IMG/VR virus record: IMGVR_UViG_3300007640_000020
Coordinates: 1 to 33,816 of that record
Reading direction: 5' to 3' (one strand)
Origin: a virus
Length of the DNA stretch: 33,816 nucleotides
Below, piece after piece: positions 1 to 33,816 of this stretch. The translations under genes were made by a program, and so were the position numbers. The first letter of the stretch is position 1, and each line of letters opens with the position of its first letter. The notes below the pieces were generated by a model that worked only from the letters and a program-made list of their open reading frames with translations, had not been told where the DNA came from and searched no databases.

Positions 1-123
1 AGTGAATTTGAGCCGTTAAATTTTGCCATAGGTGAATTAGAAGACCGTCTTTATGAGATGGCTGCAAGCGGTGATACAACGAGCGACACTTTCAAGGAAA
101 TGTCAGCCGAGGTTGGTCGTATG
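1..123. repeat. Terminal direct repeat marking contig circularity
   Basis: These 123 bases are identical to 33694-33816. Both copies lie in the same frame of the tape measure gene, so joining them restores one uninterrupted protein. I read this as the assembly overlap of a circular or circularly permuted genome rather than a true packaged terminal repeat, because a real repeat ending inside a structural gene would be unusual. Confidence 0.95.
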
Positions 124-1863
124 AAGAAAGCTATTATCGACACAGATTTAGCTATTGATAGTATGGCGCAAACTACGGCACAAAATATGGGCGGTGCTTT
201 AGGTGGAGTAACGGCAGGTTTTGAACTTGCGGCAGGTTCTATGGCGGTATTTGGTGTTGATAGTGCAGCGGTAGAAGAGCAACTATTAAAAGTTCAATCA
301 GCAATGGCGATAAGCCAAGGGTTGCAAGGTATAAAAGAAAGTATATCTAGCTTCAAGGCTTTAGGTATGATGATTAAATCTACTACTGCCTTTCAATGGT
401 TGCTTAATGTAGCAATGAACGCAAACCCTATTGGTTTAATTCTAGCAGGTGTAGCAGCGTTAGGTGCAGCGATATATGCCTTATGGTCGCCTATTAAAAA
501 GCTACGTGATTACTTCCTAGGTGTAAACGATAACCTTGTGGCGGTTAACGGTGAGTTAATGACAGCGATAGAGGGAGCAGAGAAGTTAGGGAAAATACTA
601 GATAATAATAATAAGGCACTAGATAAGCTAATAGAAGCAAGTAGAAAACGAGGGCAACAGGCTTTAGAGTTATTAGAAGCTGAGGGTGCAAGTGATGAAG
701 AAATACATAAGCAAAAACTTAGAAACCTTAAAGACGAAGAAACATTTAGAGTAGCAAAGTTAAAAGCAGCACAAACTTCCTATGATTCTGAAAAGATAGC
801 GTATAAAGCGTTAGTAAAAGAGGGTAGAGACGAAGAAGCTAAAGCACTTAAAGAAAAGCTACAAACTTATAAGGATAACATAGAAGAGTTAAAAGCAGCG
901 GATGGTGATTACTATCACAATAAGAAAGTTTTAGACATTGAAGAACAAAAGCGAGTAGAGCAACAACGTAAAGACGATTACGCAAAATATAAAGCACACC
1001 TAGAGCGTAAACTTGCTACTGAAAGAGAGATAGAAGACAGAAAGTTAGCTTTAACATTTGACAACGAAAAGAAAGAGCAAGAAGCAAGTAGATTACAATA
1101 CGAAAGGGAGTTAGCAGATTCTAAAAGCCGTATTTTTGAAAGTGCAGAACAGCGTGAAGAGTTTGAAACAATACTTGCACAAGAAGCCTTTGAACGTAGA
1201 AAAGAGATTAGCGCGAAATGGGAAGCAGAGATAAGTAACATAAAGCTAGAAGGTGTTAAGCGTGAAGAGGAAACGATAGCAGAGTATAAAGCACAGGTAA
1301 GAGAAGAGCAAGTACAAGCAGACACTACCCACATTCAAGAAGATATAGACAATGCTAAAGCAGCAATGAACGCACGTTTAGATATTGCTAAAAGTGGTTT
1401 TCAAGCATTAAGCGACTTAGCAAATGTATTTGCAGGAGATAGTGAAGCGCAACAAAGAAAAGCGTTTAACATAAATAAAGCAGCAGGTATTGCACAAGCG
1501 ACAATAGAAACTTATCAAGCAGCAAGTGGTGCTTATGCTTCTCAAATGTCTATACCTTCACCAGATGCACCTATTCGTGCAGCAGTTGCAGCAGGTATTG
1601 CTGTTGCTTCTGGTATTGCTAGGGTTGCAGCTATTGCAAAAACTCAATTTGGTGGTGCAGGTGGTGTATCGTCAACAAGTGTAGGTGGTTCTGTACCAAC
1701 TGCTGAGGCAAGACCTGCCCAATTCAATGTAGTAGGTAATACAGGAACTAACCAACTAGCAGAAACTTTAGGAAGTCAACCTTTAAAGGCTTACGTAGTA
1801 GGTGCAGACGTAACAACACAACAAAGTTTAGATAGAAACAAGACTAATACGGCGAGTTTATAA
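1..1863 (+). CDS. Tail tape measure protein (3' part, crosses contig ends)
   Basis: This is the C-terminal 620 residues of the tape measure protein, which sets tail length and lies inside the tail tube. The frame is open from base 1 and continues from 33598 across the circular junction, giving 652 aa in all. An ATG at 58 is internal. A hydrophobic stretch (bases about 397-486, residues about 165-194 of the full protein, with WLLNVAMNANPIGLILAG) is typical of tape measure proteins. A long charged coiled-coil region follows (bases about 580-1340), then a Gly/Ala/Ser-rich tail. It follows the large tail genes and precedes the protease and capsid genes. Function is inferred from architecture, size and position. 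Confidence 0.88.
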   Translation, partial: SEFEPLNFAIGELEDRLYEMAASGDTTSDTFKEMSAEVGRMKKAIIDTDLAIDSMAQTTAQNMGGALGGVTAGFELAAGSMAVFGVDSAAVEEQLLKVQSAMAISQGLQGIKESISSFKALGMMIKSTTAFQWLLNVAMNANPIGLILAGVAALGAAIYALWSPIKKLRDYFLGVNDNLVAVNGELMTAIEGAEKLGKILDNNNKALDKLIEASRKRGQQALELLEAEGASDEEIHKQKLRNLKDEETFRVAKLKAAQTSYDSEKIAYKALVKEGRDEEAKALKEKLQTYKDNIEELKAADGDYYHNKKVLDIEEQKRVEQQRKDDYAKYKAHLERKLATEREIEDRKLALTFDNEKKEQEASRLQYERELADSKSRIFESAEQREEFETILAQEAFERRKEISAKWEAEISNIKLEGVKREEETIAEYKAQVREEQVQADTTHIQEDIDNAKAAMNARLDIAKSGFQALSDLANVFAGDSEAQQRKAFNINKAAGIAQATIETYQAASGAYASQMSIPSPDAPIRAAVAAGIAVASGIARVAAIAKTQFGGAGGVSSTSVGGSVPTAEARPAQFNVVGNTGTNQLAETLGSQPLKAYVVGADVTTQQSLDRNKTNTASL

Positions 1864-1908
1864 AATACAACAGAACAACAATTAACCGTTAGATAAATAA
1901 AAGAAGAT

Positions 1909-2325
1909 ATGAGTTTAGATAAGATTTACAAAATGCTTGAAAGCAACAATGTTGAATTGAAAAGTGAGAAGATAGAATTAACTGCCGTTTCAGATATGGA
2001 AGCAATCACTAAGGATGTTTTAAAAATATCAAGTGATAAATCAATAGTAAAAAAAGCTGAAAAACTCGAATCTAATCTTAATCAAGCATTTCAAGACCTA
2101 GATAACCTACAAAAAGACTATTCTAATCAGAGAAAAATAGCAGACACTAAAGTTTCAGAACTTAATAAGGCTTTTACTAAGTTAAATAAACAAGCAAAGG
2201 AGTTAGGTGTTAGTGTAACAGACCTACCAATTTATAAAGATTATTTAAAAGCACAAGACGCAGTAAAAGAATACAGTAGAGAAGCACAAGATGCATGGAA
2301 TAAGGTTTATAAATTTAAAAAGTAA
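1909..2325 (+). CDS. Small coiled-coil protein, paralog A
   Basis: This 138-aa charged, mainly helical protein has no family I recognise. It is a paralog of the protein at 3161-3520: both carry VELKSEK(I/V)EL near the N-terminus, then V.DM, and the C-terminal segment LGVSVTD(L/I)P. Thirteen bases upstream of each (1862-1874 and 3124-3136) are also identical. The two copies flank the head protease gene, upstream of scaffold and capsid, so a role in head assembly (a scaffold accessory or an internal head protein) is a reasonable inference. No catalytic motif is visible. Confidence 0.75.
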   Translation: MSLDKIYKMLESNNVELKSEKIELTAVSDMEAITKDVLKISSDKSIVKKAEKLESNLNQAFQDLDNLQKDYSNQRKIADTKVSELNKAFTKLNKQAKELGVSVTDLPIYKDYLKAQDAVKEYSREAQDAWNKVYKFKK

Positions 2326-2327
2326 AC

Positions 2328-2921
2328 ATGGCAAAACTAGAAAGAATTGAAATGTATATCAAAGACGAACAAGAAGACGGTGTATTCGCCGTATCACTTG
2401 TAGAAAGTCCAGCGATAGAAGAAAACTTTATAGCACTATCTAAACATAAGATAGACTTAAAGGTAGTAGACGAAGAACGTAGAATAGTAGTAGGCTTTGC
2501 ACTTGTTCCAGAGAAAGAGATTTATCGTAAGATGAAGATCAACGGAGAAGATAAAGAGTTTAACATCTTTTTCAGTAAGGAAACGGTAGCGAAGACTGCA
2601 CATCTTTACATGAAGAACCTTAACCAAGCAAACGTAACAGCAGAACATGAAAAGCCTGTAACGGATTGTACGGTTGTGGAAACTTGGATGGTAGAAGATA
2701 AGGATAACGATAAGTCTAACATTTGGAAACTTGGCGCACAAGGTGGTGAGTGGGTTATTATGATGAAGATAGACAACGAAGAAGAGTGGAACGATATTAA
2801 AGAGGGTAAGAAACTAGGCTTTAGTATTGAAGGTGCTTTTCAAGGGTTTGAGCAGTTAGCATCTAAACAACCAACAGAGGAAGAAATCATAAACCAAATT
2901 AAAAACATAATCAATGGCTAA
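2328..2921 (+). CDS. Prohead maturation protease, XkdF-like
   Basis: This 197-aa protein resembles the XkdF family of putative phage serine proteases, which process head proteins during capsid maturation. Visible signs are the N-terminal ERIEMYI and SLVESPAIEENF, the central TAEHEKPV with candidate catalytic His107, and GFSIEGAF with candidate nucleophile Ser166. It starts two bases after the paralog A stop and lies upstream of scaffold and major capsid genes, the usual place for a prohead protease. Family assignment is from recognised motifs, not a search. Confidence 0.75.
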   Translation: MAKLERIEMYIKDEQEDGVFAVSLVESPAIEENFIALSKHKIDLKVVDEERRIVVGFALVPEKEIYRKMKINGEDKEFNIFFSKETVAKTAHLYMKNLNQANVTAEHEKPVTDCTVVETWMVEDKDNDKSNIWKLGAQGGEWVIMMKIDNEEEWNDIKEGKKLGFSIEGAFQGFEQLASKQPTEEEIINQIKNIING

Positions 2922-2962
2922 CGACAACATCAACTCACCCACAAGTGGTAACTCATTAAACT

Positions 2963-3124
2963 ATGAAGAACAAAACTAAAAGTAAGACAAGTCCTAAAGG
3001 TGGTAGAAGAGGTTGCCTAGGTAAAGATGGTAAATACTCTATTGAGAATTGTAACGGTGATTTAGAAGCACAAGGTATTGGGCAGACCACAGGACAAGGC
3101 ACAAGTAATATCGTAAGGAACTAA
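2963..3124 (+). CDS. Small basic Gly/Cys-containing phage protein (53 aa)
   Basis: This short ORF, ATG at 2963 and stop at 3122-3124, encodes 53 residues: a Lys-rich start, then KGGRRGCLGKDGKYS and a second cysteine at residue 30. Similar tiny proteins with a Gly-Cys-Leu / Gly-Lys-Tyr-Ser pattern occur in Bacteroidetes phages, to my recollection. It fills an otherwise empty 240-base gap between protease and paralog B. Function is unknown; it might be a minor virion or DNA-binding protein. Confidence 0.6.
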   Translation: MKNKTKSKTSPKGGRRGCLGKDGKYSIENCNGDLEAQGIGQTTGQGTSNIVRN

Positions 3125-3160
3125 AAATACAACAGATAAATTAATAAACGTTAAATAGAT

Positions 3161-3520
3161 ATGAATAAAGAGATTATGAAAAAGGTAGCCAACATTAAAC
3201 ACGATGTTGAGCTTAAAAGTGAAAAGGTTGAATTGGGCGTAGTTCAAGATATGAAAAAAGAAGCAAAGCGAGGCGAAGCAATTATTAAAGCTACAATGGA
3301 ACAAGTAGAAAGAGTTGAAACTGCAACAAAAGAGTTAAAATCCTTAGCTAAACTTTCTAATGATTATATTAATATAATGGCTACCACGTTTAATAATGCA
3401 GACGATATAGCAAAAGACTTAGGAGTTTCAGTAACAGACATACCAGAGCAGAAGATACACGACCAAGTTTATAATAATTTACGCAAGGCAAATAAATTCG
3501 CAAACGAAGCAATTAAATAA
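3161..3520 (+). CDS. Small coiled-coil protein, paralog B
   Basis: This 119-aa helical protein is the second copy of the family seen at 1909-2325, sharing DVELKSEKVEL and AKDLGVSVTDIP. The middle is divergent, so the duplication is old. It ends one base before the scaffold-like gene. Position between protease and scaffold suggests a head-assembly role, but nothing in the sequence identifies an activity. Confidence 0.75.
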   Translation: MNKEIMKKVANIKHDVELKSEKVELGVVQDMKKEAKRGEAIIKATMEQVERVETATKELKSLAKLSNDYINIMATTFNNADDIAKDLGVSVTDIPEQKIHDQVYNNLRKANKFANEAIK

Positions 3521-3521
3521 T

Positions 3522-4100
3522 ATGAAAGTAGAACTAACAACACTTGATAAAATCAAGAAAGCACTAAACATCGAGATAGAGATGGCGACAGTAACAGTAG
3601 ACAACGGAGCAGCAACTTTAGAAGCTGAAGTATTTGAAGCAGGACAACCTGTATTTATCGTTAATGAAGACGAGCGTATAGCACTTCCAGTAGGTGAATA
3701 CCTTTTAGACGATGGGATGGTTCTAGTAGTAGCTGAGGAAGGTATCATAGCTGAGGTTAAAGAACAAGCAACAGAAGAAGAAGCAGTAGAAGAGGAAGAG
3801 GTAGCAATGGATGATAAACCAAACGAAACACCTTTACCAAAGTCTGTTATTGAATCAGTAGTTAAGGAAACTAAGTTCTCAGCAGAAGATGTTGAAGCAC
3901 TTAGAAACGAGATTACAGAACTTAAAGCACAAGTAGCAGAATTAAGTAAAGAAGAGGTTAAGGAAGAAGTAGAGTTAACAGAAGAAGTTAAGCCTATTAC
4001 ACACAACCCAGAGAACGTAGTAGAAAAGCAAGGTATCAAGTACGGAAGTGCTAAACATGATACGCCACTTTCAAGAGCGTTTGCAAGACTAAGTAAATAA
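3522..4100 (+). CDS. Putative capsid scaffold protein
   Basis: This 192-aa, very acidic protein has a compact N-terminal part, a Glu-rich linker (EEEAVEEEEVAMDD), a predicted coiled coil around VEALRNEITELKAQVAEL, and a short basic end (SRAFARLSK). That layout, together with its place directly before the decoration-like and major capsid genes, fits a scaffold cleaved or expelled during head maturation; the major capsid protein has no obvious scaffolding delta domain of its own. Inference rests on composition and synteny rather than a diagnostic motif. Confidence 0.6.
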   Translation: MKVELTTLDKIKKALNIEIEMATVTVDNGAATLEAEVFEAGQPVFIVNEDERIALPVGEYLLDDGMVLVVAEEGIIAEVKEQATEEEAVEEEEVAMDDKPNETPLPKSVIESVVKETKFSAEDVEALRNEITELKAQVAELSKEEVKEEVELTEEVKPITHNPENVVEKQGIKYGSAKHDTPLSRAFARLSK

Positions 4101-4127
4101 ATTAATTAAACAAATAAACAAAAAACA

Positions 4128-4550
4128 ATGGCAACATTTTATTCAAATGATGAGGCGTACAACAAAGAGATAGCTATTTCAGCTGCTTATACTGTATTGG
4201 CTTCTGACAACGGAGCAGTTTACACTTTAGACGCAGCAGGTGGTGCAGCGGTAACTCTTCCAACATTAGCAAAAGGACTTAGATACAAGTTTGTAGTAGC
4301 ATCGGCGTTTGCATCTACTAATTGGGTAGTATCTTCTTCTGAGGGTGATAACATTAACGGACTTGTAGCAGATATGGGTACTACACCTGCAGTAGTATTA
4401 GCATCGGGTGAAGACCAAATCAACTTTGTAGCAACAGCAGAATCAATCGGTGATTACGTTGAATTTATTGCAGACGTAGACAACTCACAATGGATTGTAA
4501 ACGGAATGTGTGGAGTTAACGGTGGTATCACAGCAACAGACCCTTCATAA
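4128..4550 (+). CDS. Putative head decoration or minor capsid protein
   Basis: This 140-aa Ala/Thr/Gly/Val-rich, beta-type protein lies between scaffold and major capsid. It contains ASDNGAVYTLDAAGGAAVTLP, the style of phage decoration or spike beta domains. It uses the same A-rich leader (AAAAAACAATG) as the major capsid gene, which suggests high expression. A head decoration role is inferred from size, position and composition only. Confidence 0.5.
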   Translation: MATFYSNDEAYNKEIAISAAYTVLASDNGAVYTLDAAGGAAVTLPTLAKGLRYKFVVASAFASTNWVVSSSEGDNINGLVADMGTTPAVVLASGEDQINFVATAESIGDYVEFIADVDNSQWIVNGMCGVNGGITATDPS

Positions 4551-4580
4551 TTAAGTAAATAATATTTTAAAAAATAAACA

Positions 4581-5534
4581 ATGGCAACAATTAACAGTTT
4601 AACTACTTCATATGCAGGTGAGAGTGCAGGGAAGTATGTAGCAGCAGCACTATTAAGTGCAAACACTATTGATAAAAATGGTGTAACAGTAAAAGCTAAC
4701 ATCAAGTATAAAGAAGTATTGAAGAAAATCTCTTTGAACGATGTAGTAAAAGATGCAACTTGCGACTTTACAGCAACTTCAACACTTACTCAAACAGAGC
4801 GTATCTTAACGCCAGAGGAGTTTCAAGTAAACTTACAACTTTGTAAGAAAGACTTCCACGGAGATTGGAACGCAGCAGAGATGGGTTACTCAGCACACGA
4901 TGTACTTCCTAAGTCATTCGCTGACTTTATTATTGCACACGTAGCAGCTAAAGTAGCAGCAAAGAACGAAACTAACATTTGGAGTGGTGTTACAGCTAAC
5001 GCAGGTGAGTTTGACGGTTTTGAAACTTTGATGTTAACAGCAGCAGGGCAACCAACAGCACAAGAGATTGCAGGAACTACTTTAACAGCAGCGAACATCA
5101 TTGCACAAGCACAATTAGTTACCTCTGCAATTCCTACACGTTTGTACGGTTCACCAGATTTGAAACTTTATATGCCACAATCGGCTGTATTGTTCTACAT
5201 CCAAGCATTGGGTGGATATGGTGCGTCTGGATTGGGTGCTAACGGTATTCAAGGACAAGGTACACAATGGTACACAGATGGTTCACTTTCATTAGATGGT
5301 ATTCCAATTTTCATGGCTAACGGAATGAGCGACAACGTAATGATTTGTACTACTACTGAGAACTTAGTATTCGGTACTGGTCTTATGAATGACGCACAAG
5401 AAGTTAAAGTTATTGATATGGCAGACATTGACGGTTCACAAAACGTAAGAATTGTAATGAGATTTACTGCAGGTGTTCAAATCGTTAACGAAGAAGACAT
5501 GGTTACTTACGGAATCACTAACGGTTCTAACTAA
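4581..5534 (+). CDS. Major capsid protein
   Basis: This 317-aa protein is most likely the HK97-fold major capsid protein, the shell subunit. It is the expected length, lacks an extended N-terminal scaffolding domain, and shows major-capsid-like stretches such as TEVRT-like ILTPEEFQVNLQ, KSFADFIIAHVAAKVAAKNE and LKLYMPQSAVLFY. It follows protease, scaffold and decoration-like genes and is followed by a strong terminator at 5552-5586, consistent with a highly expressed gene. Codons such as AAC, GCA and TTC look favoured here. Confidence 0.85.
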   Translation: MATINSLTTSYAGESAGKYVAAALLSANTIDKNGVTVKANIKYKEVLKKISLNDVVKDATCDFTATSTLTQTERILTPEEFQVNLQLCKKDFHGDWNAAEMGYSAHDVLPKSFADFIIAHVAAKVAAKNETNIWSGVTANAGEFDGFETLMLTAAGQPTAQEIAGTTLTAANIIAQAQLVTSAIPTRLYGSPDLKLYMPQSAVLFYIQALGGYGASGLGANGIQGQGTQWYTDGSLSLDGIPIFMANGMSDNVMICTTTENLVFGTGLMNDAQEVKVIDMADIDGSQNVRIVMRFTAGVQIVNEEDMVTYGITNGSN

Positions 5535-5551
5535 GATTAACTAAACTAAGT

Positions 5552-5586
5552 AAAAGGGTGGGTAAAAGTGCCTACCCTTTTTTATT
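5552..5586 (+). terminator. Intrinsic terminator after major capsid gene
   Basis: An 11-bp stem AAAAGGGTGGG (5552-5562) pairs with CCTACCCTTTT (5571-5581) with one G-U pair around an 8-nt loop, followed by T-rich sequence. It separates the capsid gene from the next structural gene. Confidence 0.85.
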
Positions 5587-5606
5587 AACTAAAAAAATAT
5601 ATAAAA

Positions 5607-6173
5607 ATGGCATGTGATATAACAGCAGGTAGAATAACACCATGTAAAGATTCAATCGGGGGTCTTGATGCGGTTTATTTTATCAACGATTCTGAAAACT
5701 TAGATGCGAGTACTATAACTTATAATGCAAACGGTGAGGGTATCACTTCTGCTACAGGTTCAAGACACGCATTTCACTACGATTTAAAAGGGGAGCAATC
5801 TTCTTTTACTCAAACTGTAACAAGTTCAAGAGATAACGGTACTACTTTCTACGAGCAAGTACTTGAATTAACTTTACCAAACCTATCTTTAGCGGATAAC
5901 AAAGAACTTAAATTGTTGGCTTACGGTAACCCACAAGTTATTGTAAAGGATAACAACGGTAAATTCTGGATGATGGGATTACAATTCGGTGCAGACGTAA
6001 CAGGTGGTACAACTGTAACAGGTGGAGCAATGGGAGATTTAAGTGGATATACTTTAACTCTAACAGCAAAAGAACCTGTAATGGCTAACTTGTTTGATTC
6101 CACTACAGAGGCAGCATTAGCAACTGCGGTTGGTCTTGTTATCGTTAAAGGAGATGGTACGTTCGTATCTTAA
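5607..6173 (+). CDS. Putative major tail (tube) protein
   Basis: This 188-aa protein has the look of a tail tube subunit: an N-terminal MACDITAGRITPCKDS, a beta-rich body with FTQTVTSSRDNGTTFYEQVLELTL, and a closing LSGYTLTLTAKEP followed by a short tail. It sits alone between two strong terminators (5552-5586 and 6193-6220) just after the capsid gene, as expected for an abundant virion protein. It could instead be another abundant head or tail component. Confidence 0.6.
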   Translation: MACDITAGRITPCKDSIGGLDAVYFINDSENLDASTITYNANGEGITSATGSRHAFHYDLKGEQSSFTQTVTSSRDNGTTFYEQVLELTLPNLSLADNKELKLLAYGNPQVIVKDNNGKFWMMGLQFGADVTGGTTVTGGAMGDLSGYTLTLTAKEPVMANLFDSTTEAALATAVGLVIVKGDGTFVS

Positions 6174-6192
6174 TCTTAACTAAACAACTTAG

Positions 6193-6220
6193 AAGCCCTC
6201 ACTTAATCGGTGGGGGTTTT
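6193..6220 (+). terminator. Intrinsic terminator after tail tube candidate
   Basis: AAGCCCTCAC (6193-6202) pairs with GTGGGGGTTT (6210-6219), including two G-U pairs, around a 7-nt loop. A T-run and T-rich sequence follow. Confidence 0.8.
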
Positions 6221-6230
6221 CTATTTTAAA

Positions 6231-6262
6231 ACAATTCACTAATTTTTCGTTTAATAAGTATG
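6231..6262 (+). promoter_or_regulatory. Bipartite motif, copy A (candidate phage sigma promoter)
   Basis: ACAATT, 8 bases, then TTTCGTTTAATAAGTATG ending on the start codon of the gene at 6260. The last 18 bases are identical to 28328-28345, and the ACAATT lies at the same distance in both. A related copy precedes the sigma factor gene at 23341. AAC near the left end and CGTT 15 bases on resemble the AAC / CGT halves of ECF sigma promoters. If it is a promoter, transcripts would be almost leaderless. Confidence 0.5.
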
Positions 6263-6625
6263 ATAATACTACAACAAAGCGTAAGCTCACAATCTTTTCT
6301 AGTTATTCCTAGAAGCTACACAGCAGATAGTATTGATATTGAAGAAGAGGGTACAGATGTAGTAACTAATTATACACCTACATTTTCAAGGGTAGACTAT
6401 AACGATACCACAGACGCAACAGGAACGTATTTAAAGATAGTAGACACGTTTACTCTAGTAGAAGATAAGTTTTATAAGCTAACGGTTAAAAACGGTTCTG
6501 CGGTGATATATAAAGATAGAATATTCTGTACTAATCAAACAGGAACATCTTTGGAGTATTCAATTAATAACGGTGAGTACGTAGATAACGCAACCGACAA
6601 CGATTTTATTATATACAATGACTAA
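6260..6625 (+). CDS. Hypothetical virion protein (121 aa)
   Basis: This 121-aa protein is rich in Thr, Asp and Tyr and looks like a single beta domain (YTPTFSRVDYND, YLKIVDTFTLVEDKFYKLTV). No family is recognised. It overlaps the portal gene by 8 bases, so it is translated with it, and begins right at the shared bipartite motif, which suggests it opens a late transcription unit. A head-tail or portal-associated structural role is inferred from position. Confidence 0.65.
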   Translation: MIILQQSVSSQSFLVIPRSYTADSIDIEEEGTDVVTNYTPTFSRVDYNDTTDATGTYLKIVDTFTLVEDKFYKLTVKNGSAVIYKDRIFCTNQTGTSLEYSINNGEYVDNATDNDFIIYND

Positions 6626-8372
6626 CGAAAATAATATACAGGTATTAAACCTTGCTGAATATCAATCCCCCGAAGTTGTAGAAAACAATCGTGAGGATTG
6701 GGTAGAGTATGGCGAAAGTAACGACTACTACGATTGGCTTGTTGAGCGTTACCATAAATCATGTACAAATAATGCCGTTATTAATAACATGGCACGTTTG
6801 ATATATGGAAGAGGTTTACACGCATTAGACGCTTCAAGACACCCTAACGAGTACGCACAATTCAAGTCAATGATAGGTAGCGAAGACTTGCGTAAACTTT
6901 CTTTAGAGTTAAAGATGTTAGGGCAAGGACATTTACAAGTTCACTACAATAAAGCACACACTAAAATATTAAAGGCATATCACATACCTACATCGTTAAT
7001 ACGCCCTCAAAAGTGTAACGCAGATGGAGATATAGAGAACTACTACTATTCAGATAATTGGGCAGATACTAAGAAATTTGAACCTAAAGCATATCCAGCT
7101 TTTGGAACATCTACTAAAGAGGTTGAGATACTTTGCATTCGCTCTTATTCTGTTGGATTAAAATACTTTTCAAGTGTAGACTATCAAGGTTGTTTACCTT
7201 ATTGTGTACTTGAAGAAGAGATAGCAGACTTTTTAATTAACGATGCTCAGAACGGTTTTAGCGGTACTAAGGTGATTAACTTTAATAACGGTACAGGAAC
7301 ACCCGAAAGCAGAGATGAAACAAAGAGAACCATACTAAGAAAGTTGACAGGTTCAAAAGGGGAGAAGGTTATTATCTCTTTTAACAATAACGCAGAATCA
7401 GCAACAACGGTAGAAGACTTACCTTTAGATGATGCACCCGAACACTACTCTTACCTTTCTACGGAGTGTGTAAATAAGATATTAGTAGGACATACAATTA
7501 CAAGTCCTATGTTAGTTGGTGTTGTACCAGATAATCAAGGGTTTTCATCTAACGCAGATGAGATAGAAGTAGCTAGTAAATACTTTTACAATACAGCTAT
7601 TAGACCTTTTCAAGATTTAATTATTGAGGGTATAGATAAACTTTTAGCATTTAACAATGTTACGTTAGATTTATACTTTAGAAGATTAAACCTACTAGAA
7701 GATGTTGAAGCAGACCAACAAGCAAAGGAAGAAACACAACTTAAATTTAGCTCACAGATTGAAGACGCTTTAAAAGGTTTTGGAGAAACTATAGACCCTA
7801 ACGAATGGGAGTTAATAGATGAACGAGATGTTGACCTAGAGAAAGAAGATGATTTAAACGCACAAGTACAAGAGTGGGAGAACTCACTTAAAGAACCTAA
7901 AAGCCTACTGAGTAAAGTAGTTAATTTCGTAAGTACAGGAACAGCAAGACCAAATAGTAAAAGTACACAGGATAAAGAAGTTGAAGGTTTTTATTTTAAG
8001 GTGCGTTACGAGTACACAGGCAACCCAACACCAGAAAGAGATTTTTGTAAGGTAATGATGAGAGCTAACAAACTTTACAGAAAAGAGGACATCGAGCAAA
8101 TGAACTCTAATTTAGTAAACGCAGGACACGGACACGAAGGGCAAGCATACGACATTTTTAAATATAAAGGTGGTGTAAATTGCAACCATAAATGGAAGCG
8201 TAAAACCTTTGTAAGTGCTTCAAAGAGTATAGATACTAAAAGTCCAAACGCAACAACGGTAAGCACAAATAAAGCACAGAAATTTGGGTATAGAGTAGAT
8301 AACCCTAGCGAGGTATCAATGATGCCTAAAGATATGCCTAATAACGGACACCACCCAAACTATAAAGGATAA
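6618..8372 (+). CDS. Portal protein with MuF-like C-terminal domain
   Basis: This 584-aa protein appears to be a portal, the dodecameric DNA channel at the head vertex. The N-terminal two thirds carry portal-like features: YYDWLVERYHKSCTNNAVIN, a YGRGL element, LKMLGQGHLQVHYN, and IPTSLIRP. From about residue 455 the sequence changes to a MuF-like head morphogenesis pattern: YEYTGNPTPERDFCKVMM, then YDIFKYKGGVNCNHKWKRK, and an end NPSEVSMMPKDMPNNG. Portal and MuF-like parts are usually separate genes, so this is probably a fusion. Unlike most phages, it lies after the capsid gene and far from the terminase. Confidence 0.78.
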   Translation: MTNENNIQVLNLAEYQSPEVVENNREDWVEYGESNDYYDWLVERYHKSCTNNAVINNMARLIYGRGLHALDASRHPNEYAQFKSMIGSEDLRKLSLELKMLGQGHLQVHYNKAHTKILKAYHIPTSLIRPQKCNADGDIENYYYSDNWADTKKFEPKAYPAFGTSTKEVEILCIRSYSVGLKYFSSVDYQGCLPYCVLEEEIADFLINDAQNGFSGTKVINFNNGTGTPESRDETKRTILRKLTGSKGEKVIISFNNNAESATTVEDLPLDDAPEHYSYLSTECVNKILVGHTITSPMLVGVVPDNQGFSSNADEIEVASKYFYNTAIRPFQDLIIEGIDKLLAFNNVTLDLYFRRLNLLEDVEADQQAKEETQLKFSSQIEDALKGFGETIDPNEWELIDERDVDLEKEDDLNAQVQEWENSLKEPKSLLSKVVNFVSTGTARPNSKSTQDKEVEGFYFKVRYEYTGNPTPERDFCKVMMRANKLYRKEDIEQMNSNLVNAGHGHEGQAYDIFKYKGGVNCNHKWKRKTFVSASKSIDTKSPNATTVSTNKAQKFGYRVDNPSEVSMMPKDMPNNGHHPNYKG

Positions 8373-8872
8373 TGGCACAAGCACTTTTTGTAACAACAGC
8401 AGACATAAATAAATTCACAGCCTTAAACGGTAATATTGATGTAGACAAGTATATTCAATTTATCAAGGTTGCCCAAGATATTCACATCCAAGGTTTTTTA
8501 GGCACAGACCTATTTAATAAGATAAACGATGATATTGTAGCTTCATCTTTAGCAAGTCCATATACAACGCTTCTAAGCACTTATATTAAGCCTATGGTAA
8601 TATGGTGGGGAATGGTAGAGTATATGCCTTACGCTGCTTATATGATAGCAAATAAAGGCGTGTATAAAAAGACAAGTGAGAACGGAGAAAGTATTGAAAA
8701 GAACGAAGTAGATTTTTTAATTGAAAAGGCTAGAGATACAGCACAACATTATACAGAGCGATTTATAGAATATATATGTAACAATTCTAGTACATACCCA
8801 GAGTACAACAGTAACTCAAACGGAGATATGTACCCAGATACAAATAATAATTTCAGCGGATGGGTAATTTAA
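8372..8872 (+). CDS. Head-tail adaptor-like protein (DUF6712-like)
   Basis: This 166-aa, largely helical protein begins at the last base of the portal stop. It resembles DUF6712-type adaptor proteins of Bacteroidetes phages: an N-terminal DINKFTALNGNIDVDKYIQF, then IQGFLGTDLFNKI, a hydrophobic helix IKPMVIWWGMVEYMP and a helical C-terminal half. Head completion at the portal ring is inferred from helical character and from following the portal gene. Confidence 0.6.
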   Translation: MAQALFVTTADINKFTALNGNIDVDKYIQFIKVAQDIHIQGFLGTDLFNKINDDIVASSLASPYTTLLSTYIKPMVIWWGMVEYMPYAAYMIANKGVYKKTSENGESIEKNEVDFLIEKARDTAQHYTERFIEYICNNSSTYPEYNSNSNGDMYPDTNNNFSGWVI

Positions 8873-8952
8873 AGACAAAGGTTTACAAGCCAAAACAAGA
8901 GAACGTAATTAAGCTAAATACATTCTTAAAAACAATTAAACATGGCAGATAG
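8860..8952 (+). CDS. Possible 30-aa basic peptide between adaptor and fibre genes
   Basis: An ATG at 8860 opens a frame to TAG at 8950-8952, overlapping the adaptor end by 13 bases and the next start by 11. The product MGNLKTKVYKPKQENVIKLN and ten more residues is basic and protein-like, and it fills the only gap here. Small size means it could be chance. Confidence 0.3.
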   Translation: MGNLKTKVYKPKQENVIKLNTFLKTIKHGR

Positions 8953-10036
8953 TAAAATAAGCAACTTAACGGCAGGAACGGTTGCAGCAGTTGATAGTTT
9001 CCCATTCGTACAAAGTGGAGTTACTAAGGTAGATACTATACAAGGTATTATAGACCTTAACACTAATCTAGCGGATGCAGACCAAACGATAAGTTCAGCA
9101 AGTAGAGTTATTACTTTAAACGGTAACACAAGTTCTGAGAGTTTAACTTTTGATAAGTTAGACGGTACGGATATAATGCAAATCGCAGGAGATGGAACTA
9201 TCGGAGTTGGAAGTGCTCCAAACGCATCAAACAGGTTAACCGTTGTATCAACAGGATTAACAGCAGGAATACGAGCGCAAGGAACAGGAACTTATGGATT
9301 CTATTCTGCAGGTGCTATGAGTAGTTGTATATTTGGCGATACTACTGCATCAAATGGAAAAGGGGTTTATGCTAAAGCGCAAGGAACAAGTGGTTCTTGT
9401 GTTGGTCTTTTGGCTGAGTCTGTTGGTGTTAATAGTGGAACCAACAGAGGCATTCAAGTTTCAGCTTCTGGTGCTACTACTAATAACTACTCATTAGATA
9501 TTGTGGCAGGAGATATAAAGTTCTCTCAAGCCTCACAAGTCATAGAGTTAAACGGAGCGACCTCGGCAGACACGGTAGCGTTCAACAACGGTTCAAGTGA
9601 TATACTTACTATTGCAGGGGATAGTACAATAGGAGCTGGTATTGCTCCAGCTTCAAATACTAGGTTTTCATTAAGCAATTCAGGTTTTACAAATGGGATA
9701 AGTATAACAGGAACAGGAACTTTTGGTTATAGATTAAGCGGTTCAACTACAAACGGATGTTATATAGAAACAACTGGCGCGAATAGCGGTGCAATTACAG
9801 GAATAGTAACAGGAGCAACAGGAACGAACACTGCATTAAGAGGAACAGCAACAACAGCCAACACAGGGAATAATTATGCCTTAGTCTTGAACGCTAGTGG
9901 TGCTAGTGGTGTAAATTATGCAATTAATCTACAATCGGGCGATATTGCTTTACCTTCTGGAGCAACAGGATTTACAGGAACTGGAGCTTACACAAACTTT
10001 ACAATAGAGAAGGGGATAATAACCAACGCTTCATAA
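8942..10036 (+). CDS. Fibre-like virion protein with two 143-aa repeats
   Basis: This 364-aa Gly/Ser/Thr/Ala-rich protein contains an internal duplication. Residues about 54-197 and 198-340 align: SRVITLNGNTSSESLTF with SQVIELNGATSADTVAF, IMQIAGDGTIGVG with ILTIAGDSTIGAG, and NNYSLDIVAGDIKF with VNYAINLQSGDIAL. The N-terminus (ADSKISNLTAGT) is a common start of phage fibre or appendage proteins. A tail fibre or head fibre that contacts the host surface is likely, but no receptor-binding or enzymatic motif is visible. Confidence 0.6.
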   Translation: MADSKISNLTAGTVAAVDSFPFVQSGVTKVDTIQGIIDLNTNLADADQTISSASRVITLNGNTSSESLTFDKLDGTDIMQIAGDGTIGVGSAPNASNRLTVVSTGLTAGIRAQGTGTYGFYSAGAMSSCIFGDTTASNGKGVYAKAQGTSGSCVGLLAESVGVNSGTNRGIQVSASGATTNNYSLDIVAGDIKFSQASQVIELNGATSADTVAFNNGSSDILTIAGDSTIGAGIAPASNTRFSLSNSGFTNGISITGTGTFGYRLSGSTTNGCYIETTGANSGAITGIVTGATGTNTALRGTATTANTGNNYALVLNASGASGVNYAINLQSGDIALPSGATGFTGTGAYTNFTIEKGIITNAS

Positions 10037-10063
10037 AAATAATTATCTTTAACAAAAAAAACA

Positions 10064-10375
10064 ATGGGAGTATTAATAAACAAAACAGAAGAGAAATCAA
10101 TCCTAATCAAAGGCACAGAAATTGAAGTACCAAGCGTTTACGGTAGGTTAACTTTCGTGGCTAGAGAGGATGGGCAAACACTTGAGGTAGTAGTAACAAC
10201 TTACGCAAGTAAAGACGCTTATAAAGGTGGTAGTTCACCACTTACAACAGACGTGCCAACAGGTAGCTTTAAAGTTGAAGAGTTAGCACCAGAAGAAACG
10301 CAAGGAGTAGAGACGGCGCATAAATACGCTATTCAAGTTTATAACGATTTAGGTTACGATACAACAGAACTATAA
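10064..10375 (+). CDS. Hypothetical virion-associated protein (103 aa)
   Basis: This 103-aa acidic protein, with VYGRLTFVAREDGQTLEVVVTTY in two parts of a beta domain and a helical end AHKYAIQVYNDLGY, has no family I recognise. It lies between the fibre-like gene and the holin with only one base before the holin start, and has an A-rich leader like the capsid genes. A fibre accessory or chaperone role is possible but unproven. Confidence 0.6.
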   Translation: MGVLINKTEEKSILIKGTEIEVPSVYGRLTFVAREDGQTLEVVVTTYASKDAYKGGSSPLTTDVPTGSFKVEELAPEETQGVETAHKYAIQVYNDLGYDTTEL

Positions 10376-10376
10376 G

Positions 10377-10784
10377 ATGTCTATTACACTATCCAAATTT
10401 TGCGCTTACTTTCTAACTTCATTAGTTGCGTTCTTTGCACCTATACTATACGCTTTTTACATCGTGATAGCTTTAGTGTTTATTGATACTGCTTTTGGTA
10501 TAATGAGAGCAGGGAAAAGAGATGTTAAACAAATTAAAAGTAGGAAGTTATTCTCTTTAGTTACTAAGTCAACCGCTTACTTTTTACTTGTGATATTAGC
10601 ACAGTCCATAAGTTACGTTGAACCACAGATACCTTTTGTTAAACTTGCTTTATTTGGTATTGGTTTTATTGAGATTAAAAGCATAGACGAAAACTTTAGA
10701 GGTATATTTGGGTATTCTTTTATTGATAAGATTTTACAAGCCTTAAAATTTGTAAAAGATATTAAGAGAAAAGGCGAGAAGTAA
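10377..10784 (+). CDS. Holin (phage holin family 4-like)
   Basis: This 135-aa membrane protein resembles the phage_holin_4 / BlyA type. It has hydrophobic segments at about residues 8-37, 62-80 and 86-100, a conserved-looking FIDTAFGIMRAGKRD between the first two, and a basic tail KDIKRKGEK. It would permeabilise the inner membrane at lysis. The endolysin and spanin candidate follow within 1.4 kb, which supports the call. Confidence 0.8.
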   Translation: MSITLSKFCAYFLTSLVAFFAPILYAFYIVIALVFIDTAFGIMRAGKRDVKQIKSRKLFSLVTKSTAYFLLVILAQSISYVEPQIPFVKLALFGIGFIEIKSIDENFRGIFGYSFIDKILQALKFVKDIKRKGEK

Positions 10785-10837
10785 CATATATTTTGTATAT
10801 TAGCGGTAATTCTTTTCATAGTTGAATTATGTTTGGG

Positions 10838-10868
10838 CGGTGCTATCTTTTGGTAGTACCGTTTTTTT
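10838..10868 (+). terminator. Intrinsic terminator after holin
   Basis: CGGTGCTATC (10838-10847) and GGTAGTACCG (10852-10861) form a 10-bp stem with two G-U pairs and a 4-T loop, followed by seven T. The stretch 10785-10968 otherwise holds the promoter and hairpin listed next. Confidence 0.85.
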
Positions 10869-10879
10869 GTTTATATTAG
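10849..10879 (+). promoter_or_regulatory. Bacteroidetes-type promoter for lysis genes
   Basis: TTTG (10849-10852), 19 bases, then TATATTAG (10872-10879) matches TTTG-N19-TAnnTTTG with one mismatch. It partly overlaps the terminator just upstream, so one unit ends where the next begins. It would give a leader of about 80 nt before the small membrane protein gene at 10969. Confidence 0.55.
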
Positions 10880-10918
10880 CAGAAATAAATCTTATAAAGG
10901 TCCACTTTTAAATCAACT

Positions 10919-10954
10919 AAAGGGAGTAGAGAGAAAGGCTTGAAGCTCCCTTTT
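10919..10954 (+). terminator. Leader hairpin, possible attenuator of the lysis unit
   Basis: AAAGGGAG (10919-10926) is exactly complementary to CTCCCTTT (10946-10953), with a 19-nt loop and a short T-run. It lies between the promoter at 10872 and the lysis genes, so it could attenuate their transcription. The T-tract is short, so termination may be partial. Confidence 0.5.
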
Positions 10955-10968
10955 AAACTTAAACAATT

Positions 10969-11109
10969 ATGAAGAAATTTGAATTAGTATTTGCCCTATC
11001 ATGGGTTGTGGTATTCACTTCCATTGTGTGCTTATCAATAGCAACACTAAAGAAAGAGCCACAAGAGAAAATGTATTTAGAAGATAACGCAGTAATTTAT
11101 AACAGATAA
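10969..11109 (+). CDS. Small membrane protein in lysis cassette (46 aa)
   Basis: This 46-aa ORF has a lysine-rich start MKKFE, one transmembrane helix (LVFALSWVVVFTSIVCLSIATL), and a charged tail. It starts 3 bases-plus upstream of the endolysin and is the first gene after the lysis promoter and hairpin. A second holin or antiholin is plausible from topology and position; it could also be an unrelated membrane peptide. Confidence 0.6.
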   Translation: MKKFELVFALSWVVVFTSIVCLSIATLKKEPQEKMYLEDNAVIYNR

Positions 11110-11112
11110 GAT

Positions 11113-11676
11113 ATGGCAGACCACAGACAAATAGTACCGTTTTTTATTAAATGGGAAGGCGGATTAAGTAATGATAAAAGCGATTCAGCAAGTTCAAACC
11201 CATGTCCATTAACAATAGATGGAATTGGTGGTTACCACACTAACAAAGGTGTAACTTATTCAGCTTGGGTAGGTGTATTCGGTAAGAATCAAAACGAAAG
11301 ATTCGTTGAAATGAATGAACATGATTGGGGTTTAATATTTAAATCTAAATATTGGGATGCTGTAAAAGGCGATGATATAGAAAGCCAAGCAATAGCAAAT
11401 GTTCTTGTTTCTTGGGCGTGGGGTTCTGGTGCTAAAACAGCAGTAAGACAAATTCAAAGAGTAGTAGGAGTTACTAGAGATGGTATCATAGGCAAGAATA
11501 CTCTAAAAGCTATTAATGAACGTAACGAATTAGAACTATTTGACGAATGTATCAAGCAAAGAGAATCATTCTTTAGATATATTTGTGAGCGTACACCAAG
11601 AAACAAACGATTCTTAAAAGGATGGCTTAACAGATTGGAAGATTTCAATAATAAATTCAGACCAGATGAAAAATAA
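11113..11676 (+). CDS. Endolysin, GH108 muramidase with PG-binding C-terminus
   Basis: This 187-aa protein matches glycoside hydrolase family 108 N-acetylmuramidases. WEGG near the N-terminus supplies candidate catalytic Glu15; GGYHTNKGVTYSAW and the WDAVKGDDIESQAIANVLVSW region follow the family pattern. From about residue 110, IQRVVGVTRDGIIGKNTL looks like the PG_binding_3 domain common in this family. It would cleave peptidoglycan once the holin opens the membrane. It has no signal peptide. It overlaps the spanin candidate by 11 bases. Confidence 0.88.
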   Translation: MADHRQIVPFFIKWEGGLSNDKSDSASSNPCPLTIDGIGGYHTNKGVTYSAWVGVFGKNQNERFVEMNEHDWGLIFKSKYWDAVKGDDIESQAIANVLVSWAWGSGAKTAVRQIQRVVGVTRDGIIGKNTLKAINERNELELFDECIKQRESFFRYICERTPRNKRFLKGWLNRLEDFNNKFRPDEK

Positions 11677-12124
11677 AACATTAATCGTAACGGCTTTAAT
11701 TATCCTAAGTGGATGCAGTACACCACACAAGGTTAGAAAGTACAACAGAGCGAAGGAAAACCTACTTAAAAGCGGTTTAACGATACCTATAGACACGGTA
11801 ACTATCACAAGTACTGACACTATTACTGAAATACTAACGTCAAACGATACTACCTACATTACTAAAACGGTTACAAAGAATATAACCTTAGAGCCTATTG
11901 TGGAATATAAGACAAGGTGGCAAGTAAGAACGGAATATAAAGAGCGTATTAAGTACATTAAGGAAGAAACGAAGCAAGAGAAGGAGAAGACTAAACAAGT
12001 TAAAGCAGAGAACCGTAAAAGTAATTGGTGGAAGTGGTTACTTCTTGGTCTTGTTGTAGGTTATTTAATAAATGTTATCTTAGCAATTAAATCAGTATCA
12101 AACAAAATATATAAACATGACTAG
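11666..12124 (+). CDS. Unimolecular spanin candidate (lipoprotein with C-terminal TM)
   Basis: This 152-aa protein has an N-terminal signal with lipobox LSGC (Cys17), a periplasmic Thr-rich then Lys/Glu-rich coiled-coil stretch (residues about 50-117), and a C-terminal transmembrane helix beginning WWKWLLLGLVVGYLINVILAI followed by a basic end. Outer-membrane lipoprotein plus inner-membrane helix in one chain is the layout of u-spanins such as phage T1 gp11, which fuse the two membranes in the last step of lysis. Position directly after the endolysin supports this. No sequence similarity to T1 is claimed. Confidence 0.75.
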   Translation: MKNKTLIVTALIILSGCSTPHKVRKYNRAKENLLKSGLTIPIDTVTITSTDTITEILTSNDTTYITKTVTKNITLEPIVEYKTRWQVRTEYKERIKYIKEETKQEKEKTKQVKAENRKSNWWKWLLLGLVVGYLINVILAIKSVSNKIYKHD

Positions 12125-12923
12125 GAAAAGATTATTTTACGACATTGAAACATCATTCTGTGAAGGTTGGTTTTACAGACCAGATTGGAATACTAGAATT
12201 TATCCACATCAAATTAAAGAACACGCTAAAATTATTTCAATACATTGGAAGTTTGAAGGTGAGGATAAAATACACAATTTACATTGGGGGTTAAATAAGC
12301 AATGCGACAAAGCAATGTTAAAGAAATTTATTAAGGTGTTAGATTCAGCTACTGAGGTTGTACATTACAATGGTAAGAAGTTTGATACGCCTTGGTTAAG
12401 ACAAAGGGCAATGTTTCACGGATTAGAGTTTAAACATTCTTATAATGAAGTTGACTGTTATAGTTTAGTGAAAAAATACTTAAAACAGCTTCCAGATAAA
12501 AGGTTAAAAGGTGTATGTGATTACTTTAACCTACCATCAAAACTAGATGCAGGTGGACACATGACGTGGGTTAATGTTATATACAATAAAGACCAAGAAG
12601 CGTTAGACCATTTACTTTATTACGGAGATGGGGATATAACAAGTTTAGAAGCTGTATTCCAAAAACTTAGACCTTACGTAGATTCTAACACACATTACCA
12701 TATAGACCTTGTAGACGTAGGAGATAATAAGCTAGTAAGTAGTAAATTCTTCTGCCCAGAGTGCGGTGGTCTACTTCAATGGAACAAAGAGTACGTAACA
12801 AAGAGTGGAACGGTTCAACATTACATGAAGTGCAGAGATAAATCATGTGCCACATATCACAAGATAAGCAACAGAGATTACATGAACTACATTAAATACA
12901 CAATGAAAAACAATATTAAATAA
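12117..12923 (+). CDS. DEDDy 3'-5' exonuclease with C-terminal zinc ribbon
   Basis: This 268-aa protein resembles RNase H-fold exonucleases related to the PolB proofreading domain. Exo I is FYDIET (Asp9, Glu11), Exo II is VVHYNGKKFDTPWL (residues about 80-94), and Exo III is YYGDGDITSLE (residues about 166-176). After residue 210 there is a CPEC...C....C zinc-ribbon-like segment. No polymerase domain is present, so it is a stand-alone nuclease, perhaps for DNA processing or host DNA degradation. It overlaps the spanin candidate by 8 bases and is the last gene before a terminator. Confidence 0.75.
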   Translation: MTRKRLFYDIETSFCEGWFYRPDWNTRIYPHQIKEHAKIISIHWKFEGEDKIHNLHWGLNKQCDKAMLKKFIKVLDSATEVVHYNGKKFDTPWLRQRAMFHGLEFKHSYNEVDCYSLVKKYLKQLPDKRLKGVCDYFNLPSKLDAGGHMTWVNVIYNKDQEALDHLLYYGDGDITSLEAVFQKLRPYVDSNTHYHIDLVDVGDNKLVSSKFFCPECGGLLQWNKEYVTKSGTVQHYMKCRDKSCATYHKISNRDYMNYIKYTMKNNIK

Positions 12924-12946
12924 AACTTCTATAAGTCGGTTAGGTT

Positions 12947-12976
12947 AAGGGTTTGCAGAGATGTAGACCCTTTTTT
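12947..12976 (+). terminator. Intrinsic terminator ending the late/lysis block
   Basis: AAGGGTTT (12947-12954) pairs with AGACCCTT (12965-12972), one G-U, with a 10-nt loop and a run of six T. It separates the lysis/exonuclease unit from the early region. Confidence 0.85.
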
Positions 12977-13009
12977 ATTGAAATTAATTTAATATTTTTG
13001 TTGATAAAG

Positions 13010-13041
13010 TTTGATAGTTATAAACATTGTTTGTATATTTG
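13010..13041 (+). promoter_or_regulatory. Bacteroidetes-type promoter for the early region
   Basis: TTTG (13010-13013), 20 bases, then TATATTTG (13034-13041) matches the Bacteroidetes consensus fully at -7. It sits in a very AT-rich gap just after a terminator. An ATG at 13027 falls inside it, so the downstream gene must start at 13072. Confidence 0.8.
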
Positions 13042-13071
13042 AGTATACGAAAACACAAAAACAAAGAAATT

Positions 13072-13233
13072 ATGAAAAACAAAGTAGAAAAATACGAAAG
13101 TATAAAAGCAGAATTAATAGTATTAATAGATAGACATGGATATTGGTCAGAAGAAGTCTTAGATTTTAATTCTAACTTAGATTACGATACAATGATGAGA
13201 GTTAATAACGAGATTAAGTCACAACTGAAATAA
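13072..13233 (+). CDS. Small GYW-motif protein A (53 aa)
   Basis: This 53-aa charged helical protein is the first gene of the early unit. I chose ATG 13072 over 13027 because the latter lies in the promoter. It shares HGYWSEEVLDFNSNLDYDTM with the 43-aa protein at 18700 (YGYWSREVREFNATLDYDIM), so it belongs to a small family duplicated in this genome. Function is unknown; early small proteins of phages often bind host enzymes. Confidence 0.75.
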   Translation: MKNKVEKYESIKAELIVLIDRHGYWSEEVLDFNSNLDYDTMMRVNNEIKSQLK

Positions 13234-13243
13234 ACCAAACAAA

Positions 13244-13423
13244 ATGAAAAGTAAAACAAGAGAAGTAAGCAAGTATGAAATTGCAAAAAGTATTTTAGAA
13301 ATGGCTGGAGATATTCTAAAAAAACAAAAAGGGAATGTATCTCCAAAAGAGTACGACAATTTACAGATACAGTTTGACCAAACGTTATTGATAGCAAACA
13401 AAATAATTAAAGGAGAAATTTAA
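13244..13423 (+). CDS. Hypothetical small helical protein (59 aa)
   Basis: ATG at 13244 opens a 59-codon frame ending at TAA 13421-13423, three bases before the next gene. The product is Lys-rich and helical (YEIAKSILEMAGDILKKQK, YDNLQIQFDQTLLIANKI). It fits exactly between two other early genes, which supports coding. No family recognised. Confidence 0.65.
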   Translation: MKSKTREVSKYEIAKSILEMAGDILKKQKGNVSPKEYDNLQIQFDQTLLIANKIIKGEI

Positions 13424-13426
13424 GAT

Positions 13427-13609
13427 ATGACACTAAGAGAAGAGTACAACAAAGCATGGGAAGAAAGAGAATGGGAAGAGGTAAGAAGATTATTTATATT
13501 ATTAGTTAGAGCTGAAAAAGGCGAAGACTACGAGTTAATAGAAAGCCTACCAAAAGGAGATAGAAATAGTACAGTAATAACAAACGTAAAAAAGGGATAT
13601 GATTACTAA
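13427..13609 (+). CDS. Hypothetical small acidic protein (60 aa)
   Basis: This 60-aa protein is rich in Glu and Arg, with an N-terminal amphipathic helix (REEYNKAWEEREWEEVRRLF). It overlaps the following gene by 11 bases. I do not recognise it; it looks like a typical early accessory protein. Confidence 0.6.
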   Translation: MTLREEYNKAWEEREWEEVRRLFILLVRAEKGEDYELIESLPKGDRNSTVITNVKKGYDY

Positions 13610-13871
13610 AGCAATTACAAAGACAGCAGAAGAGCTTTTAATGTGGGAACAACTAAAAGTTAAAACACTTGAAAAGAAAGTTTTAAACCAAAGAAAAACA
13701 ATAGAGGCGTACAAAGAGAAATTAGCAATAGTTAACAATACAAAAAAAGGAACGTTTTATATCTATTGGAAAACATCAGAGAAACAATTACGCCAACAAT
13801 TAAATCACAACAAGGAGTTACAAAGAAAACTTAACTCTATGTCTGAAATAATGATAACAAACAAACTGTAA
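13599..13871 (+). CDS. Hypothetical coiled-coil protein (90 aa)
   Basis: This 90-aa basic protein is largely coiled coil (LLMWEQLKVKTLEKKVLNQ and LRQQLNHNKELQRKLNSM), with a short aromatic patch TFYIYW between. No domain is recognised. Its overlap with the previous gene implies translational coupling. Confidence 0.6.
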   Translation: MITKAITKTAEELLMWEQLKVKTLEKKVLNQRKTIEAYKEKLAIVNNTKKGTFYIYWKTSEKQLRQQLNHNKELQRKLNSMSEIMITNKL

Positions 13872-13876
13872 AAGAT

Positions 13877-14047
13877 ATGTTAAGAGTAAAAGCATTAGAT
13901 AAGATTAAAAGAACATTCCTAAGAGACGAAGTAAGTTGGGATGATAATATCTACCAACCAAAGATTAAAAGCACTTACACGCCAGAAAAAGCATCTTATA
14001 ACGAAGTATTCGAGCATATACACAACCAATTAAAACCAAAACAATAA
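13877..14047 (+). CDS. Hypothetical small basic protein (56 aa)
   Basis: ATG at 13877 starts 5 bases after the previous stop and runs to TAA 14045-14047, giving 56 aa with DEVSWDDNIYQPKIK and NEVFEHIHNQ. It fills a gap of 200 bases between neighbours. No family recognised. Confidence 0.6.
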   Translation: MLRVKALDKIKRTFLRDEVSWDDNIYQPKIKSTYTPEKASYNEVFEHIHNQLKPKQ

Positions 14048-14071
14048 TAATAACAACTTAAAATTTAAATT

Positions 14072-14809
14072 ATGAAAACAATTAAAAAAGGAACATTTGA
14101 AGCGAACTACCCAATTAGTAAACTAAAGCAGTCGCTTGTAAATAGAGACATTGTAGAAAACCATTCTAATAACTTTTCTAAAAAATTAAACGAATATGGA
14201 TGGTTATCACCAGTAATAATAGACGATAAGGGTAATATTATAGAAGGACACCACAGGGTGTTAGCTTCTGAAAAGTTAAACTTAAATAGTGTACCTGTTT
14301 ATATTGTTGATTGGGTAAACACAAAAGACCTAGATGAGTACCAAAAATATATAATAAGCCTAAATAATTCTAACAGGGCTTGGTCTGCTTTAGACTACTT
14401 AAAAAGTTTTTCTCGTAATAAAGAATCATATCTTTATGTTTATAACCAATTAATAGCATCTAAAGCTGTTTTTTCTGTTGGTAATGTTTTAAATATATAT
14501 TTTAACTCTGGTTCAAATCAGACGTTTAAAGATGGCAGAAGCTCAATAAAGAATCAAGATTTTAGTGAATACCTTTATGATAATTTTTTAAGATTAAAAT
14601 CTTTATTCGGTGGTAAAAAGTTTCAAGCATTCACTATTAATAGAGTTTGTCATTTTGCACACCAAAAAATAAAAGGGAATAAAAAAGAAATGGAGTTTAT
14701 ATTTGCACAACTAGAAGAACTTGCAAAAAGTGATAGTGCTACCTTGTCTTCTGTTGAAATGATTAGACCATGGTTAAATAGACAATTAAAAATATATAGA
14801 AACAATTAA
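14072..14809 (+). CDS. ParB/sulfiredoxin-like domain protein
   Basis: This 245-aa protein has an N-terminal ParB-like domain: YPISKLKQS, then LNEYGWLSPVIIDDKGNIIEG, then the characteristic GHHRVLAS at residues 59-66. The rest is helical and unassigned. In phages such proteins have been linked to DNA binding, CTP/ATP-dependent nuclease activity or host takeover. It stands just before the orphan DnaA-like gene and the replication genes, so a role at the phage origin or in replication control is possible. Confidence 0.75.
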   Translation: MKTIKKGTFEANYPISKLKQSLVNRDIVENHSNNFSKKLNEYGWLSPVIIDDKGNIIEGHHRVLASEKLNLNSVPVYIVDWVNTKDLDEYQKYIISLNNSNRAWSALDYLKSFSRNKESYLYVYNQLIASKAVFSVGNVLNIYFNSGSNQTFKDGRSSIKNQDFSEYLYDNFLRLKSLFGGKKFQAFTINRVCHFAHQKIKGNKKEMEFIFAQLEELAKSDSATLSSVEMIRPWLNRQLKIYRNN

Positions 14810-14819
14810 AACCAAAACA

Positions 14820-15224
14820 ATGAACATAGAACAAATAAAAGAGTACATTAAAAACGAAGGACTAGACGTTAAGTCTAAGAAGAGAAGTTTAGCATACCGT
14901 AGAGCGTACCTTTACAAGTACATAAGAAGTGAAATAGGTTTTAGTTATGAAAGTATAGGTAATATGTTTAACCGTGACCACGCAACAGTAATGCACGGCG
15001 AAAAACTTTACAACAGGTTTAGAACAGACCCTGTATTTATAGGACACGTAATAAAAGAACTTGGAGATTTTCCAATAACAGAAGAACCGATAAACCTACC
15101 TAATAAGAATTTAGTATTAATGAGGTTTGACAAAGAGATGTATTTAAAAGTTCAGCTTTACAGAATAAATAACCAGATACCAACTAACGAAGAAGCAATT
15201 AAACGAATAATAGAAACGATATGA
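14820..15224 (+). CDS. Orphan DnaA domain IV-like DNA-binding protein
   Basis: This 134-aa protein contains an unmistakable DnaA domain IV signature: a helix-turn-helix with SYESIGNMF followed by NRDHATVMHG (residues 51-60), matching the RDH(S/T)TV.H motif with which DnaA reads DnaA boxes. There is no AAA+ ATPase domain. It could recognise a phage origin and recruit host DnaA, or compete with it. It overlaps the next gene by 4 bases and sits between the ParB-like gene and the replication cluster. Confidence 0.8.
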   Translation: MNIEQIKEYIKNEGLDVKSKKRSLAYRRAYLYKYIRSEIGFSYESIGNMFNRDHATVMHGEKLYNRFRTDPVFIGHVIKELGDFPITEEPINLPNKNLVLMRFDKEMYLKVQLYRINNQIPTNEEAIKRIIETI

Positions 15225-15421
15225 AAGTACATATAGAAAACAGGGGATGTAGCATATTAGACGGACTGCAAGCAGTTAAGCAGTATATTATAGATTATAG
15301 ATATAAAGAAACTTTAGGAACAAGCGGAACAAAAGTTTTTCATGTTAGAGGTTCTAATCATGTTTCGTGTAAAAAAACTAAAACAGGTAATTATACTTTT
15401 ACGGTATGGTTGGCCAAGTAA
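15221..15421 (+). CDS. Hypothetical protein (66 aa)
   Basis: This 66-aa basic protein (MKVHIENRGCSILDGLQAVK, ending TGNYTFTVWLAK) overlaps the DnaA-like gene by an ATGA junction. It looks like a small alpha/beta domain. No function can be assigned. Confidence 0.6.
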   Translation: MKVHIENRGCSILDGLQAVKQYIIDYRYKETLGTSGTKVFHVRGSNHVSCKKTKTGNYTFTVWLAK

Positions 15422-15431
15422 ATATATAGAT

Positions 15432-16067
15432 ATGAAAGTAACAGATAAGATAGAGATAACAAACGAAGACAACATGGCTTTAATGGCTAGATATCCAGAT
15501 AACTATTTTGATTTGGCTATAGTAGACCCACCTTACGGATTAGGTGATAGGCTCTCTAATGGTGGTGGAAAAAGAAAAAACGACCCATCAAGATTACTTT
15601 ATGTAGATAAAGATTGGGATTGTTTGCCAACTGCTGAATATTGGAAGGAATTATTTAGAGTTTCTAAAAATCAAGTTGTTTTTGGTGCAAATTATTTTAT
15701 TGAACATTTACCAAACACAAGGGGTTTTGTTTGTTGGGATAAAAAACAGGCAATGCCGACCCTTTCTGCTTGCGAATTAGTTTGGACTTCTCTAGATAAA
15801 CCTGCTAAAATAATGAAAAAGACAAGTACAGACCTTAATAGATTTCATCCAACTCAAAAACCAACATACGTTTATGAATGGATGTTTAAGTATTGCAAAG
15901 TAGAAGAAGGGATGAATATCTTAGACACTCATCTAGGAAGCGGAAGCAGTGCTATAGCTTGTCACAATTTAGGTTTTGAATTAACAGCTTGTGAGTTAGA
16001 CGCGGATTATTACGATGCTTCAATCAAACGAATTAAGAATCATATAGCACAACAAAGATTATTTTAA
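15432..16067 (+). CDS. DNA methyltransferase A (beta-class N6-adenine/N4-cytosine)
   Basis: This 211-aa protein carries motif IV DPPYG (residues 32-36) near the N-terminus and motif I-like HLGSGSSAIA near the C-terminus, the order of beta-class amino-methyltransferases. I start it at 15432, not at an upstream in-frame ATG at 15342, because its N-terminus then aligns exactly with its paralog at 18828 (MKVTDKI.ITNEDNM). The N-terminal 36 and C-terminal about 50 residues are nearly identical to that paralog while the middle differs. It probably methylates phage DNA to evade restriction; no endonuclease partner is present. Confidence 0.85.
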   Translation: MKVTDKIEITNEDNMALMARYPDNYFDLAIVDPPYGLGDRLSNGGGKRKNDPSRLLYVDKDWDCLPTAEYWKELFRVSKNQVVFGANYFIEHLPNTRGFVCWDKKQAMPTLSACELVWTSLDKPAKIMKKTSTDLNRFHPTQKPTYVYEWMFKYCKVEEGMNILDTHLGSGSSAIACHNLGFELTACELDADYYDASIKRIKNHIAQQRLF

Positions 16068-16085
16068 AAAACTTTACTATATTCG

Positions 16086-16212
16086 CAACCATTAGGCAAC
16101 TATTTACGTCTATACAATAGGTCGCTCTCACACCATAAGACCACGAGCATTATTTTAACCCTTATTTGGGAGCTAGAGGTGAGAGCCTAGCTTTTAGATA
16201 GGGGTTTTTTAT
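16086..16212 (+). ncRNA. Candidate structured RNA with loop-loop complementarity
   Basis: This gap has no ORF. GGTC (16120-16123) and GACC (16139-16142) enclose a loop containing GCTCTCAC (16124-16131). AGCTAG (16171-16176) and CTAGCT (16187-16192) enclose a 10-nt loop containing GTGAGAGC (16179-16186), the exact complement of the first loop. AACCC (16157-16161) can pair with GGGTT (16202-16206), and a T-run follows. A promoter-like TATATTCG lies at 16078-16085 but lacks a clear -33. Either a small RNA or a 5' leader of the next gene; some may simply be a terminator. Confidence 0.4.
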
Positions 16213-16227
16213 TTTAATTTATTTTAT

Positions 16228-16422
16228 ATGATTTACAAATTATTAGATTCGCAAGACCAAGAAAAATGTATTGAAATTCAAATTACATCTTCACAAGATA
16301 TTGAGTTAACAATTTATGAACATCTTCAACATTCAACAGAAGTAAATAGCGTTATTATAGATAAGAATAATTTATACACGTTGATTGGTGCTTTACATTC
16401 AATTCAGAAACAACTAAACTAA
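16228..16422 (+). CDS. Hypothetical protein (64 aa)
   Basis: This 64-aa protein (YKLLDSQDQEKCIEIQI, then VIIDKNNLYTLIGALHSIQ) appears to be a small alpha/beta domain. It is the first gene after the structured intergenic RNA and leads into the replication initiator gene with 6 bases between. No family recognised. Confidence 0.6.
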   Translation: MIYKLLDSQDQEKCIEIQITSSQDIELTIYEHLQHSTEVNSVIIDKNNLYTLIGALHSIQKQLN

Positions 16423-16428
16423 AAAACT

Positions 16429-17052
16429 ATGAAGCTGACAAAAAGAAAAGCGTTTAAGTTCTTTAGAAGTTATTACGATGTCTATAACGAACTTGAAAAA
16501 GATAAGGATAAGATAGCCTTTATTGAGGCATTGCTAGATAAGCAATTCTTAGGTAAAGAACCAACCGAGTTAACAGGTATTGCAAAGTTTGCTTACATTA
16601 GCCAAGTCAACAGTATAGATTCGCAAGTGTCTGGTTATGAGACTAAAACAGGTACTACCCTAGGGGGTAGCATAGGGGGTACGCAAGGGGCTTCACTACA
16701 GGAGAAAGAGAAAGAGGAAGAGGAAGTACAATACAGTATAGATTTTTCTTCATTATTAGACTTCATAAACACCACGACTAAACGCAGTTTTAAAACTATA
16801 AACAAATCCGTAAAACAATCGTATATTGCAAGGCTTAAAGATGGATATACTAAAGACGATATTAAACAAGCGATTACAAACGCTGTAAACACTCAATACC
16901 ATAAAGACAATAACAACCAATACTTAACACCAGAGTTCTTTAGTAGAAGCGCAACGTTAGATAAGTATAGCCAAACTGCGGAGAGTACGATGATAGAAGA
17001 CCCTGTTGTTAAAATGGCTATGGAGTTAAACAAGAAATACGAAAATAGATAA
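16429..17052 (+). CDS. Replication initiator-like protein (DUF6291 / Phg_2220_C type)
   Basis: This 207-aa protein has an N-terminal segment like DUF6291 (FFRSYYDVYNELEKDKDKIA, FIEALLDKQF), a low-complexity linker (LGGSIGGTQG then EKEKEEEEV), and a C-terminal domain like the conserved phage Phg_2220_C domain (LLDFINTTTKRSFKTINKS, then LKDGYTKDDIKQAI, ending YLTPEFFSRSATLDKY). Such proteins act as replication organisers, likely loading the helicase encoded two genes downstream. Confidence 0.75.
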   Translation: MKLTKRKAFKFFRSYYDVYNELEKDKDKIAFIEALLDKQFLGKEPTELTGIAKFAYISQVNSIDSQVSGYETKTGTTLGGSIGGTQGASLQEKEKEEEEVQYSIDFSSLLDFINTTTKRSFKTINKSVKQSYIARLKDGYTKDDIKQAITNAVNTQYHKDNNNQYLTPEFFSRSATLDKYSQTAESTMIEDPVVKMAMELNKKYENR

Positions 17053-17054
17053 TT

Positions 17055-17798
17055 ATGATAGAATTAATACAAGGCGACTGCTTAGAAGTAATGAAAGATA
17101 TACCCAGCGGTTCAATAGATGCTATTATAACAGACCCACCCTACGGAACAACAGCCTGTAAATGGGATAGTGTTATTGACTTTGAATTGATGTGGGAGCA
17201 ACTGAACAGAATTATTAAACCTAATGGTGCAATAGTTTTATTTGGTAGTGAGCCGTTTAGTAGTGCTTTACGAATGAGTAATATTAAGAATTATAAATAT
17301 GACAATATTTGGAATAAGGTTAGGAAAACAGGGCACTTAAATTGCAATAAACAACCCCTTAATATTTATGAAAATATATCTATTTTTTACAAAAAGCAAT
17401 GTACTTATAACCCACAAAAAACAACAGGTCACAAAAGTTATGACAAATCAAAATACAATACTAAAGAAAAATACTCACCCAATGTTTATGGTAAACTTCA
17501 CAGGAACGAAAAGAAGAACGAAGGCGAAAGACACCCGACAAAACTGGTTAAATTTTCACAGGATTGGAAAAGGCAAGACCAAATGCACCCAACACAAAAA
17601 CCAGTAGCACTAATGGAGTACCTAATTAAAACTTACACCAACGAAAATGAAACGGTTTTAGATTTTACTATGGGTTCTGGTAGTACTTTGGTAGCTTGTC
17701 AGAATACAAACAGGAACGGCATAGGAATAGAGAAAGACGAAAACTATTTTAAGATTGCACAGCAACGGATAAAAGAAAATGAATATAAACTATTTTAA
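17055..17798 (+). CDS. DNA methyltransferase B (beta-class)
   Basis: This 247-aa protein has N-terminal LIQGDCLEVMKDIPSGSID, motif IV DPPYG (residues 27-31) and C-terminal motif I DFTMGSGSTLVAC, with HPTQKPVALMEYLI before it. This is the beta-class arrangement used by N6-adenine and N4-cytosine methylases. It is only distantly like methyltransferases A and C and has its own central target-recognition region. It lies between replication initiator and helicase-like genes, so it is expressed early. Confidence 0.87.
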   Translation: MIELIQGDCLEVMKDIPSGSIDAIITDPPYGTTACKWDSVIDFELMWEQLNRIIKPNGAIVLFGSEPFSSALRMSNIKNYKYDNIWNKVRKTGHLNCNKQPLNIYENISIFYKKQCTYNPQKTTGHKSYDKSKYNTKEKYSPNVYGKLHRNEKKNEGERHPTKLVKFSQDWKRQDQMHPTQKPVALMEYLIKTYTNENETVLDFTMGSGSTLVACQNTNRNGIGIEKDENYFKIAQQRIKENEYKLF

Positions 17799-17800
17799 CT

Positions 17801-18697
17801 ATGATACTAAGTAAAGGATCAGATAATGAATATCTACTAGACTACAAACACGATAGGTTAGTAAAAGGTTTAGGTATCGGTTGCGAGTTAGACAAGCACC
17901 TAAGATTTAAACGAGGGCAATACAACGGAGTGCTAGGTGGTAACAACGTAGGAAAGACTTACTTTATGACTTGGTATTTTCTTTGTCTATCAATTAAACA
18001 CGGTTTAAAGTGGGGGTTGTGGATGGATGAAAACAAGAAGGGTAGAGTGTTGAGAGATTTAGTACAGTTCTATACGGCTAGAAAACTTAAAGACTTAACC
18101 GATAAACAAGTACTAGACACGGTTGCAATACTAGAAGATTGGTTTTACTTTGTGGACAATAGACAAATGTATAAGCCAGAAGAGTTATTAGCTTTGTTTG
18201 AGCCGTTGGATATTGATGGGGTTTTACTAGACCCATTTAACCAACTTAACAGACCTGTTGGATATTCTGAAAACATACCATTCATAAGAAACTTGAAACA
18301 TTGGTGTAAGGTAAACGACAAAACATTATATTTAACGATGCACCCGAACACAGAAACACAAAGAAAGAGTAGCCAATATCCAGAAGGACATATTTGGGCA
18401 GGGCAACCCCAAATGCCCCTAAAGCACAATAGTGAAGGCGGGAGTACCTTTTCCAATATGAGCGATGATTGGATAAACCTAAACAGATTAAACAAACTAG
18501 AATCTATGAAGTACATAACAATGGTAGATATAGACAAGGTTAAAGATGTTGATAGCGGTGGTTCAATTACCCAAAGCGAAGAGCCTTTAATGTTTCACTT
18601 TAATAACGGTTTAGGTTTTGAAATCATGGGAATTAATCCAATACAGGAAGCACTTAAACAAAAAAATAGTATATTGCAACCATCAAACGATTTTTAA
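17801..18697 (+). CDS. RecA/DnaB-fold ATPase, probable replicative helicase
   Basis: This 298-aa protein has a Walker A GGNNVGKT (residues 46-53) and a Walker B-like IDGVLLDPF (Asp143) in the spacing of RecA/DnaB superfamily 4 ATPases. YLTMHPNTE around residue 180 resembles the sensor/DnaB H4-type strand. It lacks an N-terminal DnaB domain. Given the initiator-like gene just upstream, it is likely the phage helicase; a RecA-like (RepA-type) single-domain helicase is the closest description. No primase domain is seen. Confidence 0.72.
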   Translation: MILSKGSDNEYLLDYKHDRLVKGLGIGCELDKHLRFKRGQYNGVLGGNNVGKTYFMTWYFLCLSIKHGLKWGLWMDENKKGRVLRDLVQFYTARKLKDLTDKQVLDTVAILEDWFYFVDNRQMYKPEELLALFEPLDIDGVLLDPFNQLNRPVGYSENIPFIRNLKHWCKVNDKTLYLTMHPNTETQRKSSQYPEGHIWAGQPQMPLKHNSEGGSTFSNMSDDWINLNRLNKLESMKYITMVDIDKVKDVDSGGSITQSEEPLMFHFNNGLGFEIMGINPIQEALKQKNSILQPSNDF

Positions 18698-18699
18698 TT

Positions 18700-18831
18700 A
18701 TGAAGAAAAAACTAAAAGAGTTACAAGAATTGGTAGACAAGTACGGTTATTGGTCAAGAGAAGTTAGAGAATTTAATGCTACTTTAGACTATGATATTAT
18801 GAAAGTTTTAAATAGTAAGGTTAAGAGATGA
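18700..18831 (+). CDS. Small GYW-motif protein B (43 aa)
   Basis: ATG at 18700 directly follows the helicase stop, and the TGA at 18829-18831 overlaps the next ATG. The 43-aa product KKKLKELQELVDKYGYWSRE and onward is a clear paralog of the protein at 13072: G-Y-W-S-x-E-V, F-N-x-x-L-D-Y-D align. Conservation between two loci is good evidence that both are real genes. Function unknown. Confidence 0.75.
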   Translation: MKKKLKELQELVDKYGYWSREVREFNATLDYDIMKVLNSKVKR

Positions 18832-19508
18832 AAGTAACAGACAAGATAACAATCACGAACGAGGATAACATGGAGTTAATGAAACGCTATCCAGATAACT
18901 ATTTTGACCTATCGATAGTTGACCCACCTTACGGAATAGATATTGCTAAAAATGGTAAACTAAAAAGCAACTCTAAATTTGATAGAGGGTTTAAAAAAGA
19001 CATTGATTATGGTGCTAAAAATTGGGATTCAGAAATACCGTCTGAAGAATATTTTTTAGAGTTGCGTAGAGTTAGTAAAAATCAAATTATTTGGGGTGGT
19101 AATTATTTTATTTCCTTTTTAGATAATACACCTTGTTATGTAACTTGGTATAAAAAAGGAACGGATAAAAACCACAGATTTTCACCAACTGAATTAGCTT
19201 GGACTTCCTTTGATAAAAAGCCTTTTTTTATAGACTTGCCTTGGATTGGGTTTGGGTATTTAAACAACCCACTTAAAGAAAAAAAAATACATCCTTGCCA
19301 TAAGCCTATAAACTTGTATCAAGAAATATTAAATAACTTTGCAAAAGAAGGCGATAAAATACTAGACACGCATTTGGGCGGTGGAAGCATTGCAATAGCA
19401 TGCCACAATTTAGATTTTGAATTAACAGCGTGTGAGTTAGATAAGAAATACTTTGATGCAAGTATAAAGAGAATACAAAACCATGTTTCACAACAAAGAC
19501 TATTTTAA
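18828..19508 (+). CDS. DNA methyltransferase C, paralog of A
   Basis: This 226-aa beta-class methyltransferase carries DPPYG (residues 32-36) and C-terminal HLGGGSIAIACHN. Its first 36 residues and last 50 are nearly the same as those of methyltransferase A, including ELTACELD and (S/A)QQRLF, but the central target-recognition part is different (GYLNNPLKEKKIHPCHKP against RFHPTQKP). Probably it modifies a second DNA sequence. The ATGA junction ties it to the small gene before it. Confidence 0.85.
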   Translation: MKVTDKITITNEDNMELMKRYPDNYFDLSIVDPPYGIDIAKNGKLKSNSKFDRGFKKDIDYGAKNWDSEIPSEEYFLELRRVSKNQIIWGGNYFISFLDNTPCYVTWYKKGTDKNHRFSPTELAWTSFDKKPFFIDLPWIGFGYLNNPLKEKKIHPCHKPINLYQEILNNFAKEGDKILDTHLGGGSIAIACHNLDFELTACELDKKYFDASIKRIQNHVSQQRLF

Positions 19509-19510
19509 TT

Positions 19511-19744
19511 ATGAAAGAAGAAACAATTTTATTATGCACCGAATGTTACACAGGCGAGTTAAACACTTTATGGAGTGGAGACGAGGGTTGGAATGTATGC
19601 CCAGAATGTAACAGTGTTGAAGGTGGTTACTTTGAGTTATCACTTGATGAGTACGAGAGTTTAGATGGCTTGGATATTATGGCAAAGGTTGACGAATTAA
19701 GAGAGCGTGAAGCATTCCAAACTATTAAAATTACAAGACTATGA
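19511..19744 (+). CDS. Small zinc-ribbon protein (77 aa)
   Basis: This 77-aa acidic protein has two CxxC pairs (Cys9/Cys12 and Cys30/Cys33) that should bind one zinc ion, followed by an acidic helix. It stands between methyltransferases C and D and overlaps D by 4 bases. It might be a methyltransferase partner or a transcription-related peptide; nothing in it decides. Confidence 0.65.
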   Translation: MKEETILLCTECYTGELNTLWSGDEGWNVCPECNSVEGGYFELSLDEYESLDGLDIMAKVDELREREAFQTIKITRL

Positions 19745-20526
19745 AAGTAAATGAAATATATAACGAAAACTGCCTTGATACAATGGCAAGAATGGAAGAT
19801 AACTTTATTGACTTAACGGTTACATCTCCTCCTTATGATAATCTAAGAACGTATAACGGATATAGTTTTGATTTTGAAAGTATAGCAAAAGAGCTTTACA
19901 GAGTAACTAAAGATGGGGGTGTTGTTGTTTGGGTTGTTGGAGATGCAACAGTTAAAGGAAGTAAAACAGGTACGAGTTTTAAACAGGCTTTATATTTTAA
20001 AGAATGTGGTTTTAATTTTCACGATACAATAATATGGCAGAAACCCAATTACGCACCAATGTACCCAAGTGTAAAAAGGTATGATAACAATTATGAGTTT
20101 ATGCTTGTATTTAGTAAAGGTCAACCAAAATCTTGGAACCCAATAAAAGACAAAGTGAAAGCTGAATCAAGTAAAAAAAGAAGTAAATACAAAAGAAGTT
20201 TTATTAATAAAGATGGAAGTAGAAAAAGTAAAGAATCTACTGATAATAATTCTGACTTTTCAAAACGGAATAATATTTGGATAATACCAAACGGACAAAT
20301 AAGAGGTTTAAAACACCCTGCGGTATTTCCCGAACAATTAGCAAACGACCACATAACAAGTTGGAGTAATAAAGGAGATATTGTTTATGATTGCTTTATG
20401 GGAAGCGGAACAACTGCAAAGATGGCTTTATTAAATGATAGATATTATATTGGTTCTGAAATATCAGAAGAGTATTGCGAAATAATAGAACAAAGACTAA
20501 ACCCAACACAAACTAAATTACTATGA
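19741..20526 (+). CDS. DNA methyltransferase D (SPPY type, likely N4-cytosine)
   Basis: This 261-aa protein has motif IV TSPPY (residues 28-32), typical of N4-cytosine methylases, and motif I near the end as CFMGSGTTAKMA. YRVTKDGGVVVWVVGD is the motif VI/VII-like strand. It is the fourth methyltransferase in this genome and the only one with SPPY. The Lys/Ser-rich insert (residues about 140-175) may be the target-recognition region. Confidence 0.87.
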   Translation: MKVNEIYNENCLDTMARMEDNFIDLTVTSPPYDNLRTYNGYSFDFESIAKELYRVTKDGGVVVWVVGDATVKGSKTGTSFKQALYFKECGFNFHDTIIWQKPNYAPMYPSVKRYDNNYEFMLVFSKGQPKSWNPIKDKVKAESSKKRSKYKRSFINKDGSRKSKESTDNNSDFSKRNNIWIIPNGQIRGLKHPAVFPEQLANDHITSWSNKGDIVYDCFMGSGTTAKMALLNDRYYIGSEISEEYCEIIEQRLNPTQTKLL

Positions 20527-20816
20527 CAGAATTTAAACCAATAACCCCCGAACACGGTAAGGTATTCTACAACGGAGAGCAGATAGGTATTTATAAAAAC
20601 TTTGCTTGGAGTAAAGAAGTATCTTTAGAAATAGGATATACTAAGCTTACGGTAGGATATGAAAAGAAGCATTTGATTAAAAGAATAGCATTAAAGATAC
20701 ATTTACTGCAACAGGAACGAATAAAAAAGCGCATTATAAAGCAACACAAACTACGCAACAGCATATACAATACTAAACAACCCTTCACGTATGGCAAAGA
20801 AACTAACAACAGGTAA
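20523..20816 (+). CDS. Hypothetical basic protein (97 aa)
   Basis: This 97-aa protein has a beta-like first half (GKVFYNGEQIGIYKNFAW) and a very basic helical second half (QQERIKKRIIKQHKLRNS). It overlaps methyltransferase D by 4 bases and NinG by 26. It might be a nucleic-acid-binding protein; no family recognised. Confidence 0.55.
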   Translation: MTEFKPITPEHGKVFYNGEQIGIYKNFAWSKEVSLEIGYTKLTVGYEKKHLIKRIALKIHLLQQERIKKRIIKQHKLRNSIYNTKQPFTYGKETNNR

Positions 20817-21276
20817 ACTAATTAAAAAGCTACAACCTATCTTCAACAAGTACATAAGGCTAAGAGATAAAGATAAGCCTTGCATTAGTTGCGGTAAGTA
20901 TGTAGACTTTGACGATACAGACGGAGGGCATTTCTATCCAACACAAGGTTATAGTGGTTTGAGGTTTGACGAAGACAATGTATTTAAGGAGTGTAGATAT
21001 TGCAACAGATACGACGAAGCACACTTAATAGAGTATGCAGAGAACCTTAAACAAAGAATAGGCTTAGAAGATTACGAAGCGTTAAAGCAACGTGCAAGAG
21101 ATTACAAAGCCAACGGTATCAAATGGGATAGGGCAGAACTTGAAGAAAAAATAAAATATTATACAGAGAAGGTTAAACAATTGCCTTGCGATTGTAATAA
21201 GTACCCAACTTATTTTGATGAGGGTGGTAAACCAAGGTGCAAGAATTGTAATGAGAGGAGTTGGTTAGCAAGGTAA
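20791..21276 (+). CDS. ninG: NinG/Rap-like recombination nuclease
   Basis: This 161-aa protein matches NinG (lambda Rap), a structure-specific nuclease that cuts branched DNA during phage recombination. It has CISCGK (Cys31, Cys34), GGHFYP with His47, and ECRYCNRYD (Cys68, Cys71), the zinc and catalytic framework of the family, then a helical region. It would act with the ERF annealing protein encoded just downstream. Confidence 0.85.
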   Translation: MAKKLTTGKLIKKLQPIFNKYIRLRDKDKPCISCGKYVDFDDTDGGHFYPTQGYSGLRFDEDNVFKECRYCNRYDEAHLIEYAENLKQRIGLEDYEALKQRARDYKANGIKWDRAELEEKIKYYTEKVKQLPCDCNKYPTYFDEGGKPRCKNCNERSWLAR

Positions 21277-21292
21277 TTGCCTACAACACAAA

Positions 21293-21311
21293 GCTAAAAC
21301 ACTTTTTTAGC
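21293..21311 (+). terminator. Hairpin after NinG, possible terminator
   Basis: GCTAAAA (21293-21299) and TTTTAGC (21305-21311) form a perfect 7-bp stem with a 5-nt loop. No T-run follows, so termination strength is uncertain. It lies just before the promoter of the next unit. Confidence 0.4.
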
Positions 21312-21319
21312 AACTGTTA

Positions 21320-21349
21320 TTGATTATTACAAAAGTTTTATTAACTTAG
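21320..21349 (+). promoter_or_regulatory. Bacteroidetes-type promoter before ERF unit
   Basis: TTG (21320-21322), 19 bases, then TAACTTAG (21342-21349) matches TTG-N19-TAnnTTTG with one mismatch. It would give a short A-rich leader before the gene at 21367. Confidence 0.55.
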
Positions 21350-21366
21350 CAAAAAACAAAATAACT

Positions 21367-21909
21367 ATGGAAAAGAAAGATGAATTTACAGAGGCTTTAG
21401 AAGCCAACAAACCAAACAACATTTACTACAAGCTATCTTTAGTAAAGCAAGAGATAGGAGTATTAAGCAAGAACGCTAAGAACCCATTCTTTAAGTCAGA
21501 TTATTTAGATTTAAACGGTATCTTGTCAGCGGTTGAGCCTTTGCTGTTTAAACATGGGTTAGTGTTGTTACAACCTATTAATATGAATGAGGTTATGACT
21601 TTAATCACAGATACTGAAACAGAACAATCCGTACAAAGTCAAGTCATTATACCATGTAACATAACAGACCCACAAAAACTTGGTTCAGCTATCACTTACT
21701 TTAGAAGATACACTTTACAAAGTTTGTTAGCACTTCAAGCGGTAGACGATGACGGTAACCATGCAAGTAAACCAGAGCCTAAGATATTAAACAAAGAACG
21801 CTTTAACGATGCTTTAACAGCCATCAAAGGTGGTAAGATAACAGCAGAATATTTAAAGAACGAATGGGACTTGTCTGTTGAGCAATTGTCAGAACTTGAA
21901 AACTTATAG
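21367..21909 (+). CDS. ERF-family single-strand annealing protein
   Basis: This 180-aa protein belongs to the ERF recombinase group: KNPFFKSDYLDLNGILSAVEP near the start (given in two overlapping parts in the family) and the hallmark GSAITYFRRYTLQSLLAL (residues 106-123) followed by VDDDGN. ERF proteins anneal complementary single strands and promote circularisation or recombination of phage DNA. It opens a unit that also encodes the SSB-like protein, and works naturally with NinG. Confidence 0.85.
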   Translation: MEKKDEFTEALEANKPNNIYYKLSLVKQEIGVLSKNAKNPFFKSDYLDLNGILSAVEPLLFKHGLVLLQPINMNEVMTLITDTETEQSVQSQVIIPCNITDPQKLGSAITYFRRYTLQSLLALQAVDDDGNHASKPEPKILNKERFNDALTAIKGGKITAEYLKNEWDLSVEQLSELENL

Positions 21910-21912
21910 GAT

Positions 21913-22110
21913 ATGAGAAGAATTATAGAAAACACACCGATAATTTTAGCTATTTATTTCGGCTTACTATTTCATTTATCGGTTCTTAATGATGAGGCAG
22001 ACACGCATAGTGTTTATGGTAAACTTCTATTTTCTGGTGTTATATCATTCAGTGGACTTGTTGTGGGTTTTTTAATACGAGAATTAATAAGATTGACCAA
22101 TGGCAAGTAA
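21913..22110 (+). CDS. Small two-helix membrane protein (65 aa)
   Basis: This 65-aa protein has two hydrophobic helices (IILAIYFGLLFHLSVL and LLFSGVISFSGLVVGFLI) and a short basic end. It overlaps the next gene by 11 bases. A membrane role in host takeover or superinfection exclusion is possible, but unsupported by motifs. Confidence 0.6.
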   Translation: MRRIIENTPIILAIYFGLLFHLSVLNDEADTHSVYGKLLFSGVISFSGLVVGFLIRELIRLTNGK

Positions 22111-22390
22111 AAAACTAATTACGTTCTATATCTCACAAGTTGTTATACCTATCAAACACCAAATGAATAGAGATGCTTTACAAGCTGACTTAGATGCAGA
22201 TTGGACTAATGAAATGGTAGATAAATTTCTTAAACACAACTTTGAAATAGACAAGAGCAAGATAGAGATGACAACACAAGAACTACACGAGCTGATATTA
22301 AATAGTTTTCAGTTTGCAGATAGTATTGGATTGGAGTTGAACTATCCAGAAGATGAATTAGACAAATTAATAGATTTAAATATAAAATAA
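22100..22390 (+). CDS. Hypothetical acidic helical protein (96 aa)
   Basis: This 96-aa protein has an N-terminal basic strand (KKLITFYISQVVIPI) and an acidic helical remainder (ELHELILNSFQFADSIGLEL). It lies between a membrane protein and the SSB-like gene, ending five bases before the latter. I do not recognise it. Confidence 0.6.
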   Translation: MASKKLITFYISQVVIPIKHQMNRDALQADLDADWTNEMVDKFLKHNFEIDKSKIEMTTQELHELILNSFQFADSIGLELNYPEDELDKLIDLNIK

Positions 22391-22395
22391 ACAGT

Positions 22396-22725
22396 ATGAA
22401 TTACAAGGTAAAAGGAACTATCACAGCGATAGGCGAAAAAAAGACGCTAGACAATGGCGCAGTAGTATTGAACTACGTAGTTAACGATAATCAAATGTAC
22501 CCAACGGAGTATAATTTTGATATGTACAAGAAAGCAGAAGACGCTAAATTTGTAGACCAGTTTTTAGAGTTTAACAAAGTTGGTGAAGATGTAGAGGTAG
22601 AGTTTACTATTAGAAGTAGAGAGTACAACGGAAGAATCTACAACAGCTTGAACCATTGGAGATGTGATAAAGCAACGACAAGCGCGCCAGTTGAAGCAAA
22701 AGAAGAAGATGACCTTCCATTTTAA
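22396..22725 (+). CDS. SSB-like OB-fold protein (DUF3127 type)
   Basis: This 109-aa protein resembles the DUF3127 OB-fold proteins common in Bacteroidetes: KVKGTITAIGEKKTL at the start, GEDVEVEFTIRSREYNGRIYN in the middle (two conserved strands), then SLNHWRCDKA. Its end EEDDLPF copies the acidic aromatic tip with which bacterial SSBs recruit partner proteins. It probably coats single-stranded phage DNA with ERF. Confidence 0.75.
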   Translation: MNYKVKGTITAIGEKKTLDNGAVVLNYVVNDNQMYPTEYNFDMYKKAEDAKFVDQFLEFNKVGEDVEVEFTIRSREYNGRIYNSLNHWRCDKATTSAPVEAKEEDDLPF

Positions 22726-22735
22726 ACTATAAGAT

Positions 22736-22858
22736 ATGTTATTATTTATTTTACTTTTATCCGCAGTTGTTCTTTGTAGTTGGGTTCTTATCGTTATGAT
22801 AAGTCATGAAAACTTTTTGAAGCGTAAGAATATTAAAGAGTATAAAAGAAGGTTTTAA
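22736..22858 (+). CDS. Single-pass membrane peptide (40 aa)
   Basis: ATG at 22736, stop 22856-22858 overlapping the next ATG as TAATG. The 40-aa product is one long hydrophobic helix (LLFILLLSAVVLCSWVLIVM) plus a basic tail ending YKRRF. Membership of the SSB unit is clear from spacing. Function unknown. Confidence 0.6.
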   Translation: MLLFILLLSAVVLCSWVLIVMISHENFLKRKNIKEYKRRF

Positions 22859-23085
22859 TGACTAGCACAGAAGCATATAACATAATAATAAGTAAAGCAA
22901 ACCACTCTGTTAATTCGGGTGGTTTGTTTGTTTCTGATTGTCATAAGTTGGCGCGTATGTACTTTAAACGAATTAAAGAGATAGAGAAGCCACACGAAAG
23001 CGATGAAGCATTACTATTGAGAGATATGCTTATAACGATAGCAACGAGCAAAACAATACTACAAACGAATAAAAGACCTAGATAA
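22858..23085 (+). CDS. Hypothetical protein (75 aa)
   Basis: This 75-aa helical protein (EAYNIIISKANHSVNSGGLF, then HKLARMYFKRIKEIEK) starts in a TAATG overlap with the membrane peptide. No family is recognised. A 47-base gap with a weak promoter-like element follows. Confidence 0.6.
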   Translation: MTSTEAYNIIISKANHSVNSGGLFVSDCHKLARMYFKRIKEIEKPHESDEALLLRDMLITIATSKTILQTNKRPR

Positions 23086-23117
23086 TTTGGTTGGTTAGAA
23101 TATTATCATTACATTGA
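23086..23117 (+). promoter_or_regulatory. Weak promoter-like element
   Basis: TTTG (23086-23089), 20 bases, then TACATTGA (23110-23117) is a poor match to the Bacteroidetes promoter. It lies in the only gap before the small gene at 23133 and the sigma gene. Confidence 0.25.
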
Positions 23118-23132
23118 CGAAAAATTAAACAC

Positions 23133-23327
23133 ATGGCTAAATATTATATAGTTGATTACGGTAAAGATACAACCGACTTAGCAGAGCTTTTAATACATCA
23201 TCTAAGAGAACAAGACCATCATGTACTTGTGGCACTTACAGACCTTAATAACTACGTAGCAGCAGAAGAAATAGACGAGGATAGCTTTTTAGATATGTTT
23301 AACCTAGCAAACGAATTAACTAATTAA
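23133..23327 (+). CDS. Hypothetical small acidic protein (64 aa)
   Basis: This 64-aa acidic protein (YYIVDYGKDTTDLAELLIHH, ending LDMFNLANELTN) precedes the sigma factor gene by 13 bases and its 3' end carries the left half of the bipartite motif. It may be a small regulator, for instance an anti-sigma, but that is only suggested by adjacency. Confidence 0.55.
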   Translation: MAKYYIVDYGKDTTDLAELLIHHLREQDHHVLVALTDLNNYVAAEEIDEDSFLDMFNLANELTN

Positions 23328-23343
23328 TCGTTATATAAGTATG
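23312..23343 (+). promoter_or_regulatory. Bipartite motif, copy C, at the sigma factor gene
   Basis: CGAATTAACTAATT then AATCGTTATATAAGTATG, ending on the sigma gene's ATG. By my count 25 of 32 positions match copy A at 6231-6262, including CTAATT, TCGTT and ATAAGTATG at the same spacing. This suggests autoregulation by the phage sigma factor. Confidence 0.4.
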
Positions 23344-23844
23344 CTAATTAAAGAAATAAGCGAAAGACATCAAGACTGGGTAGATATTGTCAAGACTTTT
23401 GGCGGTGGTGTTTACTCAGAAGATATAGTGCAAGAGATGTATTTAAAGATACACAAGCTAGATAAAGAAGTAAATCATAGTTACGTATGGCTAACACTCC
23501 GTTCTATTTTTTACGATGTAACAAGAGTAAAGAGTAAAGTAGACGAGGTTGGGATAGGTGAGAACTTCCAAGTGTTTGAAGAATTGAAAGATAACGGTTT
23601 TGAAGATGCTTACGAAGAGCTGACTTATAGAGTAAACAAAGAGATTAAGTCTTGGTGTCATTACGACCAGAAACTATTTAAACTCTATACACAAACAGAC
23701 ATGAGTTTAAGAGATATACACAAGGGAACTAATATAAGCCTAACGAGTATCTTTAACACTATAAAGAATTGTAAAGCTAGAATGAAAGCTGCGATAGGCG
23801 AAGATTATGAGGACTTAATAAACGGAGATTATGATAAACTTTGA
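23341..23844 (+). CDS. Phage RNA polymerase sigma factor (ECF-like)
   Basis: This 167-aa protein has the two-domain layout of small sigma factors. Region 2 is visible at residues 24-60 (YSEDIVQEMYLKIHKLD, then YVWLTLRSIFYDVTR), and region 4 as a helix-turn-helix at residues 108-150 (YDQKLFKLYTQTDMSLRDI, then ISLTSIFNTIKNCKARMKAA). It would redirect host RNA polymerase to phage late promoters. The related motif before it and two late genes supports this. It overlaps the next gene by 14 bases. Confidence 0.78.
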   Translation: MLIKEISERHQDWVDIVKTFGGGVYSEDIVQEMYLKIHKLDKEVNHSYVWLTLRSIFYDVTRVKSKVDEVGIGENFQVFEELKDNGFEDAYEELTYRVNKEIKSWCHYDQKLFKLYTQTDMSLRDIHKGTNISLTSIFNTIKNCKARMKAAIGEDYEDLINGDYDKL

Positions 23845-24415
23845 TGTGTACATACCTACAACAGTTCAAAGAGATACATTAAACGAAATTCTAGTGTACT
23901 TAGAAGCGTGTGATGTTACACCCATACTATTCCCTAATAACGCAGGTAAAGAAATGTTTTGGAGTGTTTGGAATGATATGTTGAAGACGGCGGAGCAAAG
24001 CGAAGCAGAGTTATTTATCTTTATGCCAGATGACTTTACAGATTTAGACTTAGAACGAATTAAAGAGATACACGAAGCACATAAATGTAAACCTTATGCG
24101 TTTAATATTATTAACGATGGAAGAAACGGATTGTTCAACGGTGTAGTACCTGTAACGATAGATGATAAAATAATGTGTGGCTTTGTAGATTGTGGGTTCT
24201 TTTGCAATCGTGAAGCGTTAGATGCTATTGGTTACTACATGGAACAAACAGAAGTAAAGAAAGATAGTAGCGGAGTAGGTAGAAGATTAAGCAATAGATT
24301 CTTAAAGGCTAGGGTAACGATGTATAAGCCTGTTACAAGTTTAGCATGGCATGGAGACCAAGAAAGTATTATGCACAAAGAGGAGCGGAGAAAAAACCCA
24401 TTGATAAGCCTATGA
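23831..24415 (+). CDS. Glycosyltransferase-like protein 1
   Basis: This 194-aa protein looks like a reduced GT-A fold glycosyltransferase: N-terminal FDVYIPTTVQRDTLNEILVY (alpha/beta start), and FIFMPDDFTDLD with a DxD-like Asp67/Asp68 for nucleotide-sugar binding. Later CGFVDCGFFCNREALDAIGY fits the acceptor side. It is directly coupled by ATGA to a second such gene. It may modify phage DNA, virion proteins or host surface; the target cannot be told. Confidence 0.55.
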   Translation: MINFDVYIPTTVQRDTLNEILVYLEACDVTPILFPNNAGKEMFWSVWNDMLKTAEQSEAELFIFMPDDFTDLDLERIKEIHEAHKCKPYAFNIINDGRNGLFNGVVPVTIDDKIMCGFVDCGFFCNREALDAIGYYMEQTEVKKDSSGVGRRLSNRFLKARVTMYKPVTSLAWHGDQESIMHKEERRKNPLISL

Positions 24416-25041
24416 GAGTTATAGTAGGAATGGCAACAACTAACGAACGAAGAGCTAACGCTATTAAAGCTATGGATAGCCTAGCACCTTATGTTGACGA
24501 AATACATCTATACAACAACGACAAAGAAAGTGTAGACTATACAGATAATGCTAAGTTCTTCTACATAGACAGATACAAAGAGCCTGTATATTGGATAAGT
24601 GCAGACGATGATATAATATATCCAGAGTGGTTTGTTGATACGTGTATAGATAAGATAGAACAGTACAACTCTATTGTAACATTCCACGGTAGAAGACTAA
24701 AGGGAACAAACCTAAACTACTATAAGGAGCATTACTTATACAGCTTAAAGAACTTAATACCTAGAGATGTTAAAATAGATGTTGCAGGTACAGGAGTAAG
24801 CGCATGGAGAACAGACCATTTTAACGGTAGTGAACTTTACAAAGCTAACGATAAGAAGATGGCAGATTTAGTGTTAAGCATAGAAGCAAAGAAGCAAGGT
24901 GTAGATATTATGATGATAGCACACGACAAAGAGGATTTTATAGTTCAAGACATTCCAAAAGAATTAACTATATTTGATGAGATGAAAGATAAGCAAGAAC
25001 GATTAATTGAATTAGCAAACGAAATTTATGAAACAAATTAA
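24412..25041 (+). CDS. Glycosyltransferase-like protein 2 (GT2 type)
   Basis: This 209-aa protein resembles family 2 glycosyltransferases: VGMATTNERRANAIKAMDSL at the N-terminus and a DDD motif in WISADDDIIYPEWF (Asp65-67). I start it at 24412, where ATG overlaps the previous stop, not at in-frame ATG 24346, because the protein homology begins at MRVIVGMATTNERR. WRTDHF later on would suit the catalytic region. Paired with the preceding gene. Confidence 0.65.
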   Translation: MRVIVGMATTNERRANAIKAMDSLAPYVDEIHLYNNDKESVDYTDNAKFFYIDRYKEPVYWISADDDIIYPEWFVDTCIDKIEQYNSIVTFHGRRLKGTNLNYYKEHYLYSLKNLIPRDVKIDVAGTGVSAWRTDHFNGSELYKANDKKMADLVLSIEAKKQGVDIMMIAHDKEDFIVQDIPKELTIFDEMKDKQERLIELANEIYETN

Positions 25042-25183
25042 AGAGTATCTAACGAACCAAAAAGACTTAGCGTTAATGATGTGGTCAAACGAACTACAAA
25101 AAGAAGACTGTAACCTTGCAATGGTCAAGCATTGGTTAGATAGAGTTATAGTAATAGACCAAATGTTAAACGAATTAAAATAA
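25028..25183 (+). CDS. Hypothetical small protein (51 aa)
   Basis: ATG 25028 to TAA 25181-25183 encodes 51 aa, overlapping the previous gene by 14 bases and leaving 6 bases to the next. It is helical (QKDLALMMWSNELQKEDC). Close packing supports coding. No family recognised. Confidence 0.55.
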   Translation: MKQIKEYLTNQKDLALMMWSNELQKEDCNLAMVKHWLDRVIVIDQMLNELK

Positions 25184-25189
25184 GAAATA

Positions 25190-25627
25190 ATGGAAAAGAA
25201 CGAAGAGTACTACGAGAACCTAGACAAAAGAAGTAAAGAGTATAAGGAATACAAAAAAGCCTTTGAAGAAAAGAACAGCGTAGGGTTAGGGGATATAGTA
25301 GAGAAGGTAACTAAAGCTACAGGTATTAAGAAAGTGGTAGAAGCACTTACAGATGATTGTGGATGCGAAGAGCGTAAGGAAAGATTGAACGCTACTAGAC
25401 TTAAACGAAGAAAGCCTTACAGATGTTTCACAGAAGACGAATATAACATACTTACTAACTTCTTTGAGAAAGGCAAGGTAAACTTAACAGGTCAAGACAT
25501 TGACAAAATGATAGAGATTGAAGCAGGTATCTACAATAAGAAGTATAGCGGTAGACCATGCACACAATGTGGAAGAGAAGTCCACCAAATTTATGACACT
25601 TTAAAACTAATCTATGAGAACTATTAG
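25190..25627 (+). CDS. Hypothetical cysteine-containing protein (145 aa)
   Basis: This 145-aa protein has a charged helical start, CGC at residues 57-59 with ERKERLN after it, a central KRRKPYRCFTEDEYN, and CTQCGREVH near the end (Cys123, Cys126). The cysteines could bind zinc. This pattern recurs in Bacteroidetes phages to my memory, without a known role. It overlaps the lipoprotein gene by 14 bases. Confidence 0.65.
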   Translation: MEKNEEYYENLDKRSKEYKEYKKAFEEKNSVGLGDIVEKVTKATGIKKVVEALTDDCGCEERKERLNATRLKRRKPYRCFTEDEYNILTNFFEKGKVNLTGQDIDKMIEIEAGIYNKKYSGRPCTQCGREVHQIYDTLKLIYENY

Positions 25628-25856
25628 TATAATATTTGCATTGCTATTGATAGGATGCACAGCAGAAGAACCACAACCAACACAAACGGTAGATTGTAAC
25701 TGTAACAGAGTAACTACACATACTAGCTTTAATATGCCAGATGGTAGCTCATTCGGTGAATACACAACTATAAACGATTGTAGTGGAGTACAAACCAACG
25801 GCAATTGGAATACAGCATGGGGAAATAGTGAACCAACAAACGGAGAATGTCTATAG
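25614..25856 (+). CDS. Small phage-encoded lipoprotein (80 aa)
   Basis: This 80-aa protein has a signal peptide with lipobox LLIGC (Cys15), then an acidic/Thr-rich mature part with further cysteines and many Asn, Gly and Ser residues. It would sit in the outer membrane. Outside the lysis cassette, phage lipoproteins often block receptors to prevent superinfection; that is inference here. Confidence 0.65.
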   Translation: MRTISIIFALLLIGCTAEEPQPTQTVDCNCNRVTTHTSFNMPDGSSFGEYTTINDCSGVQTNGNWNTAWGNSEPTNGECL

Positions 25857-25933
25857 TGTGGCTATTCTTCATGGTTGGAACTTGTTACGCTTTAGCAGGG
25901 TTTATACTTAATTGGAGTAAACGAAAGAGATGA
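25847..25933 (+). CDS. Very small membrane peptide (28 aa)
   Basis: ATG 25847 overlaps the lipoprotein stop, and TGA 25931-25933 overlaps the next ATG. The 28-aa product is one hydrophobic helix (IVWLFFMVGTCYALAGFIL) with a basic end WSKRKR. Position and overlaps support it, but it is short. Confidence 0.45.
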   Translation: MSIVWLFFMVGTCYALAGFILNWSKRKR

Positions 25934-26205
25934 AGAACACAGATCCAACAAAGATAAAAGACTTAACAGGTTTTGAAGCGTATCTATTAGATAATGGTTT
26001 TAGTGTTATCTATAACGCAGATTACTTTAACACTTACACAGGTTGTAGTAGGGTTTGGACTAAAGAAAACATAAGTATAGATGTTGGTTTAATGGATAGC
26101 CCAACTAGAGTAGGATTAAGAAACTTTGTAGGAGAATTTAATAATTCATTTTTACCAACACCAATACAGTATAAACAAACACTAGATAGATATAAAAATA
26201 AGTGA
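25930..26205 (+). CDS. Hypothetical protein (91 aa)
   Basis: This 91-aa protein (LTGFEAYLLDNGFSVIYNAD, then FNTYTGCSRVWTKEN) appears to be a small alpha/beta domain. It shares ATGA/GTGA junctions with both neighbours. No family recognised. Confidence 0.6.
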   Translation: MKNTDPTKIKDLTGFEAYLLDNGFSVIYNADYFNTYTGCSRVWTKENISIDVGLMDSPTRVGLRNFVGEFNNSFLPTPIQYKQTLDRYKNK

Positions 26206-26375
26206 ACGAATCACAAGCAATAGCATTAATAACAAAATACATCTATGAGCGTAAAGGCGTTAGAGTACATCTAAGCCCTCTTACATTCATTACTGATAGA
26301 AGACAAGCAGAGATGCTAGAACGTGCAGTACAGATAGCCGTAGACTACTACAACGGCGTTAAGATGTATGTTTAA
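26202..26375 (+). CDS. Hypothetical protein with GTG start (57 aa)
   Basis: GTG at 26202 overlaps the previous TGA as GTGA, and the frame runs to TAA 26373-26375: 57 aa, IALITKYIYERKGVRVHLSP, ending VQIAVDYYNGVKMYV. The product is protein-like, with an alpha/beta pattern. No other gene covers this stretch, so a GTG-started gene is likely. No family recognised. Confidence 0.6.
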   Translation: MNESQAIALITKYIYERKGVRVHLSPLTFITDRRQAEMLERAVQIAVDYYNGVKMYV

Positions 26376-26404
26376 ACTGTAAAGAACAATAAAAAACAAT
26401 AGAT

Positions 26405-26737
26405 ATGGGTAAATTTGAGAAAGGAAATAAACTTGGAAAGGGCAGACCAAAGGGAAGCACTAACAGGAAGAAGATTATCTATAAATCTTTATATGAGGAT
26501 ATAGTAGGTTCTTTTAAGAGTGGTTCTTACTACGTGTATTACCATGTGGAAAATAATATTGTTATTTACATAGGTAAGGGTAGTAACGATAGAGCTTGGA
26601 ATTTTAGAGGTAGACCATATAACGAGGTAGATGTAAAACTAATATGCCACAACCTTTCAGAAGAAGAAGCATTAGCAATAGAGAAAGAGTTAATAAAAAT
26701 TCACAAACCATTTTATAACATTAACTATGCCATTTAA
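26405..26737 (+). CDS. GIY-YIG endonuclease with TerS-like N-terminal motif
   Basis: This 110-aa protein joins two parts. Residues 1-22 (FEKGNKLGKGRPKGSTN) carry the same basic KGN-GRPKG element as the start of the TerS next door (KGESGNKTGRPKG). Residues 40-105 form a GIY-YIG nuclease: YYVYYH, VIYIGKG with Arg63, then IEKELIKIHKPFYNIN containing the usual catalytic Glu/Asn region. It overlaps terS by 11 bases. A free-standing homing endonuclease that borrowed the TerS DNA-binding head, or a packaging co-nuclease, are both possible. Confidence 0.75.
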   Translation: MGKFEKGNKLGKGRPKGSTNRKKIIYKSLYEDIVGSFKSGSYYVYYHVENNIVIYIGKGSNDRAWNFRGRPYNEVDVKLICHNLSEEEALAIEKELIKIHKPFYNINYAI

Positions 26738-27023
26738 AAAAGGAGAAAGCGGAAATAAAACAGGCAGACCAAAGGGAGCAGAGAATAAACTAACTAAAGC
26801 AGCTAGAGATGTCTTTATAGAAACACTAGAAGGACAGGTAGACAATATACAAGATGCATTTGATAAAGTGCTTAAAGATAGTCCTGCTAGATATTTAGAT
26901 TTATTCGCTAAGTACGCTCAATACTTTGTACCTAAGAAAACAGAGACAGATATTAAAGGAGAGTTAAGAGGTAGCTTTGATTTTAACAAGACACTAAAGA
27001 AGTTAAGGGGAGAAGATGATTAA
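26727..27023 (+). CDS. terS: Terminase small subunit
   Basis: This 98-aa protein has the N-terminal basic KKGESGNKTGRPKGAEN motif found in Bacteroidetes TerS and DUF5681-type proteins, then two helices (LTKAARDVFIETLEGQV and YLDLFAKYAQYFVP) and an acidic end. It would bind the packaging site and guide TerL. It overlaps the large subunit gene by 8 bases, which fixes its role. Confidence 0.75.
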   Translation: MPFKKGESGNKTGRPKGAENKLTKAARDVFIETLEGQVDNIQDAFDKVLKDSPARYLDLFAKYAQYFVPKKTETDIKGELRGSFDFNKTLKKLRGEDD

Positions 27024-28215
27024 CGAAAAGTACTTAGTACTAGATGAGCCTAGCAGATACTTTATCGTAACAGGTGGGCGTGGTTCTGGTAAGTCTTATT
27101 CTATCAATACTCTTCTATGTTTACTTACGGCAGAAGCAGGACACACTATCTTATTTACTAGGTACACATTAAGAGCTGCAAGTATATCAATCATTCCAGA
27201 GTTCTTAGAGAAGATAGAGGTGTTAGATATGCAAGAGCAATTCCACATAACTAAAGACGAAATAATAAACCTAAACACAGGGAGTAAGATACTGTTCAGA
27301 GGTATTAAAACAAGTAGTGGTAACCAGGTAGCTAACCTTAAGTCTTTACAAGGTGTTACAACGTGGGTACTAGATGAAGCAGAGGAACTAATAGACGAAA
27401 AGATATTTGACACTATAGACTTATCGGTAAGGCAGAAGGGAATACAGAACAGGGTTATAATGATAATGAACCCAACAACTAAAGAGCATTTTATCTATAA
27501 TAGATTCTATGAGGGTAAGGGAGTTCAAGAGGGGAGTAACCTAACTAAAGGAGATACAACTTACATACACACAACATACTTAGACAACATAAACAACCTT
27601 TCAGAATCATACATAAACCAAATAGAAGACATTAAGAAGCGTAGACCAAAGAAGTACGCACATCAAATACTTGGTGGTTGGTTAGATAAAGCAGAGGGTG
27701 TTATCTTTGATAATTGGAAGTTAGGAGAGTTCAAGCACGTTGGTAAGAGTGTATTCGGTCAAGATTTTGGGTTTAGTGTTGACCCTACAACGTTAGTAGA
27801 AACGAATATAGACAGCACAAATAAAACCATCTATCTTAAACTACACTACTACAAGCCTAACTTAACTACATCTCAGATAGCAGAGTTAAACAATAGGATA
27901 GCAGACAACGCTTTAATAGTTGCGGATAGTGCAGAGCCTAGGCTTATTAGTGAACTACTAGCAAAGGGCAATAACATACTACCAACTATAAAGGGTGCAG
28001 GTAGCGTTACGTTTGGAATAAGCATGATGCAAGACTACGATTTAATCATAGACCCAGATAGTACAGAACTCATTAAGGAGTTAAATAACTACTGTTGGTT
28101 AGAGAAGAAGAGCAACACACCAATAGACAACCACAACCACGCCATAGATGCTATTAGATACGCTGTAAGTTATCAATTAGATAATCCAACAAGAGGTGAG
28201 TACTTTATAGGATAA
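27016..28215 (+). CDS. terL: Terminase large subunit (packaging ATPase/nuclease)
   Basis: This 399-aa protein is a clear TerL of the PBSX-like type. Walker A is GGRGSGKS (residues 20-27), Walker B with catalytic Glu is TWVLDEAEE (Asp120, Glu121), the coupling motif area is IMIMNPTTKEHFIYNRFYEG, and the nuclease acidic residues are Asp250 (GQDFGF), Asp304 (VADSAEP) and Asp378 (HNHAIDAIRYA). It translocates DNA into the prohead and cuts it. Length is normal for this subfamily. Confidence 0.95.
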   Translation: MINEKYLVLDEPSRYFIVTGGRGSGKSYSINTLLCLLTAEAGHTILFTRYTLRAASISIIPEFLEKIEVLDMQEQFHITKDEIINLNTGSKILFRGIKTSSGNQVANLKSLQGVTTWVLDEAEELIDEKIFDTIDLSVRQKGIQNRVIMIMNPTTKEHFIYNRFYEGKGVQEGSNLTKGDTTYIHTTYLDNINNLSESYINQIEDIKKRRPKKYAHQILGGWLDKAEGVIFDNWKLGEFKHVGKSVFGQDFGFSVDPTTLVETNIDSTNKTIYLKLHYYKPNLTTSQIAELNNRIADNALIVADSAEPRLISELLAKGNNILPTIKGAGSVTFGISMMQDYDLIIDPDSTELIKELNNYCWLEKKSNTPIDNHNHAIDAIRYAVSYQLDNPTRGEYFIG

Positions 28216-28232
28216 TTAGTATATTTGCAATC

Positions 28233-28305
28233 CTACCTTGTTTGGTTTCGGGGTAGGTGTATTATTATAGGGGGTTATTGTTCTAAGGTGAACGCCCCCT
28301 TTTTT
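28233..28305 (+). terminator. Double hairpin terminator after terL
   Basis: A first hairpin pairs CCTACC (about 28232-28237) with GGTAGG; a second pairs AGGGGG (28269-28274) with CCCCCT (28295-28300), extended inside by GTTC/GAAC, and ends in a T-run. TATATTTG at 28220-28227 looks like a -7 box but has no matching -33, so a small RNA from this gap is only a possibility. Confidence 0.8.
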
Positions 28306-28313
28306 CATTTGCT

Positions 28314-28345
28314 ACAATTTCTTCTTATTTCGTTTAATAAGTATG
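28314..28345 (+). promoter_or_regulatory. Bipartite motif, copy B (candidate phage sigma promoter)
   Basis: ACAATT, 8 bases, then TTTCGTTTAATAAGTATG ending on the chaperone gene ATG. The last 18 bases are identical to copy A at 6245-6262, and ACAATT has the same spacing. Both copies come just after a strong terminator, where a new transcript must start. Confidence 0.5.
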
Positions 28346-29026
28346 GACATCAAGTTAACAATACCAACAGAGCAAAAAGATATAAGCCTTAGACAGTTTC
28401 AAGAGTTTGCTAAACTAGGTGAGGCGCAAGATGAAAACTTCCTACAGCAGAAGATGATAGAGTTATTCTGTAACGTTAGGCTTAATCAAGTTTTATTCAT
28501 AGACCACAGAGAGGTTAAGAGGTTAAGCGAAGATATCACAGAGATACTAAACCGTAAACCAGAGCCTATTTATAGGTTTAAGATTAAAGGGCAAGAGTTT
28601 GGTATGATACCTAACCTTGAAGCAATGACCTTTGGCGAATACGTAGACCTTGATACCTACATAGGAGATTGGCAAACGATGCACAAAGCAATGGCTGTTC
28701 TATTTAGACCAATAGACGTTAAGCATAAAGATAAGTACACCATATACCCATACACAGGAGCAGATGAATTTGCAGACCTTATGCAGTTTATGCCTTTAGA
28801 TGTTGTAATGGGTGCAATGGTTTTTTTTTATCGTTTAGGGAACGAATTACTGAAAGCTACCCAAAGCTATTTAGTGGAGGAAGTAAGGGAGATGGTTTCA
28901 ACTACAGACAACAATTTTCCCAAAAGTATGGATGGTATAATTCAGTCTATACACTCGCAAAGGGAGATATTAATCAACTTGATAGAGTTACAGAGTACGG
29001 AGTTAGACAATGCCTTACCCTATTAA
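28343..29026 (+). CDS. Tail assembly chaperone, short form (G-like)
   Basis: This 227-aa protein corresponds to the tail assembly chaperone that helps wrap or recruit the tape measure and tube subunits. It has SLRQFQEFAKLGEAQDENFL near the start, a middle with VDLDTYIGDWQTMHKAMAVL, RPIDVKH.DKYTI.PYTG, and a helical end (LGNELLKATQSYL). A T9 run inside it (28821-28829) gives a frameshift to a longer product. It is the first gene of the tail module, five genes ahead of the tape measure gene. Confidence 0.7.
   Translation: MDIKLTIPTEQKDISLRQFQEFAKLGEAQDENFLQQKMIELFCNVRLNQVLFIDHREVKRLSEDITEILNRKPEPIYRFKIKGQEFGMIPNLEAMTFGEYVDLDTYIGDWQTMHKAMAVLFRPIDVKHKDKYTIYPYTGADEFADLMQFMPLDVVMGAMVFFYRLGNELLKATQSYLVEEVREMVSTTDNNFPKSMDGIIQSIHSQREILINLIELQSTELDNALPY
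28821..28829 (+). other. Slippery T9 site for -1 programmed frameshift
   Basis: In frame 0 the codons are GTT TTT TTT TAT, so T TTT TTT (28822-28828) is a perfect -1 slippery heptamer. Slipping moves translation into a frame that is open to 29085. That frame has no ATG until its last three codons, so it cannot start by itself with ATG. Confidence 0.7.
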
Positions 29027-29085
29027 ATTACGAAGCAGATAAGCAAGAGGTAGAGAACCTTATAATTAAACAAAGCATGAAATGA
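28828..29085 (+). CDS. Frameshifted C-terminal extension of tail assembly chaperone (GT-like)
   Basis: After a -1 slip at the T9 run, the frame reads 85 codons ending at TGA 29083-29085. The product includes FSQKYGWYNSVYTLAKGDIN and then LDRVTEYGVRQCLTLLNYEA, which is the style of the C-terminal part of Bacteroidetes tail chaperones. The fusion would have about 247 residues against 227 for the unshifted protein. The TGA overlaps the next ATG (ATGA), tighter than the 55-base gap left by the short form. Confidence 0.7.
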   Translation, partial: LSFRERITESYPKLFSGGSKGDGFNYRQQFSQKYGWYNSVYTLAKGDINQLDRVTEYGVRQCLTLLNYEADKQEVENLIIKQSMK

Positions 29086-29534
29086 CAAGTTTTTACGATG
29101 TAACACAAACTATAAAAACCCAATTACTATTAGATGAGTACTGCAATACGGTAAACTTTGGCAATATAGATGAAGTACTTTTAAATAAGCAAGACATCTA
29201 TCCTTACTCACATCTTATACTTAACCAAGCTACGTACGAAGGTAAACTAATGAGGTTTAACTTGTCTGTAATATGTATGGATATAGTAGACATAAGCAAC
29301 GATACAACAACAGATATATTTTTAGGGAACGATAACTTGCACGATATACTTAACACACAATTAGCGGTTATCACAAGATTATTAGAGGTATTACGTAAAG
29401 GGAGTAGTGCTAATACATTCATGTTAGATGGTAACGCAACGCTAGAGAACTTTACAGATAGGTTTGAACATGGTGTAGCAGGATGGACTGCAACATTTGA
29501 TATAGTAATTAACCATGCTATGACAAAATGCTAG
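29082..29534 (+). CDS. Neck or tail completion protein (150 aa)
   Basis: This 150-aa protein (FYDVTQTIKTQLLLDEYCNT, then VDISNDTTTDIFLGNDN, ending ATFDIVINHAMTKC) has the length and mixed fold of tail terminator or neck proteins placed before gp10-like genes. It starts in an ATGA junction with the frameshifted chaperone and overlaps the following gene by 7 bases. Function is inferred from order and size. Confidence 0.55.
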   Translation: MTSFYDVTQTIKTQLLLDEYCNTVNFGNIDEVLLNKQDIYPYSHLILNQATYEGKLMRFNLSVICMDIVDISNDTTTDIFLGNDNLHDILNTQLAVITRLLEVLRKGSSANTFMLDGNATLENFTDRFEHGVAGWTATFDIVINHAMTKC

Positions 29535-30025
29535 AGTATTCAGAAGAACAACTAAGAGACTTTGCAAAGTCAGTTATTCGCAACGCTAAGAGAAATCTTA
29601 AACGCAAGAAGAGTAACACACGTAACTTAGAGGGTTCTTTAGATTATGAATTGAAAGTACACAAGAACAGCTTTAGCTTGTCGTTTTATATGTTGCCTTA
29701 CGGTGAGTTTGTAGACCAAGGAGTAAGCGGTAAGAAGAAGAAATACAACACACCATTTAGTTTTAGGTCTAAGATGCCACCATCTAAACCTATAGACAAA
29801 TGGATAAAGCAAAGAGGAATAAAGGGAAGAGATAAGAAAGGTAGGTTTATAACGAATAAGAGTTTAAGTTTTCTAATTAGAAGAAGCATATTTAACAACG
29901 GTATCAAGCCTAGTTTATTCTTTACAAGACCTTTTGAAACAGCATTTAAGAAACTACCAAACGAATTAATAGAGCAATTCGGTTTGGATGTAGATACATT
30001 TATAGATGAAACAATAAGCAACTAA
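29528..30025 (+). CDS. HK97 gp10-like tail completion protein
   Basis: This 165-aa basic protein looks like the HK97 gp10 family of head-tail joining/tail completion proteins: a helical start (RDFAKSVIRNAKRNLKRK), YGEFVDQGVSG in the middle, a KKKKYNTPFSF basic loop, then RRSIFNNGIKPSLFFTRPFE near the end. It lies between a neck candidate and large tail genes. It shares its last base with the next ATG. Confidence 0.7.
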   Translation: MLEYSEEQLRDFAKSVIRNAKRNLKRKKSNTRNLEGSLDYELKVHKNSFSLSFYMLPYGEFVDQGVSGKKKKYNTPFSFRSKMPPSKPIDKWIKQRGIKGRDKKGRFITNKSLSFLIRRSIFNNGIKPSLFFTRPFETAFKKLPNELIEQFGLDVDTFIDETISN

Positions 30026-31071
30026 TGGCAGATACAGCAATATTTGTAAGAAGTCCTTACATAGTAACACAATCGGGAACAGCAAACGATGCTATAAGAG
30101 CAGAGTTATTTTTATGGAATGACCCAGACAGCATACCATCAACTGCAACATATACACTGAGTAAACCTATACCTAGCTCACTAATAACGCAAGTACATTT
30201 TGACATTAGTCCATATTGTAGGGAGTACATAAGCCATTCAACATTTACAGAAGTAACGGCAGATACAACCGCACCTGTAGGGGAATATTGTTACTGTTAT
30301 GTTAAGGTGTATAAAAACGGAGTACTACAAACAGGTGGTGGTTCTTATACTGCTGAGTTAATAGCCTTTGATGGGTTTAGTTGGTATGAAGATGGATATA
30401 ACACAGGGTATGTTAAGGGGTTCTTAAATGATGGCACATACTACGTAAGCGACACAGGCGGTTGTGGTGGTGTTTATTACCATGATGACCAAGCGGTAAC
30501 ATGGACTGCTGTTTATGTAGGTTTAACAACAGGCGGTGCAGGTACAACGATAACACTAGGGGAGACAGTTGGTTATATTCCTTATGTACATTCTTCTTAT
30601 GTTGGTGAGGGTAACACATTAACTATTAAACGAGATGGTGTAACGGTAAGCACTTATAGGTTTGAAGAGATATGCGAAGGTAAGTTTACAGTATTAGATT
30701 GTGATTTCGTTAACAAGTATGGAGCATGGCAAAGGCTTGTATTTTTCAAAGCATCTAGTGAATCAATGGAAATGAGTAACACGGAGTACTTCTTAATGCC
30801 ATCTAACATAAACTACACTGTAACAGATAACAGAAAACAAGTATTTAATGTTAATGGTCAAAGGTCTATAAAGTGTAACACTGGATGGGTTCCAGAAGCG
30901 TACAAAGAAGTCATTAAAGAGTTGATGATGTCAGAGCGCATACTTATAGATAACGAACCTGTAAAGTTAAAGACTAAATCTACTCAGTTGTTTAAACACC
31001 TAAACGACAACAACATTAACTACGAGTTAGAATTTGAATATTCTCACAATATGCTAAACTATGTGATATAA
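30025..31071 (+). CDS. Tail protein (348 aa)
   Basis: This 348-aa protein, MADTAIFVRSPYIVTQSGTA at the start, then VHFDISPYCREYIS, is a beta-rich tail protein of the kind that comes before the large tail protein in Bacteroidetes phages. Cys- and Gly-rich segments (GGCGGVYY) and a basic helical end are visible. It overlaps the following gene by one base (TAATG). A distal tail or tail-tip role is likely but no exact family is named. Confidence 0.6.
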   Translation: MADTAIFVRSPYIVTQSGTANDAIRAELFLWNDPDSIPSTATYTLSKPIPSSLITQVHFDISPYCREYISHSTFTEVTADTTAPVGEYCYCYVKVYKNGVLQTGGGSYTAELIAFDGFSWYEDGYNTGYVKGFLNDGTYYVSDTGGCGGVYYHDDQAVTWTAVYVGLTTGGAGTTITLGETVGYIPYVHSSYVGEGNTLTIKRDGVTVSTYRFEEICEGKFTVLDCDFVNKYGAWQRLVFFKASSESMEMSNTEYFLMPSNINYTVTDNRKQVFNVNGQRSIKCNTGWVPEAYKEVIKELMMSERILIDNEPVKLKTKSTQLFKHLNDNNINYELEFEYSHNMLNYVI

Positions 31072-33464
31072 TGAGGACTGTACAATTATACGTAGACAAC
31101 CAAAGGTTAGACCTGTTTCAAGATGAGCAAATTCAGATAACATCTTCTATACAGAATATTCAAGATATTGCAAAGGTGTTTACAGACTTTACACAAACTT
31201 TTACTGTACCTGCTTCACCTAACAATAACGCTATCTTTGACCACTACTACAATAACGATAACGATGGTACATTTAAAGCAAAGGTTAGAGCAAGTGCAAG
31301 GTTAGAAATTAACCAAACACCATTTAGAAAAGGTAAGGTACAACTAGAGGGAGCTAACATAAAAGACGGTCAAGCTGAAAGTTATAAGATTACTTTTTAC
31401 GGTGATTTAGTAACACTTAAAGACTTGTTTGGAGATGACAAGTTAAGAGATTTAGATTACTCAACACTACAGGAAGAATTTAATGGTGCTAACGTACAGT
31501 CAGCAATAGAAAGTAGTTCTGCCCAAAATGTAATGTACCCTTTAATAAGTTCTAGTAAAGTATGGACTTATGCAGACGGTGGAACTTACGATGTTAGCGA
31601 TATAACCAAACCTATTGAATATACAGAACTATTTCCTGCTATTAAAGACCCTAAAATAATTGATTTAATAGAAGCTAAATACGGTGTAACATTTACAGGT
31701 AACTTTCTAACAGACCAAAGATTCACTTCTAGCTATACATGGTGGAAGAATAGAGAAACACCAGACTTTACAAGTGAACCATATCCATTAACTTTTAATA
31801 GTGGGGGTTCAAGTTGTGCAGCAACAGACATAGCAGGTTTTGTAGGTACTAACCAAGTTAACATAAGCTACCTTTCACCATACACAGATATAACAACGCC
31901 TGTAGATTGGCAACAGTGGACAGGAGCAGCAGGTAATCACCATATAAGAGTACATATCTTTAACACTTCTACAAGTAACACATGGTATTTAGACACCTAT
32001 AAGAATGGAACTTTAAATGGTACTGTTACAGGTAGTGGTGATGTATCAAACAACCTTGCTTTAGATTTTCTTTATAATACAAACGGACTTACAGGTGATG
32101 TTTGGACTTTTGAACTTAGAAGTGATGGAGCGTTAACTTTTGATTACACGGTACAATACTATTTTAGTATTCCATACATAAACACATCTAGCCAATACGA
32201 TACACTAACTTTGTCTTGTTCGTTTTCTGAAAGTTCAGCAAGTATTACAAACTATTTAGACTTTAACTCTTCTGCACCAGATATAAAGGTGGGAGATTGG
32301 TTTAGTGGAATATTAAAACAATTTAACCTTACTTGCTACCCATTAACAGATGATTTAACTTTTCAGATTGAGCCATTAGACCAATGGTACAACTTTGGAG
32401 ATTCGCACGACATCACACCTTATGTAGATGTTAAAGACATAAAGATAGATAGACCAAAACTATACGAAGAGATAACTTTTGCATGGGAAGATAGTAAGTC
32501 TTTTATGAATGAGAACTTTCTTGAAACTAACAACAGGCAGTACGGTGGATTAAAAGAAACTTTTCCTTTGTATGATGGTGGTAAGTATGAAGTAAAACTA
32601 CCCTTTGAGAATTTGCTTTTTAGTAAGTTCACAGGGCAAAACTTACAAGTAGGATATTGTTTAACTAAAGCACCAGACTATAAGCCTTACATACCTAAAC
32701 CTGTAAAGCTGTATTTATATGAAAACCAAACAACAGATGTAAGTTTTTACTTTGACAACGATAGTACGGTAGATGAGATAACAAACTATATGCCATTTGG
32801 AACGGACTGTAAGAGAAACTTACAAGACCACTCTATGAACTTTGGAGAGGAAGTTAGTAGTTTATTATTAGAGCCAAACCCAAACAGTTTATATAAAAGT
32901 TTCTATTATCCGTATCTATCAAACCTATTTAACGACAAGACAAGGATAGTTACGTTAGAATGTATTTTACCACTAAGCATACTTACAAAGTTAACCTTAG
33001 ACGATGCGTTATTTATAAGGGATAAGAAATATCGTATTAACGACATGAAGGTAAACCTTACAAGTGGTAAGTGTAACCTTGTTTTGATTAGCGATTGGGT
33101 AAGTGTACGAAGAAGAATACAACCAGACACAGTACCAACAGCAGGGGGTTGTATATTCATACCTATTAAGCCACCTAAAGGCGGTTGGATAATAGTTTCG
33201 GGTACATTAGCAGAAGATGTAACAGTAACACCATCTTTACCATCAGACCCTATAAATGGACAGACTTACATCCGAGTTTGTTTTCCATCAAACACTACAG
33301 GGGTACAAGTTGTACAAGGATTAACTTTTACAGGTTACTATTCAGATGGAACTGTAGCATGGACTGAAACAGAATATTTTCAACAAGTAGACAGTGATAG
33401 TTACCTATTAGAAGAGGGTGGCGGTTATCTATTACAAGAGGACTTCTTTAAGATTAAGTTATGA
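31071..33464 (+). CDS. Large tail / tail tip protein (797 aa)
   Basis: This 797-aa protein is the largest in the genome. The N-terminus (VQLYVDNQRLDLFQDEQIQI, FTQTFTVPASPNNN, then YKITFYGDLVTLKDLFGDDK) is of the distal-tail kind found in Bacteroidetes phages. The body is beta-rich and may form the tail tip. It closes with a short repeat YLLEEGGGYLLQED, a form common in phage appendage proteins. It lies just before the tape measure gene rather than after it. Host contact is inferred. Confidence 0.7.
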   Translation: MRTVQLYVDNQRLDLFQDEQIQITSSIQNIQDIAKVFTDFTQTFTVPASPNNNAIFDHYYNNDNDGTFKAKVRASARLEINQTPFRKGKVQLEGANIKDGQAESYKITFYGDLVTLKDLFGDDKLRDLDYSTLQEEFNGANVQSAIESSSAQNVMYPLISSSKVWTYADGGTYDVSDITKPIEYTELFPAIKDPKIIDLIEAKYGVTFTGNFLTDQRFTSSYTWWKNRETPDFTSEPYPLTFNSGGSSCAATDIAGFVGTNQVNISYLSPYTDITTPVDWQQWTGAAGNHHIRVHIFNTSTSNTWYLDTYKNGTLNGTVTGSGDVSNNLALDFLYNTNGLTGDVWTFELRSDGALTFDYTVQYYFSIPYINTSSQYDTLTLSCSFSESSASITNYLDFNSSAPDIKVGDWFSGILKQFNLTCYPLTDDLTFQIEPLDQWYNFGDSHDITPYVDVKDIKIDRPKLYEEITFAWEDSKSFMNENFLETNNRQYGGLKETFPLYDGGKYEVKLPFENLLFSKFTGQNLQVGYCLTKAPDYKPYIPKPVKLYLYENQTTDVSFYFDNDSTVDEITNYMPFGTDCKRNLQDHSMNFGEEVSSLLLEPNPNSLYKSFYYPYLSNLFNDKTRIVTLECILPLSILTKLTLDDALFIRDKKYRINDMKVNLTSGKCNLVLISDWVSVRRRIQPDTVPTAGGCIFIPIKPPKGGWIIVSGTLAEDVTVTPSLPSDPINGQTYIRVCFPSNTTGVQVVQGLTFTGYYSDGTVAWTETEYFQQVDSDSYLLEEGGGYLLQEDFFKIKL

Positions 33465-33613
33465 TAAAGACAATATTAGAATTATTAAGTACAAACGAAT
33501 ACTTAGGGCAAAGCGAATTAATAGACATTGCTAAAGGTAAGTATGAATTAACTACGGACTTAAAAGGTAAGCGTAGACAAAGAAAACAAATAGAAGCATG
33601 GCAAAAGAAGTAA
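33461..33613 (+). CDS. Hypothetical small basic protein before tape measure (50 aa)
   Basis: ATG 33461 overlaps the previous TGA as ATGA and the frame runs to TAA 33611-33613, 16 bases inside the tape measure gene. The 50-aa product starts MIKTILELLSTNEYLGQSEL and ends in a Lys/Arg/Gln-rich segment (KRRQRKQIEAWQKK). Coupling to both neighbours supports it. No family recognised. Confidence 0.6.
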   Translation: MIKTILELLSTNEYLGQSELIDIAKGKYELTTDLKGKRRQRKQIEAWQKK

Positions 33614-33816
33614 GATTAAAACTAACAGCAGACGCTTCACAAGCGGAAAAGGCTTTAGCTAAATTTGGTGCTTCCTTAAAAGATATAAGGGAGAGTGAAT
33701 TTGAGCCGTTAAATTTTGCCATAGGTGAATTAGAAGACCGTCTTTATGAGATGGCTGCAAGCGGTGATACAACGAGCGACACTTTCAAGGAAATGTCAGC
33801 CGAGGTTGGTCGTATG
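33598..33816 (+). CDS. Tail tape measure protein (5' part, runs off the end)
   Basis: ATG 33598 (MAKEVRLKLTADASQAEKAL) starts the tape measure protein, whose frame continues without a stop to base 33816 and, after the 123-base repeat, resumes at base 1 in the same frame. Residues 1-32 come from 33598-33693 and the rest from 1-1863, 652 aa in all. An N-terminus of this kind (KLTADASQAEKALAKFG) is common in tape measure proteins. Confidence 0.88.
   Translation, partial: MAKEVRLKLTADASQAEKALAKFGASLKDIRESEFEPLNFAIGELEDRLYEMAASGDTTSDTFKEMSAEVGRM
33694..33816. repeat. Terminal direct repeat, right copy
   Basis: Exact copy of bases 1-123. It shows that the sequence closes on itself. Confidence 0.95.

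What the first reader, a model, noticed from the sequence alone, without database searches (positions are those of the whole stretch)
28343..29085. Tail assembly chaperone with a -1 programmed frameshift at T9
The T9 run holds T TTT TTT in the right phase for a -1 slip. The -1 frame is open from 28768 to 29085, has no usable ATG, and encodes a convincing tail chaperone C-terminus (QKYGWYNSVYTLAKGD). Its TGA overlaps the next ATG. Lambda G/GT uses the same strategy; here the slip site is 66 codons before the short form's end, so the two products differ over a long C-terminal stretch.
Basis: partly seen in the sequence, partly recalled or inferred. Interest (0 to 1): 0.78.

Follow-up and report, generated by a model that had tools for sequence, protein, structure and literature searches.

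The report
Phage tail chaperone with T9 slip
A phage gene, probably the tail assembly chaperone, makes two proteins with different ends by slipping on a run of nine T's; the run has been kept in hundreds of related phages in a pattern that fits slipping by the RNA-making enzyme better than slipping by the ribosome.

Summary
T9 (28821-28829) lies in a 227-aa ORF (28343-29026). The -1 frame encodes an 85-aa C-terminus (28828-29085) with no usable start, whose TGA overlaps the next ATG. In 394 of 395 frameshifted loci (335 distinct; N-domain identity down to about 25%) the conserved C-domain lies in the -1 frame behind an uninterrupted run of 9-11 T. The one exception has T8, in a 68% GC contig. 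In one nested clade of four contigs the two domains share one ORF, and there the run is gone. So a programmed switch making a 247-aa fusion is very well supported. The 0-frame tail is a real second product: it stays open longer than chance, and synonymous divergence falls to 0.21 (0.39 in single-coded sequence). The tail-chaperone role rests on context (tail operon, tape measure), architecture and a weak fold match to HK97 gp13. I differ on mechanism. The run slides relative to the codons and its phase varies, yet it is always at least 9; ribosomal slippage needs only 7 in phase. No downstream RNA structure or Shine-Dalgarno-like stimulator is seen. T9 is the classic length for RNA-polymerase slippage. 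I judge transcriptional slippage the likelier mechanism (about 0.7), unproven without RNA sequencing.

The parts
28343..29026 (+). 0-frame ORF, 227 aa: short-form chaperone (N-domain plus 0-frame tail)
   Evidence: PHROG 32199 (function unknown) E 2e-14; AF2 N-domain pLDDT about 95
28343..28819 (+). shared N-terminal domain
   Evidence: conserved in more than 550 matching stretches of IMG/VR; weak fold match to HK97 tail assembly chaperone 2ob9, Z 3.5, residues 1-73
28821..28829 (+). T9 slippage run (in-phase T TTT TTT at 28822-28828)
   Evidence: at least 9 T in 394 of 395 frameshifted relatives; absent in the single-ORF clade
28828..29085 (+). -1 frame extension, 85 aa plus stop: C-domain of the 247-aa fusion
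   Evidence: C-domain found in the -1 frame in all 395 frameshifted loci; all-helical AF2 model, pLDDT 73
28829..29026 (+). dual-coded stretch: alternative 0-frame tail overlapping the -1 frame
   Evidence: open 66 codons against 6-16 expected; synonymous divergence of the -1 frame roughly halved where the 0 frame is open
28836..28838 (+). TAG in the +1 frame, 2 codons past the run: ends any product of U8 or U11 transcripts early
   Evidence: +1 frame closes within 0-3 codons in 105 of 116 representatives
27016..28215 (+). terminase large subunit (upstream neighbour)
   Evidence: PF04466 E 6e-33
29082..29534 (+). next tail/neck gene; its ATG overlaps the TGA of the -1 frame
   Evidence: phrog_30964, function unknown
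1..1863 (+). tape measure protein, 3' part (its 5' part is 33598-33816 across the circular join)
   Evidence: phrog_9483 tail length tape measure protein E 6e-16; 123-base terminal repeat

Best explanation
The gene encodes the tail assembly chaperone pair of a siphovirus-like phage, probably of Bacteroidota. Most transcripts carry U9 and give the 227-aa short form. RNA polymerase slips on the nine T's, and transcripts with one extra U (U10) put the ribosome, decoding normally, into the -1 frame. This gives a 247-aa fusion of the same N-domain with an 85-aa helical C-domain. U8 or U11 transcripts stop within a few codons. The short form has its own selected C-terminus that continues the last N-domain helix. 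By analogy with lambda gpG/gpGT, the N-domain would coat the tape measure protein and the C-domain would recruit tail tube subunits. Shown here: the frame architecture, its conservation, selection on both C-termini, loss of the run when the domains share a frame, and run length rather than phase being conserved. Inferred: slippage by RNA polymerase rather than the ribosome, the chaperone role, and the partners.
For: (1) 395 frameshifted loci: C-domain always -1, run at least 9 T in 394, never a length that puts both domains in one frame. (2) Run phase 0, 1 or 2 and start positions -10 to -6 relative to the C-domain model, with at least 14 changes of phase or length class on the tree, yet never under 9 in these loci. 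Phase-2 runs need 7 T for ribosomal slippage but have 9, 10 or 11 (84 distinct loci). (3) C at the last heptamer position is synonymous in both frames and allowed by X_XXY_YYZ; none in 92 representatives, P about 4e-5 from codon usage. In L183, L186, L195 and L242 a C occurs there, but the run is extended upstream to T10. (4) In the single-ORF clade (L262/L336, L333, L334, L335), nested inside T9 lineages, no T run of 6 or more remains near the junction. (5) No downstream RNA structure (mean z about 0) and no Shine-Dalgarno enrichment. (6) Efficient RNA-polymerase slippage at 9 A or T in vivo (PMC5009743); nine is the length at which selection against slippage appears in many genomes (PMC1088944). 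(7) 0-frame tail selected. (8) Tail context and HK97 chaperone as rank-1 fold match.
Against: No RNA or protein data. A run of 9 T in any phase necessarily contains an in-phase T TTT TTT heptamer, so ribosomal slippage remains possible. Ribosomal sites do not always need a strong stimulator. Two of the nine T's in the commonest arrangement are partly held by conserved residues in the two frames. Sequences are related, so counts are not independent events. The HK97 match is weak (Z 3.5), and sequence profiles give only marginal tail hits (phrog_166 in 19 of 79 members, best E 2e-4; Phage_TAC_7 in 2, E 0.04). L328 has T8.
Confidence: 0.7

Rival explanations
1. Classical -1 programmed ribosomal frameshifting at T TTT TTT, as in lambda G/GT; the T9 simply contains the heptamer.
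For: One or two in-phase T TTT TTT heptamers in every T9+ locus; the strategy is widespread in tail chaperones (PMC5009743). The fusion protein is identical under either mechanism.
Against: Only 7 T in phase are needed, or T TTT TTC, but runs are never under 9 in 394 of 395 loci whatever the phase; synonymous C at Z is absent; no stimulatory structure or Shine-Dalgarno-like element; the short-form stop is about 65 codons away here, against mean distances of 26-36 nt in annotated chaperone frameshifts (PMC10274946).
Confidence: 0.24
2. Two separate genes: the -1 frame ORF is translated on its own by reinitiation, as annotated in Nonlabens phage P12024L (genes 40 and 41).
For: P12024L_41 was called from an internal ATG.
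Against: No start codon before the C-domain in the window; conserved coding begins at the run itself (FLxFR); a clade encodes both domains as one ORF.
Confidence: 0.03
3. Phase variation by replication slippage, or homopolymer sequencing error in a gene that is really one frame.
For: Homopolymer runs mutate readily (general knowledge).
Against: No locus among 394 has a run length that joins the frames; the 0 frame is itself under selection; independent assemblies agree.
Confidence: 0.02

Closest known systems
Lambda gpG/gpGT tail assembly chaperones (Xu, Hendrix and Duda 2004)
   Same: Shared N-domain, -1 frame C-domain, overlapping frames, tail operon, two products from one start
   Different: No detectable sequence similarity; run of 9-11 T instead of a GGGAAAG-type heptamer; short form carries a long selected tail of its own; gene lies after the terminase, several genes upstream of the tape measure instead of next to it
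Transcriptional slippage at 9 A or T: Thermus dnaX, Shigella mxiE, IS transposases; at 11 A: Citrobacter tssM
   Same: Uninterrupted 9-11 nt A/T run, all three frames potentially reached, near stop in the third frame, no stimulatory structure needed
   Different: Here in a phage tail gene; slippage not measured
HK97 gp13 tail assembly chaperone (PDB 2ob9)
   Same: Rank-1 PDB fold match to the N-terminal 73 residues
   Different: Weak (Z 3.5); no sequence similarity; the N-domain here has a further beta/alpha part
Nonlabens phages P12024L/S (Inhavirus) genes 40/41
   Same: Homologous N- and C-domains with T9 at the junction
   Different: Annotated as two unrelated hypothetical proteins; 25% identical; 0-frame tail only 26 codons

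Membership tests
Lambda G/GT-type frameshifted tail assembly chaperones | short and frameshift-extended product from one start, frames overlapping | tested here: met
   395 loci, C-domain always in the -1 frame
Lambda G/GT-type frameshifted tail assembly chaperones | gene in the tail module, upstream of the tape measure gene | tested here: met
   about 4.5 kb upstream of the tape measure gene that starts at 33598 and crosses the circular join; not immediately adjacent
Lambda G/GT-type frameshifted tail assembly chaperones | sequence or fold relation to known chaperones | tested here: inconclusive
   HK97 gp13 Z 3.5 at rank 1; a BFVD 'tail assembly chaperone' at E 0.019; marginal profile hits
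Lambda G/GT-type frameshifted tail assembly chaperones | binds tape measure and tail tube, absent from virion | not testable with these tools
   needs pull-down and virion proteomics
-1 programmed ribosomal frameshifting | in-phase X_XXY_YYZ heptamer | tested here: met
   T TTT TTT in phase in all T9+ loci
-1 programmed ribosomal frameshifting | 3' structure or 5' Shine-Dalgarno-like stimulator (usual, not obligatory) | tested here: not met
   mean z near 0 downstream; SD-like motifs 8% against 11% control
Transcriptional slippage site | uninterrupted A/T run of about 9 or more, length conserved independent of phase | tested here: met
Transcriptional slippage site | heterogeneous run length in mRNA | not testable with these tools
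   needs RNA sequencing from infected cells

The most novel reading that the evidence does not exclude
A large, nearly uncultured family of phages, probably of Bacteroidota, sets the ratio of its two tail chaperones by RNA-polymerase slippage on a conserved 9-T run, not by ribosomal frameshifting, and makes a short form with its own selected C-terminus encoded in the overlap.
Probability: 0.68. Interest if true: 0.72.

Novelty: new variant of a known kind. Interest (0 to 1): 0.62.

Why it matters
Frameshifted tail chaperones are textbook ribosomal recoding. A phage family that does the same job at the transcription step would show that the two-product ratio, not the way of slipping, is what selection holds. 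I found no earlier report in the papers searched. The family gives hundreds of natural variants of slide, phase and length, plus a clade that escaped the need for slippage. That makes the transcription-or-translation question directly testable. It also names a common aquatic phage gene (PHROG 32199, function unknown) and corrects two-gene annotations.

Tried and rejected
Pfam and PDB sequence profiles of either domain: no real hits. Foldseek against PDB with the whole model: nothing below E 2. Foldseek against BFVD: homologues almost all unnamed. Search for a 3' stimulatory structure or 5' Shine-Dalgarno: none. tblastn in isolate phages reached only the Nonlabens P12024 phages. Chance openness of the 0 frame was considered and rejected. 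Phase variation and sequencing error were considered and rejected. The transframe fusion itself was not folded, because the fusion is not a plain translation of the window; the two domains were folded apart.

Full report
OBSERVATION. T9 occupies 28821-28829 inside ORF 28343-29026 (227 aa); the 0 frame reads GTT TTT TTT TAT CGT TTA. The -1 frame is open 28768-29085 with no start codon before the conserved region, and its TGA overlaps the ATG of the next gene at 29082. A separate metagenome record, L002, is identical over 5,483 bases, so the T count is not a single-assembly error.

RELATIVES. Four scans of viral contigs with N-domain queries and one with a C-domain query, plus one scan of genomes and one phage record, gave more than 400 loci besides the window. 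Identities to the window N-domain run from 100% to about 25%. The closest isolates are Nonlabens phages P12024L/S, where the two halves are annotated as unrelated hypothetical proteins; P12024L also has T9. With HMMs of the two domains, 395 loci have the C-domain in the -1 frame relative to the N-domain and 5 loci (4 contigs) have both in one ORF; none has it in the +1 frame. Of the 395, 394 have an uninterrupted run of 9, 10 or 11 T at the junction. The other, L328, has T8 in a 68% GC contig. After removal of near-identical copies 335 loci remain, 116 at 70% N-domain identity.

THE NATURAL CONTROL. The single-ORF loci (L262/L336, L333, L334, L335) form one fully supported clade nested among T9 lineages. 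There the junction carries no T run of 6 or more. So the run is kept only where the frames are split, and a fused product is viable and presumably the functional long form.

BOTH C-TERMINI ARE REAL. The -1 C-domain is conserved protein (F.F[RK]...KWGWY..IY.LA.GD...). The 0-frame tail is also selected. With the -1 protein held fixed and synonymous codons randomised, the 0 frame would stay open about 15 codons on average (25 with own-codon shuffles); it is open 55 on average, 66 in the window. In independent pairs, synonymous divergence of the -1 frame at codons with four or more synonyms is 0.21 where the 0 frame is open, 0.39 where it has ended and 0.41 in the N-domain (Fisher p 2e-21). The reduction holds in each position bin from codon 20 on, where dual- and single-coded codons can be compared. 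The tail is always at least about 16-20 codons long, and in the model it continues the last N-domain helix.

RIBOSOME OR POLYMERASE. Ribosomal -1 slippage needs T TTT TTN in phase: 7 T if the run starts at codon position 3, 8 at position 2, 9 at position 1. The observed minimum is 9 for all three starts: 84 distinct loci start at position 3 with 9, 10 or 11 T. Rearrangements are telling. L085/L237 read ATG TTT TTT TTT CTG. L173/L211 read AGG TTT TTT TTT GCT. L215/L230 have GCT TTT TTT TTG (L215) or a like arrangement. L183, L186, L195 and L242 carry a C at the usual last heptamer base but extend the run upstream to T10. On the protein tree the phase/length class changes at least 14 times without dropping below 9 in these loci (L328 is the exception). 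A C at the last heptamer base is synonymous in both frames and permitted by the heptamer rule; from codon usage it should appear in about 10% of sites, and it appears in none of 92 representatives (P about 4e-5, ignoring relatedness). Downstream RNA is no more structured than dinucleotide shuffles, and Shine-Dalgarno-like motifs are not enriched upstream. Efficient RNA-polymerase slippage in vivo is classically seen at 9 A or T (PMC5009743). Selection against slippage appears at nine nucleotides in many genomes (PMC1088944). Measured slippage at such tracts is about 15-55% (PMC4256274). One inserted U gives exactly the -1 product; the +1 frame (U8 or U11) closes within 0-3 codons in 105 of 116 representatives. 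I conclude that polymerase slippage is the likelier mechanism. The T9 always contains a ribosomal heptamer, so the ribosome is not excluded, and both may contribute.

FUNCTION. The gene lies between the terminase large subunit and tail genes, about 4.5 kb upstream of the tape measure protein, which spans the circular join (123-base terminal repeat). The N-domain model (pLDDT about 95) has HK97 tail assembly chaperone 2ob9 as its rank-1 PDB match in the second-look alignment, but only at Z 3.5 over 68 residues. BFVD adds a named tail assembly chaperone at E 0.019 among unnamed homologues. Some members hit tail profiles marginally. Together with the G/GT-like architecture this makes a tail chaperone the best call (about 0.85), by analogy and not by test. 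Several BFVD proteins match both domain models in one chain, again pointing to the fusion as a real protein. The host assignment to Bacteroidota rests on the Nonlabens isolates and on Winogradskyella and Bacteroidetes MAG contigs.

NOVELTY. Frameshifted tail chaperones and polymerase slippage are each known. I found no paper in the library joining them, nor one describing this family; most subscription journals are not covered. I file it as a new variant of a known kind.

Noticed in passing
1-123 and 33694-33816: The window ends carry a 123-base direct terminal repeat, so the record is probably a complete circular (or circularly permuted) phage genome; the tape measure gene runs across the join.
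   Followed up: partly
L262/L336, L333, L334, L335: A clade in which N- and C-domains are one ORF without the T run, so these phages appear to make only the long form or make the short form in another way.
   Followed up: partly
L328:1649-2335: A 68% GC relative with T8 (ATC TTT TTT TTG) at the junction, the only frameshifted locus with fewer than 9 T; its in-phase heptamer is T TTT TTG.
   Followed up: partly
23341-23844: Gene that looks like a sigma-70 region 2 protein by eye; the Nonlabens phage has one annotated at a similar place (P12024L_35). It might drive late transcription of the structural module.
   Followed up: no
15342-20526: Four DNA methyltransferase-like ORFs by eye (15342, 17055, 18828, 19741) in one early region.
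   Followed up: no
28836-28838: In most relatives xTTTAR just past the run puts a stop in the +1 frame 2 codons on; it may be a by-product of dual coding or a guard against U8/U11 products.
   Followed up: partly
L085, L087, L088: Contigs binned into Epsilonproteobacteria, Euryarchaeota and Pseudooceanicola MAGs carry this family; probably mis-binned viral contigs.
   Followed up: no
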